From IMG/VR virus record IMGVR_UViG_3300027805_000014, positions 1 to 60,199 of that record: a stretch of DNA of 60,199 bases; one strand, written 5' to 3'. Origin of the DNA: a virus. The position numbers and the translations under genes are program-made. The notes under the pieces are model-generated. The model saw only the letters and a list, made by a program, of their open reading frames with translations. It had not been told where the DNA came from and did no database searches. This document shows, piece after piece, positions 1-60,199 of this stretch (position 1 is its first letter; every line of letters begins with the position of its first letter).

Positions 1-274
1 CTTCTTCTGCAGTAACAACCAGCTGACCTCCCTGAAGAACATCCACAAGATCATCAAGGAGATAAATGGTGTATTTTACTGTCACGGCAACCCAATCAAG
101 GAAGGTCTGCTGTATATCCTGCTTGTAAAGGGGGTAACAGAAGTAAGTACCCCATTCCCAGACGCAGATGAGATCATCGACGAGTACCTTGAAACAAATC
201 CATCTGGGTCAATTCGGGCCGCCCTTGACGTGCAACAGCTGCTCTCAGACGCAGACGTGGAGTATCCGAGATGA
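1..274 (+). CDS. LRR-like repeat protein, 3' part only (5' end outside window)
   Basis: The reading frame enters at base 2 and stops at the TGA at 272-274. It encodes the last repeat unit (FFCSNNQLTSL), then the conserved cap (KNIHKIIKEINGVFYC), then the family C-terminus ending VEYPR. The product is a member of the same family as the genes at 271, 58646, 59296 and 59883: short leucine-rich-repeat-like proteins with 21-residue units. The stop overlaps the start of the next copy (ATGA), so the copies are probably translationally coupled. The 5' end is cut by the window edge. Joined to the partial gene at 59883-60199 it would give exactly 196 codons plus stop. The cellular role is unknown. Confidence 0.85.
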   Translation, partial: FFCSNNQLTSLKNIHKIIKEINGVFYCHGNPIKEGLLYILLVKGVTEVSTPFPDADEIIDEYLETNPSGSIRAALDVQQLLSDADVEYPR

Positions 275-798
275 AGCTACTAGAGATAAAACAGAAGTCA
301 GTTGCCGACCTGAAGATCAAGTACACAGGCGGTAGCTTCTTCTGCCACTACAACCAGCTGACATCCCTTGAAGGTGCCCCATCCCATGTAGGTGGCGGCT
401 TCGACTGCTACAGCAACCAGCTGACCTCCCTTGAGGGAGCACCATCCCATGTAGGTGGTAACTTCAGCTGCAGCGGCAATAAGCTGACCTCCCTTGAGGG
501 AGCACCATCCCACGTAGGTGGCGGCTTCTTCTGCAGTAACAACCAACTGACCTCCCTCAAGAACATCCACAAGATCATCAAGGAGATAAATGGTAGATTT
601 TACTGTTACGGCAACCCAATCAAAGAAGGTCTGCTGTATATCCTGCTTGTAAAGGGGGTAACAGAAGTAAGTACCCCATTCCCAGACGCAGATGAGATCA
701 TCGACGAGTACCTTAAGACAAACCCATCTGGCTCAATTAGAGCAGCGCTGGACGTGCAGCAGTTGCTCTCAGATGCAGACGTGGAGTATCCGAGATGA
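271..798 (+). CDS. LRR-like repeat protein, 4 units (175 aa)
   Basis: It begins MKLLEIKQKSVADLKIKYTGG and carries four 21-residue units of the form GG-x-F-x-C-x-x-N-(Q/K)-LTSLEGAPSHV. A cap (LKNIHKIIKEING) and a conserved roughly 70-residue C-terminal part follow. The F-x-C-x-x-N-x-L-T-S-L core resembles bacterial leucine-rich repeats. Residues flanking F, C and N vary between units while the rest is nearly invariant, so variation sits on what would be one face of a solenoid. The start overlaps the previous stop and the stop overlaps the next start (795). The N-terminal LLE fits an LxE prohead-protease site. Function unknown; surface binding or a packaged protein are both possible. Confidence 0.85.
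   Translation: MKLLEIKQKSVADLKIKYTGGSFFCHYNQLTSLEGAPSHVGGGFDCYSNQLTSLEGAPSHVGGNFSCSGNKLTSLEGAPSHVGGGFFCSNNQLTSLKNIHKIIKEINGRFYCYGNPIKEGLLYILLVKGVTEVSTPFPDADEIIDEYLKTNPSGSIRAALDVQQLLSDADVEYPR
319..570 (+). repeat. 63-bp tandem repeats coding LRR-like units
   Basis: About four imperfect direct repeats of 63 bp, each encoding one 21-residue unit with LTSLEGAPSHVGG as the fixed part. The variable bases are grouped in the codons around the F-x-C-x-x-N motif. The same unit recurs at 58700-59070, 59350-59650 and 59935-60199. Confidence 0.85.
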
Positions 799-1151
799 AG
801 CTACTTGAAATTGTTCGCTCTGATTGGCCACTTGCAATGTCTATGACTAAAAAGCTCATAGACAATGGCATAAAAGTGGTGATGCAGACCAAAGACGCTT
901 TTGGTGGGGAGCTGTGGGGAGAAATAGTAGAAGTTGGTCTGGCAACTCAACCTTTAACTAGAAAAAATGCCTTCTTTGAAATTGGTTACTTTGAGTTAGA
1001 CGAAAAGACACAAGAGCCACTGCAACCAAAAATAGCTGAGAGCACGTCTGGTCCAAGAGAAGAATTTGAACAGGCAAAGTTGAGTAAACAGAAAGATGGT
1101 TCATTTATTTTACACCTGCCGTTTATCCCAGGTGATGGAGAATCAGTATGA
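795..1151 (+). CDS. Unknown protein with MKLLEI N-terminus (118 aa)
   Basis: I do not recognise this gene. It starts with the same MKLLEI hexapeptide as the LRR-like genes just upstream, but the rest (EIVRSDWPLAMSMTKKLIDNG...) has no repeats. It resembles the gene at 1533 in its first 30 residues (PLA-x-S-x-x-x-K-x-x-x-x-G), so the two may be paralogues flanking gp25. The start overlaps the previous stop by ATGA and the stop overlaps the gp25 start by 4 nt, so it is translated with the baseplate genes. The LLE near the N-terminus could be a prohead protease site. No membrane segment is seen. Confidence 0.75.
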   Translation: MKLLEIVRSDWPLAMSMTKKLIDNGIKVVMQTKDAFGGELWGEIVEVGLATQPLTRKNAFFEIGYFELDEKTQEPLQPKIAESTSGPREEFEQAKLSKQKDGSFILHLPFIPGDGESV

Positions 1152-1531
1152 CCACCAGAGCTTTATACAGGGGATTTTCTACTGCTTTCCATAAGGAGAA
1201 TCCAAGCAAGGGCTTCATGACAGCTAATGTTGAAACTGTGAAACGCGATCTTTTAAACCATATCTGGACGATACGGGGCGAGCGTGTTATGCAGCCAAAT
1301 TTTGGTACAAGCATACCACTTCTTGCCTTTGAGCCGCTTGACACCAACACGATAGCAGTAATTGAAAGAGATCTGAGAGAAGTTTTCGCTTATGACCCTC
1401 GAGTAGAACTAAAGGAACTGGTGGTAATGGCGCTCCCAGACAACAACGCGGTTATTGCTATGGCTGATCTTTTCTACAAAGAACTCAACGTAACAGAAAA
1501 GCTTAAGCTAGATTTTCCAGTAGGTCAGTAA
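1148..1531 (+). CDS. 25: Baseplate wedge protein gp25
   Basis: The 127 aa product has the length and signature of the T4 gp25 / GPW_gp25 family. A central RGERVMQPNFGTSIP segment (about residues 43-57) is followed by FEPLDTNTIAVIERDLREVF, as in T4-like gp25. In the family this small protein sits in the inner baseplate, next to gp6 and gp53, where sheath assembly starts. The start overlaps the previous gene (ATGA). gp6 follows one gene downstream, as in many T4-like phages. No T4-like gene 53 is recognised nearby. Confidence 0.9.
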   Translation: MTTRALYRGFSTAFHKENPSKGFMTANVETVKRDLLNHIWTIRGERVMQPNFGTSIPLLAFEPLDTNTIAVIERDLREVFAYDPRVELKELVVMALPDNNAVIAMADLFYKELNVTEKLKLDFPVGQ

Positions 1532-1532
1532 A

Positions 1533-1874
1533 ATGCTTCTAAGAGAAATTGAATCAATAGAACTTCCGCTAGCTCTTAGTCTAGCAATGAAGGTGGTACG
1601 TAAGGGACAAGATTTGTATTTTGTTTTGCTTAAGACTACAGGACAAAGAGAAAATTATGGAAAAATAATGGATATTCAACGTATAGACAAAATAAAGATT
1701 GCTGACATCATCGTAGAACCAAACGAGAAGACGTTCAGTTATGGCTACGAACGGTTTATTCATGCTAAAATTAAAAAGGTATCTTTGTTAGGAAAGCATG
1801 ATCATTTTGAGCTAATTGTTCCATCTGGAGTGCTGCACCACCAACTAGAACATGACAATTTGGGTTCTGAGTAA
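1533..1874 (+). CDS. Unknown protein between gp25 and gp6 (113 aa)
   Basis: It starts one base after the gp25 stop and begins MLLREIESIELPLALSLAMKV. The first 30 residues resemble those of the 118 aa protein at 795, which suggests a duplicated gene pair around gp25. LRE at residues 3-5 is another N-terminal LxE. The remainder is mixed charge with no recognised domain or membrane segment. It could be a small wedge component or an unrelated cargo protein; the sequence does not decide. Confidence 0.7.
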   Translation: MLLREIESIELPLALSLAMKVVRKGQDLYFVLLKTTGQRENYGKIMDIQRIDKIKIADIIVEPNEKTFSYGYERFIHAKIKKVSLLGKHDHFELIVPSGVLHHQLEHDNLGSE

Positions 1875-1877
1875 ATA
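1870..1877 (+). promoter_or_regulatory. Possible T4-type late promoter box (AGTAAATA)
   Basis: A one- or two-mismatch version of the TATAAATA late box, 30 nt before the gp6 ATG. This is the same spacing as the better boxes elsewhere in the window. It overlaps the end of the preceding gene. Confidence 0.35.
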
Positions 1878-1907
1878 CACTACACTGAAATTAAACTGGA
1901 TTAATCC

Positions 1908-4900
1908 ATGGCATTGAGAACAACTTACAGCGCGGAAACTTGGGAAAAGGTGTATCAGTCCTTTTCAGCGGTCAATTTTACAGCATTTGACTTTAACACA
2001 GTCAAACAGTCATTGATTGATTACACCAGAACCTACTTTCCCGAGCAGTTCAATGACTACATACAAAGTTCGGAGTTTATCGCGCTGCTTGAGCTGTTCG
2101 CGTACATCTGTGAACAGCTTGCGTACCGCATCGACATGGTTGGTCACGAGAACTTCATAACGACCGCGCAAAGAAAACAATCAATCTTAAAGCTCGCAAA
2201 GCTAATTTCATACAAGGCAACCAGAAATATCCCTGTTCGCGGGCTAGTAAAGTTTACGTCGATCACCACTACTGAACAGGTTTTTGATAGTCGTGGAACT
2301 AACCTTTCCGGAATTCCTGTAACTTGGAATGACCCAAACAATCCAAACTGGAAAGAGCAGTTCTTTTTGGTCATAAACAGAATTTTTAATTCTAGATTTG
2401 GTGAACCACAGAAGAGCTTCCAGATTGGTGACGTTGTTATGGACCTATACAGTCTAAAGAACGACGCTTCATCTTTTCCTTTGGGTGTTTTTCCGTATTC
2501 AGTTTCAACTGGCGCAGAAACATTCCCAATGGAAGTGGTACCTGTTGATCTTGACGAAAATGGTCCATTTGAGCGAGAGCCAGATCCAATTGCCGCTTTG
2601 TCAGTCATCTACGCAAATGACGGCATAGGAGATGGTTCTGACTACACTGGTTTTCTTGCCTTTACGAAACAAGGTGTTTTGACAAGAACAGAATATGTAA
2701 TTCCGGATGTTCTGCCTAACCGTAAGCTTGAGTTTAACACCCCCGGAATCAATCACACTGACGTTTGGGTTCAGCGAGTTGATGACGCGAATATGATCAT
2801 GGAGCGCTGGAAGCAAGTTGACAGCATATCTGAGCAGAACTTGGCGTTCAATGATATCAGAAGCACCAGGAAAAAGTTTGAAGTTGATACTCTAGAGGGG
2901 GACAGAATACAGGTACTGTTTGGTGACGGTGACTTCAGTGATATGCCCCAGGGCATATTTCGCTTCTGGATGAGACAGTCAGCAGGTAGAAGCTTAGTTA
3001 TCCAGAAGAATAGGATTAGCAATCAGCCAATGAGCTTTACCTACACTGGTGAAACGGGCAACACCGAAACGTGCACACTAACATTTAGCTTGACCAGCAC
3101 GCTGCAAAATGGTTCGGCAACTGAAAGTATTGAACACATCAGACGCTCGGCGCCAGCTACCTACTACGCACAAAATAGAATGGTAAATGGTCAGGACTAC
3201 AACACGTACATGTTGAAAGACCCCACAATTCTTAGATTGAGCGCGGTTAACAGGACATTTGCAGGGCAACCAAAGTACGTAGACTGGAATGACGCATCTG
3301 GAAAGTACCAAAACGTTAAGCTTTTTGGTGATGATCTTTCCATGAAGTACCAGATCACGCTCAACTCGCAAACAACCTCAGTTTCTGGGAGAGCGCTTAT
3401 TGACAACGTCATTGAGCCTCTTCTAAGCACACCCGGTGTCATAAACATGATGCTGCACATTTCAGCCGCAGACCCAGTAACCCGCGGTGTTATTAGTCCG
3501 CCTAGAAGAAAATTTATTGAGGATAACAGAGGCGGTAGGTTTTTTGATAAGAACAACCAGTACGTCAACTTAAATTCGTCTGTTGCTGCAGATGGATCTC
3601 TTAAGGAAAAAACGGCAATACAAGGACTGATTGATAGACACTACTACGGTGAGCCTCTTAATATTGTTGTTTTACCGGATGGTACTATCCTTGGACAAAT
3701 ACCGGATCCCGATCTAGTCCCAAAAGATGATAGCAAGATTTATCAAGAAAACTTACCAAGAACTATAGACGGGGTGAACAGGTTCAGACCTGGAGATGCT
3801 GGCTCTGGACTGCAGTCAATAGGTGAACAAGATTACTTTGCCCTAAGGTACAACAGATACATGAAAGGTATTGGTGCAGGAACACTGAGCCTTAACCCGA
3901 CCTTCCAGCTGCCTGCCGAGTTATGCGCTGATGCGCCTGAAGTTTTGACCATAGAGGTACAATCAGATGGTCAAACGCTGTCCGTTCGCAGCGATATAAG
4001 AGGGTCTTTCCCGAATGGGCAGATAGGTCAAATGTATCAGTTCTCTGCAGGAAAACCAGTTGCAGCATTTGACCTTTTTACAGTAACTAATGGACCAATC
4101 CCACTTCAGCCAGGTGATGCATTCATCGTAGATGTTGTGCCTCAAATAGTGGGAGGAGTTATTCAGAACGCAATCATCACCGCGCGGGTGTTACCATCTG
4201 GTCTCTCTCAACCTATCAATCTTAATGGTTGGTGGCAGCTGCTCTTTGGTCCATCTGAGCTACCTGACTATGCTGGTGGAATAATTGAGAGCGAATATTT
4301 TGATCAAAAATTTACAACCGCAGAAGGACCAGCTGATCTTCGCCAGCACTCTTGGCTGATTTTTGTTAAGAAGATAAGAAATTCAAGTGGAAACATAATA
4401 GGCTATGAGGTTCATAACCGTGACCTCAAACTGATTGTGGAAAGCCCTACCACGAAGTTCTGGTACAATTCCGTAGATCAACTGGTTGACAGTGAGACTA
4501 AAAAGCGGGTTTTTGACAACATCAAGATACTTAGATCAAATCTTGATTTTACAGGCAATTCACTCAAAAGAAGTCAAATTTATGATGTAGTTGGAGCTGT
4601 AACAGATGCTGATGGGATTGTCAACTACAACCTTCTAGAAATTGTCCCAACAGATTTGCTCAATGAGGATGAGAGTGGAAACTTAATTCCAGACAGGTTA
4701 CTACAGTTTGAGAACTTTGCGGGATCCGGGACATCCAACTCCTCATATGAATACTTTTCTGTAAATTCTCCAGAGATTGTAATCAGCCCTCTGCAAACGG
4801 AGTATTCAACTGCAGTCACTGCATTCGTTGGCGCACCGGCTGCATCAATGGCAGCATTTAGTTCAACTGCTCAGAAATGGTATGGTAGAAGGTTAAGAAT

Positions 4901-5558
4901 GCCAAAGATTAACCCTGCTGAACCACAACAAAGCACAGATGCTGGTTTGGACTTTATGTGGTCGCACTTCTCTCCCTTCACCAACATAGTCGATCCCTCT
5001 GTAACGAATATCCACGATGTTTACCTAATGACGCGTGGTTACTATGACAGCGTGATAAGCTACGTGCGCGGCTTATCCTCTTCTCTCCCAACACCGCCAA
5101 CACCTCTTGACCTTAGGTCATCATATGGCTATCTTTTAAACAACAAGATGCTTTCTGATACCGTGGTTCTACACCCAGGTAAAATTAAGCTGCTGTTTGG
5201 GACTCTTGCAGAGCCGCAGCTAAGAGCTAAATTCAAGGTTGTTAGACAGCAAGGCGCATCTCTCACGAATGAGAGAATAAAGGAAGAGATTTTAAACGTC
5301 ATAAACACGTTCTTTGACATAGACAATTGGGATTTTGGCAGTACATTCTATGCAACAGAACTCATAACACTTATACACCAGAGACTTCCTTCGGATGTTG
5401 CATCTGTTGTGTTAGTTCCAGTTTACAGCTCTAATTCATTTGGTTCTTTGTTTACTGTAGAAAGTGGTCATGATGAGATTCTACAGTCAGCAGCACAGCT
5501 AAGCGACATAGAGGTAGTTGATGCTTTAACCCCAACAATTATCAGACAATCAAGGTAA
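1908..5558 (+). CDS. 6: Baseplate wedge protein gp6 (large form, 1216 aa)
   Basis: The N-terminal 120 residues are clearly T4 gp6-like: FDFNTVKQSLIDYTRTYFP, FNDYIQSSEFIALLELFAY and TTAQRKQSILKLAKLISY correspond to the conserved gp6 N-terminal region. Gp6 dimers tie neighbouring wedges into the inner baseplate ring. T4 gp6 is about 660 aa, so this copy is nearly twice as long. The extra length lies mainly in the middle and C-terminal half and is beta-rich and unassigned. The C-terminal region (LRSSYGYLLNNKMLSDTVV onward) looks like the normal gp6/gpJ-type end. A late-type box lies 30 nt upstream, and the next gene starts 6 nt after the stop. Confidence 0.9.
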   Translation: MALRTTYSAETWEKVYQSFSAVNFTAFDFNTVKQSLIDYTRTYFPEQFNDYIQSSEFIALLELFAYICEQLAYRIDMVGHENFITTAQRKQSILKLAKLISYKATRNIPVRGLVKFTSITTTEQVFDSRGTNLSGIPVTWNDPNNPNWKEQFFLVINRIFNSRFGEPQKSFQIGDVVMDLYSLKNDASSFPLGVFPYSVSTGAETFPMEVVPVDLDENGPFEREPDPIAALSVIYANDGIGDGSDYTGFLAFTKQGVLTRTEYVIPDVLPNRKLEFNTPGINHTDVWVQRVDDANMIMERWKQVDSISEQNLAFNDIRSTRKKFEVDTLEGDRIQVLFGDGDFSDMPQGIFRFWMRQSAGRSLVIQKNRISNQPMSFTYTGETGNTETCTLTFSLTSTLQNGSATESIEHIRRSAPATYYAQNRMVNGQDYNTYMLKDPTILRLSAVNRTFAGQPKYVDWNDASGKYQNVKLFGDDLSMKYQITLNSQTTSVSGRALIDNVIEPLLSTPGVINMMLHISAADPVTRGVISPPRRKFIEDNRGGRFFDKNNQYVNLNSSVAADGSLKEKTAIQGLIDRHYYGEPLNIVVLPDGTILGQIPDPDLVPKDDSKIYQENLPRTIDGVNRFRPGDAGSGLQSIGEQDYFALRYNRYMKGIGAGTLSLNPTFQLPAELCADAPEVLTIEVQSDGQTLSVRSDIRGSFPNGQIGQMYQFSAGKPVAAFDLFTVTNGPIPLQPGDAFIVDVVPQIVGGVIQNAIITARVLPSGLSQPINLNGWWQLLFGPSELPDYAGGIIESEYFDQKFTTAEGPADLRQHSWLIFVKKIRNSSGNIIGYEVHNRDLKLIVESPTTKFWYNSVDQLVDSETKKRVFDNIKILRSNLDFTGNSLKRSQIYDVVGAVTDADGIVNYNLLEIVPTDLLNEDESGNLIPDRLLQFENFAGSGTSNSSYEYFSVNSPEIVISPLQTEYSTAVTAFVGAPAASMAAFSSTAQKWYGRRLRMPKINPAEPQQSTDAGLDFMWSHFSPFTNIVDPSVTNIHDVYLMTRGYYDSVISYVRGLSSSLPTPPTPLDLRSSYGYLLNNKMLSDTVVLHPGKIKLLFGTLAEPQLRAKFKVVRQQGASLTNERIKEEILNVINTFFDIDNWDFGSTFYATELITLIHQRLPSDVASVVLVPVYSSNSFGSLFTVESGHDEILQSAAQLSDIEVVDALTPTIIRQSR

Positions 5559-5564
5559 TCAAAA

Positions 5565-5882
5565 ATGCGATTTAGACAATTCTTAACAGATGGGTTTTCA
5601 AGAGACTTTTCCGCAAAGCCGCCAAAATCAGCTGGTAAGGGGCCTCAGTGGACTGTAGCTGAGTTAGCAAGAAAGTTTGATTTGACTGTCCCACAGCTGG
5701 TGGGACTAAGGCAAAAGTATCCTGGATTTCCAGAACCATCTGCTAAACATACTGTTGCTGGAACCAAAACGTACTATGATCTAAAGGACGCTCTTAAGTG
5801 GTTTGCTTCAGTCAGGAAAAGTGTTTCGGGTGATATTGAAAATTTAAAGAAAGAAATTGAAAGTCACAGCGGACGTGATTAA
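5565..5882 (+). CDS. Small helix-turn-helix protein between gp6 and the giant wedge gene (105 aa)
   Basis: The central part (residues about 29-85: WTVAELARKFDLTVPQLVGL, then KYPGFPEPS, then TKTYYDLKDALKWFAS) has the layout of MerR/Nu1-type winged HTH domains: a helix-turn-helix, a PxFPxP wing, then Y-D-l-k-d-a-l-k-W. Such domains occur in excisionases and small terminase subunits. The N-terminus MRFRQFLTDGF is a basic amphipathic stretch reminiscent of T4 capsid-targeting peptides, but it has LTD rather than LxE. A DNA-binding protein inside a baseplate operon is unexpected. The HTH call is from pattern only. Confidence 0.65.
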   Translation: MRFRQFLTDGFSRDFSAKPPKSAGKGPQWTVAELARKFDLTVPQLVGLRQKYPGFPEPSAKHTVAGTKTYYDLKDALKWFASVRKSVSGDIENLKKEIESHSGRD

Positions 5883-5915
5883 TCTAAAGTGACACCGGGT
5901 AGCTTTTGGTAATCC

Positions 5916-5923
5916 AGTAAATA
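5916..5923 (+). promoter_or_regulatory. Possible late promoter box (AGTAAATA)
   Basis: Same variant as at 1870, located in the 75 bp gap and 34 nt before the ATG of the giant wedge gene at 5958. Weak match, supported by position. Confidence 0.3.
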
Positions 5924-5957
5924 GAGCATACAGCTTTGCTACTGAGATTTGACCACA

Positions 5958-8900
5958 ATGGCACAAAAGATCGACTTCCATCTACCATTCAATGACCTAA
6001 CGCAGTATGTTCCAAGCAACTTAAGAAATTCAGTTGTTACGGGGCTGCTAGACAACCTGTTTAACAGGTTTTTGACGCGAGATGAGAGTGCCCCATTATA
6101 TGGGTACGCTGGTAACACCCCTTCAAATGCCGAAGATAAAACACCAAGAATACCGCAGTTAAGCGTTGAGAGAGACATTAATGCAATAACTCCGGTTCTT
6201 AACTTCAAAATTGGAACTGAAAGATTTTGTTTCACAGTAAACGATCTAATCAGCAAGGCTGAAAGGGTTGGAATTAATACTAGTTCCCAAAACTGGTTGT
6301 ACTCACAGGGAAATAATTTTTGCCCGCCCATCACTTTTGACAAGTTCGTAAACTTTTTCAACTACTACTGGGTAGCAAAAGCAGTTTCATCCACTCCACA
6401 GATGGAATGGAATGCTGAAAAGCTTCCGGAGTACTTTGTAATTGAAAGACCAAGTTTAACTGATCGTATTAAGCTCAACTGCAGAACTGCCTCTAATCCA
6501 GGACAGCAGTTTGTGACTACTGGTTCTGGATTTCTGGACCAAATCTGGGCTATACAGTTTACCTCTCCGCTGACATTCACCATTACACCATCGACTGTAC
6601 TTGTTGGCCCACAGGGTTTATACACTCAAGTTGCAGCAGAGCAATCAACGTATGTTCTTTCCGCACTTAGCACAGGGCTTTCAAATCCGGTTGATGTTTC
6701 CCAAACATTTTCATTTACTGTTCAAGGACCTGCTGGCACATTTACCTTACTGCAGTTCAAGATAACCAGAACGCCAACGTTCAATGAAAATAACCAACAT
6801 GATGGGTACACTGAATTTTCTGCTGGCGACAAGATTGAACTCAATGCTAAGTATCTTTCATCCACGTGGTCATTCACTTTTACTGGAACTCCTGGACTAA
6901 AACCAATTATTGGCAGCGTTAGAACCCACAATGAGTACCAGACAATAGGTGGTGTACAGTTAACAGCCGGTGACAGAGTTCTTCTAAGAAGTCCTGGCGT
7001 TCTACCAAATGGTCAATCTTCAGTTAGTGGCATATTTGAGGTTAAGCCGGGAGTGTGGGTATCACCTGACGATTTTAACCAAGATACATGGTTAGCAGGT
7101 GCAGAAACTTTTATCACCGAGGGGATTAACTCTGGGAAACTTTTTAGATCGTCTGCAGTGTCTGCGCCTGCGCTATGGTCTTGGACACAAGTCGGAACTG
7201 AAAGCAACACAAATGACTGGCAAGAAGGTAATTTCTGGATAACCTCTGAGGAGGTTGAGAGACTAGGTCTTGATAAGTCATTGGTTCTGCAAGCAACTCG
7301 TCCCATCATTGAGTATTCATCTAACATTCAGCTTAACGCACGCGTCCAAGATGGTAGACCTGTAGACAGTGATACTGCCGGAACTTCAGCACCTGCGCCA
7401 AACTACAGACAGAAAAAAACTGTATTCAACCAGCTTCCACTGTTTGACCTTTTTAGGTATGATGGAACTCATTCCAATTTAGTTAGTTCTATCTTCTATT
7501 ACGAAGAAGACTCAACTGCTCCTCTAGACACGGCACTGCAGCGTCGTGTTAAAAGAGCTGAAAACGGAAGCGCTGACTTTATTTTCAATCACGGGTGCGT
7601 CGATTTAAATGGTCATCTTTTGTTCTATCGAACTGGCAGATCTGACGAAGATCTTCATACTGTTTGGAAGGCTGGGTACACTGAAGCAACGGTAGTAGAC
7701 ATCACGAATAGGGTGAACTTAATTGAGCTACCAGGTTCAGTGACATTTTCCGGATCTGGAAATGGAACTATAGCTTCAATTGTTGGAAGAGGAATTGAGC
7801 CTCAAACTATCACAATTTCTTTCACGTCTGCTACGACATTTTCCATAGTTGGCAGCTTAGAAGGCTACATTGGCGATGGAATGGTAAATGTTCAGTTTGT
7901 TTCTGACAAACTAGTTCTAACAGTTGTCACTGGAACAATATCATTTTCGGCTGGTTCGCAGTTTGACATTTCGCTTGTGTATCCTGGCCAAATTACGGGT
8001 GTTTCTGCGACTGACACAACACAGCAGCAAATATGGACCTTGACTTTTAACCAGGCCGGGACGTTCATGGTCAGTGGGTCAAAGAACGTCTATCTCCCAG
8101 AACCGTTCAATACTGCAGCTGTTAACGCGCCATATGATAACGGGGAAATAGCTTTCACCATAACATCTACTCTGCCATTTTCAGTTGGAGATCAATTCAT
8201 TATCCGAGTTGCAAATCTAGAAAGACCGAGATACGTTTTTAGAGATGATAGCAATTCAATAACTGACAAATTTGGTGGGCCAGCGCTTGACTCTACTGGA
8301 GAGGGGGCGTACCAAGCTTCGCGCACCTTTATCAACAACCCACATACTGAAAATAGAGCGGAACTGCCTGAAGGCATTGTCTACTCTCACTTCAGAAGCA
8401 TAATTTCTAATCAGATTAAGGGACAATCTGATGACTACGCGTTTGGTGGACAGATAAAGCTATGGAGTGAACAGCATTCATTGCTTGCTTCACTTCTAAT
8501 GCAAAGGGATCTAACACCTATTTCCATGATTGATCTAGCAAAGAGGCTTTATGAGGGTGCGCTCAATTCTGTTAGAGAAATCTATATTCAAAACATAGTC
8601 GAGTACTTCTCAACTCAAAAAGTTGCTTCAGTTGCTGGTAGTTCGGCAGATACTTCCCAGGATAAACAAGAAGTTTCTGCGCTGCTTGATTACATTCTAG
8701 ATATCAGATCAGTTGACCAAGAAGTAAGACAGGTGCTTTTTGATACCTCATCTGGTGTTGTGGGTTTTCCAGCCACACTACCACAGCTTGGAATTTGTGA
8801 ACTAGTAGAACCATTTAGAGCATTTGACAAGGTGTTGGGTAGAGATGTTCTTATTCACCATGATGGCCACGTTTCTATTCCATTTGCAGACACGCAAGAA

Positions 8901-11900
8901 TTTAGACAGGTTATTCTTGGAAACTACGCGTCAAAAACTGTTCAGCGCTCTGATGGAACGTCAACGCCTGCCGTAGGCTCATTTACCGCCACTCCACCGG
9001 AAAATCCATATAAAGGGGAGCTATGGCTACTACCATCCGGTGAGATGCGCGCATTTGATGTTGATTTCGACACGGTCTCTACTCCGTCTGCCGAAGTTGT
9101 TGGCAGCAGGTGGTACAACAGGAACAGTAGACTGCTCTTTGTATCTAATGGCGTAACTTGGGACTTAGGTTCAGATCCATCTACGGCTTGGAAAACTGTC
9201 AACCTGGCAGAGACCCTAAATGAGATTTTTATGCAGGTCGAACAGAGACTGTACGACCATATAAACCCAAATCAGAGAAAATTTGATTTTTCGGTCATCC
9301 ATCAAAATTCACAGTATCAAGATCAACTAAGAAGAGAACTGTTCACGTTTGCTGCAAGAGAAGGTCTCGACCCACTTGCAACTAACTACAATCCGCAAGA
9401 TGCTTTTACGTGGAACTACTCGCAAGCTGTGCTAACATCATTCGCTGCAGTTTCAACACCATCAGTTCCTGCGCGCTGGTATAACGCGCTTATCGCGCAT
9501 CAACAGACCGTTCCAGGCGTCATTCCAACGGAACGCCCTAATCTTGAACCATGGAAGCTATTAGGGTTTTCAAGTTATTCAAGTTGGTGGTCAGCGCTTT
9601 CTGCATCTCAGAGGACCGCATTCGAGAGCGGTGTTGCTGAAGATGATTTAGACAATTTTGTATATCAAGGAAGCGTGCGAGTGGTGGCAGCTTCAACAGT
9701 TACCAACTTATCAGGACTGAAGGTAATCGACGGCGTTCAGCTTTCTGCCGGTGATCGCGTTCTTTTGACTGCAGAAACATCAACCTTGAATAATGGTGTT
9801 TGGGTTGTTTCTCTTGGTGGTTGGGCACGTTCTTTAGACCCACTCCCAAACAGATGGTTTGAAGTAACTGATGGTGTTACCCGAAGAGGGACGCGTTGGG
9901 CTGTAACCTCAGCAGGAATCGCTAACCTTAACCCAGTTATAGTCAAGCAGGCCAGAATTTGGTCTGATGCGCTTTGGCAGCATGTTCAACTGCAACGACC
10001 ATCTTTGAAGGTTAGCATCAATATCTACACCGATGATCTTCTTCCACCGTACGTATCATTAAGTTCAAGTGTCAGCCAATTTGCGTTAACCAACGCGCTG
10101 CCATCTGGAATAACACAGCCTTTCCAGTTTGGTGAAGGCTCACCAGTTGAGGAGATATGGGAACGATCTATTGAGTATGGCTATGCTCAAGCAAAAGCAC
10201 TATTCCGGTTTGACCCTCTTGCATTCCTAGGTTTTTGCTGGGGATTTAACTGGGTTGAGGCTGACGGCATACTATATGATGGAGTTGATATTTCAATCCC
10301 AGGAAACAAGCGCTTCAAGCTGCACGGTGAATCAACTAACTCATCAAGAAGCTCAGCATCATTTAATTTCACCGCAATCTCATCTCCTATCAGCGCAAGC
10401 TACACCGTAACCTACGACGCGTATGACTCACAGCGTAGACAAAATTTCAGTGTTCGCAGATCAGATGGTTCTATTGCTGCTTTCATTCAGGAGGGAGTTA
10501 CAACTTCACTTACGTTTGATGGGATAACACTCTCAAGCAACGTCCCTTTCATTGAGGATGCTGGTATCCCATTTAGAATTGGAGACATGTTTAACTTAAC
10601 GGTCACCGCACCATCTACTTTGTCCACTTCATTTTCTCCAGCGGCGTTCCACAGCATTCTTGGATTTGGTCAGATTTTCACAAATGCCCTAAGGTCAGTG
10701 TCAATAGACACATCGTCAAGTTTTGCAATCTCGGCTTTTAGGGGTTGGGATGTCAACATGGGTCATAGAGCGGGTGGCTTGGTTGCAACTGATGATTTAC
10801 GAGTTTACACGGAAACAGATACTCTAAGCAGGGCCTCATATGATCTGGTGTTCAAGAAGAACGATGGTGTAAAGGATCTTTGGTTGCAGGCCCTGAGAGT
10901 GGTTCTTATCCAAAAAGGAACAGCTGATATTTCTGGTGAATATCCTGCCAATACAGCTGAAGACTGGATTTTTAGAATTGAAGGCTACAACGCCAACTAC
11001 CTAGACATTGATTACTATTCACTGCAAAGCATTGACAGTGGAACTCAATTTCCAACTTCACCAGCACTTGGTCAAACATTCTTTAGGCATGATTTAGGTA
11101 GCGCGTATGTTTGGAATGGAAGTTCTTGGTCGCTTTACGCCTACAACGCGCAAACTTTTTATGCTCTAGACGAAAGCGCAACTGCTCTGACTTGGTTTAA
11201 ACCACTTACAAAGCTAACAGTTGAAACATCTAGATTACCTATTACCATCATTGGACTGCAAAATGTCATAAGCTTTATTTTTGGCTACGCTATGCTGATG
11301 GAAGAGCAAGGCTGGATGTTTGACAGTTCAACTGAGACAAGCCTTGATCTTTCAACTGGGCGCCACAGAACTTGGCAGCTTGAAGTTGAAACCCTAGTTG
11401 ACAGAGTGTTCAGAGGCATGAGCCTAGGACAAGGTCACATAGTAAACCCATTCGTTGATCGTATTCAAGTTAGACAGGATACAGGGCTACTATCTCAGTT
11501 CAGCGAAGCTCCATTGTTTGATATCTACAGTCACGCCGCAGCATTTGACATTGCCGGAAAAAAGATAAAAACTGATGACTTAATAGTTGAAAGAACAAAT
11601 CAACTATCAAGCGTTAGCTCAATAGTTCCTATTTTTTCAATGCACGCGCTTATTGACGAGTACGAGCATCTGTTTGTGTTCAACAACTTTGTCGATGAAG
11701 CCAATCAGACTGGTTCTTTATATGACGTATTTTCAGGCGGCAGAGTAGTAACTTACAAGTTTAATGGCAGAAGACAAAACACCGGCACCTTGCGTCCAGA
11801 ATTTGGCGGTCATTACCTTGCAGGTAATGAAGTTAAACTTAATCTGCAGGCAAGCACCGACGCTTTGAGCAACATCTATGATGCAAACTTTGCATTTGAG

Positions 11901-14900
11901 AATACGCTGTTGTCTAAACACTCACTTGCGCTGCTTGGATTTAACAACAAAAAGTACTTTAATGATCTTGACATAAATGATAAGTCCCAGTTTAACTTTT
12001 GGCGCGGATTAGTTCAATCAAAGGGAACTAATCTTTCAATAGACGCGTACCTCAACAACAACAGATTTAAGGATGCACGGCTTGATGAGTACTGGGCATA
12101 TAAGGTCGCCGAATATGGTGACGCTCGCCAGAAGACGTTCCCTGAGCTGAAGCTGCAGGTAAATGACACCCTACAGCAGTTTACTCTTTTGCAGTTTGAC
12201 GCTCCTTCTTTCAGCTCAAGCGATGGCGAACTGCCAGGTCAACTCGTCAACTTTAGTCAAATAAGCAGGTTTGATGAGAGCAGATGGTTCTCTATTGAGG
12301 ATCTAGATCAAGACACGTTCTTTAAGGCTGAACCTGTAGGTTCAATCAGCAAGCAGGTTTTAGTTGGAGAGATAGTTAATCTTCCATTCATTGCTGATGC
12401 CACTGACATTTCTGGTGTTGCGCATGAGAAGCTGAACGCGACCACGATAAAGGCGCTTGCTCAAGGAAATATCAGCGTTGTTGGATATGGGCCAGCCACG
12501 CCTAGGTACAACCCAGTAAAGCTGTTCAACTTTGTAGACGACGCGCTGGTTGAAGAAATTGCATTTTGGCACCCAGCTATAGGACAGCAAACACCAAGCG
12601 CCATAGAGGGAATAAACACGATAAGCAGCATCAACCCTGCTAGATACAACTACTCAACTCTTGTCGTAAACAATAACTCATATGATCCACTAAGGCCATG
12701 GGGTGATAGAGAAGTAGGTCGAATTTGGTTTGATACAACCAATTTATCATACATTCCTTACTACGATGCCAAGATTTTTCCAAGCAGAGCAGAAAGACTA
12801 TCTAGATGGGGAGCTCTTGCTGATTTTGCGTCAATAGATGTGTATGAGTGGGTTAAATCGTCAGTTCCGCCAAGTGAGTATAATGCACGAGCATTAACAG
12901 ATGCTGGCAACGCGGACATCAGTTCGTCTGAAAAGGCGTCAGGCGAAGTTGCCCTAGAGGAGCTTTACTACCGTGACAGGGAATGGTTTATCAGGCCAGT
13001 AGCTTGGTCATTCTCGCCAACACCACAGGATATTGACTGGGGAAATAAGCCTCCAATGAAATACAGTGGTGATGTTGTCGGTGAAGCAGGGCTGACGATA
13101 AGTGGAACAAAAATTATTCTTGAAAGTGGTAAGTTCTTTGATTATGATATTGCCGCTGGTGACAAAATTGGAACTTGGCAGTATGGCGACACACCATCAC
13201 CATTATCTGAGGGAACTCTTAATGATACCTTTCAGCTTTTCCTTGATGGAACTACACAGCAAAGCGCTTCTAATTTTTCGCTGACAGTAGAGCCTATTGG
13301 TTATCCCGAAACGCGCATGTATGGGACGGTATTTGTTGAGGCACTTCCAGTTAGCGTTACCCAAATAAGAGATACAGATGGCGCGCAAACTAACCAATGG
13401 GATTTTAGCTACAGCATTTCTATCTCTAATGAAGCCGGCCAAACTGAAACGGTTGTAGCATACGTGGTAAGAGTGGCTGATACTAACACCGACAGTACTC
13501 CACCTACAGAGCCATCAATAAGCGTTGTGCCTGGACAGACATTCACCTATGATTTCCCACTTTCCGGTTTAAGATTCACCGCGGTGTACAACGGCAGCGC
13601 ATCTTCAGTTCAAGCTGGTGTTATATCTTCTTCTTTGCAAACAGCATTTGATGGACAATTTGCATGCAAGGACGCCGTCACAGTTGAATGGTTAATACCA
13701 GCTGAAGATGGTCGATACACAAATGATGAGGAGGATCCGCTATTCGCCTTTAATCAAAGCATAGGATGGCGCGTTTGGGCAGTTCCAACACAGCAGCAGC
13801 TAAATGTTGACAGTAGACAGCCAAAGTCAAGTTGGAAAGCATTTATTGGGAGTTTAATGCCATTCTCTCCAACATATGATCAGCTACAGGAAGCTGTTGC
13901 TTATCAGCAGTCGCCGCTGACTCTGAACAATGGTGTTTCAATTGAGAGATACTCGCCAAAATGGAGTGAATGGAAAGTTCTAAGAAACGTAAGAAAAACT
14001 GAAACAGCTGTAGAGACAGCTCCTGTGACATTTAACGCGTCAGATTTTAGCATATCTAAGTTTGACGCAAATAAAACCGCTGTGTATGTGAATGGTATTT
14101 CACAGCTACGTTCCTCGTTTGAAATTTCAGGTTCTCAGCTAACCATAAACTCTGTACAAAGCGGATCTAGAGTTGATGTCATAGTGGAGAGGTATGAGCC
14201 AACCCAGGATGAACTTGAATTTAATCCAGAAGTTGAAGATGATTACTCTGTCCAGCGCCAATACAAGAAGGACTATGAGTATGTTCAGGTTCAGCAGCGT
14301 GACAGAGATGGCAATCTAGGAACTACCTACTACTACTTCTGGGTGAAGAATAAATCTACAACTTCTTCGGCTAAGAAGATGTCGATTCAGCTTATCGCCC
14401 AGCAGCTACGTGACGGGCCTGCGAACTACCTGACATTCCAGCACATTCTACCACCGGAGAATGGTTTACCGTGGAGATATGATTCAATAACAATCGCAGG
14501 CCTATCCTACGTGGTAACTAAAGACAACACGTTTAAGCTAAGGTTTACTAGAAACTTTGCGCTTCGCGATGATCCAAATGATCTAGATCTGAAGAACACC
14601 CACACGGAATGGAGGTTGATGAGACCAGGACAAAAGAACAGAATACCTGAACGTCTTTGGATGAAGCTGATAGACAGCGCTGCAGGTATAGATGGAGCCG
14701 GCAATGAACTACCATCTCTCAGAAGACAGCTGTACGATGAAAGAAATGGAACAACAACGCGTTTTGGGTTTGGTACTGAACAGATCCTAGCTCCATCTAA
14801 TCTACTTAGGACGTCACTTGCCAGTGCCATAGTAAATACAAGATTGACTGTTGAGGTAAATGATGGAAACGTTCCAGATTTTATTCAGTTTATTGACAGT

Positions 14901-15200
14901 GAGATAAGCCTTCTAGAAATATCGCAGATGGTAGATCCAGTTCTTAAAGCAATGGTGGTTGACCTTAAGGTGAAGCAGATTGAAAGACTCTACTTTAGCA
15001 CGCCTGAAGTTACGAGGCAGACAATGACTAAAATTTGGTCACAGGCCTCTATTTCACAGGTAAATGAGCTGTTCTTCGCTGCACTTGAAGATATTCTTGC
15101 TAGTAACTTTGAGTTAACGGACATCTTCAAAACGTCAAGACTGTCTCTATACTCCATTCAAGAAAAAAGTCTAAACGTGGTAGCATCAAACTATGAGTAA
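5958..15200 (+). CDS. Giant baseplate/tail structural protein (3080 aa), in the gp7 position
   Basis: The largest gene of the window. I take the ATG at 5958 (MAQKIDFHLPFNDLTQYVP); the frame is open from a TTG at 5949 that adds only three residues. It follows gp6 as gene 7 does in T4, so it may be the wedge scaffold, but at three times the gp7 length and without a clear gp7 signature. The N-terminus (FDKFVNFFNYYWV) is of the type seen in large structural proteins of T4-like marine phages. It contains two 'GDRVLL...NG(I/V)(F/W)' modules (about nt 6940-7180 and 9700-9945). It also has several roughly 80-residue beta domains (x-F-T-S-x-T-x-F ... F-x-x-GD-x-F) near residues 190-320, 610-755 and 1465-1550. 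The 3' end overlaps the next gene by 8 nt. Confidence 0.8.
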   Translation: MAQKIDFHLPFNDLTQYVPSNLRNSVVTGLLDNLFNRFLTRDESAPLYGYAGNTPSNAEDKTPRIPQLSVERDINAITPVLNFKIGTERFCFTVNDLISKAERVGINTSSQNWLYSQGNNFCPPITFDKFVNFFNYYWVAKAVSSTPQMEWNAEKLPEYFVIERPSLTDRIKLNCRTASNPGQQFVTTGSGFLDQIWAIQFTSPLTFTITPSTVLVGPQGLYTQVAAEQSTYVLSALSTGLSNPVDVSQTFSFTVQGPAGTFTLLQFKITRTPTFNENNQHDGYTEFSAGDKIELNAKYLSSTWSFTFTGTPGLKPIIGSVRTHNEYQTIGGVQLTAGDRVLLRSPGVLPNGQSSVSGIFEVKPGVWVSPDDFNQDTWLAGAETFITEGINSGKLFRSSAVSAPALWSWTQVGTESNTNDWQEGNFWITSEEVERLGLDKSLVLQATRPIIEYSSNIQLNARVQDGRPVDSDTAGTSAPAPNYRQKKTVFNQLPLFDLFRYDGTHSNLVSSIFYYEEDSTAPLDTALQRRVKRAENGSADFIFNHGCVDLNGHLLFYRTGRSDEDLHTVWKAGYTEATVVDITNRVNLIELPGSVTFSGSGNGTIASIVGRGIEPQTITISFTSATTFSIVGSLEGYIGDGMVNVQFVSDKLVLTVVTGTISFSAGSQFDISLVYPGQITGVSATDTTQQQIWTLTFNQAGTFMVSGSKNVYLPEPFNTAAVNAPYDNGEIAFTITSTLPFSVGDQFIIRVANLERPRYVFRDDSNSITDKFGGPALDSTGEGAYQASRTFINNPHTENRAELPEGIVYSHFRSIISNQIKGQSDDYAFGGQIKLWSEQHSLLASLLMQRDLTPISMIDLAKRLYEGALNSVREIYIQNIVEYFSTQKVASVAGSSADTSQDKQEVSALLDYILDIRSVDQEVRQVLFDTSSGVVGFPATLPQLGICELVEPFRAFDKVLGRDVLIHHDGHVSIPFADTQEFRQVILGNYASKTVQRSDGTSTPAVGSFTATPPENPYKGELWLLPSGEMRAFDVDFDTVSTPSAEVVGSRWYNRNSRLLFVSNGVTWDLGSDPSTAWKTVNLAETLNEIFMQVEQRLYDHINPNQRKFDFSVIHQNSQYQDQLRRELFTFAAREGLDPLATNYNPQDAFTWNYSQAVLTSFAAVSTPSVPARWYNALIAHQQTVPGVIPTERPNLEPWKLLGFSSYSSWWSALSASQRTAFESGVAEDDLDNFVYQGSVRVVAASTVTNLSGLKVIDGVQLSAGDRVLLTAETSTLNNGVWVVSLGGWARSLDPLPNRWFEVTDGVTRRGTRWAVTSAGIANLNPVIVKQARIWSDALWQHVQLQRPSLKVSINIYTDDLLPPYVSLSSSVSQFALTNALPSGITQPFQFGEGSPVEEIWERSIEYGYAQAKALFRFDPLAFLGFCWGFNWVEADGILYDGVDISIPGNKRFKLHGESTNSSRSSASFNFTAISSPISASYTVTYDAYDSQRRQNFSVRRSDGSIAAFIQEGVTTSLTFDGITLSSNVPFIEDAGIPFRIGDMFNLTVTAPSTLSTSFSPAAFHSILGFGQIFTNALRSVSIDTSSSFAISAFRGWDVNMGHRAGGLVATDDLRVYTETDTLSRASYDLVFKKNDGVKDLWLQALRVVLIQKGTADISGEYPANTAEDWIFRIEGYNANYLDIDYYSLQSIDSGTQFPTSPALGQTFFRHDLGSAYVWNGSSWSLYAYNAQTFYALDESATALTWFKPLTKLTVETSRLPITIIGLQNVISFIFGYAMLMEEQGWMFDSSTETSLDLSTGRHRTWQLEVETLVDRVFRGMSLGQGHIVNPFVDRIQVRQDTGLLSQFSEAPLFDIYSHAAAFDIAGKKIKTDDLIVERTNQLSSVSSIVPIFSMHALIDEYEHLFVFNNFVDEANQTGSLYDVFSGGRVVTYKFNGRRQNTGTLRPEFGGHYLAGNEVKLNLQASTDALSNIYDANFAFENTLLSKHSLALLGFNNKKYFNDLDINDKSQFNFWRGLVQSKGTNLSIDAYLNNNRFKDARLDEYWAYKVAEYGDARQKTFPELKLQVNDTLQQFTLLQFDAPSFSSSDGELPGQLVNFSQISRFDESRWFSIEDLDQDTFFKAEPVGSISKQVLVGEIVNLPFIADATDISGVAHEKLNATTIKALAQGNISVVGYGPATPRYNPVKLFNFVDDALVEEIAFWHPAIGQQTPSAIEGINTISSINPARYNYSTLVVNNNSYDPLRPWGDREVGRIWFDTTNLSYIPYYDAKIFPSRAERLSRWGALADFASIDVYEWVKSSVPPSEYNARALTDAGNADISSSEKASGEVALEELYYRDREWFIRPVAWSFSPTPQDIDWGNKPPMKYSGDVVGEAGLTISGTKIILESGKFFDYDIAAGDKIGTWQYGDTPSPLSEGTLNDTFQLFLDGTTQQSASNFSLTVEPIGYPETRMYGTVFVEALPVSVTQIRDTDGAQTNQWDFSYSISISNEAGQTETVVAYVVRVADTNTDSTPPTEPSISVVPGQTFTYDFPLSGLRFTAVYNGSASSVQAGVISSSLQTAFDGQFACKDAVTVEWLIPAEDGRYTNDEEDPLFAFNQSIGWRVWAVPTQQQLNVDSRQPKSSWKAFIGSLMPFSPTYDQLQEAVAYQQSPLTLNNGVSIERYSPKWSEWKVLRNVRKTETAVETAPVTFNASDFSISKFDANKTAVYVNGISQLRSSFEISGSQLTINSVQSGSRVDVIVERYEPTQDELEFNPEVEDDYSVQRQYKKDYEYVQVQQRDRDGNLGTTYYYFWVKNKSTTSSAKKMSIQLIAQQLRDGPANYLTFQHILPPENGLPWRYDSITIAGLSYVVTKDNTFKLRFTRNFALRDDPNDLDLKNTHTEWRLMRPGQKNRIPERLWMKLIDSAAGIDGAGNELPSLRRQLYDERNGTTTRFGFGTEQILAPSNLLRTSLASAIVNTRLTVEVNDGNVPDFIQFIDSEISLLEISQMVDPVLKAMVVDLKVKQIERLYFSTPEVTRQTMTKIWSQASISQVNELFFAALEDILASNFELTDIFKTSRLSLYSIQEKSLNVVASNYE

Positions 15201-18200
15201 CATTAGAAGCAAAAATTCAATCTATGTTGACAGCCTTGTGGGGTTTGCTCTTGATACAAAGCCATATCACAGTAAAGTTACTGAGGTTGCGGTTGAATAT
15301 AGATTTGAAGACACTTTAAACGTCAATGTGGAGGACGTTGTAGCAAGCAAGATGCTATCAAAAGCAGGATGGTTGTATAACTATTTTTCTGGTGGCAACA
15401 GCTCCTTTAGGTCCCTGCCACTACAGCGAGTAGTCAATCCATTTGCGATTAGAACGCAGCTTAATTCAGATCAAGCTAACAATCCCGGCGCTTTTAAGGT
15501 TGGTAGAGATGAAAGCACAGACTTGCTTGGTGTACCATTTGTGTATTACAAGAAGGCGACACCTGGATACGCTGAGGTATGGAAACAGGGAACGCGTCGA
15601 GACAACCTTCTTAGAGGGCACGACTATTTTCATGTATATGGATCTGCAGAGATAGCAGTTTCGCTGCCACCTGCCAATGAAACAGACCAAAGTCGAAGAT
15701 GGCAGCACACTAATGAAGGTGGCGTAATTTCAGCAGTCACTGCTGAAACTCAACGCCTAGCTGTTGATATTAACAACCCCAACAGCTGCGTGCGCAGAAT
15801 ACGAGAAATCCTACTGTTGATTAATGAACAGTTGCAAACTTCACCAAGTGCAGCTGCTCAGATAGAACTTAATGCCATTCGTGGAATTACTGGTGTTGAC
15901 ACTAGCGTTGCATCCATTTCCAGAACTGCAAACACGGTAACTGTTACTTGGGATGCAGATCCATACGCTTTACAGCAGGCGTACACTGTCGGTAAGCAAG
16001 TTATTGTTAGTGCTGATGAAACGTCATTTGATGGAACATTTACAATTCAAACCGCGTCGATCGCTGACGGTAAGTTTAGAATTACGTATTCGCACGCTGG
16101 TGCCAGCGGTTCAGCGGTTGCTCCCGCTATTAGGCTTTCGCAGCCAACCTTGCCAAGAAGCTACGAGGCGCTTCTTAATTCTCTTGTTGCCACAGGTACC
16201 CCAGTCATTTCTGGATACACGGGGTGGATAGGTGAAGATGGTTTTGCCGCAAATGGAACCACGACACAGTCATCTGCTAAATACGTTGACGATGCTCTAA
16301 GTAGACTAACTCCACCTGCGTTCTTTAGTGTTTTTAGTGATGGCCGGTTAAGAGAAGGCAGTATCCTATCGTATCCAGAAAAAGTTACTGGTAATGGGTT
16401 TGAAGTAACGAGCATTGTTGCCCAATCCCAAACACCTGAAGAGTGGTCGCTCCAAACTGTTAACATTTCGCCACTACAGCTTTTAGTTTCCGGTAGTGTA
16501 AGTGGAATCATTGGACTTGCTTCAGTGGGCACGCAGTTTACGTCAAGTAATATTTCATTTTTTGTTGGTGAGAGTGAGGGTACTCCAATAGAAGGTGACA
16601 AAGTTTTATTCTGTCCAGAGAATAAATTTTTTGTCTCTTCAACATCACCAACACAGGTGTGGAACCTAATAAAAACTGACCCACTTGCCTACTCAAGACC
16701 AACTTTCTCATCATCTCGTTTTGGTTCTATTGAAGACCTGGGTGCAAATAAGTCAACTGTTTCCATACTTGATCAGACTATTCCAACTGGAACTATTGTT
16801 CTGACGGCGATCAATTCAAACACGTTTTCACTTACGAGTACCGCAGAACCCACATACACCGCTACAGTAACTGTTGGGACTACCTTCAATGATGGACGTC
16901 TAGGATTTAAGATTGTTGCAGGAAGTGCCCAGCAATTTGTTTCAGGTGACACGTTTTACATCAGCATCGTAAATCAGCCTGCATTAGCTGTAGAGTTAGA
17001 TCTTTACTATGGGTATGATCTCGATAGCTATGACAATATGACGCTTCTGTATAACAACACTGACCCCACAGCGTCAACTTATAACAAGCCGGTTGAATTT
17101 AGATATGATAGTAGATTTATAGACTATGATTTTTCTAGTCTAAACCTTAACATAGCACAAAGTGCCCGCCAGGGACGAAAATTCAAGCTGACTGCAATCC
17201 CTGATGGTCAACCAGTTGCTATACTGCAAAAAGATGGAAGTGGACCAAGTAATGCTATTGATCTAGCTGCAAGTGATGGTGGTTCTTCTGCACCAGTTAT
17301 CTCAATGCCAGGTGATGCAAACTCTGCAGCTGATCTGCTGATCTACTACGCGAGCAGCTTTAGACTAGAATTTTCAGATGATGATTTTAATACCAAGACA
17401 TTTGTCGCAAACGTTCCAGTTGATGGCACCTTTACCAATGACGAGCTTGGTATCTCGTTTGTGTTAGCATCTGGGTCAAAACCATTTATAGCGGTAACAA
17501 GTGATAGCGGTCTAGGTAATCCAAGAGCAGAGGGCGGCGATATTTTTCTGTTCAAAGTGACAAATGAACCGCCTTCAGTTGAATCACTCCCTTTAGTCTT
17601 TTCATCCCCCAACGCACCATATCTTCTGATGCATGGGAGTGGTTTTTGGAAATGCCCGGATGCTAACTGGACGGTAAGATTTACATCTTCAACTGCATAT
17701 GAAGTCACAGCAATCTACTCTACCGGAGAGCAGATAGGGCAGATAGTTCCAGGTTATCCAAAGACAGGAAATATTGGCGTAACCGGTTCACAGTCCTTCC
17801 AAAATGCCACGTACAAGGACGAATTAGTCTACTTTACCATTAAATCCGGTTCAAGGGCATTTGCCGCAAATGACACATTTACATTTTCGACTTTTAGCCG
17901 CAAACCCTCGATACTAGTTCATGGATCGGTAAGTGGATGGAAAGATGAAGCTGTAATTGGCGAGTGGTACTGGAATGGTGAGATTGCATTTAAGGTCAAC
18001 TTGCCATCGGCTTCAACGTTTCTGAATATCAACGAACAAGTAACCGAAGCCACCATTCCCGGCATCTCTGACATAAGCATAAGACCAGATTGCAGCTCTA
18101 CTGTATACAAGTTCACCAAGATTTCAACAGGCTCTTTTGTTTGTAGCAGATCAGATACCGGTATAGTTGGATCAGCTTTAAGTAGTGGAACATTCTCAGA

Positions 18201-20298
18201 TGAATTTATTTCGCTAACGCTTAATGACCCTACTATTGAGGTAGGTGAGTCATTCATCGTACAAGTAAAGGCAGATGAGCTGGTATTTTGGAATGGAATA
18301 AATTCAACTCTTATAAGACCAAGCATAGACAGTCTTGTTCCAGCTGACGGAGATTTCATTTCTATTCAGAAGGCCGAAGAGAGCTCTGTCGGGATATCCA
18401 TCAACTACAGACAGGTAGCTAACCCACCTTCTCTTGACGCGCTGTACCCAGTTGGGGTTGATAGCGATTTCATAGATACCTACACTGGGCCATTAAATCC
18501 ATCTATCGGTAAGTTTTCGCCAGAAGCCACCATCTTTGACGGATGGCTCCCATTAAGAGTTGAGGGAAGAGATGCTATAAACTCAATTGCATTTTTTCCA
18601 GATGATGCTACTAGCTATGGAATTTACTCTGCGGTAACAAATGAACCAATCGCTACAATCTACTCAAGCGCAACCATTAATGAGCCTATTCAGCTTGAGT
18701 GGGATGAAACATTTTTCAACAGCTTTTTACCACTTAACTCTGAAGCAAACATCATCACGTATGGGACACAGTTAGATGAAAAGGTAAAAGTCAGCATCTC
18801 TGAAAAGATTAATTTTCTTGTTTCAGGTGGTGTGCTTTTCGAGGATGCGCTGTTTTCAGATAAGCTACAGATTGCACTGAGTGAACAAACAAATCTTAAC
18901 ATCACTACAAGTTTAAGCGATGAATTCAGCACAAATGTTGAAGATGGCCCATTTTCAAGGTTTATGGCTGGTTACGCCAACCTACCATATGATCTAGAAA
19001 TTGGAACTATTGGACCTGGCTGCTTTGACGAAAACTTTGATACTGGGATATCCCAGTACACTTTGTTCTCTGGCAACGTTGGTCTGTTCTCGGTTGCAGA
19101 AACAACTTATGGTCAAACTCTAACTGTGGAGTCGCAGACATCTGCAACCCCCGCACAGATACGTAAAAATCTACCAACAGGGATTCAAGTAGATGAGTTT
19201 AAGTTCAAGGTAAGATTAAACAATCTAAATCAGGATGATGCTGCCTCCATATTCTTGACAGATGCTATTGGCAACGGACTTGCTGGAATTTTCCCAGCGC
19301 GCGAAGCCGCGTTTGATTTTGCTAGAAGGCCGCTTATTTTTTGGAGAAATAGCCCAACATCTGCATTCACTTCTACCTATCTTCCAAGTGCACTAGCGCT
19401 TGGTGTTTGGTATGAAGGAAAGTTCTTTAATGACAGCGGCACCAGAAAATTCTCTTTGACTAATCTGACAAATGGCAACGTTCAGACAATTAGCTTTGGT
19501 TCTTCCGCAGCCCCAGTGGCCAATATGCTTATCTTTACAGCAGATTCAGGAAGCGCAACCTGTAGCACATCATATGCTGACATTACTGTATGTCCGCCAG
19601 TCACCATAAGCGGGCAGTATGATACTGGTATCCCACTGGTTGATAACTTCTTGCGCGCTAAGTTTTTATCAGAGCTTTCAGCTCTTACCATTGAACAGGG
19701 TGAAGAACTAGCAGTCCTTCAGGCACTTATAAATCCACTTCTCCAACCTGGAGGACTTTCTTCTACCTCACTTCCAGACTTTTTGACAAATCTAGACACC
19801 GACCTGTTCATTGATGGATCAACAGATCCAGAGCTTGGAATCCCAGAGCTTGGAATGGCTGTTGATGTTAATCAAAATTCTGGTGAAGTCGCGTCAACGG
19901 TATTTGAAGATAGCGTCAGTTTCTCATTTACTATTCCAGAAGGCGCAGCTGCAGATATGTCAGACACGTCATTTGGTTCAGCTCCATTTGACACTGTCCA
20001 ATTTGACGCAACTGTTGAGTCAGAAGCCACATTCTTCTCGGCCTCGCCACCGCCTGTACCAAGTTCAGTTCCTGCTGGCGCTAATTATCAAACTTTGCAA
20101 ACTCCTTTCTTTGCGGCTTCGCCGGCGCGTGTTTTTACTATCAATTTCCTTCAGCCTGTTAACTTCATACCGACTGTGCAAATCGCCACGGAAAATCAAC
20201 CTGAACTAAGAATTGTGCCTGTAGTAGAAAGATTATCTGCTAGAAGCTTCACTTTTAGTATTGCGGCTAGTGATAGAGCGAAGGTTGTAGTTACCTAG
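15193..20298 (+). CDS. Large tail/baseplate structural protein (1701 aa)
   Basis: The first 60 residues (SIYVDSLVGFALDTKPYHSK, then VEYRFEDTLNVNVED) look like a conserved virion-protein head. The rest is beta-rich and modular. At least four copies of the same roughly 70-80-residue domain found in the 3080 aa protein occur near residues 532-597, 721-794, 825-904 and 969-1032, each with a V-x-F-T-S-like strand and a closing F-x-x-GD-x-F strand. It overlaps the preceding gene by 8 nt, so the two giants are probably made together. Position suggests a wedge or peripheral baseplate protein (gp8-gp10 region of T4). The exact counterpart cannot be assigned. Confidence 0.75.
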   Translation: MSNIRSKNSIYVDSLVGFALDTKPYHSKVTEVAVEYRFEDTLNVNVEDVVASKMLSKAGWLYNYFSGGNSSFRSLPLQRVVNPFAIRTQLNSDQANNPGAFKVGRDESTDLLGVPFVYYKKATPGYAEVWKQGTRRDNLLRGHDYFHVYGSAEIAVSLPPANETDQSRRWQHTNEGGVISAVTAETQRLAVDINNPNSCVRRIREILLLINEQLQTSPSAAAQIELNAIRGITGVDTSVASISRTANTVTVTWDADPYALQQAYTVGKQVIVSADETSFDGTFTIQTASIADGKFRITYSHAGASGSAVAPAIRLSQPTLPRSYEALLNSLVATGTPVISGYTGWIGEDGFAANGTTTQSSAKYVDDALSRLTPPAFFSVFSDGRLREGSILSYPEKVTGNGFEVTSIVAQSQTPEEWSLQTVNISPLQLLVSGSVSGIIGLASVGTQFTSSNISFFVGESEGTPIEGDKVLFCPENKFFVSSTSPTQVWNLIKTDPLAYSRPTFSSSRFGSIEDLGANKSTVSILDQTIPTGTIVLTAINSNTFSLTSTAEPTYTATVTVGTTFNDGRLGFKIVAGSAQQFVSGDTFYISIVNQPALAVELDLYYGYDLDSYDNMTLLYNNTDPTASTYNKPVEFRYDSRFIDYDFSSLNLNIAQSARQGRKFKLTAIPDGQPVAILQKDGSGPSNAIDLAASDGGSSAPVISMPGDANSAADLLIYYASSFRLEFSDDDFNTKTFVANVPVDGTFTNDELGISFVLASGSKPFIAVTSDSGLGNPRAEGGDIFLFKVTNEPPSVESLPLVFSSPNAPYLLMHGSGFWKCPDANWTVRFTSSTAYEVTAIYSTGEQIGQIVPGYPKTGNIGVTGSQSFQNATYKDELVYFTIKSGSRAFAANDTFTFSTFSRKPSILVHGSVSGWKDEAVIGEWYWNGEIAFKVNLPSASTFLNINEQVTEATIPGISDISIRPDCSSTVYKFTKISTGSFVCSRSDTGIVGSALSSGTFSDEFISLTLNDPTIEVGESFIVQVKADELVFWNGINSTLIRPSIDSLVPADGDFISIQKAEESSVGISINYRQVANPPSLDALYPVGVDSDFIDTYTGPLNPSIGKFSPEATIFDGWLPLRVEGRDAINSIAFFPDDATSYGIYSAVTNEPIATIYSSATINEPIQLEWDETFFNSFLPLNSEANIITYGTQLDEKVKVSISEKINFLVSGGVLFEDALFSDKLQIALSEQTNLNITTSLSDEFSTNVEDGPFSRFMAGYANLPYDLEIGTIGPGCFDENFDTGISQYTLFSGNVGLFSVAETTYGQTLTVESQTSATPAQIRKNLPTGIQVDEFKFKVRLNNLNQDDAASIFLTDAIGNGLAGIFPAREAAFDFARRPLIFWRNSPTSAFTSTYLPSALALGVWYEGKFFNDSGTRKFSLTNLTNGNVQTISFGSSAAPVANMLIFTADSGSATCSTSYADITVCPPVTISGQYDTGIPLVDNFLRAKFLSELSALTIEQGEELAVLQALINPLLQPGGLSSTSLPDFLTNLDTDLFIDGSTDPELGIPELGMAVDVNQNSGEVASTVFEDSVSFSFTIPEGAAADMSDTSFGSAPFDTVQFDATVESEATFFSASPPPVPSSVPAGANYQTLQTPFFAASPARVFTINFLQPVNFIPTVQIATENQPELRIVPVVERLSARSFTFSIAASDRAKVVVT

Positions 20299-20304
20299 TG
20301 GTCG

Positions 20305-20312
20305 CATAAATA
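20305..20312 (+). promoter_or_regulatory. T4-type late promoter box CATAAATA
   Basis: CATAAATA lies just after the stop of the 1701 aa gene and 24 nt before the ATG at 20337. It is one base from the T4 late consensus TATAAATA. Confidence 0.6.
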
Positions 20313-20336
20313 TCTGAAAGTCACCAGAGGAACAAA

Positions 20337-20945
20337 ATGGCAGAAGCACTAAACACGATCGTAACTGGACATGTCCTCATCAAAGATACGTCTACTGGCG
20401 AAGTACTGCTTGATAAGTACAACGCTATTCACCCGAAAAACATGGCAACCGCTATTGCTAGAGGACTTTCAAATAGTCAAAACTATCAAATTTTCAAGCT
20501 AAAGCTTGGAAATCAGGGTACTTACATTGATGCATCCAAGCAGATAGTGTTCAGGTCGCCCGTTGTCACGGGCGACACCGCTGATCTTTACAACCCAACT
20601 TACGTTGAGGTTGTTGATGAGCTTGATACCTCAGTTGGCGCAGGAAATTCTGTTGTGTTTACGAATATTCCTTCAAGCACCAGCACGAGAGTTATTGTGA
20701 CAGCCGTCATATCCTCAAACGAAGCAGTTAACAACCCAACGGATGGTGGAGACGGAGATAGTTCATTAGATCCCGAAGGTAGCTACTTCTTTGATGAGCT
20801 TGGATTGTTCACAAAGCAAACTGACACCAATCTTCTAAATGGAACCGGTGAACTTATGCTTTCGCATTTGATCTTTAGTCCAATTGAACACACCGGAAAT
20901 CGCGAGCTTACTATTGTCTATACGCTGACCATTTCAGTTTCTTAA
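20337..20945 (+). CDS. Tail/baseplate-associated structural protein (202 aa)
   Basis: The ATG follows an AGAGG ribosome site at 20326-20330 and a late box. The protein starts AEALNTIVTGHVLIKDTSTG and contains KYNAIHPKNMATAIARGLSN, then FFDELGLFTK and an ELMLSHLIFSP segment near the C-terminus. This pattern (an N-terminal '(V)LIKD..TGEVLLDK.NAIH..NM', a late 'FDELGLF') is that of small phage tail or fibre-attachment proteins. The specific role is unknown. A stretch of G/D (GGDGDSSLDPEG) in the middle is probably a loop. Confidence 0.7.
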   Translation: MAEALNTIVTGHVLIKDTSTGEVLLDKYNAIHPKNMATAIARGLSNSQNYQIFKLKLGNQGTYIDASKQIVFRSPVVTGDTADLYNPTYVEVVDELDTSVGAGNSVVFTNIPSSTSTRVIVTAVISSNEAVNNPTDGGDGDSSLDPEGSYFFDELGLFTKQTDTNLLNGTGELMLSHLIFSPIEHTGNRELTIVYTLTISVS

Positions 20946-20978
20946 CTTAACCTGACATAAAGTTAGAGAGGTCACGCT

Positions 20979-22679
20979 GTGAAGATTACGTTCAGACAAG
21001 GGGTTGCTCGCTACCAGACAGACGTTGGCGCCAATCCCACTTTTCTGCAAAGATCAGCAAATTCAAACACTATAGACCTTATAGTTTCACCAGATCCAAC
21101 GGTTATCGTATTTGCGCACAGAGATGCTAACTACGTATTTGAGGAGGTAAAAACTGTAAGAAATGCTTGGGGCCCATTTAGTGGAAACGAAACACGCTAC
21201 CTTTATTGGGACGTTGATCTACTTACGGCCCAGTTAACTCGAGGCGCAACTCTTTACCCTCCTATCATCTCAGCTCTAGCACCAGTAAATCCAATCTTTG
21301 ACCAACATTGGTTCGATGTTCAAGAGATGGTGATGAAGGTATGGAACGGTGCTAAGTGGATTGAAAAAATACGGGTATTTGCAGCAACACTAAGCTCAAA
21401 CTCAATCATAAAGGCCCCGCCAGGACTCCCATCTAGCTCAAACTCTTGGATAGGTACGCAGGTTGGTGTCGTCGGTGAATTTGAAACTGGCAACATAGTA
21501 CTTGACAGCTTTTTTAAGCCATTAAGACAATCAGATGGCTCATTCGTTACGTCAACTACCAATATGTCGGTTGTTAGTATTGGTACAAGACGAGTAAGAT
21601 TTGAAAACGATATAACCAGTCTGTTAGCTGAAGAACAGATACCGAGATACAGCTTGGTACAGATAAAACCAGGCAGAAGAGCACTGCTTGCTCGTAGTAC
21701 TGACAAGTGGTCAAGAGTTTCAGGAATAGCGCTTGAAGACATGTATCAGGGAGAAACTTCTATAGTTGTAACTGGTGGTCTTGTCAGAAATGAGCTTTGG
21801 GATTGGCCAGCATCTTCAATAGGTAGGCCAATATTCTGTGGACCTACTGGACAAGTCACTTTAATCCCTGCAATTTTTGGGGTGCACCAGCAGGTTGGAT
21901 ATATCTACGACACGGATGCTATCTACATCGAGGTGCAACCGGCAATAATGCTAGATAACCCGTATGATGTCGAAACACCTGAACCACCAGTAGTTAATCC
22001 TACTTTACCAACAGCTAACTTCAGCGTTATTGTTTCAGAAAGACGTGGAACTGCACCGCATACGGTTAATTTTGTCAATACCTCAGAAAATGCAACATCA
22101 TATGAATGGGACTTTCACAATGGTGGAGGAATTGATAGTACAGCGCTTTCTCCTACGTACACCTATATCACGCCAGGAACGTACAGCGTAAGTCTAAAGG
22201 CCTACAACGCATTTGGAACTGATACTGAAATAAAAACGGGATTCATCATCGTCGATCCGTCAGGCCCAGCGCCAACGTTCACTAATCTTGATATTTCATT
22301 AACTGGTCCTTTGCAAGTTCAAAAAAATGAGCTGTTTACTGTTTCAGTAAGCATCTCAAATGCGGGCCTATTAACTGCAACTAACATTGAAAGAACTATC
22401 CAACTTCCTGATGTTACACATTCTGATGGTGTAAGGCATCAGGTAGTTCCATCTGGCCTGCCTCCGGGTGCAACGGTTACGCGTCAATCTAACGTTACTG
22501 TGGTTCAGCTTCCACCTATTTTATCTCTGATAAGTGGTGGAGTTGTAAATATTTCTTTCTCCGTACAGGCACCACCAGTACAATCACAGATAAATATCGT
22601 TGCGAGCGTCAACAGCCCTGAAAATGATTCTGAGACTGGCGATAACACTACCAACCTTTACGTTGAGGTTAGGTCATGA
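20979..22679 (+). CDS. Structural protein with PKD and DUF11-like domains (566 aa)
   Basis: GTG start (20979-20981) with a GAGAGG ribosome site just upstream. Residues 1-340 are an unassigned virion-type region. Residues about 343-425 form a PKD/Ig-like domain with the typical core (FSVIVSERRGTAPHTVNFVN, YEWDFHNGG, SPTYTYITPGTYSVSLKAYN). Residues about 431-566 look like a DUF11/CARDB-type domain (FTVSVSISNAG ... GDNTTNLYVEV). PKD and DUF11 domains are usual in exposed adhesins, so this is probably a peripheral fibre or decoration of the baseplate. The stop overlaps the next start (ATGA). Confidence 0.8.
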   Translation: MKITFRQGVARYQTDVGANPTFLQRSANSNTIDLIVSPDPTVIVFAHRDANYVFEEVKTVRNAWGPFSGNETRYLYWDVDLLTAQLTRGATLYPPIISALAPVNPIFDQHWFDVQEMVMKVWNGAKWIEKIRVFAATLSSNSIIKAPPGLPSSSNSWIGTQVGVVGEFETGNIVLDSFFKPLRQSDGSFVTSTTNMSVVSIGTRRVRFENDITSLLAEEQIPRYSLVQIKPGRRALLARSTDKWSRVSGIALEDMYQGETSIVVTGGLVRNELWDWPASSIGRPIFCGPTGQVTLIPAIFGVHQQVGYIYDTDAIYIEVQPAIMLDNPYDVETPEPPVVNPTLPTANFSVIVSERRGTAPHTVNFVNTSENATSYEWDFHNGGGIDSTALSPTYTYITPGTYSVSLKAYNAFGTDTEIKTGFIIVDPSGPAPTFTNLDISLTGPLQVQKNELFTVSVSISNAGLLTATNIERTIQLPDVTHSDGVRHQVVPSGLPPGATVTRQSNVTVVQLPPILSLISGGVVNISFSVQAPPVQSQINIVASVNSPENDSETGDNTTNLYVEVRS

Positions 22680-23596
22680 CAAAAGTTTTTAAGCCAATCT
22701 ATAGAGATGAGCAGTACGGTGAGCTGGCGCAGCTAGCAGACAATGCTATCGTTAACATCGGCGGAACTTCAAGTCCGTTCTTCACTGTTGGTGGTAGACC
22801 TCTCCTTTTTGCTGATGGTTCAACCACTGCACCTGACACCGGAAGTGGTTTTACCTTTCAAGTTGCGTACGGAAATTCACTTGTTCCTGCACAGATAAAC
22901 ACGACAGCTGGCAAGAACATAATTTTCAATTCTGTTAATGGCATCAAATTTACATTTGATGCCAACAACGGAAATGTAACAATTGGTGGAAGTCTTAATC
23001 TAACAGGGCTAATAAACGGCGTTGCTGTTAGTAACCTCATTGACCACATCAACGCATCTACGATTATCCCAAAGCACACCGCTGAACAGATAAACGTAAA
23101 TGATAGTGCGTTAAATCAAATATCTGGACAGAATGTTCAGCGTATCATAGAAGATATTGACTCCAAGATAAATGAGCTTGTTGTCAATAATGTTGTTGGA
23201 TTTGAATTTAAACAAGTAACGCCATCAGTTACTTGGAACATCTCGCACAATAAAAATAGTAAAAAGATACATGTAACAATATGGGATAGCACAGATGAAG
23301 TTGTGCTGCCAAACAGCATAAAGATAATAGACGCTAATAACATTAGAGTAACATTTTCATCACCGCAATCAGGAAAAGCGGACTTGATGATTTATATCAC
23401 TAACGAATTTGACCCTGATGCTCCTAACTTGGTTGACGCACCAGAAAGGCAAAATGAAAATATCAACGTGGTCGCGAATATTCCGTCAGTTGAATTTACT
23501 GGTAACTTGGTTTCTGACTCCTCTATTACAGAAACAGTAAATATTTCAGCAGATATAAATGAAGTAACTTTAATTGACGGCAGTCCAGCAGAATAG
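22676..23596 (+). CDS. Tail fibre-like protein with one WTIxHN module (306 aa)
   Basis: Begins MTKVFKPIYRDEQYGELAQL. The middle has phage-fibre texture (NGNVTIGGSLNLTGLINGV), then an amphipathic helical stretch (NVQRIIEDIDSKINELV), then one copy of the window's recurrent module: VTWNISHNKNSKKIHVTIWD, EVVLPNSIKI, NNIRVTFSSPQSGKADLMIY (about residues 185-245). It ends with a D/N/E-rich tail. It overlaps the previous gene by 4 nt. Likely an exposed fibre component; the receptor is unknown. Confidence 0.75.
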   Translation: MTKVFKPIYRDEQYGELAQLADNAIVNIGGTSSPFFTVGGRPLLFADGSTTAPDTGSGFTFQVAYGNSLVPAQINTTAGKNIIFNSVNGIKFTFDANNGNVTIGGSLNLTGLINGVAVSNLIDHINASTIIPKHTAEQINVNDSALNQISGQNVQRIIEDIDSKINELVVNNVVGFEFKQVTPSVTWNISHNKNSKKIHVTIWDSTDEVVLPNSIKIIDANNIRVTFSSPQSGKADLMIYITNEFDPDAPNLVDAPERQNENINVVANIPSVEFTGNLVSDSSITETVNISADINEVTLIDGSPAE

Positions 23597-23617
23597 GATA
23601 ATTAAGCGAGGAATATG

Positions 23618-24571
23618 ATGAACGCGGAAATAAAATTGAATATGCAGGGTTTTTACAGAATAGTATGTAAGAATCCTTATGATGAGAAAAGAGTTCTGGC
23701 AGAATGGTTTCAAAATGAAATTGTTAATACTGGGCTTGATCTTTTTGGCAATGATTTACTCGACAGCGTTAGCGCGTGTTTCGTGGGAACAGGAAATTCT
23801 CAACCACAAGACTCTAACACGCAGCTTGATGTTCAGGTTGGCAGTACAAATGACGTGATTTCATCTGTTTCAGGCCCTGGTACTGGTTCGCCTGCTTACA
23901 GCTTCTGCAGAAAAACATTTAGATTTGCTGAAGGTTCTGTTTCTGGAATTATAACGGAAATTGGTGTCGGAGCTGTTTCAGGTTTCAATCAGCAAATTCT
24001 ATTCAGCCGAGCGCTCATAAGGGATCAGAGTGGTTTTCCAGCAGCTGTACAGGTAGAGTTAACTGATGTCCTTGAAGTTGAGTATGAACTCAGAATGTAT
24101 CCAGTTACATTTGACTCGACCGGTAACTTTTCGCTCAATGGTATAAACTACATGTACACCATTAGACCTGCTCTTGCTAATGTTCCAGTTCCCGGCTGGG
24201 CGTCTTCATCAAATCCAAGCACGATTTTGACAAATCCTGTTGGCGTACAGTGCGTTGCAACAAACCTAATGCAATTAGCCCCCTACACCGACTATCCAAT
24301 CTATCCGGATGGAAATGAATCAGACACCATTACTAGTTTCTCTGATTTTGCTTTTGTATGGAAACCGTATATTGCGGGTTTATATTACAGAGATTTAGAA
24401 ATTAACTTTGATTTCCAAAACGCAAATTTTGAAAATGGAATTCAAGGTTTGTTCGTTGTTACAAATGGTGGCTATTACCAAGTGGTATTTGCACCAAGCA
24501 TTCCAAAAACTAATACCAAGCAGCTAAAGGTAACTCTTAGAATTTTTTGGGGTGGATTGGGTGGAACATAA
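23618..24571 (+). CDS. Tail structural protein (317 aa)
   Basis: Two ATGs in a row (23615, 23618). The second is better spaced from the GCGAGGA ribosome site at 23606-23612. The protein (MNAEIKLNMQGFYRIVCKNP, AEWFQNEIVNTGLDLFGND, later FAEGSVSGIITEIGVG) follows a layout frequent in phage tail proteins: a short N-terminal strand, 'W-F-x-N-x-I-x-x-x-G-L-D', then a long beta-rich body. No enzymatic motif is seen. It sits among fibre genes on the plus strand and has its own ribosome site 21 nt after the previous stop. Confidence 0.7.
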   Translation: MNAEIKLNMQGFYRIVCKNPYDEKRVLAEWFQNEIVNTGLDLFGNDLLDSVSACFVGTGNSQPQDSNTQLDVQVGSTNDVISSVSGPGTGSPAYSFCRKTFRFAEGSVSGIITEIGVGAVSGFNQQILFSRALIRDQSGFPAAVQVELTDVLEVEYELRMYPVTFDSTGNFSLNGINYMYTIRPALANVPVPGWASSSNPSTILTNPVGVQCVATNLMQLAPYTDYPIYPDGNESDTITSFSDFAFVWKPYIAGLYYRDLEINFDFQNANFENGIQGLFVVTNGGYYQVVFAPSIPKTNTKQLKVTLRIFWGGLGGT

Positions 24572-24605
24572 TTGCGACGTGATTTTTCAACTTTAATGAA
24601 AAACG

Positions 24606-24613
24606 CATAAATA
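24606..24613 (+). promoter_or_regulatory. T4-type late promoter box CATAAATA
   Basis: CATAAATA 29 nt before the ATG at 24643, in the 71 bp gap after the 317 aa gene. It would serve the 75 aa gene and the highly repetitive fibre gene at 24902. Confidence 0.6.
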
Positions 24614-24642
24614 AAAGATCTATAAAACTCATGGATAAGTAG

Positions 24643-24870
24643 ATGAAGCGCTATATTGAGACGAGCGATATTGTTCTTGCGGCTACATTAAAAGTTTTCA
24701 ATCAGCAACTTGACAAGATACAGAAGCATGGAAACAGAGGTGTTTTCTGCTTTGCAGATGTAGATGAAACAATCTTGACTGACTTTGACCTTGGTAAAAG
24801 TTTAGTTGAGCCTGTTTCTTTTAATAACGCTATAAAAGCTCTTACGACTGCAGTAAGACGAATGAATTGA
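24643..24870 (+). CDS. Small DUF5659-like protein (75 aa)
   Basis: MKRYIETSDIVLAATLKVFN ... RGVFCFADVDE ... LVEPVSFNNAIKALTTAVRRM. The pattern 'T-D-x-x-L-A-A-x-L ... F-x-F ... (P)-x-x-F-x-N-A-x-x-x-L' resembles the small DUF5659 family found in phages and bacteria, whose function I do not know. It lies directly after a late box and just before the major fibre-like gene, so it is a late product. The family assignment is tentative. Confidence 0.6.
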   Translation: MKRYIETSDIVLAATLKVFNQQLDKIQKHGNRGVFCFADVDETILTDFDLGKSLVEPVSFNNAIKALTTAVRRMN

Positions 24871-24901
24871 TTTTTTAACCTTAGTCTAAGGAGACAGATA
24901 C

Positions 24902-27673
24902 ATGAAGATTAATGGCTCATTAGTATTTGACGCATCATCAGCATCAGAAATTCAGAACCTGCGCGTTCAGAAGTACACTGGTGCAACAGTACCAGCTCAC
25001 ACTGCTGCTGATGTTGGCCGTCTGATCTACGTCACCACCGCTGGTGGTGAACTCAACTACAAGGCAAACACCGTCTACATGGGTGGTGCAAGCGCTTGGA
25101 TTCCAGTTGCAACTGGTGGCGACGCTGAGGCTCTGCAAACTGAAGTCAACGCAATTGAAACTTCTCTCGGTGCCGGCATTGGTTCGGATGGTACGTTTGC
25201 TGCTGGTGGTTTTGATGCCAAGTTTGCCGAGGCACTCGGTGGCGCTCCAACCAGCTTTACTGACGCTATCAACAAGCTGGCAACATACGCCGATGCAAAC
25301 AACCAGCTTTCAGAGCTTGATGATGTCACAATCACCAGCGTTCAAAATGGTCAGTACCTCAAGTACGACTCAGCAACTAGCAAGTGGGTCAATGACACGC
25401 TGCAAGTTGCTGACGTAACCGATCTCACAGCTTCTGCTGCCGAGCTCAATGTTCTTGACGGTATCACCTCTTCTACCGCTGAACTGAACATTCTTGACGG
25501 CGTAACTGCTGACAAGGACGACATCAACCTGATTGATGGTTTTGCTGCTGCTCTTACCGCTGCTGGTAAGTCAGTTAGCGCCACTGAGTACGGATACCTT
25601 GACGGTGTCACCTCAGCTATCCAGACACAGCTTGACAACAAGCAACCCCTGGACGCAACTCTGACTGCACTTGCGGCATTCAACACCAACGGTATCGTTG
25701 TTCAAACTGCTGCTGACACATTTGCTGGTCGTTCGCTGACAGCTCCTGCTGCTGGTATCACCATCACAAATGCTGACGGCGTTGCTGGCAACCCAACATT
25801 TGCTCTTGCAAATGACCTCGCTGCTCTTGAAGGCCTGGCAACTACCGGTTTCATCGTTCGTACTGGTGACGGTACAGCTGTTACCCGCTCGGTTGCTGGC
25901 ACTGCAAGCAACATCGTTGTTACCAATGGTAGCGGCGTTTCGGGTGATGCAACTATCGATCTGGCAGCTGTTACTCAAGCCGCGACTGGTAACTTTGTCA
26001 AGGTTACTCTTGACGGCTTTGGTCGTGTGACCGGTAACACGGCAGTTACAACTGCTGACATCACGACTCTGGTTGACGCTACCTACGTCAACGTTTCTGG
26101 CGACACGATGACTGGTGACCTGGTAATGGGTGCCAACTATGTCACAATGTCGAACGCACCAACGCAAGCAACGCAAGCCGCTAACAAGGCATACGTTGAC
26201 TCTGTTGCTGCTGGCCTGTCATGGAAGCAAGCTGTACGTGCAGCCACCACCGCAAACGTTGCTCTAGCTCCAGCCCCAGCAACTATTGATGGTGTAACTC
26301 TCGTAACTGGTGATCGCGTTCTTGTTAAGAACCAAACTGCTGCTGCAGAAAATGGCATCTACGTGTTTGATGGTACGGACCTGGTCCGTGCAGCTGACAT
26401 GAATGCTGCTGCTGAGTTTGCAGGTGCTGCAGCATTTGTTACCGAAGGTACTGCTAATGCAGATACTGGCTGGACACAAACTGCCGAAGTTACAACTCTT
26501 GGCACATCGTCTGTAACATGGACGCAGTTCTCTGGTGCAAATGCCTATACATGGGGCGATGGTCTTGTCATCAATGGCAATACCGTTAGCGTCAATATGG
26601 GTGCTGGTATCAAGATTCTGCCTGCTGACGAAGTCGGTATCGACGTCGCATCTGGTAAGGCAGTTCAGCTGACCTCTGAATTGACTGGTGGACAGCTTAC
26701 CTTCGTTCTGGACACTGGTTCAGGTATGGAGCAGTCATCTGCTGGTCTGAAGATCAGCACTGGTGGTGTTACCAACTCAATGTTGGCCAACAGCACGATG
26801 ACCATTGCTGGTACATCAGGCTCGGACGCAGTTGCTCTTGGTGAAACCCTCACCTTCTCGTCAACTGTAACTGGTCTGGTTTCGTCAACTGTTGCTACCA
26901 ACGGCGTCGCTCTCGATGTTCGCCTCGCTTCGACGAGCGTAACTGGTGTCGCAAGCTTCGCAACTGGCGACTTTGCGGTTTCTGTTGGTGGTGAAGTAAC
27001 CATCAAGACTGGCGGTGTTGACAACGCTCAACTTGCCAACAGCACCATCACCGTTGCTGGTACAACTGGTTCGGATGCAGTCGCTCTTGGTGAAACCCTC
27101 ACCTTCTCGTCGACTGTTTCTGGTCTGGTTTCCTCGACTGTTGCTACAAACGGCATCGCTCTTGATGTTCGTAAGGCAACAGCTTCAGAAACTGGTGTCG
27201 CAAGCTTCAGCAGCGACTTCTTCAGCGTCTCAGACGGTGCAGTCAGCCTCGCAGCATCGCTTGACGATCTGACCAACGTGTCGAGCGCCGACGCAGCTGT
27301 AACTGGTACACTGCTCACCAAGACAGCAACTGATTGGCAGCCTGTCAGCCGTGCTGACGTCGTTGCTTCGGTAACGCTGGATGACATCGGCGACGTTGCT
27401 CTGAGCTCGCCTGCAGATGGTGAAGTTCTGGTCCGCAATGGTTCAAACCAGTGGGTCAACCAGAAGGTCTATCACCTGCACACCCAGACTGGTACTGCAA
27501 CGACTTGGACTGTTACCCACAATCTGGGCGTTAAGTACTGCAACGTAACTGTTGTTGATGCTTCAGATGAAGTCATCATCCCACAGTCAATCACGTTCGA
27601 CAGCACAACGCAGCTAACCGTTACATTCAACACCGCCATCGCTGGTAAGGTTGTTGTAATGGGTATCGCCTAA
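24902..27673 (+). CDS. Large repetitive tail fibre/adhesin-like protein (923 aa)
   Basis: A strong AAGGAG ribosome site lies 8 nt before the ATG. In order: an N-terminal region; 'L-N-(V/I)-L-D-G-(I/V)-T' phage-fibre repeats (about residues 175-245); one GDRVLVKNQTAAAENGIYVF module (about residues 460-545); a near-exact internal duplication of about 83 residues (GSDAVALGETLTFSSTV ... GVASF) at nt 26764-27003 and 27013-27240; and a C-terminal WTVTHNLG module (last 65 residues). The gene is visibly more GC-rich than its neighbours, with many C-ending codons, as expected for a very abundant virion protein or a horizontally acquired one. It is closed by the terminator at 27695. Confidence 0.85.
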   Translation: MKINGSLVFDASSASEIQNLRVQKYTGATVPAHTAADVGRLIYVTTAGGELNYKANTVYMGGASAWIPVATGGDAEALQTEVNAIETSLGAGIGSDGTFAAGGFDAKFAEALGGAPTSFTDAINKLATYADANNQLSELDDVTITSVQNGQYLKYDSATSKWVNDTLQVADVTDLTASAAELNVLDGITSSTAELNILDGVTADKDDINLIDGFAAALTAAGKSVSATEYGYLDGVTSAIQTQLDNKQPLDATLTALAAFNTNGIVVQTAADTFAGRSLTAPAAGITITNADGVAGNPTFALANDLAALEGLATTGFIVRTGDGTAVTRSVAGTASNIVVTNGSGVSGDATIDLAAVTQAATGNFVKVTLDGFGRVTGNTAVTTADITTLVDATYVNVSGDTMTGDLVMGANYVTMSNAPTQATQAANKAYVDSVAAGLSWKQAVRAATTANVALAPAPATIDGVTLVTGDRVLVKNQTAAAENGIYVFDGTDLVRAADMNAAAEFAGAAAFVTEGTANADTGWTQTAEVTTLGTSSVTWTQFSGANAYTWGDGLVINGNTVSVNMGAGIKILPADEVGIDVASGKAVQLTSELTGGQLTFVLDTGSGMEQSSAGLKISTGGVTNSMLANSTMTIAGTSGSDAVALGETLTFSSTVTGLVSSTVATNGVALDVRLASTSVTGVASFATGDFAVSVGGEVTIKTGGVDNAQLANSTITVAGTTGSDAVALGETLTFSSTVSGLVSSTVATNGIALDVRKATASETGVASFSSDFFSVSDGAVSLAASLDDLTNVSSADAAVTGTLLTKTATDWQPVSRADVVASVTLDDIGDVALSSPADGEVLVRNGSNQWVNQKVYHLHTQTGTATTWTVTHNLGVKYCNVTVVDASDEVIIPQSITFDSTTQLTVTFNTAIAGKVVVMGIA
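26764..27240 (+). repeat. Internal tandem duplication (about 249 bp period) in the 923 aa fibre gene
   Basis: The segments 26764-27003 and 27013-27240 encode nearly the same sequence. Shared blocks include ANST, GSDAVALGETLTFSSTV, GLVSSTVATNG and ALDVR, with scattered substitutions (for example TVTG versus TVSG). It is an in-frame duplication that lengthens the fibre shaft. Confidence 0.8.
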
Positions 27674-27694
27674 TAGGTAATCTGTCTCAAATTT

Positions 27695-27719
27695 AAGGGC
27701 GGCTTCGGCCGCCCTTTTT
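27695..27719 (+). terminator. Rho-independent terminator
   Basis: AAGGGCGGC-TTCG-GCCGCCCTT followed by Ts: a perfect 7 bp GC stem (9 with the flanking A-T pairs), a UUCG tetraloop and a T tract, 21 nt after the stop of the fibre gene. A new late box follows at 27729. Confidence 0.9.
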
Positions 27720-27728
27720 CATGGTCTC

Positions 27729-27736
27729 CATAAATA
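27729..27736 (+). promoter_or_regulatory. T4-type late promoter box CATAAATA
   Basis: CATAAATA immediately after the terminator, 24-30 nt before the two possible ATGs (27761, 27767) of the next gene. Terminator plus promoter cleanly separates two late units. Confidence 0.6.
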
Positions 27737-27766
27737 GACAGGTTGAATTGACATTGGGGGATGATA

Positions 27767-28369
27767 ATGAAATTTTTTGGCCACGCAGATCTTCAAAAGA
27801 ACCAATTGCAAAATGCAGCTCTTCAGACTCTGTCCAGTTTTCCATCGAGCCCTGTTGTAGGACAAATTGCGTTTGTCAACAGCATTGTCTATATTTGCGC
27901 CAGCGTTGAAAATAGCCTACCAATTTGGATTCCACTTACACGCGAAATTACTGCGTATACGCACCTTCAAAATTCAGCATCAACATCTTGGAGCATTACG
28001 CACGGGCTTAATACCACAAGTGTTCAAGTTCAGGTATTTGACGGTGCTAACAAGATGGTTATCCCAGATGACATTGAGATTACATCTGTAAATTCTGTGA
28101 CAATCGCATTTAATACTCAGATGACCGGCCGGGCTATTGTTCTAAGCGGGCATTTTGATGGTAATGTTAAGCCAACTTATTCGTTCACTCACTATCAGTC
28201 TGAAAGCTCTACTACCTGGACAGTTGTTCACGGCTTAGGGTACAACCCAATCGTAAGAGTGTTTATCGGTAACCAGGAAGTTCAACCTGCATCGATTACT
28301 CATGACACCGCAAACCAAACAACTATTACATTTTCAACCAGCCAAGCTGGATATGCTAAGTTTATCTAA
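27767..28369 (+). CDS. Two-module WTIxHNLG protein (200 aa), fibre-like
   Basis: I take the ATG at 27767, about 7 nt after a GGGGG ribosome site; an in-frame ATG at 27761 adds two residues. A 60-residue N-terminus (KFFGHADLQKNQLQNAALQ) is followed by two copies of the recurrent module: SWSITHGLNTTSVQVQVFD ... FNTQMTGRAIVLSG (about residues 70-130) and TWTVVHGLGYNPIVRVFIGN ... FSTSQAGYAKFI (about 140-200). The module's W-x-(I/V)-x-H and closing G-x-A strand are kept in both. Similar modules end many phage fibre proteins, so a role at the tail tip is likely. Confidence 0.75.
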   Translation: MKFFGHADLQKNQLQNAALQTLSSFPSSPVVGQIAFVNSIVYICASVENSLPIWIPLTREITAYTHLQNSASTSWSITHGLNTTSVQVQVFDGANKMVIPDDIEITSVNSVTIAFNTQMTGRAIVLSGHFDGNVKPTYSFTHYQSESSTTWTVVHGLGYNPIVRVFIGNQEVQPASITHDTANQTTITFSTSQAGYAKFI

Positions 28370-28381
28370 GGAGATTGGTAA

Positions 28382-28612
28382 ATGTCTGACTTTTCTCCAA
28401 AGGCTGTAACCACATATCGCCATGTTCAGCAAGTACCAGCTGAAACGTGGACAATCGAGCATTGGCAGGGCATTTATCCCGCGGTGGATATTATCTCAGA
28501 GGTTAATGGGCAGCAGGTTAAACTTATGCCGCAAACAATAACCTATGTAGATGCAAATACTGTGACTGTTAACTTTTCAACTGCACGGAGCGGTATTGCC
28601 GTAATATCATGA
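28382..28612 (+). CDS. Stand-alone WTIxH module protein (76 aa)
   Basis: An AAGGAG ribosome site sits within the preceding stop region. The whole protein is one copy of the module: TWTIEHWQGIYPAVDIIS, a middle 'P-x-x-I-x-Y', and TVTVNFSTARSGIAVIS. It has no separate attachment domain, so it must be assembled with a partner or be a small decoration. Its stop overlaps the next start (ATGA). Confidence 0.75.
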   Translation: MSDFSPKAVTTYRHVQQVPAETWTIEHWQGIYPAVDIISEVNGQQVKLMPQTITYVDANTVTVNFSTARSGIAVIS

Positions 28613-28830
28613 GCGCTGGTTCAAAAATTCTAAGATTCACACAGTCAGTCGCATCAAGCGAATGGACAGTTGCCCACAACTTTGGAACGAAGCCTGCGTG
28701 CGATGTTGCTGTATTTCACAATAACGCAATGCAGAAAATCTTTCCAAGTAATGTTGTTCATCAAAATGACAACACTGTGGTTATTACATTTAGCTCACCA
28801 AGAACTGGAACTGTAACACTTATCGCGTAA
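28609..28830 (+). CDS. Stand-alone WTVxHNFG module protein (73 aa)
   Basis: A second single-module protein: EWTVAHNFGTKPACDVAVFH ... TVVITFSSPRTGTVTLIA. It is translationally coupled to the previous one. Sequence identity with its neighbour is low outside the key positions, so this is an old or fast-diverging duplication. The spanin gene starts 2 nt after its stop. Confidence 0.75.
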   Translation: MSAGSKILRFTQSVASSEWTVAHNFGTKPACDVAVFHNNAMQKIFPSNVVHQNDNTVVITFSSPRTGTVTLIA

Positions 28831-28831
28831 A

Positions 28832-29188
28832 ATGTTTACTAGCTTCTTAAGTCAAAAAATCATAGTTGCTGTAGTTCTTATCCTAACTTTGCTCGCTGGT
28901 GGATTTGCCACTCAGTCGCATATTAGAGGTCTAAAGCTGCAGATTGAAAAGCTTAAGTCAGAAAATACAGCGCTTTCATTAAAAATTGAGCTACAAAATA
29001 AAGCTGTACAAGCACTGAAAGATGCAGCAGAAAAAAAGCAAAAGGAGGCTAGGATTCAGATAGAAAAAGCAAAAAAAGAAACAGAAAACGCTAAAAAGCA
29101 AGCTGAAACCATTTATAACTCTGTTCCTTCTACTCCGGATGATATGTGTAAAAGTGCCCTCGATCTTATTAATGGAGTACAAAAATGA
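28832..29188 (+). CDS. Inner-membrane spanin (Rz-like, 118 aa)
   Basis: An N-terminal membrane segment (about residues 9-27: KIIVAVVLILTLLAGGFA) is followed by a long charged coiled coil rich in K, E, Q and A (about 33-100). This is the Rz i-spanin layout. In lysis, i-spanins bridge the periplasm with an outer-membrane lipoprotein to fuse the two membranes. The gene overlaps the o-spanin gene by 4 nt (ATGA), the usual order. No holin was identified next to it. Confidence 0.8.
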   Translation: MFTSFLSQKIIVAVVLILTLLAGGFATQSHIRGLKLQIEKLKSENTALSLKIELQNKAVQALKDAAEKKQKEARIQIEKAKKETENAKKQAETIYNSVPSTPDDMCKSALDLINGVQK

Positions 29189-29427
29189 AGGTGGTAATAG
29201 TAATGATCGCGGCAGTTCTAAGTGGATGTGCGCTAACAAAAGTTCCTGAACCTGTTTATGTTCCTCTTCCGGTTCCTTGCAAGATAGAAGAACCAACCCA
29301 GCCAGAGTTTAGATATTCTCCACCGTATAATCACATCTATGAAGCGGTTACTGATCTCATTGGTGACAGGGTCCTTGCAGAAGCGTATCAAAAAGAGCTT
29401 AAAGCTGCGTTAAACGCATGTAGATAA
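29185..29427 (+). CDS. Outer-membrane spanin lipoprotein (Rz1-like, 80 aa)
   Basis: A short signal peptide ends in the lipobox LSGC (Cys15), followed by a proline-rich part (VPEPVYVPLPVPC) and a short helical tail. Size, lipobox, proline content and the overlapping position behind the i-spanin fit an Rz1-type o-spanin. The presence of this pair implies a Gram-negative host. Confidence 0.8.
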   Translation: MKVVIVMIAAVLSGCALTKVPEPVYVPLPVPCKIEEPTQPEFRYSPPYNHIYEAVTDLIGDRVLAEAYQKELKAALNACR

Positions 29428-29431
29428 AGCA

Positions 29432-31090
29432 ATGAGCTGCTGCCCCCCTGCCCCACAGCTAGTTGAATCAGCAGGCGCTGACAATGTAAGTGGCAGAACT
29501 GATGAAACTGCCATTCTACCCGGTGAGCGTGTTGAGTGCTACATGTCAAGAGCAGAAAATCCTTCAGGCAAAAAGGATGATCTTACAGATTACGAACCAA
29601 ATAGAATACTTAACACGTCAATACCAGTCAAGACAGATGGTTCAATAGACGTTAAATTTGAATTAACGTCGACGTCTACTGTTCCCGCCTCCAACGTTGC
29701 GTGGGAATATTCAGGTAATCCAAACTGGCTAACATCATCTACAACAACAGGAAATAATGATACACTGAAAAGTGGTAGCATACCTGATAGTGACAAAGGC
29801 AAAAAGTTTGAGGTTCAAGTAACCGCAAAAAATGGGACGGAAGTGCTTGATACCAGAAGGTTTGCATTCGCTGTTGAAACTCCATCACCATCAAACTCAA
29901 TACAGTTCATAAACCCGCTGCCCGGAGGTAGAGTTACTTCTCTTTTTGGTCCAAGAGTTCACCCAGTCAAAGGAACCAATGCACCTCACAAAGGCATTGA
30001 TATTTCAACACCAGGTGCTGCTACATCGGACGTTGTGGCGGCCGCTGATGGTGCGGTTGTTTTTACAGGAAATCAACCGGGCGGGGCTGGAAACTATATG
30101 AAGATAAATCATAGAAATTCAGCCGGACAGCTGCTTTGCCAGACTGTGTATATGCATCTAGATAGATTTTACGTTAGTGAAGGACAAAAAGTTGCGGCTG
30201 GGCAAAAGATTGGAAAAGAGGGAAATACTGGGATTGGTACTGCGGCGCATCTGCATTTTGAATGCAGGATAATAAATGGATCAACTCAAACCTGGGTTGA
30301 CCCATTGCCGCTTATCAGAGGCGAAATGCCCGCAGCATTCGCAACAACACCCGACAATCAGGCTGCTCCAGGCAGCGAAAGAACAGTTCAGGGAGATGCC
30401 ACATTAACGCCGGCAGATGTTAATGCAAAAACAGAGTGCCCACCTCCTAGTGCTGATTACCCTAATACACCAGATCCATTAACGCCTGCTATCCCACCAT
30501 CTTGGGAGCCACCATCGGGCACTATTTTTCAAAAAGCATGGTACTTCGTAATGAAGCACGAAGTTGGACCTCACTGGTCCAGTTCACCGGAATTTTCACC
30601 TGGCGACAGCGAGCTTGACGCTGGACTTTTTGGAACTAAATTACAGAAGAAAAAAGTAGGTTACATAAATCACCCTGTAGATCCGGGCGGCGAAACTAAG
30701 TTTGGAGTTGCGCAAAAAACAAATGCCGGAAAGATAACAGTAAGAGACCTAACTTATCCTCAGGCTGAACAGGTTGGATTTAACAACTACTGGAAGAGAA
30801 TTCCTGGTATTTCATCACTTGAAGCAGACAAACCAAGAACTGCAATCTTGTTAATGGACATGATATATCAGCACGGTGAAGGTAACGTATCAAAACTTCT
30901 ACAGCGGGCAAATATTTTTGGTCTAGGGGATGCCCAATCGTGCGAAGCGCTTAAACAGCAAAGAGATACATTTTTCAAAGATATAGTAGCAAGCAACGAA
31001 TCAAAACGCGTATTTTTAAATGGGTGGTTAAGAAGGTCAAACGAAGCCTTACAGTACGCATTGAGCGTTAGCCTCTCACAGACGTCATAA
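29432..31090 (+). CDS. Two-domain peptidoglycan hydrolase: M23 peptidase + GH108 muramidase (552 aa)
   Basis: Residues about 60-150 look like an Ig-type beta domain. Residues 165-300 are an M23 metallopeptidase: PHKGIDIS supplies the first His and the Asp, and HLHFE (about residue 273) the HxH zinc ligand. Residues about 370-549 fit glycoside hydrolase family 108: VMKHEVG holds the likely catalytic Glu, followed after an unusual insertion of about 30 residues by NHPVDPGGETKFGVAQ. It could be the endolysin, since it follows the spanins. It could equally be a tail-associated lysozyme, since a PAAR tip protein follows and no signal peptide is visible. The N-terminus MSCCPPAP is odd. Confidence 0.85.
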   Translation: MSCCPPAPQLVESAGADNVSGRTDETAILPGERVECYMSRAENPSGKKDDLTDYEPNRILNTSIPVKTDGSIDVKFELTSTSTVPASNVAWEYSGNPNWLTSSTTTGNNDTLKSGSIPDSDKGKKFEVQVTAKNGTEVLDTRRFAFAVETPSPSNSIQFINPLPGGRVTSLFGPRVHPVKGTNAPHKGIDISTPGAATSDVVAAADGAVVFTGNQPGGAGNYMKINHRNSAGQLLCQTVYMHLDRFYVSEGQKVAAGQKIGKEGNTGIGTAAHLHFECRIINGSTQTWVDPLPLIRGEMPAAFATTPDNQAAPGSERTVQGDATLTPADVNAKTECPPPSADYPNTPDPLTPAIPPSWEPPSGTIFQKAWYFVMKHEVGPHWSSSPEFSPGDSELDAGLFGTKLQKKKVGYINHPVDPGGETKFGVAQKTNAGKITVRDLTYPQAEQVGFNNYWKRIPGISSLEADKPRTAILLMDMIYQHGEGNVSKLLQRANIFGLGDAQSCEALKQQRDTFFKDIVASNESKRVFLNGWLRRSNEALQYALSVSLSQTS

Positions 31091-31093
31091 ATA
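31086..31093 (+). promoter_or_regulatory. T4-type late promoter box CATAAATA
   Basis: CATAAATA overlaps the stop codon of the lysin gene and lies 25 nt before the ATG of the PAAR gene. Confidence 0.6.
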
Positions 31094-31118
31094 CCTGGCA
31101 TCTTACGGAACTTAATGC

Positions 31119-31418
31119 ATGTCCGGAAACGTAGTTAGGATTGGTGACAAGGTTTCATGCGGTGATAACTCCGCGCAGGGCTCCCAAAATGTTTTTGCTA
31201 ACGGTATGCCCATAACCCATCAGGGATTGAAACAGACCACTGGGCATGGATGTTTTCCACCCACCGTGTTTATAGGACCATGGTCAACCTCAGTTTTTGT
31301 AAACCATCAACCTGTGGCATTAAAAGACGTAACTAAAATTCAGGTTCATAAGTGCGGAAGAAGCTCCCATGATGGAACTGCCGTGACGGCGTCAGATGAT
31401 GTTTTTATAGAGAAGTAA
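31119..31418 (+). CDS. PAAR-motif tail tip protein (99 aa)
   Basis: Begins MSGNVVRIGDKVSCGDNSAQ with G-S-Q-N-V-F-A-N-G, a C-terminal VFVNHQPVALKD and HKCGRSSHDGTAV, the usual repeats of PAAR proteins with His/Cys that can bind the tip metal. In T4 the PAAR protein gp5.4 caps the gp5 spike of the baseplate hub. Placement after the lysozyme-like gene agrees with a cell-puncturing device. It has its own late promoter. The next gene starts directly after its stop. Confidence 0.85.
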   Translation: MSGNVVRIGDKVSCGDNSAQGSQNVFANGMPITHQGLKQTTGHGCFPPTVFIGPWSTSVFVNHQPVALKDVTKIQVHKCGRSSHDGTAVTASDDVFIEK

Positions 31419-31419
31419 G

Positions 31420-32295
31420 ATGCCCACAAGCAGTCTACCTTTAACCAGATACAGACCACCCGCTCGTCAGCAAGGCACGCCAACTATTAAAAGCTATTCG
31501 GCCACAAGGTCAAGATTGACAAAAGGTGGAACATTTTTCCGTTCAAAAAACGTCGGAATACATCAAAACAGGTTATCAGTTGAAGTTGTTGAATACTCTT
31601 CAACTGAAGCAGTTTGCGTAGTCGCTAACGATGCAGTTCAAAGCAGTGAAAATATCATTGGAACTGCAACTGCATCTCTACTTAGGGTAGATTTACCCTT
31701 TACTGAAAAAATAGAGATATACAATCTTCACACACCGCAGCCACGCGCGCGCAATTATAGCATTAGTGCACAAATAGGCGCGGCGCCACAGCAAATTGGC
31801 AGTGATGTAGCATTCTCTTTTTCGAAGCCACTGATCATTGCTGGGAAAGTAACTGCTATGCTTTTGCCAACTTCTACAAGTTTCACGCAGGTAGACAAGA
31901 TAATCATAAAGCCAAGATTTAGGCTCTATAGGTTAAAGCCCGTCTCAGCAGTAGATGCAGACACTGGTGCAACTATAAATGGATGGGACATAGAAGACTT
32001 ACGTCAGCAGGTTAATGCTGACGTAAGCTGTTGGGTAGAAATGCCACCACGTGGTTCAGCGTATGACGTTCACGATTCTGGAGTAGATGCCCCAGCGTTG
32101 ACGTCATTTGGTAAATCTTTTCTTAGCGGTGCCGATGGATTACCGGAACAACCCAATAATGAGATAACTGGACCAACACGATCTCTAATTCATCTAAACT
32201 ATGCTGAAGATGGCAAAGGACAGATGAGTGAGGTGAATGTGGTGTACCAGTGGGTAGGTGATAGTCAGTATCAAGGAAGTTGGGTTCCTTACTGA
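31420..32295 (+). CDS. Unknown late structural protein (291 aa)
   Basis: I do not recognise this gene. The protein starts with an unstructured basic region (TRYRPPARQQGTPTIKSYSA) and continues with mixed beta sequence, ending VNVVYQWVGDSQYQGSWVPY. It lies at the end of the plus-strand late block, 1 nt after the PAAR gene, so a baseplate-hub or tail role is likely. Its 3' end overlaps the convergent minus-strand gene by 7 nt, with no clear terminator between the two transcripts. Confidence 0.65.
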   Translation: MPTSSLPLTRYRPPARQQGTPTIKSYSATRSRLTKGGTFFRSKNVGIHQNRLSVEVVEYSSTEAVCVVANDAVQSSENIIGTATASLLRVDLPFTEKIEIYNLHTPQPRARNYSISAQIGAAPQQIGSDVAFSFSKPLIIAGKVTAMLLPTSTSFTQVDKIIIKPRFRLYRLKPVSAVDADTGATINGWDIEDLRQQVNADVSCWVEMPPRGSAYDVHDSGVDAPALTSFGKSFLSGADGLPEQPNNEITGPTRSLIHLNYAEDGKGQMSEVNVVYQWVGDSQYQGSWVPY

Positions 32296-32942
32296 CGCGC
32301 TTCTTCTTGTGCAAACCACTCTACGTATGTTCCGCCAAATAGTGACGGCTTATACGTCCATGGAGTTCCATCGGCTGTATTAAGCTTGAAACAAATCTTT
32401 ATCACTTCAAATGTTCCAACTAATATAGGTGAAACTGCTGTTATGAAGTGGGGTCCTCCAGGAAATAAAACCATTGTGCCTCTTTGAGGAACTAAGCTAA
32501 AGTCATACGCAGGAAATTCTAACTTTCCACCATATGTCTCAAATCTGGGGTCAAGTGGAACGCTATTGTTGTAGTCTTTTAACCAAAGATACCCAACTAT
32601 ATCAATGTCCTTAACCTTAACCCACTTTTTTCGTATAAATTTAGAATTTTCGCACCCGTGTTTTTCAGCTGGAACTTCTGGATTTTCAAAATACTGTTGA
32701 AAAAGCGGAGTTTCTAGCTGACCAATAGTGCCATTAAATCTCTCTTCAAGTAAGCTCCTATTAGCATCAACTGCTGAATGTATGAACCCCTTTAACTCAC
32801 TGTCAGCTACTAAGCGTTCATACTTTAGTGGCTTATTGTTTTCGTCAAGAGAAGGAACTTTGAGACCAAGCTCATTAATTATCAGGTCGCACTTAATGGC
32901 AGAAATTGCATTCTCTATGACAAAGAAAGGACTACGTATCAT
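32289..32942 (-). CDS. 2OG-Fe(II) oxygenase-like protein (217 aa)
   Basis: The C-terminal half has the layout of prolyl-4-hydroxylase-type oxygenases: YGGKLEFPAYDFSLVPQRGT, then MVLFPGGPHFITAVSPILVG with the distal His in PHFITAV, and a basic or aromatic strand after it. The first two iron ligands (HxD) are not obvious; the segment where they would sit reads GYLWLKDYNNS. It may be a diverged or inactive member. Such genes are frequent in T4-like marine phages, where the target is usually unknown. It is the last gene of the minus-strand block and overlaps the convergent late gene. Confidence 0.6.
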   Translation of the reverse strand: MIRSPFFVIENAISAIKCDLIINELGLKVPSLDENNKPLKYERLVADSELKGFIHSAVDANRSLLEERFNGTIGQLETPLFQQYFENPEVPAEKHGCENSKFIRKKWVKVKDIDIVGYLWLKDYNNSVPLDPRFETYGGKLEFPAYDFSLVPQRGTMVLFPGGPHFITAVSPILVGTFEVIKICFKLNTADGTPWTYKPSLFGGTYVEWFAQEEARQ

Positions 32943-32948
32943 TTGATG

Positions 32949-33458
32949 TTAGAAAAACTTTGAAAGTTCTGGTCCAACTTCAAGATAAGTTTGGCCAAAT
33001 TTAGAACGATATACATCAGCTGCTGGCGCAAGAACTCGTCCACTTTCAGTAGTTAGGAAGAAACGATGTTTCTTTTCCCAGGTAGAGATAACGCTTTCAT
33101 TGATAGTGAAAGTTGTTTTTTCTCCACGATGCAGCTCTTTTACAAAAAGCCTTGTCTTTTTCCCTAAAAATGCAGGAACCATTTCACCATCAATTGAGCA
33201 GTTACCAAGACTTTCCATTTTGGTTGGCTCTTCTTCAGCTGGCTCTTCTTCAGCTGGCTCTTCTTCAGCTGGCTCTTCTTCAGCTGGCTCTTCTTCAGCT
33301 GGTTTTTCATCTTCGCCGCCAATCATACCAATAGCCATGTGCAGTAGGTTTTCAGCTGTTGCTTCAACGACTTCTACATCATGACCGGCATCCTTAAGAG
33401 CCTGTTCACCAGCAGAAACATCCTCACCACTAGGCGCAAAAATGACTATCTGCGCCAT
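32949..33458 (-). CDS. Unknown protein with EEPAE repeats (169 aa)
   Basis: The N-terminal 55 residues (MAQIVIFAPSGEDVSAGEQA ...) look like a small alpha/beta domain. The middle is a five-fold EEPAE repeat, coded by a perfect 15-bp tandem repeat. The C-terminal 90 residues form a second unassigned domain. The ribosome site GGAG precedes the ATG. The acidic linker recalls the one in the 452 aa protein at 36132. Function unknown; linkage to the head-protein operon suggests a structural role. Confidence 0.7.
   Translation of the reverse strand: MAQIVIFAPSGEDVSAGEQALKDAGHDVEVVEATAENLLHMAIGMIGGEDEKPAEEEPAEEEPAEEEPAEEEPAEEEPTKMESLGNCSIDGEMVPAFLGKKTRLFVKELHRGEKTTFTINESVISTWEKKHRFFLTTESGRVLAPAADVYRSKFGQTYLEVGPELSKFF
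33226..33300 (-). repeat. 15-bp perfect tandem repeat (5 copies)
   Basis: Five identical copies of GGCTCTTCTTCAGCT on the plus strand, coding the EEPAE linker on the minus strand. Copy number is likely to vary between relatives by slippage, in steps of five residues. Confidence 0.9.
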
Positions 33459-33461
33459 GAT

Positions 33462-33893
33462 TTACTCCAACCCTGCCAGAATTCTAAAACGCTTAGCTGT
33501 CGCAGCAGCCTCTGCCTTCTTCACTGCTTCGCTGTGCTCTACTACCGAGACAGGTGAGCTACACTCAGCGTCGCACGCAAGCTTAACTTTATCAACTGCA
33601 ATTCTTTTTACAACCTTGTATGTTTTGCTGGTGTCACCCTCACGGATGCCAACGTTAAACACAACGTCAAATGTGCACAGCTCACTATCTGAATCAAAGC
33701 AACCTGATGGTGCAATGCTATCAGCATAAATGTTGATGCACGATGGGTGCCTAGAATTATCAGGTGATCCAATTACCACAGATTGATCTACACCTGACTG
33801 AGTAGAATACCCACCATCTGATTCTACTGATGAAACAGGTTCAACAGAAACGATTGGTAGATTAATAGACATTTCATTTGTAGTTTGACGCAT
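33462..33893 (-). CDS. Unknown protein (143 aa)
   Basis: I do not recognise this gene. The N-terminal third is Ser/Val/Glu-rich and low in structure (LPIVSVEPVSSVESDGGYS). Four cysteines lie in the middle, and the C-terminus is a basic helix (AVKKAEAAATAKRFRILAGL). A late box lies 26 nt before the ATG. The gene ends 3 nt before the 169 aa gene, so both are late and co-transcribed. Confidence 0.65.
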   Translation of the reverse strand: MRQTTNEMSINLPIVSVEPVSSVESDGGYSTQSGVDQSVVIGSPDNSRHPSCINIYADSIAPSGCFDSDSELCTFDVVFNVGIREGDTSKTYKVVKRIAVDKVKLACDAECSSPVSVVEHSEAVKKAEAAATAKRFRILAGLE

Positions 33894-33908
33894 ACAGGGC
33901 TCCGTTTT

Positions 33909-34586
33909 CTATACTACATTATTTATGGCGTCCTGCCAGAAGCGGTCTGCTCTTTTCTTAAGTTCAGGAATAAACTCAGAAAGCTGTACCTTAAATTCCT
34001 GTGGAAAGCCGGTCCCAGCGACCATGAGGATGACGCCTTCGGCAATATCAGTCCCAAACATCTCGTTGTGCGCCTGCGCGTAGAATGCAAGTTGCAACTT
34101 ATAGCTGTGAATGTCTTTGCTACTCTTAATTCTGCTGGAGGTCTTGAAGTCGATAATGACTGGTCTTTCCTTGTAGATTGCTATGAGGTCGCATCTACCT
34201 GCGAGCTCAAGAGAAGTTGAATAGAGCGCAACTTCCTGTCCCCACACCTCTTGAATCTTGCTAAGCTTTAACTTTAGCGCGTTGAAGCTCTGCATATCAG
34301 CATATGGAACTGGTTGACCATCTATATGGGAATCTATCTGTTCACCCTTGAGGAAGCGCTCGCACAACAGATGGACGTTTGTTCCACGATCTGTGGCAGC
34401 TTTGCTGACTTGCGCTGCCCTAACCGGCCCTAGGCTCTCCTGCCAATTTTTAAGGCTTTGTTTCTTCTCTTCAGGTTCTGTGTACCCGAGCACAGTTGTG
34501 ATAGATGGCATAAAGCCGGCTGGAGTATCATACCAGCGGCGCCCTTGGTGACTAACGGTTTGCAAGTCCGGGTAGGGAAACTTCAT
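33909..34586 (-). CDS. PD-(D/E)XK exonuclease, MGME1/Cas4-like (225 aa)
   Basis: N-terminal PSITTVLGYT, then RGTNVHLLCERFL (family RGTxxH...E motif, about residues 67-79), then the nuclease core: ELAGRCDLIAIY (Asp), VIIDFKTSSR (D-x-K), and YKLQLAFYAQAHN (Q-x-x-x-Y). These are the motifs of single-strand DNA exonucleases related to mitochondrial MGME1 and RecB/Cas4. It is the last gene of the coupled operon starting at 39843 and overlaps the preceding gene by 4 nt (ATGA). A DNA end-processing role in packaging, recombination or host DNA breakdown is inferred. Confidence 0.8.
   Translation of the reverse strand: MKFPYPDLQTVSHQGRRWYDTPAGFMPSITTVLGYTEPEEKKQSLKNWQESLGPVRAAQVSKAATDRGTNVHLLCERFLKGEQIDSHIDGQPVPYADMQSFNALKLKLSKIQEVWGQEVALYSTSLELAGRCDLIAIYKERPVIIDFKTSSRIKSSKDIHSYKLQLAFYAQAHNEMFGTDIAEGVILMVAGTGFPQEFKVQLSEFIPELKKRADRFWQDAINNVV
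33920..33927 (-). promoter_or_regulatory. T4-type late promoter box CATAAATA
   Basis: TATTTATG on the plus strand, that is CATAAATA reading leftward, 26 nt before the ATG at 33893. It lies inside the 3' end of the nuclease gene upstream. Confidence 0.55.
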
Positions 34587-35296
34587 CGGCGCTTGTTCAT
34601 GCGAGCTAGACGTTTTGAGAGCGGCTTCATTCGGGTGCGCTTCGCTTTCAGTATGCGTACGATTTTCTTTTTACGTGCAGCAATCTTAAGCTTCATGCGG
34701 GTTCGGGCTGGAGCTCTTGGCTTAAAGGCATTCTTGATATTAGCAACAACCCTGCCTTTTCGGAAACCAGATGTTACCCTAAAGCCACGCTTTATCTTCT
34801 TACCTGCTCTACGAAATGCTCGCTTGACGCCCTCCTTTAGCTGTTCATCATCAATCTCATCGTCTTGTTTGATTGTATCATCAGCTTCGGCGTCTTCGTC
34901 CTCTTCTTCAGGACCAGGTTCTTCAATCTGATTTTTGCCAGATGCATCATGCTCCTCAATCCCAATCTCCTTAAGTGTTTTGAGATCAAGCATGACGCCT
35001 TGTGGATATGCCTTATCGCCTTCACGGCTTAGAACGATGCCTTTATCTAGAACCTCAACAAAAACTGGATTACCTGCATGATCTTTGACCTCACCACTTT
35101 CGCCATCTTCAGCAAGGTCAAAGAGGGCGTTAAGTTGATCAAGGTCTAGCTTCATTGAGAAGCCATCGCATGATAGAAGAATGCCGTGATTGGCTAGGTG
35201 ACCGATATTCCAGCCACCTTCAGGCGTCACAGGACCAGTAGAGGTGGTGTCCTCTACTGGCTGTTCTTCAGCGGTGACTTCTCTAAGAAGCTTCAC
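34583..35296 (-). CDS. Probable virion protein with acidic middle and highly basic tail (237 aa)
   Basis: GTG start at 35296, overlapping the preceding stop (GTGA). It begins MKLLREVTAE: LRE at residues 4-6 is an LxE site of the T4 prohead-protease type. Residues 30-120 form a folded-looking region, residues 120-155 are very acidic (EEEDEDAEADD), and the last about 80 residues are almost all K/R (FRRAGKKIKRGF, RKKKIVRILKAKRTRMK). The basic tail suits binding of packaged DNA. Comparable basic-tailed proteins are encoded near head genes of T4-like marine phages. I infer an internal head protein; no enzymatic motif is present. Confidence 0.75.
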   Translation of the reverse strand: MKLLREVTAEEQPVEDTTSTGPVTPEGGWNIGHLANHGILLSCDGFSMKLDLDQLNALFDLAEDGESGEVKDHAGNPVFVEVLDKGIVLSREGDKAYPQGVMLDLKTLKEIGIEEHDASGKNQIEEPGPEEEDEDAEADDTIKQDDEIDDEQLKEGVKRAFRRAGKKIKRGFRVTSGFRKGRVVANIKNAFKPRAPARTRMKLKIAARKKKIVRILKAKRTRMKPLSKRLARMNKRR

Positions 35297-36120
35297 TGTA
35301 TGCTTTTCCCTGTCTTTTCAAGTCGATCTGCTAACTTGTTCATCATATTGAGTGTCACGCTTCCCTCGCCGGCAACAGCTCTATCTCCGCGCTGAACCAT
35401 TGCCATCTTTGTCTTCATGGATGACATCAACTGATTTGGATTGACGCCCAGTGCAGTCAAAAGCCGTTCCGCTGCCTGTTCATATGGGCTAACTCCCGGG
35501 GTAAAAGTAGTTTGTGTCTCAAATGCTTCCTGCACCTTAACAGTCTGACCAACACTCATCAGATCAACGCCAAGTTCCGATGCTAGCATTGCAAACTTTG
35601 AACGCGCGGCACCCGAGCGAAGAATATCAGCAGTTTCCATCATGGCTGCCTGATCACGACGCATCGCACGTTGTAGGACACCAGCAGGAAGCTTAAGTGC
35701 CGCCAAAACTGCTTCCATCTGCTTTACAATTGTTCCGCCAATCAGCTGAAGGTTCTTCTCGGGAGTCATAGAAGCATTTGCCTCCATAACTTCTTCTTCC
35801 TTACGAGCAAATCCCTTTGCAGTCGCAAGTGCTGAGAATAATCTTTGCGCTGCAAGACGCAGTGGGCGGTTTGTACGCATCTCATCTGCAACTGTCATAG
35901 CTGCTTCTTTAACGGCTTTTGGGCGCATCTCCAGAGTTTCAACTGAAACACCCATCAGGTGATACAGCTGAACGACCTGACGAGCCATAGGCATTGGCAG
36001 ATTAGCAACTACTGGGCTACTTGATGGAAGAGTATGGATATCAAAGTCATCCTTGAAACCATCAACATCCTTCTTAGCTTCATTTAGAACTCTGTTTAGA
36101 AATTTTTGTCCCACTGTCAT
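35293..36120 (-). CDS. Helical protein with LxE leader, probable head-associated (275 aa)
   Basis: I start at the ATG at 36120, which has an AAGGAG ribosome site 6-8 nt upstream. The frame is open ten residues further but without such a site. It begins MTVGQKFLNRVLNEAKKDVD: an amphipathic helix followed by LNE|A, very like the T4 internal-protein leader (helix then I/LxE|A). The remainder is strongly helical and Met/Ala-rich (QVVQLYHLMG, AMRRDQAAMMETADILRSGA), with no enzyme motif. It lies in the coupled minus operon. A scaffold or internal protein of the head is the best guess. Confidence 0.7.
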   Translation of the reverse strand: MTVGQKFLNRVLNEAKKDVDGFKDDFDIHTLPSSSPVVANLPMPMARQVVQLYHLMGVSVETLEMRPKAVKEAAMTVADEMRTNRPLRLAAQRLFSALATAKGFARKEEEVMEANASMTPEKNLQLIGGTIVKQMEAVLAALKLPAGVLQRAMRRDQAAMMETADILRSGAARSKFAMLASELGVDLMSVGQTVKVQEAFETQTTFTPGVSPYEQAAERLLTALGVNPNQLMSSMKTKMAMVQRGDRAVAGEGSVTLNMMNKLADRLEKTGKSIQ

Positions 36121-36131
36121 TTTTGATCTCC

Positions 36132-37490
36132 TTAGTTTATCTTTTGCCACATACGAATATATGTATTGGCTCCTGTGGTGTCAGCAAGATAACGTGTACC
36201 ATCGTCAAACACCAGTATGAACATATCTTCTGGTGGCATGTGTTTTACATTAACCAAAGGATGTGGTGGTTTAATTGAGTACCCGTAGATCTGTTCACCT
36301 GAATACACCTTGAGTTTCCCTACTGTATTTTGCAGTTTTCTTAGGGAAACGTCATTTAGATTGTCTTTTGCTGCATAACCACTGCCCTCAAAATCAGACC
36401 AATACGATGGTTTTTCAGCAAGCTTAACTCCCACTTCATCGGCTGCAGCCAGTTCACGAGAACCAAAAGCTTTAAGTAGACTTACCGGCTTCATGACAGC
36501 AGAAGCCTTTCCACCGTTGTAGACTTTTACAAGTTCACGAGCGAGTTTCTCATCAGAAGTAGTTGATACTACATGCCGCTTGTTACCCTTGAAGCCATAG
36601 ATGATACGACCATCTGCTTCAAATCTATCATATCCCTTTGGAACCTCAATATCTGGGTTTTCTACGCCCCTACCTTTACTGAAGTCAGCTTTGACGACTT
36701 GACCTTCAGCTACCTTGTTTTTACCAGCAAGGCCCCCACCAATCTGCTTAAGTAAGCTGTGCTTGTCACTCTTCTTGCCACTCTTCTTGTCACTTAGTTC
36801 TTGTTCTTCTTCACCTTCAGGTTCTTCTTCACCTTCAGGTTCTTCTTCACCTTCAGGTTCTTCTTCACCTTCAGGTTCAGGTTCTTCTTCACCTTCAGGT
36901 TCTTCTTCACCTTCAGGTTCAGGTTCTTCTTCACCTTCAGGTTCAGGTTCTTCTTCGTCTTCTACTGGGGTGGCGTCGCTTCGTTCCTCATCATCTACTG
37001 ATGCGATGGTTTCCATGTCATCATCGTCATCCAGATTGCCAATGTCTGAGGCATCATCTAGGTTGACAACATCCTCTGGTTCTGCTTCTTCACCACTAGG
37101 CGCGCCTTGTGGCCAAATGACGTCAACGATATCAAACTTGGCAGCAAGGTTGTTGATAGCTTCCTCTATGTCATCTTCCATACCAAGCATTTTCTTCATT
37201 TCAGCCTCAAAGGCATCTGCTTGGGCAGCATTGACGTAGACCTTAACTACCTCGCCGTCACTTGTCTCAAGGCCGTATAGAACTGTTTCTACTTCATCAT
37301 TAAGCTCATGCGCTTTTTCTAGATAGTTAGCAACATCAGAACCTCTAATCTTTCCGTCACTGTTGATGGTGTTTCTCATCAGATCAAACTTGACCTCAGC
37401 ACCTTTTCCTTTCATGTCAGATGTACCAGCATCTGAACCATCCGCTGTTGAAAGATCTTGCTGATTAACTATTTCAGATAGAAGCTTCAT
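36132..37490 (-). CDS. Acidic repeat protein with LxE leader, probable head-associated (452 aa)
   Basis: Begins MKLLSEIVNQQD, with LSE at residues 4-6. Residues about 20-130 form an unassigned domain. Residues about 150-245 are an extreme acidic stretch: DDDDME followed by repeats of EEEPEGE and EPEGE, then lysine-rich DKKSGKKSDK. The C-terminal 190 residues look folded (FEADGRIIYGFKG, FILVFDDGTRYLADTTGANT, YIRMWQKIN), the last part being a short beta domain. It overlaps the ligase-like gene upstream by 17 nt. Acidic head proteins are typical of T4 scaffolds; function inferred from position and composition. Confidence 0.75.
   Translation of the reverse strand: MKLLSEIVNQQDLSTADGSDAGTSDMKGKGAEVKFDLMRNTINSDGKIRGSDVANYLEKAHELNDEVETVLYGLETSDGEVVKVYVNAAQADAFEAEMKKMLGMEDDIEEAINNLAAKFDIVDVIWPQGAPSGEEAEPEDVVNLDDASDIGNLDDDDDMETIASVDDEERSDATPVEDEEEPEPEGEEEPEPEGEEEPEGEEEPEPEGEEEPEGEEEPEGEEEPEGEEEQELSDKKSGKKSDKHSLLKQIGGGLAGKNKVAEGQVVKADFSKGRGVENPDIEVPKGYDRFEADGRIIYGFKGNKRHVVSTTSDEKLARELVKVYNGGKASAVMKPVSLLKAFGSRELAAADEVGVKLAEKPSYWSDFEGSGYAAKDNLNDVSLRKLQNTVGKLKVYSGEQIYGYSIKPPHPLVNVKHMPPEDMFILVFDDGTRYLADTTGANTYIRMWQKIN
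36805..36960 (-). repeat. Tandem repeats coding EEEPEGE/EPEGE
   Basis: Repeats of about 18-24 bp built from TTCTTCTTCACCTTCAGG with an optional extra TTCAGG, about eight copies. The antisense frame is open only because of the repeat and is not taken as a gene. Confidence 0.85.
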
Positions 37491-39843
37491 TATCTTTTGT
37501 CCTATTTGGATTTTTAAACTTTGGCTGCTTCCAATCGCGCCTCTTAATCTTGAAAGTTAGTTTCTTTTCAAGTGGGGCAATTGCTGAGGCAGTCGTTGCG
37601 GTTGAAACTGTTCCAGAAGTTGCAGAAGTTGCAGAAGTTGCGGTAGTTCCAGAAGTTGCGGTAGTTCCAGAAGTAGAGGCAGATGCGGTAGCTTCACCGC
37701 CACCATCTTGTTCCGAAATCCATTTAATCAGTTTCATTTCTGACACCATTTGATAGTTTTGGCCGCTAGCATTTAAAAGCAGTTCATTTTGGATTGCCTT
37801 AATACGGACTAGCAGTGGCGAAGTAGGAATGAACTGCATGATGAACAGATACAGCTTTGAGAAAAACTTTACTTTTTCATCAAATGAAAGCTGCTCATAC
37901 CTAAATGCGCTGTCAAGGAGAGACGTGACCCTATCCATGTTTAAGCCTGGATATTGCTGAAGAACCGACAACGTTGTTCTGTGTTCTTCCCAGTCAATCG
38001 GTGTATCTCTGCCAAAGCTAAGGTCCATGTGCAGAAATCTCCACCAGTTAGCAGGAACTTTGCGGGTAAACTTAAAGATGTCCTTTGCAACCTTCTTACC
38101 GATTATCTTTTGGACTGCTGGAGTCCCAACTCTCCAAATTACGTATCCCCAGAAGTTTAATGGGGACATCTCTTTTGCCCACTTAGTTAGTCTACAGTAC
38201 GACTTATCCTTCAGCAGACGAATGCCATGCTTATCATCGCTTTTATAGATCACGGTTGACATGATGACGGTCGCAAAGTAGATGTTCAGAAGTGTCCAAC
38301 CGTCTTTGTTTTGATAATGTGATTTATCAGTGAGGAAAAGTTTTTCTGACAGTAAAGCTTCACTTAACTGCTCTTCTTCTGTTTCATGAACAGCCTTTGC
38401 TATTTTTCCATAAAGAACAACAGCAAGTTGTACAAGTGACTTTGCCGCCTTCACCTTTTGACCAAGTTCATCTAGATCCCGCTTGCTCTCCGCAAAGGTA
38501 GTTAGCGTCCTGCGAATGACCTCTGGTGAAAGCCCCATTGACTTACCGCTCTTAAGCTTAAGCTGGAAGTTATCCTTGTTAGCCTTGAAGTCCTTTAGAC
38601 TTGTTGCGAGCTTTTGTTTCGCGGTTTCAATCAAGGCAATAATCTTGCGCTGCGTTGCTCTAAAGTCATTCCCGCCTGTCAGCTCATTTGCCACATTTTT
38701 TATGGTTTCTTCTGGTGTTTTACCCTTGACGGTTAGAAATATCTTCTTCGCGCCTTGAGTTCTGGCAAGCTCTTTATTTCCAAGAAGATCTGCTATCATT
38801 ATCTTCAGCTCACCAATAAGTCCTCCCCTGCTTTCAAGAGGAGCTGACATGTCCGTCGTCCGTATCATAGAATTAATTGAGTTACGAACAGCGTGGTTGA
38901 ACTGGTTGATGGTGGTAAACAGGTCCTTGTCGACTATCTTAACCTGTTCCTCAGAACCGGGAGTACGAAGAACAACACCCTCTATGCCAATGTTCTCATC
39001 AGGAGTAAGATCATTTGCGGCTAAAGGCGATTTTGTCTGGTGAACGAACTTTGCAAGCAGTTCATTTTTGATAGGAAGCTTAAAATCAGTTAGAACCTTA
39101 GCTTGCAGTTTAGCTTTTAGTTCTTTTGCAGCAGGCCGGATGCTCTTGTCAAATGATCCTAGAGAGCTAGTTAACACATCAAAGTTAGTAAGCTTAGATC
39201 CTTCTAAATCTGCTTTCTGTTTTAGGAACTTATCAAGAGCAGCGAGCTGCTTAGAAACATTAACCTGATGAAGGGCGCCAGCATCAATTTTCTGCGCTGA
39301 TACAAACTGGAAGGTAAAATCTCTAGGCTCAACAATTAGATTTTCGCCGTCAACAGTATCTACAACCTTTGTTGAAACCTTAACTGTCTGATTGGACAAA
39401 CGCTGTGCAAGTTGATCAACCAGAATGTCTTCAGTTCCCTCAACACCTCTTATAAACGCAATGTAGTTTTTCCCACCAGCACCATACACTACGGCGTTTG
39501 GCTGCCGGCCAAACAGCACCTCAATTTCTATGGTATCTCCAGGTCTGATGATTGATTTTATTTCTGTCTCTTTAGCCTTAAGAGCCGCGAATGAAGCTCT
39601 GAACCCATTGTTAGCCGCAAAATATGGGTAGTCATCGACGCTGTAGATATTTTCAGCGTTCTTTCGCTTACCGGCTCTGCTGGTAAAAAGCTTACCATCT
39701 GCGTCAAGACCAAACCAGAGATTTGATCCGTCCAGTTTTTCTGTTGCCTGCATTTTTGTGATATTTGAGACAGCAGCAATAAACTGTTGGAGGTCAAGGT
39801 CCTCCAAATGCGATATTCCTTCAGTGATAAGATGTCTGTTCAT
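37474..39843 (-). CDS. Ligase-like nucleotidyltransferase with C-terminal extension, probable head-associated (789 aa)
   Basis: The N-terminal part has the covalent nucleotidyltransferase motifs of DNA/RNA ligases: motif I EKLDGSN (Lys about 36), motif III IEIEVLFGR (about 100), motif IV IEGVVLR (about 288) and motif V VKIVD. The family adenylates its lysine and joins nucleic-acid ends. About 480 further residues are helical. The C-terminus has a Thr/Ser/Ala repeat (SGTTATSGTTATS) and a basic tail. It begins MNRHLITEGISHLEDL with ITE as an IxE site. The ATG has no ribosome site and sits 4 nt from a late box. A TTG at 39807 (…HLEDL) has an AAGGA 9 nt upstream and is an alternative start. Confidence 0.75.
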   Translation of the reverse strand: MNRHLITEGISHLEDLDLQQFIAAVSNITKMQATEKLDGSNLWFGLDADGKLFTSRAGKRKNAENIYSVDDYPYFAANNGFRASFAALKAKETEIKSIIRPGDTIEIEVLFGRQPNAVVYGAGGKNYIAFIRGVEGTEDILVDQLAQRLSNQTVKVSTKVVDTVDGENLIVEPRDFTFQFVSAQKIDAGALHQVNVSKQLAALDKFLKQKADLEGSKLTNFDVLTSSLGSFDKSIRPAAKELKAKLQAKVLTDFKLPIKNELLAKFVHQTKSPLAANDLTPDENIGIEGVVLRTPGSEEQVKIVDKDLFTTINQFNHAVRNSINSMIRTTDMSAPLESRGGLIGELKIMIADLLGNKELARTQGAKKIFLTVKGKTPEETIKNVANELTGGNDFRATQRKIIALIETAKQKLATSLKDFKANKDNFQLKLKSGKSMGLSPEVIRRTLTTFAESKRDLDELGQKVKAAKSLVQLAVVLYGKIAKAVHETEEEQLSEALLSEKLFLTDKSHYQNKDGWTLLNIYFATVIMSTVIYKSDDKHGIRLLKDKSYCRLTKWAKEMSPLNFWGYVIWRVGTPAVQKIIGKKVAKDIFKFTRKVPANWWRFLHMDLSFGRDTPIDWEEHRTTLSVLQQYPGLNMDRVTSLLDSAFRYEQLSFDEKVKFFSKLYLFIMQFIPTSPLLVRIKAIQNELLLNASGQNYQMVSEMKLIKWISEQDGGGEATASASTSGTTATSGTTATSATSATSGTVSTATTASAIAPLEKKLTFKIKRRDWKQPKFKNPNRTKDNEASI
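37591..37680 (-). repeat. Degenerate tandem repeats coding (S/T)-G-T-T-A-T-S
   Basis: Imperfect 9-21 bp repeats of GAAGTTGCAGAAGTTGCGG type on the plus strand, coding a Ser/Thr/Ala linker before the basic C-terminus of the ligase-like protein. Confidence 0.75.
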
Positions 39844-39847
39844 GTTT

Positions 39848-39855
39848 TATTTATG
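39848..39855 (-). promoter_or_regulatory. Late promoter box CATAAATA unusually close to a start codon
   Basis: CATAAATA reading leftward ends only 4 nt before the ATG at 39843, while all other boxes lie 24-36 nt from their start. Transcription from it would begin at about the ATG. Either the mRNA is leaderless, the TTG at 39807 is used, or the box is fortuitous. Confidence 0.45.
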
Positions 39856-39857
39856 AC

Positions 39858-39886
39858 AAAGGGCAGCGGATTACTCCCTGCCCTTT
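39858..39886 (-). terminator. Hairpin after the 84 aa gene
   Basis: Perfect 9 bp inverted repeat AAAGGGCAG ... CTGCCCTTT with an 11 nt loop, 22 nt beyond the stop of the gene at 39908. Reading leftward the T run is only the stem's TTT, so it is a weak terminator or an mRNA-stabilising hairpin. Confidence 0.55.
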
Positions 39887-39907
39887 TCACTGTTTAGAGC
39901 GCTAGCT

Positions 39908-40162
39908 TTACTCGGCTACAGCATCTTCCCCGCTGGCAGCTTCAGCCTTGGCGCGCTTCTCTTCGAGCTCCTTGCGAACTGCGGCAACAATTTGACCACT
40001 AAGCCCCTGCATAGCAGCTTGAGTCTTCATCACGGCCAGCTGCTCAACTTGAAGTTGGGCATTGAAGGTGTTGTAGATACCTACCGCGCTTTGAACTCCT
40101 TCGCTGAATTGAGCGACGTCGTAGCTGATGCCGTCAAGAGTGATGGTACGTGGTTCTGACAT
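39908..40162 (-). CDS. Small DUF6447-like protein, monocistronic (84 aa)
   Basis: MSEPRTITLDGISYDVAQFS starts with the 'I-T-(L/I)-D-G-x-x-Y-D' pattern of small phage proteins I associate with DUF6447. The rest is a helix with a charged C-terminus (KELEEKRAKAEAASGEDAVA). AGGAG precedes the ATG, a perfect TATAAATA box lies 36 nt upstream and a hairpin follows the stop, so it is a separate, probably strong, late unit. Its base composition is C/G-richer than the flanking genes. An abundant small virion protein is a reasonable guess; the function is unknown. Confidence 0.7.
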   Translation of the reverse strand: MSEPRTITLDGISYDVAQFSEGVQSAVGIYNTFNAQLQVEQLAVMKTQAAMQGLSGQIVAAVRKELEEKRAKAEAASGEDAVAE

Positions 40163-40198
40163 ATATTTCTCCTGTTATGAAGTGGTTGATACTAAGTG

Positions 40199-40206
40199 TA
40201 TTTATA
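40199..40206 (-). promoter_or_regulatory. T4-type late promoter, perfect TATAAATA
   Basis: TATTTATA on the plus strand equals the exact T4 consensus TATAAATA on the minus strand, 36 nt before the ATG of the 84 aa gene. It lies in the gap between a late gene and the helicase gene. Confidence 0.65.
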
Positions 40207-40229
40207 CTGCGAAAAATTCGTGTTTTCAG

Positions 40230-41594
40230 TTAGAGCAGGTCATCAATAGATCTTGGCTTGGTTAATGCGGATAACGTAAAGGCTCCCGAACTTTGAATCG
40301 ACGACTTAGGTTTGAACTTTAGCGCAGGTTCGTCAAGATCAGAGATTCGTAGGCTAGTTTTATTCCATCGCATCAGCAGGTTTTTGCCAACTGCATCGCT
40401 GTTGCGTGACTTGACAAACTCAAAGCGATATTCTCCAGCTTCATCCATCGCCTCAGTCTTGACAAGAGCAACCATCAGATCAGACGTGTTGGTCTTCGAT
40501 GAACCGCCCTGAACGTCCCCTTGGTGCATCTGCCTACCTTCCTCGATTGCTGAGGTCGCGTGTTTACCAAGCTGGGAAGCTGAGATCATGATGCAGTCGT
40601 AGTCAAAGCCGATTGCACGGACTTCCTCAGAGACGTACTTGTCCTTCAGGAACATGTTGTCGCCAGCACCTCGCCGCACCGGCTCCATCAGGTCAAGGTA
40701 GTCTACGATGATCCAGTCTGGACGGAAGGCGTGACGGGCTTCAAGCTCTCTCAGGTAGGCAAGGATGTGGTTGGCGTTGGTGGTACCTTCGCGCATCCGC
40801 TTGATGAAGAAGCGGGCGCCAGTCTTCTCGTAAAACTTCTGAATCTCAGTAGCAACTACAGTCCGATTAGAGGGGATCATACCGCTTGCCATGCGTGCGA
40901 TCATCTGGTCAGTACGACGTGCAACCTTCTTGTCTCGCATCTCCAGTGAAATGTAGACGCCGTTGAGGCCTCGCGACATCAAATTGAGCCCAAGGTTGAG
41001 CATACCAACTGACTTACCGCCACCAGAAGGCGCTAGGAAGGTGATGAGCTCCTGGCGACCGATACCACCACCAATCATTTCATCTACGCTGTCCCATCCG
41101 GTAGGGATCAGCGCATCCTCGGTTTCATCTGCTTCAAGCCGGGCAATCGGGTTGTCAAAGTAGTCGATGCCAAGCTCAGTGATGATGTCTATCTCGGTGG
41201 CTTCCTTCAGCTTGGAAACCATCGTTCCAATGTCACCTTTTTCCAGGTAGCCGCCAGTTCCGATAGCCTTGGTGACCTCGTTGATGACTGCTCTGAAGCG
41301 ACAGAACTTGGCGATTTCCTTCAGCAGGTACTCGTTATCTCCGCGTTGCAGGAACACTTCTTGGCAGTCAAACTTGGTTGTGGCCTTTACAATTGGTAGC
41401 GCTGGAACGGCCCGGTGCTCCTGAAAATAGTCCTGCATGAACTTGATGACCTTTGCAGCTGTCGGGTCAAAATACTCAGGCTTGACAATTCCATTTAGGC
41501 GGGCAAAGAGCTCTGCGCTTGACAGCATCGAGTTGATGTAAAGACGCTGGGCGTCTTCATCCATCTGTGGTGGTCGATCTTGTTCTTTACTCAT
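40230..41594 (-). CDS. 41: Replicative DNA helicase, T4 gp41 / DnaB family (454 aa)
   Basis: RecA-type DnaB helicase core: PTGWDSVDEMIGGGIGRQEL, Walker A FLAPSGGGKSVG (about residue 187), YISLEMRD (Walker A-distal Glu), DWIIVDYLDLMEP (Walker B), and SASQLGK with a downstream Arg-rich region (motifs H3/H4). In T4, gp41 unwinds the fork 5' to 3' as a hexamer and forms the primosome with gp61. The primase gene precedes it with an ATGA overlap. No intein is present, although gp41 helicases are a known split-intein host in environmental phages. Confidence 0.92.
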   Translation of the reverse strand: MSKEQDRPPQMDEDAQRLYINSMLSSAELFARLNGIVKPEYFDPTAAKVIKFMQDYFQEHRAVPALPIVKATTKFDCQEVFLQRGDNEYLLKEIAKFCRFRAVINEVTKAIGTGGYLEKGDIGTMVSKLKEATEIDIITELGIDYFDNPIARLEADETEDALIPTGWDSVDEMIGGGIGRQELITFLAPSGGGKSVGMLNLGLNLMSRGLNGVYISLEMRDKKVARRTDQMIARMASGMIPSNRTVVATEIQKFYEKTGARFFIKRMREGTTNANHILAYLRELEARHAFRPDWIIVDYLDLMEPVRRGAGDNMFLKDKYVSEEVRAIGFDYDCIMISASQLGKHATSAIEEGRQMHQGDVQGGSSKTNTSDLMVALVKTEAMDEAGEYRFEFVKSRNSDAVGKNLLMRWNKTSLRISDLDEPALKFKPKSSIQSSGAFTLSALTKPRSIDDLL

Positions 41595-42607
41595 TTAGTT
41601 CCTCTCAGTTTGCCTATCATAACACCAAGAGACAGTTGGAGCTGGCTTTGCTGTGGATAGACTTCTTTGGTTGTTGCATTCTGCATCAGTGTGTAGATGG
41701 TGTAGGGAAGTCCAAACACCTGCACGCTTCTGTTGGCATCCTTTACTCGTTCATCAACGAAGCTGATTTCCCATCCATGCTCTAGGGCAGTTTTTCCAAA
41801 CACGCCGCCAGTCTTGTCGCGATCAATCACGAAGATTACACGCCTCCGGCATCTCTTTAGGATCTCAAGCTTTGCTGAGTTAAGACTCGCGCCAAGTGTG
41901 CACACCCCATCAAGCACCACTGCGTCAAACACGCCTTCTGTAACAAACAGCGGGGTGTCGCTCCACGTGAATATTTGGTCATACCCATATAGCACGGCGT
42001 CACGAGATACTGAAGAATTTAGGTATCGTGGTTTGATGCCGTCTTTGATGCTGCGCGCTTGCCAGTAGATTACCTTACCATCTCGGTAGAATGGGATAAC
42101 TGCCCTTCCCACGAAGCGCGGGTCAAGACTAAAGTGCACTTTCACCTTTAGCGGATCAATCTTTCTACTCTCTAGGTATTCAGCAATTGGAAGCTGCACA
42201 TCTATGTGGTGATCAACACCTATTGGAAATGACTGATTTGGAAGAGAAACTTCTGGAGTAAACAGCTTAACTTTCTTAAGCGCATCAAGAGTAACGTCTT
42301 CTTCTTCTTTCTTCACGTGACTGAATAGAGAAGATCTGATAACTGAAAGGTCCTCCTTGGTAATCCCAAAGGCTTCAAGGATTTGTCTGAAGTTCCTTGA
42401 TAAACGCCCCGTCCCTTCTTCGTAGCGGGCCTTCGCACCACAGTTCCAACAGCTGAAGCCTACGTTTTCACCGTCAAAACGGAAAGCGGCTCGAGGTGAA
42501 TGATCATGACACACCTCGCATCTTAGTTCATGAAATCCTCTTGGGTTAAGAGGACCAAGAACTAATTTTGACCTAATGACATCAGCTAAAGACGAATTGT
42601 GTATCAT
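41591..42607 (-). CDS. 61: DNA primase, T4 gp61-type (338 aa)
   Basis: An N-terminal zinc ribbon (CEVCHDH ... CWNCGAK, about residues 29-58) is followed by a TOPRIM catalytic domain: PLFVTEGVFDAVVL with the conserved Glu, and RVIFVIDRDKTGG with the DxD. It makes RNA primers on the lagging strand. It is co-translated with the gp41 helicase (4 nt overlap), which matches the gp61-gp41 partnership. The C-terminal 40 residues are less conserved in appearance. No clear promoter was identified in the 47 bp gap upstream. Confidence 0.88.
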   Translation of the reverse strand: MIHNSSLADVIRSKLVLGPLNPRGFHELRCEVCHDHSPRAAFRFDGENVGFSCWNCGAKARYEEGTGRLSRNFRQILEAFGITKEDLSVIRSSLFSHVKKEEEDVTLDALKKVKLFTPEVSLPNQSFPIGVDHHIDVQLPIAEYLESRKIDPLKVKVHFSLDPRFVGRAVIPFYRDGKVIYWQARSIKDGIKPRYLNSSVSRDAVLYGYDQIFTWSDTPLFVTEGVFDAVVLDGVCTLGASLNSAKLEILKRCRRRVIFVIDRDKTGGVFGKTALEHGWEISFVDERVKDANRSVQVFGLPYTIYTLMQNATTKEVYPQQSQLQLSLGVMIGKLRGTK

Positions 42608-42654
42608 CTTTATATTGTATCAAACTGGGGCATTAAGAAATATCAAAGCAAAGA

Positions 42655-43290
42655 TTAGCGCTTTTGCTTGACCATTGTAAGCTTTCTTTCAGCGCCAATC
42701 GCATAGTGGAAGGTGCTATTATCAACCTCTTGCACACCACCTGGCCCTCTATTGTACGCGTTCATAAGAGCTCTACCAGAGAAACCATATTCCTGTTGCA
42801 GCAGCTTTAGGTACCTTGTTCCAACTTCAAGGTTAAAACGATCATTGAGAATTAAGTTTGCCTTAATCTCATCATCTGTGCGAGTATGAAACCCGTAGAC
42901 AGTGAATAGAAAAGGCCAGCGCTGAAGCACATCCTTAGCAGCCGCAAGCTTGATCTGCATTGGGCCAAAATACGCCTCTGGCCCAGGATTTGCCACTCTG
43001 TAGCTTTTTAGCCCGCCTGCGTGCGTTTCTTGAAGCAGCACCGCTTGAACAACTTCAGGATTTTTGAATCCATTTGCCTTGGCAACCTCGTAGGCCATAT
43101 TAAGAAGCTTATGCTGCTTTTCAGAAAGATTAGATGGAAGAAGCTGAACAGCTTGCCCGCCAATGACTTTCTGTGGCTTTTCTCCAATTACCGCAGTCGC
43201 GATTGGTTGAGGAATTCGCTGCATCGTGATAAACACGAGAGCCAAAACAGAAAGGACAACTAAGATAAGAAATGCAAAAACTGATCTCAT
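42655..43290 (-). CDS. Membrane-anchored lytic transglycosylase (211 aa)
   Basis: An N-terminal hydrophobic segment (residues about 4-23: VFAFLILVVLSVLALVFITM) is followed by an SLT-type domain: VLLQETHAG with the likely catalytic Glu, YFGPMQIKLAAAKDVL, NLEVGTRYLKLL and MNAYNRGPGGV. It cleaves the glycan strands of peptidoglycan. The AAGGA ribosome site is 5 nt before the ATG. Its position among replication genes and the uncleaved-looking anchor suggest a periplasmic enzyme of the infected cell. It could instead be a virion enzyme; the sequence does not decide. Confidence 0.8.
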   Translation of the reverse strand: MRSVFAFLILVVLSVLALVFITMQRIPQPIATAVIGEKPQKVIGGQAVQLLPSNLSEKQHKLLNMAYEVAKANGFKNPEVVQAVLLQETHAGGLKSYRVANPGPEAYFGPMQIKLAAAKDVLQRWPFLFTVYGFHTRTDDEIKANLILNDRFNLEVGTRYLKLLQQEYGFSGRALMNAYNRGPGGVQEVDNSTFHYAIGAERKLTMVKQKR

Positions 43291-43458
43291 TTTGTATCCT
43301 TACTAGGAGATACGTACATTATTAGACAATAGTTAGAATATTTTAACTTGTTTGCGCGTAAATGAAACCGCCAAAAAATGATTCAGCATTTTCAGTGGTT
43401 CACTCACAAATCCCGTAGGATCTATATTTAACAGTATGCTTTAGAAATGCTAAACAGA

Positions 43459-44289
43459 TTAGCTGTCTGCTGTTTGCATTTTGCCTATAGAATGAAGCAA
43501 CCAGCCTGCACCAGCGCCGTGTTTAAACCTGTGCGGTACTTTCCTGCATGACTGCAAAGTTGTCCACGGAATGCCTGTTGCTTCCTGCGCAGCTAACATA
43601 CTGTCAAATTTGTAAACTTGCCCGTTTGAATCTTTTAAAACAACACTTCTTTTTCTGGCAGACCGTTTAGCCTTAACTGACCATTGGCGCTCAACAGCAC
43701 TGGCCCGCAGAGCTTTAGTTGCTGTTAGCTGTTTTTTAATTTCTTCTTGCATTCTAAAACTGCCAACATCAGTGAATGAGAATGCTCGGCCTTTATGTTT
43801 TCCGCATGTAATTACGACTACCTCAGATGTTGACAGTCGTTTTTGCAAATTGCTTCTGCCTATTTTTTCACTAGAGCAAAAACGATAAAAGTCAGGATGG
43901 CAGTAGTATTTCCCATCAGTCATTTCAAAAATCGGTATAGCAAGTCTAATGGCTTTTCTTGCTGCCTCGTATTGCTTAGAGGTTAATGTCCGCTGGTGAT
44001 TGCGGCAAGATGTCATGAAGAAAGATAAAGCTAAGTTCATCGATCTCTTTGCTTTACCTTCAGTGCATCTTGCGAGCAGACGATGAGCTATGAAATGCTC
44101 ACGGGGTGTTAGCGCAACCAAGTTACGACTTGAATTACTTCCACCTAGAGATCTTGGAAGTATGTGGTGTTTTTCTATATGACCCTCAGGAGCATTATGC
44201 ATTCGATGAGTCATAAGAAGAACATACCAGCGAAGAAACTTATTTCGTTTGAGGCCCGGCGTTTTAAGCAGTCGGGCCTCAAGATGCAT
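43459..44289 (-). CDS. HNH homing endonuclease with NUMOD-type C-terminus (276 aa)
   Basis: I use the ATG at 44289; a TTG at 44301 is also in frame. HIEKHHILPRSLGGSNSSRN then LVALTPREHFIAHRLLARC is the HNH active site (about residues 38-75), as in free-standing homing endonucleases of T4-like phages. The C-terminal YKFDSMLAAQEATGIPWTTL plus a following SCRK resembles the NUMOD1/IENR DNA-binding motif. It stands alone between a 140 aa gene and the transglycosylase, with 168 bp of apparently non-coding sequence after it (43291-43458), where I see no other feature. Likely a mobile intruder. Confidence 0.85.
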   Translation of the reverse strand: MHLEARLLKTPGLKRNKFLRWYVLLMTHRMHNAPEGHIEKHHILPRSLGGSNSSRNLVALTPREHFIAHRLLARCTEGKAKRSMNLALSFFMTSCRNHQRTLTSKQYEAARKAIRLAIPIFEMTDGKYYCHPDFYRFCSSEKIGRSNLQKRLSTSEVVVITCGKHKGRAFSFTDVGSFRMQEEIKKQLTATKALRASAVERQWSVKAKRSARKRSVVLKDSNGQVYKFDSMLAAQEATGIPWTTLQSCRKVPHRFKHGAGAGWLLHSIGKMQTADS

Positions 44290-44307
44290 TACTGCATCCA
44301 AAATATG

Positions 44308-44730
44308 TTAAATGCCAGGAATCTGACCTGCTACAGTTCCTTGATCACCCTTGGTGAACTCTGAACCAATCTGCATGTCAGATCCATAAACTTCAACAGT
44401 CGCTAATCCTCCGCCGAGGACTGCACCTCGAGGGCGCTTGACTTTGACGTAATTCATATGAAAGAAATCTAGAGCGTTAGTTCCATTGTTCAGCTTTCCT
44501 TGAGACAGCAGTTCCCACAGGGGATACTTGTCAGCATGAACGCTTACCAGGAACCTCTTCAGCCGTGCTTTGTCTATGGGGTGAAGCTTATCTACTTCAA
44601 TACCATAGATTGTGCCATCGGGTGTTTCAGAAACAACAGCAATTTCCTTTAGGATACCGTCATCATTCCAATCAATGAGGAAAACGTGCTGTAGGTCGGT
44701 TGGACGCTTTTCAATCTTTGTAGTAGCCAT
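44308..44730 (-). CDS. Unknown protein (140 aa), strongly translated
   Basis: I do not recognise this gene. A strong AAGGAG ribosome site lies 8 nt before the ATG. The protein begins MATTKIEKRPTDLQHVFLID, continues WNDDGILKEIAVVSETPDGT and ends in a Gly-rich tail (GSEFTKGDQGTVAGQIPGI). Codons are more C/G-ending than in most neighbours, suggesting high expression. The 177 bp upstream hold a perfect inverted repeat (44799-44819) and a weak late-like box. The HNH gene lies directly downstream. Confidence 0.7.
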   Translation of the reverse strand: MATTKIEKRPTDLQHVFLIDWNDDGILKEIAVVSETPDGTIYGIEVDKLHPIDKARLKRFLVSVHADKYPLWELLSQGKLNNGTNALDFFHMNYVKVKRPRGAVLGGGLATVEVYGSDMQIGSEFTKGDQGTVAGQIPGI

Positions 44731-44798
44731 TGCATATCTCCTTGCTTGGTTATGGGAAACACGTTAGACGTTTTATCCCTCACGGGAACCCTTTAAAA

Positions 44799-44819
44799 TG
44801 TCTAGAGTGTTTCTAGACA
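44799..44819. promoter_or_regulatory. Perfect inverted repeat TGTCTAGA-N5-TCTAGACA
   Basis: Two 8 bp arms with a 5 nt spacer, in the non-coding gap between the divergent genes at 44730 (minus) and 44908 (plus). It could be an operator for a dimeric protein or a hairpin in the 5' leader of the 140 aa gene. Confidence 0.45.
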
Positions 44820-44824
44820 CAACC

Positions 44825-44832
44825 TATTTATT
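44825..44832 (-). promoter_or_regulatory. Weak late-like box AATAAATA
   Basis: AATAAATA reading leftward, about 95 nt before the ATG at 44730. The distance is longer than for the other boxes, so the call is weak. If real, the inverted repeat at 44799 would lie in the transcript leader. Confidence 0.25.
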
Positions 44833-44873
44833 GTGGAGAAGAGAGGTTACTGCAGGAAGATGTTGCCGACTAC

Positions 44874-44881
44874 TATAAATA
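44874..44881 (+). promoter_or_regulatory. T4-type late promoter, perfect TATAAATA
   Basis: Exact TATAAATA, 26 nt before the ATG at 44908 of a lone plus-strand endonuclease gene inside the minus-strand replication block. Confidence 0.6.
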
Positions 44882-44907
44882 GCACAAAATATCTGGAAGT
44901 GTCTCCT

Positions 44908-45639
44908 ATGAAACTACGAAACACTCTTCTATCTTTGAATGTGTTTGATCATAACCGCATCAACGTGAACTCGCAACGCATAGTCAAGCGAAATCCAGAA
45001 GTGTTTCGCGCCCTGGAAGCAGAAACAGCATTCCTCGGTGACGCCTCTCTCAAAGAGAGGATATTTGCTGTATTTGCTGGAATAACGTCACGACCCATTT
45101 GCTCCTGTGGAAATAGGGTGTTGTTTGAAGAACGAGGAAAGCCGCGATACAGAAGCGCGTGCTCTGGAAAATGTGCCGCTCAAGTTAGATTGAAAACCCT
45201 TGGGCCCGAAGGTGTAGCAGAAGTTTCCGCTAAACGAAAATCTTCGATGCTGAAGATAGGTGCTGATGGCAAGACCACTTTCCAACGCATGTATGACAAA
45301 CAACACGAAACCAAGGTGAAGAAGGGGATTTTCGTTCCCAGGGACAAAATGACAGCAAAACAGAGGTATCATTCTGAATGCTGGCGCATCACTAGATCCA
45401 ATGATCTGTCAAAGTTACCTAACTTTCACCTGCGTGGAAAGAACGGCAACCCCGGTGCGTTTCAAATAGACCACAAGATCTCTATCAGTTATGGATTTCT
45501 ACACGGCATATCACCTAGCGTGATAGGGCATTTCTGCAACCTTGAAATGATACCGTGGGAAAGCAACGTCAAGAAGAACTATCGGTGCAGTATTTCACTC
45601 GAAGAACTTTCTGACAGAATATCAAAACGCCAAAGTTGA
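44908..45639 (+). CDS. Free-standing HNH homing endonuclease with zinc finger (243 aa)
   Basis: I start at the ATG at 44908 (MKLRNTLLSLNVFDHNRINV) because the late box at 44874 lies inside the longer open frame that begins at 44833. Residues about 65-100 hold a zinc-finger-like RPICSCGN ... SACSGKC. The C-terminal IDHKISISYGFLHGIS then VIGHFCNLEMIPWESNVKKN is an HNH-type core (D-H ... N ... N-x-x-K). The N-terminal part and zinc finger resemble those of the endonuclease at 49677. It runs against its neighbours and its 3' end overlaps the RNase H gene by 18 nt, typical of an inserted homing gene. Confidence 0.75.
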   Translation: MKLRNTLLSLNVFDHNRINVNSQRIVKRNPEVFRALEAETAFLGDASLKERIFAVFAGITSRPICSCGNRVLFEERGKPRYRSACSGKCAAQVRLKTLGPEGVAEVSAKRKSSMLKIGADGKTTFQRMYDKQHETKVKKGIFVPRDKMTAKQRYHSECWRITRSNDLSKLPNFHLRGKNGNPGAFQIDHKISISYGFLHGISPSVIGHFCNLEMIPWESNVKKNYRCSISLEELSDRISKRQS

Positions 45640-46629
45640 TTTCTTCTTTGCCGCACGATACTCTGCGGCTGCTTCCTTCATTGGTGAATGTATCCCTGTG
45701 GCACTCAACATTTCCACGAAGTACTGCGCCTCTTCTGCGATTTTCTTCAGTCCGTACTTTGAACAGAACTTGACAAAATGGAAGTAACTAAACTGCCCAT
45801 GGTGAACAACCTCGCGTTCAATGGTTTCAGTTATAAGCTGACGAATGTCTTCAGGCTGCTTTGAAAGGTCCATCAGCAGCTCATTCTCAGCGAAGAGGTC
45901 ACCAACTTGGAAGGTCCGCTTCTCGCCAGTGGATGGATCGCTGAACTCCCAGGTCTCATTGAACAGGTTGGTCCGAGCGTACTCGTCCTTGAAGGCAGCC
46001 TCGATCTTTGTCGAGCGGACGCGCGGATAAGCTGACATCACGTTGTCGCCGGCATCACCACGAATGCACTTCTCAAACATGAAGTACTTTGGATCGATGC
46101 GCTCCCCAGTTTTCTTGTCATTTCCTCGTAGCTTACCGTCATCTGGGTTCATCAGTGAAACACCTGGAAGGTCAAGCAGCTGCATGAAGTCCTTGTCGCC
46201 CGACAGAATGATGACCTCATCACCCTTTGCTGAGAAGTGCTGGGCGTAGCCAGCGATGACGTCATCACCTTCAAGCCGAGGATGCGACAGGCAGACCAGC
46301 GAGGTGTGCTGGCGGGCGAGCTGTTCAAAGGACTTGATGAGCTCGAAGAACGGGATCATGCTGTCGTCCTTCACCCGGTTTGCCTTATAAATGCGCTTTG
46401 ACACGCAAGCATCTGACTTGGTGTAGGTCTTTCGCCAGTTGTCAGCCCCTTCGAAAGCCATTGCGACCTGGTCAGGTTGGACCTTTCGGTAGAATGACTT
46501 AAGGGTATTGAGGCTCATGTGCATCGCAAGACCTGCTTGGTCCTCAGCTGAGCCAGTGGCATGATATTTCCCGTGAGCAGAAGAAACTCGAAACAAAAGG
46601 TTGGAGGTGTCAACAATAAGGCGCTTCAT
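45622..46629 (-). CDS. rnh: RNase H / FEN-type 5' nuclease (335 aa)
   Basis: T4 RNase H-like 5'-3' nuclease. The motifs are MKRLIVDTSNLLFR (N-terminal Asp), LEGDDVIAGYA, VIILSGDKDFMQLL and RGDAGDNVMSAYPRVR, which place the acidic metal ligands of the FEN/PIN superfamily. In T4 (305 aa) the enzyme removes RNA primers from Okazaki fragments and works with gp32 and gp45. It is the last gene of the clamp-containing operon. No ribosome site is visible; a TATAAT sits 7 nt upstream of the ATG, probably by chance. Confidence 0.88.
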   Translation of the reverse strand: MKRLIVDTSNLLFRVSSAHGKYHATGSAEDQAGLAMHMSLNTLKSFYRKVQPDQVAMAFEGADNWRKTYTKSDACVSKRIYKANRVKDDSMIPFFELIKSFEQLARQHTSLVCLSHPRLEGDDVIAGYAQHFSAKGDEVIILSGDKDFMQLLDLPGVSLMNPDDGKLRGNDKKTGERIDPKYFMFEKCIRGDAGDNVMSAYPRVRSTKIEAAFKDEYARTNLFNETWEFSDPSTGEKRTFQVGDLFAENELLMDLSKQPEDIRQLITETIEREVVHHGQFSYFHFVKFCSKYGLKKIAEEAQYFVEMLSATGIHSPMKEAAAEYRAAKKKSTLAF

Positions 46630-46655
46630 AGGTTGATTATATCACAAGTTGGTGA

Positions 46656-47024
46656 TTAGCGACGCTGCATCTGCGGATGTTTGTTACCAGACATTCCGTC
46701 GGTGTTTCTAGTTACAGTTTCACCTCGTGGAACCAAGCCGTACAGCATGTCAAGGTCTTCACCGCGCCCACGGATAAGCTCGACCGTTACGTTGAGCAGT
46801 GGTTGCCAGGTTGGTAGGAAATCTCGGCGAGAGAACGTGGTGCGCAGGTACATGGCGAGCTCCATGCACTCAAGTGACTGGCGACCCATCATGATTTCCT
46901 GCAGACGCCTTTCAAGCGCTTGGTCAATGTCTTCATCTAGAAATCCAAAGGTGCCGGGAGCTGCTGTCAGATCAAAGATCTCATCAGCAATCTGAGTTAG
47001 ACGCTCGGTAGAAACTTCTCTCAT
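46656..47024 (-). CDS. Unknown protein (122 aa)
   Basis: I do not recognise this gene. Mostly helical (ERLTQIADEIFDLTA, DIDQALERRLQEIMMGRQSL) with a polar, basic C-terminus (SGNKHPQMQRR). The ATG overlaps the stop of the preceding gene (ATGA) and the RNase H gene follows 26 nt later. Its position among replication genes suggests an accessory role; nothing more can be said. Confidence 0.65.
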   Translation of the reverse strand: MREVSTERLTQIADEIFDLTAAPGTFGFLDEDIDQALERRLQEIMMGRQSLECMELAMYLRTTFSRRDFLPTWQPLLNVTVELIRGRGEDLDMLYGLVPRGETVTRNTDGMSGNKHPQMQRR

Positions 47025-47326
47025 TGCATCAGCACATTCTGGTTGCTGGACAACTGAGGATGAGCCTCAGACTGCACAGCCTCATCACCTGCCATTAGCG
47101 ACATTGGTCTAAGGGCTGAAGCTAGAAAGAAAAGCTGAACTGTGTCTTCATCTGTTTCTGCCTGAAATCCAAGAGACTTGACTTTCTCAACGAATGCATC
47201 GTTGTAGTCAAAGCCCATCTTTACGCGACCATCTGCTTCAAATTCCTGGATTTCCAGCATAGCCCATGGCTTTTCTTCCTTTCGCATTGACCTGCTGAAT
47301 AGCCTACGGATCCACTCCTTTACCAT
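47021..47326 (-). CDS. Unknown protein (101 aa)
   Basis: A basic N-terminus (MVKEWIRRLFSRSMRKEEKP) is followed by a small beta region (AMLEIQEFEADGRVKMGFDY) and a hydrophobic helix. The AGGA ribosome site precedes the ATG. It overlaps the previous gene by 7 nt and the next by 4 nt, so it is part of the coupled clamp operon. No family recognised. Confidence 0.65.
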   Translation of the reverse strand: MVKEWIRRLFSRSMRKEEKPWAMLEIQEFEADGRVKMGFDYNDAFVEKVKSLGFQAETDEDTVQLFFLASALRPMSLMAGDEAVQSEAHPQLSSNQNVLMQ

Positions 47327-47679
47327 TTTCCTGCCCCTTGAACTGCCTTGGCACCTTGAAGGAGTCGCTCAACTTCAGGACGCAGGACCTCAGCAATCTT
47401 TTCAACCAGCATACTTTCAGCCAAGGTGTTGGCGATGCTGTGTGTCAGGTCCTGCACCGTATTGTTGGCAAAGGTGCTGATGCCAATAGTTGCTGTAGTT
47501 CGCTTACCACCAAAGCCCAATGTTACCCTGACCGTACCATCCTGCGCAACTTCACCTGCGACAATTGGTGTCCACTTTTCAGCAAGCGGTTGGACTTCCA
47601 TCAGTTGACGGTGAAGTTCAGCTACCTGTTGCTCAAGACGAGCAACGTACTCAATTCGGCTCTTTTCAATGTCGTCCAT
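47320..47679 (-). CDS. Unknown coiled-coil protein downstream of the clamp (119 aa)
   Basis: I start at the ATG at 47679 (MDDIEKSRIEYVARLEQQVA), 6 nt after a GGAG ribosome site that lies in the last codons of the clamp gene. An open extension up to 47754 has no such site. Residues 5-35 look like a coiled coil. The rest (VTLGFGGKRTTATIGISTF, then a helical C-terminus) is unassigned. Coupled to the clamp gene. Confidence 0.65.
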   Translation of the reverse strand: MDDIEKSRIEYVARLEQQVAELHRQLMEVQPLAEKWTPIVAGEVAQDGTVRVTLGFGGKRTTATIGISTFANNTVQDLTHSIANTLAESMLVEKIAEVLRPEVERLLQGAKAVQGAGKW

Positions 47680-47680
47680 G

Positions 47681-48400
47681 TTATTCTCCAGTTGCCTGTG
47701 GCATAATGATGAGTGAATGTCCTTTGAGAAGGCAAGTAAGAGAACCACCTTCACCGATGACTACCGAGACTTCATCTTGGTCCTTCGCTGCATTTGACAG
47801 AAGATTCGCAAGAAGGTCAGCACGGTATACAAACACGATACTCTCTGGCTCAACAACAAACTCAGCTTGCTTCTCAAGAACAAGAGCAAAACGGTCATTA
47901 TTGCTATCAGCACACTCAGCGTGAACTGTGCCAGCCCTATCAACCTTGACTACAATGTTCTCCGCACCGAGAGTACGGGCACCTTGCGCCAGCTGGGTGA
48001 TTTCACCTCGAGTGAAAGTGACAACAACTGCCTCAGTGTCAGCGTTCTCCTGTGGGTACTTCCTGTCCAGAAGAGACATTGAGGTGCAGCGAAACTGCAG
48101 CTTTGTCCGACCCGCCGAGAGAGTAATTTGGCTGACCTCGCTCTTGTCATTGACCTTGAGCTCGGCTTCAACGCCATCTCCAAAGAGAGATACTCGCTTC
48201 GTGAGCTCGTCAACTCGGCCAATACCAACCTTTATTTCGGCAGAACAGCTTAGCTCCAGCCTGCTGATGATTGCAGCATCGCGCTTATCATTGACACCAA
48301 GGATCTTTCCATCTCGAAGAACTGCAAGCTCAATGCCAACAATTCGGCTTACGGTGAGAGCTGTCTTCAGCTTCTCGATATCAGTAGTGTTAAGCTTCAT
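47681..48400 (-). CDS. 45: Sliding clamp, T4 gp45-like (239 aa)
   Basis: I start at the ATG at 48400 (MKLNTTDIEKLKTALTVSRI); a GTG at 48436 is in frame. The size and overall pattern match T4 gp45 (228 aa). The N-terminal helix-strand resembles its counterpart, and VVVTFTRGEITQLAQGARTL with ENIVVKVDRAGTVHAECADS parallels the second gp45 domain (T-E-I-K-x-x-D-L-Q-Q-L-L-x-x-x-R-x-L). The trimeric clamp tethers gp43 to DNA and in T4 also activates late transcription. It sits two genes after the polymerase C-half. Clamp-loader genes 44 and 62, next to 45 in T4, are not found here. Confidence 0.65.
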   Translation of the reverse strand: MKLNTTDIEKLKTALTVSRIVGIELAVLRDGKILGVNDKRDAAIISRLELSCSAEIKVGIGRVDELTKRVSLFGDGVEAELKVNDKSEVSQITLSAGRTKLQFRCTSMSLLDRKYPQENADTEAVVVTFTRGEITQLAQGARTLGAENIVVKVDRAGTVHAECADSNNDRFALVLEKQAEFVVEPESIVFVYRADLLANLLSNAAKDQDEVSVVIGEGGSLTCLLKGHSLIIMPQATGE

Positions 48401-48719
48401 AGATGTTTCTACGATTGATTTGATCAATTGTATCACTGATTGAGTTCAAAATGCAGTGAGCGTCTGATTGAAGATCCTCATCCTTGAGCTCCATCAGCTT
48501 TTCTTGCCTGTAGAAGAAGGTGGTAACTAACCGCTGGTGGTCGAACTCAACCGAGCAGCCAAGTTTGACGGCGCCCTGAATGATCCAGTTTTCACGGTAA
48601 AACTCAAACTGTTCGTGGATTTCTTCCTCTTCAACAGGAATAATGTTGTCATCCACCTCATTTAGCTCTAGCTCAATCTCAACCTCTTGTTCTTTCTTCT
48701 TTCTGCTGGTAATCTTCAT
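48390..48719 (-). CDS. Unknown acidic protein between polymerase and clamp (109 aa)
   Basis: MKITSRKKKEQEVEIELELN is followed by an acidic stretch (VEEEEIHEQFEF) and a compact C-terminal half (GAVKLGCSVEFDHQRLVTTF). It begins 1 nt after the polymerase C-half and overlaps the clamp start by 11 nt. It occupies the place where T4 has regA and the clamp-loader genes, but it does not resemble them. No function assigned. Confidence 0.65.
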   Translation of the reverse strand: MKITSRKKKEQEVEIELELNEVDDNIIPVEEEEIHEQFEFYRENWIIQGAVKLGCSVEFDHQRLVTTFFYRQEKLMELKDEDLQSDAHCILNSISDTIDQINRRNIYEA

Positions 48720-48720
48720 T

Positions 48721-49680
48721 TTAGAACCTCAAGAGCTTATTGACCAGTGCTCGCTGCGGAGTAGGCACTTCCCAACCCATCGCCTCGAAGATACCATCGA
48801 GCTTTGCATCAATCATCTTCTGCTCAGTCAGCTTGGTGTCAACCGCGAAGTGCTCAGTAAACCAGCTCGGAAACTCATAGGCATCTGCCGGAAAGGCGAT
48901 GGACTTCAGACCATCAGGATTGCCCTTCAAGTAGAAGATGATGACCTTGTCTCCTGACTTCAGGAGCTTTGCGCCTTGCTCGTAAGTAGACACCAACCTG
49001 TTGTAGTTCATCGCTGCTCGAACATGCCCAGGTACATTCTGTGGACCATTGCCGGTGTTGAGCTTGCCTTGCGCAGGGTAACCAGCCCTCTGCCAAGCTG
49101 CATAGAAGGCATCAAGGTTGTTCACCTGCTTGGCAACACCCATCGTGAAAATGTCACCGTCCTTACCGAGCAGGTCCTTGCGCCGCCTATTAACGAACTC
49201 CTCAATTGTTGGGTAGTCCTTACCGTCCAAGAGAAGCCCCATTAGGTCCTTCAAGAACTGCTGGATGATCTTGGGAGTGTCAGCCTTCTTGATCTCAGAG
49301 CCCTGTGACTTGAGCTTGTCGACTGATGCACCTTCAAGGTCGACCACCTTTAGCACATATTTCTTTTTTGCTTGAAAGATGCCACGCTCTACAACTACCT
49401 CTCGCCCTGCCTTGATGAGGTTGTCGAAACCTGGTTGACAGTTGAACGACCGGCGCACGAACTCAGGAAAGCTGTCATTGGTCAGCCGTGCAGTCTCATC
49501 AGCAACAGCGACTGCCTCCTCCTTGTCGGAAGCATGCGTCTTAAAGTAACAGCTGTTGTGAACCAAGATACCATTTGCAAAAAAATACGGTGTTGTAGCA
49601 TCCTCCATAATGATATCGTAGACATACTCGTCGTTGAAGTCATCAAGCTGTTCTACATTTTTGACTTTTAGCCTTTTCAT
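48721..49680 (-). CDS. 43: DNA polymerase gp43, C-terminal half, with N-terminal IntC (319 aa)
   Basis: It starts at the ATG at 49680, overlapping the endonuclease stop (ATGA). Residues 1-42 are a C-terminal split intein (YVYDIIMEDATTPYFFANGI, then LVHN); the polymerase resumes at Ser43 with SCYFKT, the sequence that follows YGDTD in family B enzymes. The next 277 residues are palm and thumb (VERGIFQAKKKYVLKVVDLE is the KxY-type region) and end PTPQRALVNKLLRF, a possible clamp-binding tail. Alone it lacks motifs A, B and most of C and cannot be active; trans-splicing to the 51208-53463 product is required. 635 + 277 = 912 aa, against 898 for T4 gp43. Confidence 0.9.
   Translation of the reverse strand: MKRLKVKNVEQLDDFNDEYVYDIIMEDATTPYFFANGILVHNSCYFKTHASDKEEAVAVADETARLTNDSFPEFVRRSFNCQPGFDNLIKAGREVVVERGIFQAKKKYVLKVVDLEGASVDKLKSQGSEIKKADTPKIIQQFLKDLMGLLLDGKDYPTIEEFVNRRRKDLLGKDGDIFTMGVAKQVNNLDAFYAAWQRAGYPAQGKLNTGNGPQNVPGHVRAAMNYNRLVSTYEQGAKLLKSGDKVIIFYLKGNPDGLKSIAFPADAYEFPSWFTEHFAVDTKLTEQKMIDAKLDGIFEAMGWEVPTPQRALVNKLLRF
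49555..49680 (-). other. Split intein, C-terminal part (IntC, 42 aa)
   Basis: Codons 1-42 of the polymerase C-half. Block F (EYVYDIIMEDATTPYFFA) and block G (NGILVHN|S) are both present, with the terminal Asn, penultimate His and Ser as the +1 extein residue (codon at 49552-49554). No endonuclease domain is attached. Confidence 0.9.
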
Positions 49681-51218
49681 CTTAGGATCAACTTCAAGTT
49701 GCCACAATCAGAAATTCTATACCAGCCGGATGATAGCATATTGTCAGTTTCTGATTTACTTTCATCAAAATCTGAACCAAGAACGGTGGCAAGCCGGTGC
49801 TTCATGGTCTGGTAGCGCGTTAGCCGCTGTGAAGATTTGACCCACAGATAATTTGGTGCCGTTTGTGAAACGACGGAAAAACCAATCTGTTTATAGCCTG
49901 CGCCATTAGATATTCTCAAGTCAGCGAAGGATATTATGCTTCCTGGAGATGTTCTTCTAAAATGCGCAATTAGCCTAGAAAGACCACCGACCACCGCATC
50001 TTGCGCGGCGAACCTAATCAATTCAGTTTCCCTCTTTTTGTTGAACCTATTTTTACCAAAAACAGCCACCGCAACCACTTCACCGTCGTGCCGAAGTGCA
50101 GTGTACTTAGCTCCTGCCGCGAACCCTGAAAGATGAGTTCTTTCTAGGAAACTTCTTGCTTCAGTTGAATCTATAGTGACTACCTCACACTGCCGGGCAT
50201 GGATCTTCCGTAGCAGCTTTAGTTTTGCACGAATAATGTTAAAAACAATTTCAGGCTTTTCATTTATTTCAAAATCCCAAAAGTGTAAAAGTTGAATACC
50301 CTGTTGAGCAGCAAGTTTTGTCTTATCTAACAAAGAATGCTTTGCTCTAAAGTCATTGTGCCAATATTGTCCATTTACCTCTATGGCAATTTTATAATCT
50401 GGCAGCACAAAGTCCAGCTCTAAGGGTGAAATCACACGCCTACAATTTTCCCTAAATGGGATACCAAGCTGCTTCAAAAAGTCAGATATCACGCTCTGCG
50501 GTCTTGATCTTGGGGCGCACGTTGGACACACAGGAAGCTGCCCCTTTATCAGACGCTGCTCAAAACGCGTGCCACATTTGGGGTGCTGCCAGCCGTAAAA
50601 GTGACTCATCCCCTTCCACACTGGGGCTTCAGCAATTAAGCAGCCTGTAGCGTTAGCAATCACCTGCAACCGCCTATAAAATCCGTCACCAGAAAAAGAC
50701 TGCGATCTAGCTTCAGCCGCAATCTTTTTCACATATGCAGTGTGGAGCGGGTCTATTGAATATTTGGATTTTCTCGTCTGTTTTATTCTATCTGCAATTA
50801 CTTGAACCTGTGCGGGATTTTCCGCACCGTACCGTGTAAGCATCGTTTTCTTTTTCTGTTTTTGCACATCAGGAACAGCCATATTATGGCTGACACCATA
50901 TTTTTTCTGTAAGGTTTTTGCAGATTTTTGGTGCGTTTCTTTACTTGATAATGTGCATTTGGGGGAGCAAAAAGCTGCAAATTTTCGCTTCTTGAGACTA
51001 GGTGAGGTGAATTTCCCACAATTCAAACAGATGGGCCTTTCTGATACATTTAAAAGTACAGCTAAGAATTTTTCATCTGTGGTTTTAAAATCTCCCAGCT
51101 CTTGGTTTTTAAGAGACTTTTTGAAGCTTCTAACCTGTGCATTGGCAAATGGAACTTTTGCTGTACTTGGGACCTTATCAAGTAGAACCATTAGCTTATC
51201 GTGCAGTTCAGATATCAT
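49677..51218 (-). CDS. Vsr/EDxHD-type homing endonuclease inserted in the fractured polymerase gene (513 aa)
   Basis: Residues about 60-90 hold a zinc-finger-like RPICLNCGK ... FCSPKC; residues 95-160 contain repeated helical DNA-binding motifs (KKYGVSHNMAVPDVQKQKKK, then TRYGAENPAQV). A CxxC ... CPTC pair lies near 220-240. The nuclease core at about 265-292, ELDFVLP and AIEVNGQYWHND, is that of very-short-patch-repair-like endonucleases, including the split-intein-associated family. The C-terminal domain (LERTHLSGFAAGAKYTALRH, FGKNRFNKKRETELIRFA) is common in phage homing enzymes. It overlaps polN by 11 nt and polC by 4 nt. It probably cuts intein-free gp43 genes and so spreads the whole insert. 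Confidence 0.88.
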   Translation of the reverse strand: MISELHDKLMVLLDKVPSTAKVPFANAQVRSFKKSLKNQELGDFKTTDEKFLAVLLNVSERPICLNCGKFTSPSLKKRKFAAFCSPKCTLSSKETHQKSAKTLQKKYGVSHNMAVPDVQKQKKKTMLTRYGAENPAQVQVIADRIKQTRKSKYSIDPLHTAYVKKIAAEARSQSFSGDGFYRRLQVIANATGCLIAEAPVWKGMSHFYGWQHPKCGTRFEQRLIKGQLPVCPTCAPRSRPQSVISDFLKQLGIPFRENCRRVISPLELDFVLPDYKIAIEVNGQYWHNDFRAKHSLLDKTKLAAQQGIQLLHFWDFEINEKPEIVFNIIRAKLKLLRKIHARQCEVVTIDSTEARSFLERTHLSGFAAGAKYTALRHDGEVVAVAVFGKNRFNKKRETELIRFAAQDAVVGGLSRLIAHFRRTSPGSIISFADLRISNGAGYKQIGFSVVSQTAPNYLWVKSSQRLTRYQTMKHRLATVLGSDFDESKSETDNMLSSGWYRISDCGNLKLILR

Positions 51219-53463
51219 TTTCTAAACAAATAAAATCATCAGAGGAAAGAATATCGGATGCTTTTACCTCAATCAATTCATCATTTCGTCTAACCATAAT
51301 GCTGTGATCTCCAGTAACTATCACTTCTTTGCCATCTTCGAGCGTTATCTTCCACTTCGGCTTGCTCACGCGGTGTCGATAAACTGCGCGTACAGGTTTA
51401 TGTTTGACACCATTTGTCGTAAAGCACGGGCTTGTTAGATTTTCAGATGTCGCAAACTGCTTATCACCACTTTCCCACTTCAACGGCAGCAGATTGAACA
51501 ACTCCTCTATGGTTGTATCTCCCGCCGATGAACGAACCATCGTCGTTCCATCAACGCTGTCAGTATCACCGTAGATGATGGTGCTTCCACCAGCAATGTA
51601 AACGTGAGCTGGCTTTCCATCTTCATCAACTGATGTCTGCTTCTGCAGCTTCATCTCAACATCAGGCTCAAGCAGCGAGTGAATGGTCTCCATCATGTGG
51701 GTCGTAATCTGGCGTCCGCATGCAGTTACAGATGCGCCCATCTCCTTTCGCCCAAACCTAAAGGCTGCGTTCAACAAAGCCCCGTAGGTACTGTTGAGCT
51801 GAATTTTTTTAGTGAGCTGTAGCAGGTCATAGTGCTCAGCTTGCCTCTCATATTCCGCCTTCTTGACTGGATCTTTCTCTTCCTTCGCAAGCTTGGTGTA
51901 CTTCTTCTTTTCAGCCTGGAGGCGCTTACGCTCTGCAAACCAGAATGTTAGCGTGTCTGCAACAAGACCCTGTCCAGAGCTTTGGTCAAAGACCGAGCCG
52001 TACGCTGATATAGCCCACTTCTTCTCTTTCAGTAAATGCCGCCACTGACTACCAGTAGCTTCAAAGATCTCACCGTCGTCGAACTTCAAGTAGTGCATCT
52101 GATCATCACCGCTGACCATGATGCCTCGCCAATCAGTCTCACCTTCCACGAACTGACCAATGAATTTCTCGGGAGAGATGTTGAGGGCACGAATAACAGA
52201 TGGGTACAGCGAGTTGATGTCAACCGAACCAATCCACTCGTGCATTCCGATGTGGGGATTAAGCACAAGCGCGCCCTCTACCTTCTCACCGTCAGTCATC
52301 ATCCGCTTGTCAGGGACGATGAGATTGTGGACGTTGTGGGCTCGGTTGGCGATACCTGTCTCGACGTAGCGCACCGTACCGAGGATGTTCTCGAAGAGAC
52401 AGGTATTCTCGTGCGCCATCTGGTTGACCAGCTGGATGAACTTGAACTTGGTATCTAGATCTACTAGACCCCCAACGTCCCGGAAATTATAGGCCACAAA
52501 TCGAGGGAAGTCATTCTTGTACAGCTGTTCAAGAGTGCCTTCGTAGTGGAGCTTCGCTAGCCCAATCTCCTCCTGTAGGATGTTGCCAAGTGAGTAGGAG
52601 GTCCGTCCTTCAAAGGTAAACTTCTTGAAAAGATCTAGATAGTCCAGATGAGTTCGACCGCTTAGCGTATACACCATTTCCTGAGAGCCAAAACGTTCAA
52701 CAAATCGTTGACGTGGCCCTGGGCATCCAATGAAGCACATCTTCTTAAGAAGGTGCTGTGCCTGCAGCTCAAGCCGGCGCACGATGTACGGAATATCGAA
52801 GAACTCTGAGTTCCACCCGCTGATGATGTCAGCGTCCTGGATGTCATCAAGCATGCACATCAGGAGCTCTGTCTCGTGACGACAGATCTTGATGATCGGT
52901 TTGTCACCCTCTCGAAGCTCGCCCTTTACAACGAGCGCTTGGAACTCAGCTTCAATGTCCTCAACGGTGCCGTTCCAAATGGTGCCATCTTCCTGAATTG
53001 GCGGAAGTACATAGGTCTTGTACTGACGTGTCCAGGACTGCCAGACAGTAACGGCGTTGATGCGGGCATAGGGGTTTGACGGACCAGCGAAGCCGATCTT
53101 CGAGGAGTAGTCCACCTCGATGTCGAGGAACGCGTAGTTGACTACCGGTGTGGGTAGGTCGTGGTACTCATTCATCAGCACCTTGAAGAGCGGTGGAATG
53201 TCGCTCTCGTACTTCACCGGGCACTGGCGCGCGCCCTGTTTGAACTCATCTTCCGTATCGAAAACCAGTTTTTCTAGCGCTCTCCCGTCAAGACCCTTGT
53301 ATGTCCCGGTCTCTGAAGGAACATAGAAATAATGCGGGGCTTTGAAGGTTCGACGCTTTCGTCCCTCCTCAGTACGTTCCCAGACAACAACAGCGTCATT
53401 GTCCCAGTCTCGGATAGCGCCAACGTAGTTAGGTTTAGTCATTCGCCAGTTGATCAACTTCAC
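51208..53463 (-). CDS. 43: DNA polymerase gp43, N-terminal half, with C-terminal IntN (751 aa)
   Basis: Family B polymerase. 3'-5' exonuclease motifs FLDIEVDY (about residue 112), ISGWNSEFFDIPYI and AYNFRDVGGLVDLD; polymerase motif A SVDINSLYPSVIRA (about 411), motif B KIQLNSTYGALLNAAFRFG (about 550), and motif C IIYGDTD ending at residue 635. Residues 636-751 are the N-terminal half of a split intein. The gene therefore ends within the catalytic Asp motif and needs the downstream half. It follows the DsbA-like gene with a 29 nt overlap. It is the phage replicase; in T4 this is the gp43 holoenzyme core. Confidence 0.93.
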   Translation of the reverse strand: MKLINWRMTKPNYVGAIRDWDNDAVVVWERTEEGRKRRTFKAPHYFYVPSETGTYKGLDGRALEKLVFDTEDEFKQGARQCPVKYESDIPPLFKVLMNEYHDLPTPVVNYAFLDIEVDYSSKIGFAGPSNPYARINAVTVWQSWTRQYKTYVLPPIQEDGTIWNGTVEDIEAEFQALVVKGELREGDKPIIKICRHETELLMCMLDDIQDADIISGWNSEFFDIPYIVRRLELQAQHLLKKMCFIGCPGPRQRFVERFGSQEMVYTLSGRTHLDYLDLFKKFTFEGRTSYSLGNILQEEIGLAKLHYEGTLEQLYKNDFPRFVAYNFRDVGGLVDLDTKFKFIQLVNQMAHENTCLFENILGTVRYVETGIANRAHNVHNLIVPDKRMMTDGEKVEGALVLNPHIGMHEWIGSVDINSLYPSVIRALNISPEKFIGQFVEGETDWRGIMVSGDDQMHYLKFDDGEIFEATGSQWRHLLKEKKWAISAYGSVFDQSSGQGLVADTLTFWFAERKRLQAEKKKYTKLAKEEKDPVKKAEYERQAEHYDLLQLTKKIQLNSTYGALLNAAFRFGRKEMGASVTACGRQITTHMMETIHSLLEPDVEMKLQKQTSVDEDGKPAHVYIAGGSTIIYGDTDSVDGTTMVRSSAGDTTIEELFNLLPLKWESGDKQFATSENLTSPCFTTNGVKHKPVRAVYRHRVSKPKWKITLEDGKEVIVTGDHSIMVRRNDELIEVKASDILSSDDFICLENDI
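51211..51558 (-). other. Split intein, N-terminal part (IntN, 116 aa)
   Basis: Starts at Ser636 of the N-half with block A (SVDGTTMVRSSAGDTTIEEL) and contains block B (VIVTGDHSIMVRR, with the conserved T-x-x-H). It ends at the stop after ENDI. The first residue is Ser instead of the more common Cys. With IntC the mini-intein totals 158 aa. Confidence 0.9.
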
Positions 53464-53764
53464 CCATTACGATTTCTACCAGCGTGAGTTGCTGCTCAAG
53501 GCCTTCTTTTCGGGTCTGATAGTCATTGTTGAATGTCATCGCCACGAAGTTGTTGAAGAGCTGTGGCTTCAAGCCAAGATCTTCAAGAGCGGCGTCACGC
53601 AAGCCCTTGATGATTGATTGCTCATGCGCAATTTTGGTCTTTGATTGAACTGCTTCATCAACTAGATGCTGAAGCTTATTCTTGGATGAAGGGTCGCGCA
53701 TGATCTCTTCGATGCTACGAAACTTCTTCGGCTTTGCTTCAACCAATTCATTACGCTTAGGCAT
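53435..53764 (-). CDS. dsbA: DsbA-like dsDNA-binding protein (109 aa)
   Basis: I start at the ATG at 53764 (MPKRNELVEAKPKK), which has AAGGAG 7 nt upstream; an open extension to 53815 lacks one. Residues 45-95 resemble T4 DsbA as I recall it: KTKIAHEQSIIKGLRDAALE then DLGLKPQLFNNFVAM matches the T4 pattern K-x-I-x-x-x-x-x-x-I-K-x-(I/L)-R-x-x-A-x-x-x-L-G-x-x-x-x-x-F-N. T4 DsbA binds DNA near late promoters. In T4 it is adjacent to rnh, whereas here it precedes the polymerase. The match is from memory of the family, so moderately sure. Confidence 0.55.
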   Translation of the reverse strand: MPKRNELVEAKPKKFRSIEEIMRDPSSKNKLQHLVDEAVQSKTKIAHEQSIIKGLRDAALEDLGLKPQLFNNFVAMTFNNDYQTRKEGLEQQLTLVEIVMGEVDQLAND

Positions 53765-53844
53765 TTTTTTCTCCTTAAAGGTGATTGCTCTAATGCATTT
53801 TACAGCATTGGCCAACCGTTGAAAACAAGATTTTTATGATTGCT

Positions 53845-54261
53845 CTAGTTGAGCTGATGAGCTGTAGAAATCTTTGCACCATACACGCGTAGCTGACCTA
53901 CCGCGTAAATTTGACCTGTTTTTTCCATGGCCTTGTCATAGATCCAAAGCCTACACACTTCACCCTCAGTCCAATCTTTAGAAAGCGTTGAAATTCCGGT
54001 GTATACAGGGTTAATTTCTGATGCAACCTTAAGCTTGATGGGCTCTGATGAGGCATTCATTTTCTTAGCCACATCCTCCATCAACGCTCTGCCTGACATA
54101 ACGCATTCATCATATGAATTAAAGTTCCGTGACAACATAGTCGCGCGAGAAATATTCGAAAGTGACGCGTCGAAGGCAAAACTGTTGTTTCCTTGCTGTA
54201 AATATAAGGAGCAAGAGTAATTAAAGGTGTTAAGCTTCTCAATTGAGCTGGCGGTGCTCAT
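53845..54261 (-). CDS. Unknown protein (138 aa)
   Basis: I do not recognise it. MSTASSIEKLNTFNYSCSLY, then FNSYDECVMSGRALMEDVAK and a final beta part (WTEGEVCRLWIYDKAMEKTG). It overlaps the preceding gene by 23 nt. It is the last gene of the early-type run 54239-56081 and is followed by an 80 bp gap before the DsbA-like gene, with no clear terminator. Confidence 0.6.
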   Translation of the reverse strand: MSTASSIEKLNTFNYSCSLYLQQGNNSFAFDASLSNISRATMLSRNFNSYDECVMSGRALMEDVAKKMNASSEPIKLKVASEINPVYTGISTLSKDWTEGEVCRLWIYDKAMEKTGQIYAVGQLRVYGAKISTAHQLN

Positions 54262-54691
54262 GTCTTTCTATGATCTCCGAGTACGATGGTAGCTGAAATG
54301 GATGGTACTGTGCCTTAGCTGTTATCAGATTTTCCTCGTCTTTGGTGATGTTGACCAGCTTTATGGTATAGGCATTTCCATCTAATCCGGTAAACTTTAG
54401 GGAATCCCCTCGATCCTCAGCATCTAGAACAGAATCGAGTTTCTCAATGTCAGACGGGATGAATATGGGATTAAACTGTTCTTCTTTATTTGACTGTGAA
54501 AGATGCTTCTGTATTAAATCGACTATATTGTCAAGCCCATTTAACGCCTCAACATCATAGGAAAAATCCACCGACATCAGATCAACGCCAATAATATCAC
54601 TTGCTGCGACGGGTGATAGGCGCGATGCAACATGCTGAGCTGCATCTGCTCTTGTATAGAGAGAGAAAAAGCAAGGTAACTTGTCATTCAT
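54239..54691 (-). CDS. Unknown protein (150 aa)
   Basis: No family recognised. It begins MNDKLPCFFSLYTRADAAQH and has an acidic middle (IEKLDSVLDAEDRGDSLKFT) and a beta segment (YTIKLVNITKDEENLITAKA). It overlaps its upstream neighbour by 4 nt and its downstream neighbour by 23 nt, so it is part of a coupled string of unknown genes. Confidence 0.6.
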   Translation of the reverse strand: MNDKLPCFFSLYTRADAAQHVASRLSPVAASDIIGVDLMSVDFSYDVEALNGLDNIVDLIQKHLSQSNKEEQFNPIFIPSDIEKLDSVLDAEDRGDSLKFTGLDGNAYTIKLVNITKDEENLITAKAQYHPFQLPSYSEIIERHEHRQLN

Positions 54692-55845
54692 ATGTCTGGA
54701 CCAACAATCACTTTTCCATCTACTACGAGTTGTTCACTATCTCCCAAAATTTCAGTTTTTATAGTTAGCTCTGGATTAAATCTGTGAACAGTAGAAGATG
54801 GAAAGTGGGTAGATAAAGAACTCTCAGAAATTTCTAGAACTAGAGAATCACCTTTGTTATGGTACTTTAGGTATTCAGAGGTGGAATTTAAGGATGAAAG
54901 AGTAGCGCCTACGTCATTGTATCTGTCTACGTGGCTATATGGCTTTCTTGCAAAAACGAAGAAGCAGCTTTCAAGTGGAACATCGCCAAAACCAGTCACT
55001 GTGGCGTCTGAATATGGAAACAATACTGAATCCACTGGCAAAATGGTATTTTGGAAAACGTCAAAAGTAAATAGGTAGAAGTTTTGTGAGGAAACTCCAT
55101 TGAACCTAGTTATATGAGAAACATTTTCCCATGCCCCAGAATAAAGACGAGTTTCATCATCTCTGTTACGGCTGAAAGTAACGATGAATGGTTCAGCTTC
55201 AGTGAACTTTGAAACTACTATTTCAACTTGAAATATTCCATCTGGTAGAATGGGTGAGTTGAACTTGACGGTGTTAGATGGGGCTGGTGGGGCGACTGTT
55301 CCATCATCCAGCTGGTAGTCATTCACGCCTGTCCCGCGCGAAAGCAGGACACCATTCAAGTAAACTTTTACATCATCGGGCGTTGGGCCCCATGCCTTAA
55401 AGCGAAGAGTTTTTGCCGAAAGCCCATCCTCCACGCCTGAGATAGAAGTAAATTGACTGCTTCTTCTAAAGACGTAGGACTTAAATTCTTTTGGGATAGC
55501 ATCCTTTGCGATAAGCTTAAGAACAGCGCTGGAGGTATCAGCCGGCGCCTCGTTGAGATGTACAGCCAAAACTAGCTGCTGTTTTTCGCCAGTTGACGTA
55601 TCTATAAATCTAGTTTCACCTTTTTGCGAGATGCTAGATGGCGAGGTCCCCCGTTGATACCAATCAACAATTCCAATCTCTGGCGCGGGTGTTATAGATG
55701 CGTCAGACCTATATTCAAGTGGAAAAAGCCTGCCCTCGCACCTTAGAGTTATGGTGCACTTATCTGGCGAGTATCTAATGTTGTCGACTAACTTGTCAAC
55801 AGTTCTCTTGCAAACGCTGCAGGCTAAACGCAGGTATTTTTTCAT
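54688..55845 (-). CDS. Unknown beta-rich protein with N-terminal cysteine pairs (385 aa)
   Basis: The N-terminus MKKYLRLACSVCKRTVDKLV has a CxxC, and a second pair (DKCTITLRCEG) lies about 20 residues on, so a zinc-binding head is possible. The rest is beta-rich and recalls structural proteins (VKVYLNGVLLSRGTGVNDYQ is of the 'V-Y-x-N-G-x-x-L ... D-Y' type seen in tail proteins). A virion-like protein among early genes would be out of place, so function and timing are open. Confidence 0.65.
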   Translation of the reverse strand: MKKYLRLACSVCKRTVDKLVDNIRYSPDKCTITLRCEGRLFPLEYRSDASITPAPEIGIVDWYQRGTSPSSISQKGETRFIDTSTGEKQQLVLAVHLNEAPADTSSAVLKLIAKDAIPKEFKSYVFRRSSQFTSISGVEDGLSAKTLRFKAWGPTPDDVKVYLNGVLLSRGTGVNDYQLDDGTVAPPAPSNTVKFNSPILPDGIFQVEIVVSKFTEAEPFIVTFSRNRDDETRLYSGAWENVSHITRFNGVSSQNFYLFTFDVFQNTILPVDSVLFPYSDATVTGFGDVPLESCFFVFARKPYSHVDRYNDVGATLSSLNSTSEYLKYHNKGDSLVLEISESSLSTHFPSSTVHRFNPELTIKTEILGDSEQLVVDGKVIVGPDI

Positions 55846-56081
55846 TGTGTCCTTACGGTTCTGTACTGTCGAAGTACTACGTTGACATCACCGCAGTTGA
55901 AGGCATGCCCATTTTCAAAATTGACGACCTTAATACATGTTCCAGCTTGGTCCACGTGAACTTCAGGCAGCATCTTATAGCTACTGTACATGCTATTTAG
56001 CGTAAAAAGCAGCGTCGTCAGCGCGCTAACTAAAACACATAGAATAAACAGCTGCGCATTAGACAAAGTAACAAACTTCAT
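55842..56081 (-). CDS. Small single-pass membrane protein (79 aa)
   Basis: One hydrophobic segment (about residues 9-29: AQLFILCVLVSALTTLLFTL) near the N-terminus is followed by a 45-residue polar domain with two cysteines (GTCIKVVNFENGHAFNCGDV), which may form a disulfide in the periplasm. It overlaps both neighbours (ATGA at its end, TAATG at its start). It could be a holin or superinfection-exclusion type protein, but nothing specific supports either. Confidence 0.6.
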   Translation of the reverse strand: MKFVTLSNAQLFILCVLVSALTTLLFTLNSMYSSYKMLPEVHVDQAGTCIKVVNFENGHAFNCGDVNVVLRQYRTVRTQ

Positions 56082-56290
56082 TAGTTCTTTTCCTGTTTAA
56101 TTTCTACTTTGAACAACGTAGCAGGGTTAACCCATTTTTTCCAGGTTCCGTCGTAGTCATTTACTGGAGTGATTTCTACCAGCACCTGTGACTTTCCGCC
56201 AGGAAGGGGACGAGAAGCTTCTCGCCCCGTCTTCCTGACTTCTACTTCACCATGAACGTATGTTTCAGACAATTTCACCCCCTTGGCCAA
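56081..56290 (-). CDS. Unknown small protein (69 aa)
   Basis: MAKGVKLSETYVHGEVEVRK ... SQVLVEITPVNDYDGTWKKW ... FKVEIKQEKN. A short beta-type protein, possibly an OB- or SH3-like fold judging by strand spacing. The start lies inside the end of the receiver-like gene (16 nt overlap). Function unknown. Confidence 0.6.
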   Translation of the reverse strand: MAKGVKLSETYVHGEVEVRKTGREASRPLPGGKSQVLVEITPVNDYDGTWKKWVNPATLFKVEIKQEKN

Positions 56291-56625
56291 ACGCGTTGAA
56301 CTGGGATGTTCAGCCCTTCAGAACCACAGAAGCCAGTCCAGAGAGAAATCATTTTTTCTGCTCCAATCGGATTTGCGGTGTGGATTTGAATCTGCTGAAC
56401 TTCTCGCAGACTCCACCTTTCATCCAGGTGGCCCTCAATCAGATGCCACATGAACTTGAAGGCGGTGTCATCTCCGCCCAGATCATGATCAAAGCTGATC
56501 TGGGCAGGAAGGCCCTTTTCTTCAACAAGACGAATTGCTTCAGTGGAAGAACGTGCAATGGCACACTCAAAGTGCCAACCAGCATCCTGCGGAACTCTCT
56601 CATCATCCACAAACAGGTTCCACAT
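56275..56625 (-). CDS. Receiver-like domain protein, cREC type (116 aa)
   Basis: LFVDDERVPQDAGW at the N-terminus and ISFDHDLGGDDTAFKFMWHL (about residues 43-62) are the acidic pocket and Asp motif of a receiver-like fold. It lacks the usual helices and output domain of two-component regulators. The pattern 'DDER-x-P ... FDHDLG' is that of the family described as cyclic-phosphate-processing receiver domains, found in phages. A link to RNA-end metabolism would be by family analogy only. AAGGA precedes the ATG and a sigma70-like promoter lies 33 nt upstream. Confidence 0.6.
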   Translation of the reverse strand: MWNLFVDDERVPQDAGWHFECAIARSSTEAIRLVEEKGLPAQISFDHDLGGDDTAFKFMWHLIEGHLDERWSLREVQQIQIHTANPIGAEKMISLWTGFCGSEGLNIPVQRVWPRG

Positions 56626-56657
56626 TTTGGTTTTATCCTTTTTGGTGTCAGGACGAC

Positions 56658-56687
56658 ATTATAACACACTTCTGCAAAGATTGACAG
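56658..56687 (-). promoter_or_regulatory. Possible sigma70-type early promoter
   Basis: Reading leftward: CTGTCA (4 of 6 for -35), an 18 bp spacer, then a perfect TATAAT, 33 nt before the ATG at 56625 and in a 69 bp gap. It probably drives the genes from 56625 downward early in infection. Confidence 0.4.
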
Positions 56688-56694
56688 CTTTTTA

Positions 56695-57297
56695 CTAGCT
56701 GTTTAGTACCGAATTTACAATTTCTCTAATTCCCCGAAGAACATTTAGAGCCATTCTGGCATCCCCAAGCGCATCATGAATATCTGGTCGTTCTCCATTG
56801 AAAAACGGAAAAACGTCATTCGACCGATACTTACCGATTGCACCGAACGCCAGGCTTGATGTGTCAATCACGACGTGATGCAGATCAGGCATCACCCCGT
56901 AGGGGGCAAGCAGCTGACGCATTGCCTCAATGTCAAACCACGGATTGTGATTTGCGAACATTACCTTGCCGGTCCCAAAATGGTTAAGAATAAACTCGGC
57001 AAGTTCAGCTGCGGCTTCTTCTTTCTCAAGACCTTCAACTTCCAGCTGTTCTCGAGTGATGCCATGTATCTTTTCAGCACCCTCTGACCACTCGTACTTT
57101 GGGTCAAATTTTACTTTAAAGCTTAAGCTTGCTACTTCCTCAAACGTGTCAGAAGTAGCGACAACTGCACCGAAGGCTATGGCTTGAAATTTTGAGAATG
57201 TTTCTTCATAGCTTGCGAAAGTAGAACCAGTGGTTTCAACATCTAGTACTAGAATGTACTTCCCAGGGTGAGCGTTACTGTAGAAAGGCTTAGTCAT
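56695..57297 (-). CDS. DEDDh 3'-5' exonuclease (200 aa)
   Basis: ExoI LVLDVETTG, ExoII HNPWFDIEAM and ExoIII HDALGDARMAL give the D-E-D-H-D set of DnaQ-type exonucleases, with KIHGITREQL in between as usual. It is a single-domain enzyme that removes nucleotides from DNA or RNA 3' ends. The polymerase already has a proofreading domain, so this is more likely a repair, degradation or oligoribonuclease-like enzyme. The ATG overlaps the preceding gene by 8 nt. Confidence 0.85.
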   Translation of the reverse strand: MTKPFYSNAHPGKYILVLDVETTGSTFASYEETFSKFQAIAFGAVVATSDTFEEVASLSFKVKFDPKYEWSEGAEKIHGITREQLEVEGLEKEEAAAELAEFILNHFGTGKVMFANHNPWFDIEAMRQLLAPYGVMPDLHHVVIDTSSLAFGAIGKYRSNDVFPFFNGERPDIHDALGDARMALNVLRGIREIVNSVLNS

Positions 57298-57541
57298 ATT
57301 CCCTCACATGTTCAGGCGGAAAGGGCCACACGCCATCGTACTTGTCTTCTGCAATTTTAGATTTCTTGGCAAACTTCTTTTTTGTCAGCGTAAGTTCGGG
57401 TATTTTCGTCTCATTTACGTCAACATCAATCGTATAACGGTTACCGTTATTGCCATACAGGATTAATTGATTGATGCATGTAGCGTCAACCTTCAAAATG
57501 GTCACGCCCACTAGTTTTTGAAAGCTGGTTTCTCTGCTCAT
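57290..57541 (-). CDS. Unknown small protein (83 aa)
   Basis: MSRETSFQKLVGVTILKVDA, a strand-rich middle (QLILYGNNGNRYTIDVDVNE) and a basic segment (TLTKKKFAKKSKIAED). It overlaps both neighbours by a few bases within the same operon. No family recognised. Confidence 0.6.
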   Translation of the reverse strand: MSRETSFQKLVGVTILKVDATCINQLILYGNNGNRYTIDVDVNETKIPELTLTKKKFAKKSKIAEDKYDGVWPFPPEHVREYD

Positions 57542-58149
57542 AGCGTCCTCAAGAAATTATCAACCTCATCAACACGCCCGTCAACTGAAGTCTCTTTAAC
57601 GTAGTAGGATGGCATTGAAATGAGATCAAAGCGCTGTGTGAAGCGTTCAATGCTTTCCCAAACCGTGTTAACAGAAGAAAAACTGGCACGATTAGGATCT
57701 CCTGCCCATTGCACGTGGCTCATAAAGGGTAAAAGTATAATCGCGTCATAACAGCGACTTTGCGCGGCTATGCATCTTCCCGTATAGTCATGGAGCCACG
57801 CGACGGCGTCAGAAAATTCCCATTTTTGAGCATCAACTAATTCCCAAGTCCAGTACGTGGTATACGCGCAGATATCAGCGAAGGTTCGTTCTGTGAGAAC
57901 AATGTCCTGACTTGCAGTAGACCTAAGCTCCTGGTCTCGTTTTAGCTTCTGCGCTAGGACTTCTTCCTGAAAACGCTGCATGGTTTCTACGTTGTCAAGA
58001 ACCGTATCCAGTCTATCCCAACCAAGCTGCGCTTGTACCGCGCGAGAAACTTTAAAGTAGTCGACTTTCCAGCCAACGTTCCTTAGACCCCCAAGAAGGG
58101 TGCTCTTTCCTCCACCTTGGGCACCAGACAATCCAACAACCTTAGACAT
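57538..58149 (-). CDS. P-loop ATPase/kinase, AAA_28-like (203 aa)
   Basis: The N-terminus VVGLSGAQGGGKSTLLGGLR is a Walker A loop. QDIVLTERTFADICAY has the Asp/Glu-Arg seen after the P-loop in nucleoside or NMN kinases, and CYDAIILLPFM is a hydrophobic beta strand. The arrangement fits the AAA_28 / NadR-kinase-like group common in phages, which phosphorylates small substrates. The substrate is unknown; nucleotide or NAD metabolism is likely. Coupled to its neighbours. Confidence 0.75.
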   Translation of the reverse strand: MSKVVGLSGAQGGGKSTLLGGLRNVGWKVDYFKVSRAVQAQLGWDRLDTVLDNVETMQRFQEEVLAQKLKRDQELRSTASQDIVLTERTFADICAYTTYWTWELVDAQKWEFSDAVAWLHDYTGRCIAAQSRCYDAIILLPFMSHVQWAGDPNRASFSSVNTVWESIERFTQRFDLISMPSYYVKETSVDGRVDEVDNFLRTL

Positions 58150-58446
58150 TTACCCTCCGTAGATAATCTTCTGCAGAGGCTTGAGGTCTCGTTCTAGTTC
58201 TTCTGCAGTTAGATCCTTCGCGTGATAACCTAGATTGTCTAGTGAAAACTGCAAGAAGTGAAAAGAAACCACGCGCATGGGTTGCACATTCAGGTACATC
58301 ATCGGGGATGTTGCCCAACTGCCATCTCCCCGTTGATTGAGCGTGTAGTGGCTTATTGCTCTTTCAGATAGAAATTGATGAATAAAGCCCATCAAGCTTT
58401 GGCTTCGCTTTAGTTGAGCTATTCCTCGTGCTATCGCGGTGGACAT
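58150..58446 (-). CDS. Unknown protein, first gene of the minus-strand operon (98 aa)
   Basis: I start at the ATG at 58446 (MSTAIARGIAQLKRSQSLMG), which has a strong GGAGGGTGG ribosome site. The frame stays open to 58539 through a (TTTCTG)n repeat that would add an unlikely QKQKQKQKQ stretch. The protein is helical with a polar end (LTAEELERDLKPLQKIIYGG). No family recognised. It directly precedes the P-loop kinase gene. Confidence 0.6.
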   Translation of the reverse strand: MSTAIARGIAQLKRSQSLMGFIHQFLSERAISHYTLNQRGDGSWATSPMMYLNVQPMRVVSFHFLQFSLDNLGYHAKDLTAEELERDLKPLQKIIYGG

Positions 58447-58499
58447 TTTTCCACCCTCCACGCCTGTTATAGAGGTTCCTATAACCTTGACTAACTGTT

Positions 58500-58526
58500 T
58501 CTGTTTCTGTTTCTGTTTCTGTTTCA
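58500..58526. repeat. Hexanucleotide repeat (CTGTTT)n
   Basis: About four copies of a 6 bp unit in the leader of the minus-strand operon. It keeps two frames open on the minus strand (QKQK... and ETET...), neither of which has a convincing ribosome site. Confidence 0.8.
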
Positions 58527-58553
58527 TACTTGGGCCCATTGCAATTTACATTG

Positions 58554-58559
58554 ATTATA
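58554..58559 (-). promoter_or_regulatory. Possible early promoter -10 box (TATAAT)
   Basis: A perfect TATAAT reading leftward, about 108 nt before the ATG at 58446, without a good -35. It lies in the divergent gap, back to back with the late box at 58608. Confidence 0.3.
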
Positions 58560-58607
58560 ACTGCATTTTTCATTTTATCTGGTAAAATACAGGACGTACC
58601 AACCTGT

Positions 58608-58615
58608 CATAAATA
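58608..58615 (+). promoter_or_regulatory. T4-type late promoter box CATAAATA
   Basis: CATAAATA 30 nt before the ATG at 58646, so the right-hand LRR-like gene array is a late transcription unit. Confidence 0.6.
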
Positions 58616-58645
58616 CGAAATGATTGCTTTCTGCGCTGATTAATT

Positions 58646-59299
58646 ATGAAGCTACTTGAGATAAAACAGAAGTCAGTTGCTGACCTGAAGATAGAGTACA
58701 CAGGTGGTGGCTTCTACTGCTACAACAACAAGCTGACATCCCTTGAAGGTGCACCATCCCATGTAGGTGGTAGCTTCTTCTGCGACCACAACCAGCTGAC
58801 ATCCCTTGAAGGTGCCCCATCCCATGTAGGTGGTGCCTTTGCCTGCTACAACAACAAGCTGACATCCCTTGAAGGTGCACCATCCCATGTAGGTGGTGAC
58901 TTTTCCTGCTACCACAACAAGCTGACATCCCTTGAAGGTGCACCATCCCATGTAGGTGGTGACTTCTTCTGCAGTCTCAACAAGCTGACATCCCTTGAGG
59001 GTGCACCGCCCCATGTAGGTGGTGCTTTCTACTGCAGCAGCAATAAGCTGACATCCCTCAAGAACATCCACAAGATCATCAGAGAGATAAATGGTGTATT
59101 TTACTGTTACCACAACCCAATCAAGGAAGGTCTGCTGTATATCCTGCTTGTAAAGGGGGTAACGTTGGTAGATACCCCATTCCCAGACGCAGATGAGATC
59201 ATCAACGAGTACCTTGAAACAAATCCATCTGGTTCAATTAGAGCAGCGCTGGACGTGCAGCAGCTGCTCTCAGACGCGGATGTGGAGTATCCAAGATGA
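58646..59299 (+). CDS. LRR-like repeat protein, 6 units (217 aa)
   Basis: First gene of the right-hand array. It begins MKLLEIKQKSVADLKIEYTG, has six 21-residue units, the cap KNIHKIIREING and the common C-terminus ending ADVEYPR. The variable core reads FYCYNNK, FFCDHNQ, FACYNNK, FSCYHNK, FFCSLNK and FYCSSNK in order. It is exactly two units longer than the 175 aa copy and one longer than the 196 aa copy, so the family evolves by gain and loss of whole units. A late box precedes it. The stop overlaps the next start. Confidence 0.85.
   Translation: MKLLEIKQKSVADLKIEYTGGGFYCYNNKLTSLEGAPSHVGGSFFCDHNQLTSLEGAPSHVGGAFACYNNKLTSLEGAPSHVGGDFSCYHNKLTSLEGAPSHVGGDFFCSLNKLTSLEGAPPHVGGAFYCSSNKLTSLKNIHKIIREINGVFYCYHNPIKEGLLYILLVKGVTLVDTPFPDADEIINEYLETNPSGSIRAALDVQQLLSDADVEYPR
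58700..59070 (+). repeat. 63-bp tandem repeats coding six LRR-like units
   Basis: Six direct repeats of 63 bp. The segment coding LTSLEGAPSHVGG is nearly identical in all, while the 8-codon core varies. Confidence 0.85.
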
Positions 59300-59886
59300 A
59301 GCTACTTGAGATAACCCAGAGATCAGTTACCGACCTGAAGATCAAGTACACAGGTGGTGACTTCTTCTGCAGTAACAACCAGTTGGCATCCCTTGAAGGA
59401 GCACCATCCCATGTAGGTGGTGACTTCTTCTGCAGTAACAACCAGTTGACATCTCTTAAAGGTGCACCGTCCCATGTAGGTGGTCGCTTCTACTGCAATA
59501 ACAACAAGCTGACATCCCTTGAAGGTACCCCATCCCGTGTAGGTGGTGACTTTACCTGCTACAACAACCAGCTGGCATCCCTTGAAGGAGCACCATCCCA
59601 TGTAGGCGGCGGCTTCTTCTGCTACAGCAACCAGCTGACATCGCTCAAGAACATCCACAAGATCATCAAGGAGATAAATGGTGTGTTTTGTTGCCACAAC
59701 AACCCAATCAAGGAAGGTCTGCTGCACATCCTGCTGATCAAGGGGGTAACAGAAGTAGGTACACCTTGCCCAAAAGCAGACATGATAATCAACGAGTACC
59801 TTAAGACAAACCCATCTGGCTCAATTAGAGCAGCTTTAGATGTGCAGCAGCTGTTATCAGATGCAGACGTGGAGTATCCAAGATGA
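59296..59886 (+). CDS. LRR-like repeat protein, 5 units (196 aa)
   Basis: Begins MKLLEITQRSVTDLKIKYTG. The five units have cores FFCSNNQ, FFCSNNQ, FYCNNNK, FTCYNNQ and FFCYSNQ; the first two are identical, a sign of recent unit duplication. Cap and C-terminus follow the family, with changes such as LHILLIKGVTEVGTPCPKAD. It is joined to both neighbours by ATGA overlaps. Confidence 0.85.
   Translation: MKLLEITQRSVTDLKIKYTGGDFFCSNNQLASLEGAPSHVGGDFFCSNNQLTSLKGAPSHVGGRFYCNNNKLTSLEGTPSRVGGDFTCYNNQLASLEGAPSHVGGGFFCYSNQLTSLKNIHKIIKEINGVFCCHNNPIKEGLLHILLIKGVTEVGTPCPKADMIINEYLKTNPSGSIRAALDVQQLLSDADVEYPR
59350..59650 (+). repeat. 63-bp tandem repeats coding five LRR-like units
   Basis: Five 63 bp direct repeats, same unit as in the neighbouring genes. 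The first two copies code the same variable core. Confidence 0.85.
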
Positions 59887-60199
59887 AGCTACTTGAGATA
59901 AAACAGAAGTCAGTTGCTGACCTGAAGATAGAGTACACAGGTGGTGCCTTTGTCTGCTACAACAACCAGCTGACCTCCCTTGAAGGTGCACCATCCCATG
60001 TAGGTGGTGACTTCTTCTGCAACAGCAACCAGCTGACCTCCCTCGAAGGAGCGCCATCCCATGTAGGTGGCGACTTCTGGTGCTTCAACAACCAGCTGAC
60101 ATCCCTTGAAGGTGCACCATCCCATGTAGGTGGTGACTTTTCCTGCTACCACAACAAGCTGACATCCCTTGAAGGTGCACCATCCCATGTAGGTGGTGA
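59883..60199 (+). CDS. LRR-like repeat protein, 5' part only (3' end outside window)
   Basis: Begins MKLLEIKQKSVADLKIEYTG and shows four complete units (FVCYNNQ, FFCNSNQ, FWCFNNQ, FSCYHNK) before the window ends inside a codon (GA-) of the next unit. Base 1 of the window supplies the missing C (GAC, Asp) and continues FFCSNNQLTSLKN in frame. Confidence 0.85.
   Translation, partial: MKLLEIKQKSVADLKIEYTGGAFVCYNNQLTSLEGAPSHVGGDFFCNSNQLTSLEGAPSHVGGDFWCFNNQLTSLEGAPSHVGGDFSCYHNKLTSLEGAPSHVGG
59935..60199 (+). repeat. 63-bp tandem repeats running off the right edge
   Basis: At least four 63 bp units, cut by the end of the window. Confidence 0.85.

What the first reader, a model, noticed from the sequence alone, without database searches (positions are those of the whole stretch)
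48721..53463. Fractured DNA polymerase gene: split intein with a nested homing endonuclease
gp43 is encoded by two separate genes. The first ends in motif C at YGDTD followed by a 116 aa intein N-part. The second starts with a 42 aa intein C-part ending in HN, then SCYFKT. Between them is a 513 aa Vsr/EDxHD-type endonuclease gene. Removing the intein parts gives 635 + 277 = 912 aa, close to T4 gp43 as I recall it (898 aa). The layout matches the published 'fractured gene' concept from environmental phage sequences (split intein plus free-standing endonuclease). All three genes overlap, so none can be lost cleanly. A replicase depending on trans-splicing is unusual and could be a new, fast split-intein pair.
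Basis: partly seen in the sequence, partly recalled or inferred. Interest (0 to 1): 0.93.

Follow-up and report, generated by a model that had tools for sequence, protein, structure and literature searches.

The report
Phage replicase split by an intein
In this environmental phage the DNA-copying enzyme is encoded in two pieces that carry the two halves of a self-removing protein splicer, with a DNA-cutting 'homing' gene wedged between them; the arrangement is real, but it is a new example of a design already known from many phages, in one of which the joining reaction has been shown in the test tube.

Summary
On the minus strand, polB-N (635 aa extein + 116 aa IntN), a 513 aa endonuclease and polB-C (42 aa IntC + 277 aa extein) lie in tandem, overlapping by 11 and 4 nt. 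Every residue needed for protein splicing is present. The break lies in motif C (YGDTD|S). The closest syntenic relative found (L010) has an uninterrupted gene at exactly that point, and another relative (L008) carries a contiguous mini-intein there. The best reading is a trans-splicing split intein invaded by an EDxHD (Vsr-like) homing endonuclease. It is not new in kind. The same site, split intein and Vsr-type gene occur in Pseudomonas MIJ3/PA5oct, Aeromonas Aes123/Aes508, Campylobacter CP21, Tenacibaculum PTm1, Vibrio VPALA and Lak phages. Aes123 trans-splicing has been measured (t1/2 5 s at 37 C). I counted 38 other distinct loci with an ORF-sized gap between the halves and 14 with a short gap. 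Two less expected points: the endonuclease carries a C-terminal Mom-like (DNA-modification, GNAT) domain, and its closest relative is a free-standing gene beside a uvsX/recA-like gene, so endonuclease and intein appear to be independent modules. Splicing and homing here are inferred, not shown.

The parts
51559..53463 (-). N-extein of family B (gp43-type) DNA polymerase, exonuclease domain to motif C ...YGDTD; likely true start is the ATG at 53442
51211..51558 (-). IntN, 116 aa, Ser1 (codon 51556-51558), TxxH block B, NX-motif histidine (YRH); stop codon 51208-51210
49677..51218 (-). 513 aa EDxHD/Vsr-like homing-type endonuclease with zinc-ribbon-like Cys pairs, helical repeat region (DUF7487), nuclease domain and C-terminal Mom-like domain
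50229..50501 (-). nuclease domain of the endonuclease (about residues 240-330), motif ELDF...AIEVNGQYWHND
   Evidence: I-Bth0305I, 3r3p
49680..50216 (-). Mom-like GNAT domain of the endonuclease (about residues 335-513), with H362, E399, R402, D433, Y442 conserved
   Evidence: (8bv8)
49555..49680 (-). IntC, 42 aa from the ATG at 49680, ending ILVHN (Asn codon 49555-49557)
48721..49554 (-). C-extein of the polymerase, 277 aa, beginning Ser+1 (SCYFKT), and stop codon

Best explanation
The phage's family B replicase is made as two polypeptides. IntN and IntC bind, fold into one class 1 Ser1/Ser+1 intein and trans-splice, joining ...YGDTD to SCYFKT and giving one 905-912 aa gp43-type polymerase with an intact motif C. 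The gene between the halves encodes an EDxHD (Vsr-like) homing endonuclease that cuts intein-less polymerase alleles near this conserved codon run during mixed infection, so that repair copies the intein-plus-endonuclease cassette. The most likely history: a mini-intein sat at this site, its linker was broken by insertion of an independent free-standing endonuclease gene, and the short overlaps keep the three genes translationally coupled. Shown: gene anatomy, conserved splice residues, empty and contiguous-intein relatives, the same architecture elsewhere. Inferred: splicing, DNA cleavage, homing, coupling, order of events.
For: Exteins joined at DTD|S align without gap or extra residue to uninterrupted polymerases (L010 79%/69%, L007 61%/60%, L009, L015-L017). 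Eight PolB inteins align with S1, NX-His62, T82xxH85, D138, H157, N158 and Ser+1 invariant. Ser1 is found in 64 of 65 related inteins. The best solved relative of a 158-residue N+C query is 9hth (E 2.3e-10), the Aes123 PolB1 intein, whose natural split form splices with t1/2 5.0 s at 37 C. Aes123 and Aes508 have IntN, a VSR-type gene and IntC with similar short overlaps. In the endonuclease E280, N282, G283 and H287 are invariant and E267 and D269 at least 90% conserved in 45 rows, and its model matches the I-Bth0305I catalytic domain. Polymerase tree: the window is sister to intein-free L010 (100/94) in a 16-row clade with 15 intein-free rows. Third-position GC: exteins 61-63%, IntN/endonuclease/IntC 39-45%.
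Against: No protein or RNA data. The endonuclease's target site and activity are unknown, and its Mom-like domain leaves room for a restriction-modification role. The low third-position GC equals the genome's ordinary value, so composition alone does not prove recent arrival. The closest inteins (L143, L151, L008) belong to related polymerases, so old presence with many losses is not excluded.
Confidence: 0.92

Rival explanations
1. The two polymerase parts work as a non-covalent heterodimer (as reported for gp43A/gp43B of Aeromonas phage 25) and the intein parts no longer splice.
For: Split gp43 halves without an intein co-purify and are active in Aeromonas phage 25 (PMC2988022). Some relatives here have the gene split with no intein seen (L019, L022, L035).
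Against: All splicing residues are intact on both sides. The break lies inside the catalytic motif C, not in a domain linker, and the exteins need exactly these residues removed to match relatives.
Confidence: 0.05
2. The middle gene is not a homing endonuclease but a fused restriction-modification enzyme (nuclease plus Mom) that happens to lie in the intein; the split intein itself stays as described.
For: Jumbo-phage Mom domains fused to nuclease domains were predicted to be R-M systems (PMC7824862). The C-terminal domain matches Mu Mom (8bv8, E 1.3e-5) and keeps H362, E399, R402, D433, Y442.
Against: The nuclease is of the EDxHD homing type. Its relatives lie between PolB intein halves in at least four other loci (L002, L056, L176, L195) and otherwise often beside essential genes. 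Shorter Vsr-type genes without this domain occupy the same position in most other loci.
Confidence: 0.2
3. Assembly chimera or frameshift artefact.
For: A single metagenomic contig; no reads available.
Against: Three intact ORFs in tandem with coding overlaps, and the same layout in many independent contigs and in isolates, unlike a frameshift.
Confidence: 0.01

Closest known systems
Split PolB intein plus endonuclease of Pseudomonas phage MIJ3/PA5oct (PMC6892783)
   Same: Same polymerase family, same DTD|S site, block A SVDGSTIL vs SVDGTTMV, endonuclease of the same subfamily between the halves (34% identity over residues 266-508), 8 nt overlap at the first junction
   Different: IntN 42% identical, N-extein about 34% identical; MIJ3 IntC has a longer N-terminal extension; MIJ3 authors called the gene HNH-type
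Aes123 PolB1 split intein (Aeromonas phages Aes123, Aes508; structure 9HTH)
   Same: Same site, Ser1/Ser+1, IntN 120 and IntC 39 aa, Vsr-type gene between, overlaps at both ends; trans-splicing shown
   Different: 33% intein identity over the joined parts; shorter endonuclease without a Mom-like domain; the Aeromonas gene is also split once more upstream (gp43A)
Contiguous PolB mini-inteins (L008 in this polymerase clade; Salicola phage SCTP-2)
   Same: L008: same DTD|S site, 43% IntN and 59% IntC identity
   Different: One ORF, no endonuclease; SCTP-2 sits two residues earlier (GD|TDS)
'Fractured genes' from environmental data (Dassa et al. 2009; known to me from memory and from papers citing it, full text not held)
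   Same: Conserved enzyme broken by a split intein with a free-standing Vsr-related endonuclease gene between
   Different: I could not read the paper, so I cannot say whether this polymerase site was in its list
I-Bth0305I, EDxHD homing endonuclease (3r3p)
   Same: Nuclease fold and catalytic motif
   Different: The host gene here is a split-intein polymerase; extra C-terminal Mom-like domain

Membership tests
Class 1 split intein, Ser1/Ser+1 (PolB DTD|S allele) | Ser1, block B TxxH, NX-motif His after Arg/Lys, block F Asp, penultimate His, terminal Asn, Ser/Thr+1 | tested here: met
   NX motif described in PMC10189870
Class 1 split intein, Ser1/Ser+1 (PolB DTD|S allele) | Split at the usual endonuclease site: IntN about 100-120 aa, IntC about 35-46 aa, on separate ORFs | tested here: met
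   116 + 42 aa; published ranges
Class 1 split intein, Ser1/Ser+1 (PolB DTD|S allele) | Trans-splicing activity | not testable with these tools
   needs co-expression
Fractured gene arrangement | Conserved enzyme in two ORFs with intein halves and an endonuclease ORF between, same strand | tested here: met
Fractured gene arrangement | Intein-free homologues continuous across the break | tested here: met
   L010, L007, L009 and others
EDxHD (Vsr-like) homing endonuclease | Vsr-type nuclease domain with conserved E, D, H residues | tested here: met
EDxHD (Vsr-like) homing endonuclease | Site-specific cleavage of the intein-less allele and homing | not testable with these tools
   no assay
gp43-type family B DNA polymerase | Exonuclease domain and polymerase motifs A (DINSLYPS), B and C (YGDTDS after splicing) | tested here: met
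Mom family (DNA-modifying GNAT) | Mom-like fold with residues shared with Mu Mom | tested here: met
   (weak sequence score of 13-15 bits, supported by the fold match)
Mom family (DNA-modifying GNAT) | Adenine modification activity | not testable with these tools
   needs mass spectrometry of phage DNA or a recombinant assay

The most novel reading that the evidence does not exclude
The endonuclease inside the split intein is a self-protecting homing enzyme: its EDxHD domain cuts unmodified competitor DNA while its Mom-like domain chemically marks the phage's own DNA, so jumbo-phage 'Mom-nuclease R-M systems' would in fact be homing elements that moved repeatedly into split inteins and beside essential genes.
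Probability: 0.15. Interest if true: 0.6.

Novelty: new member of a known kind. Interest (0 to 1): 0.35.

Why it matters
It adds a well-documented case in a phage lineage where empty, contiguous-intein and split-with-endonuclease states of one polymerase site can be compared. That makes the proposed path from mini-intein to fractured gene testable, with a closely related syntenic intein-free allele (L010) as recipient. The Ser1/Ser+1 pair is a candidate for the small set of split inteins that do not depend on cysteine chemistry. If the Mom-like domain is active, it joins two ideas so far kept apart, homing and DNA modification.

Tried and rejected
Foreign origin from composition: intein and endonuclease differ from the exteins in third-position GC (39-45 vs 61-63%), but 39-45% is normal for this genome and it is the core replication genes that are high; kept as weak evidence only. 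Charge segregation between IntN and IntC as a mark of adaptation to splitting: no clear difference between split and contiguous inteins (p 0.015 for the first 60 residues only, uncorrected). Regulatory RNA or terminator between the genes: no Rfam match and no terminator-like site. Group I introns around 30 contigs with relatives of the endonuclease: none found. Intein-bearing PolB endonucleases of this subfamily as one clade: rejected, at least three label changes forced. The Dassa 2009 paper could not be opened. DNA-level relatives among isolates: none. The second structure prediction was not used, because the joined intein is not a sequence of the window and the half-proteins would add little.

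Full report
WHAT IS THERE. The three minus-strand genes are as described: polB-N 53463-51208, endonuclease 51218-49677, polB-C 49680-48721. polB-N carries the exonuclease and polymerase domains up to YGDTD and then 116 residues that match Pfam Intein_splicing (E 3.7e-10) and TIGR01445 intein_Nterm (1.7e-6). polB-C starts with 42 residues matching the C-terminal end of the intein profile and continues with the rest of the polymerase (phrog_262, 1.9e-36). The overlaps are 11 nt and 4 nt. The probable start of polB-N is the ATG at 53442, the position at which homologues start, so the spliced product is 905 aa (912 if the GTG is used).

IS IT MORE THAN CHANCE. Thirty-eight viral contigs encode relatives of the polymerase. 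In many of them N-extein residue 635 is followed directly, in frame, by C-extein residue 1. Boundaries checked in 25 intein-free rows all read DTD|S. The closest, L010 (79% and 69% identity), is syntenic downstream of the polymerase and has neither intein nor endonuclease. L008 has a single ORF with a mini-intein at the same site. At this locus the window therefore differs from its closest relative by one exact insertion.

SPLICING. In an alignment with seven other PolB inteins the window keeps every residue of class 1 splicing: Ser1, block B T82xxH85, block F D138, H157, N158, Ser+1, and the NX-motif histidine (H62, after Arg) described for Ser1 inteins (PMC10189870). The best solved relative of a 158-residue N+C query is 9HTH, the Aes123 PolB1 intein of Aeromonas phages. 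Its natural split form trans-splices with a half-life of 5.0 s at 37 C, although splicing efficiency is only about 30% because the N-precursor aggregates (PMC11923092). The break falls in catalytic motif C, so an unspliced enzyme is unlikely to work; that is inference. IntN has two cysteines and IntC none, neither at a splice junction.

THE MIDDLE GENE. It matches phrog_3339 homing endonuclease (2.6e-98) and Vsr (8e-6). Across 45 rows E280, N282, G283 and H287 are invariant, and E267 and D269 are at least 90% conserved. The predicted structure (mean pLDDT 86.6) matches two solved structures: phage Mu Mom (8bv8, E 1.3e-5) and the I-Bth0305I EDxHD catalytic domain (3r3p, 1.2e-4). A profile of the C-terminal third aligns to Mu Mom with H362, E399, R402, D433 and Y442 conserved in 96-100% of rows; the sequence score is weak (13-15 bits), so the claim rests on fold plus conservation. 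A 2021 survey of jumbo phages reported Mom domains fused to nucleases and proposed restriction-modification (PMC7824862). I find relatives of this gene between PolB intein halves in four further loci (L002, L056, L176, L195), free-standing beside capsid, topoisomerase-like and uvsX-like genes, and after a terminase-like gene ending in an intein N-part (L101). That fits homing better than a plain R-M role, without excluding it.

HISTORY. In the polymerase tree the window is sister to intein-free L010 (100/94) inside a 16-row clade with 15 intein-free rows. The rows were chosen by similarity to the window, so this is not a census. The closest inteins are L143 and L151 (split, with a shorter Vsr-type gene) and L008 (contiguous), all from the wider polymerase clade. 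Either gain from a related phage or old presence with losses is possible. The endonuclease's closest relative is a free-standing gene after a uvsX/recA-like gene (L045, 100/100), and PolB-intein endonucleases of this subfamily do not form one clade. Intein and endonuclease are therefore separable modules.

HOW COMMON. Among 65 distinct loci collected with the intein profile (IMG/VR, phage records and a few genomes; the window itself not counted): site DTD|S, 9 contiguous, 11 split with a short gap, 24 split with an ORF-sized gap; site GD|TDS two residues earlier, 4, 3 and 13; one unresolved, with an ORF-sized gap. CP21, counted under the second site, belongs to the first because its ORF is frameshifted. 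Most ORFs in the large gaps show the Vsr-type motif (E-x-N/Y-G-x-x-x-H). Overlapping or nearly touching genes at the junctions are common. Named examples: MIJ3/PA5oct, Aes123/Aes508/AS-gz, CP21/F379, PTm1, VPALA and Lak phages.

VERDICT. What remains open is whether this pair splices fast, whether the endonuclease homes, and whether its Mom-like domain modifies DNA.

Noticed in passing
49680-50216 (minus), and relatives in alignment A3: The homing-type endonuclease has a C-terminal Mom-like GNAT domain (best fold match phage Mu Mom) with strongly conserved putative active-site residues; published as a predicted R-M fusion in jumbo phages, here found inside split inteins.
   Followed up: partly
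L187 4300-5157: Between the PolB IntN and IntC halves lies a possible DNA methyltransferase ORF (FGGGG and DPPY motifs; only weak Pfam support, UPF0020 E 0.067) instead of an endonuclease.
   Followed up: partly
L019 7641-8408, L035 5277-5594, L022: In related phages the same polymerase gene is split just upstream of motif B with no intein seen; L019 has a GIY-YIG-like endonuclease ORF in the gap.
   Followed up: no
L032 407-835: An HNH-like ORF interrupts the exonuclease domain of the polymerase gene in this relative, again with no intein seen.
   Followed up: no
L101 3261-5644: A relative of this endonuclease follows a terminase-like gene that ends in an intein N-part, suggesting a fractured terminase with the same endonuclease subfamily.
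   Followed up: no
43459-44301 (minus) and 44833-45639 (plus): Two more free-standing endonuclease-like genes beside replication genes (first: phrog_655 homing endonuclease, 5e-30; second: phrog_5104, function unknown, HNH-like by eye).
   Followed up: partly
271-798, 58646-59299, 59296-59886: Leucine-rich-repeat-like paralogues (MKLLEIKQKSVADLKI...) near both ends of the contig, sharing exact stretches of 40 or more bases.
   Followed up: partly
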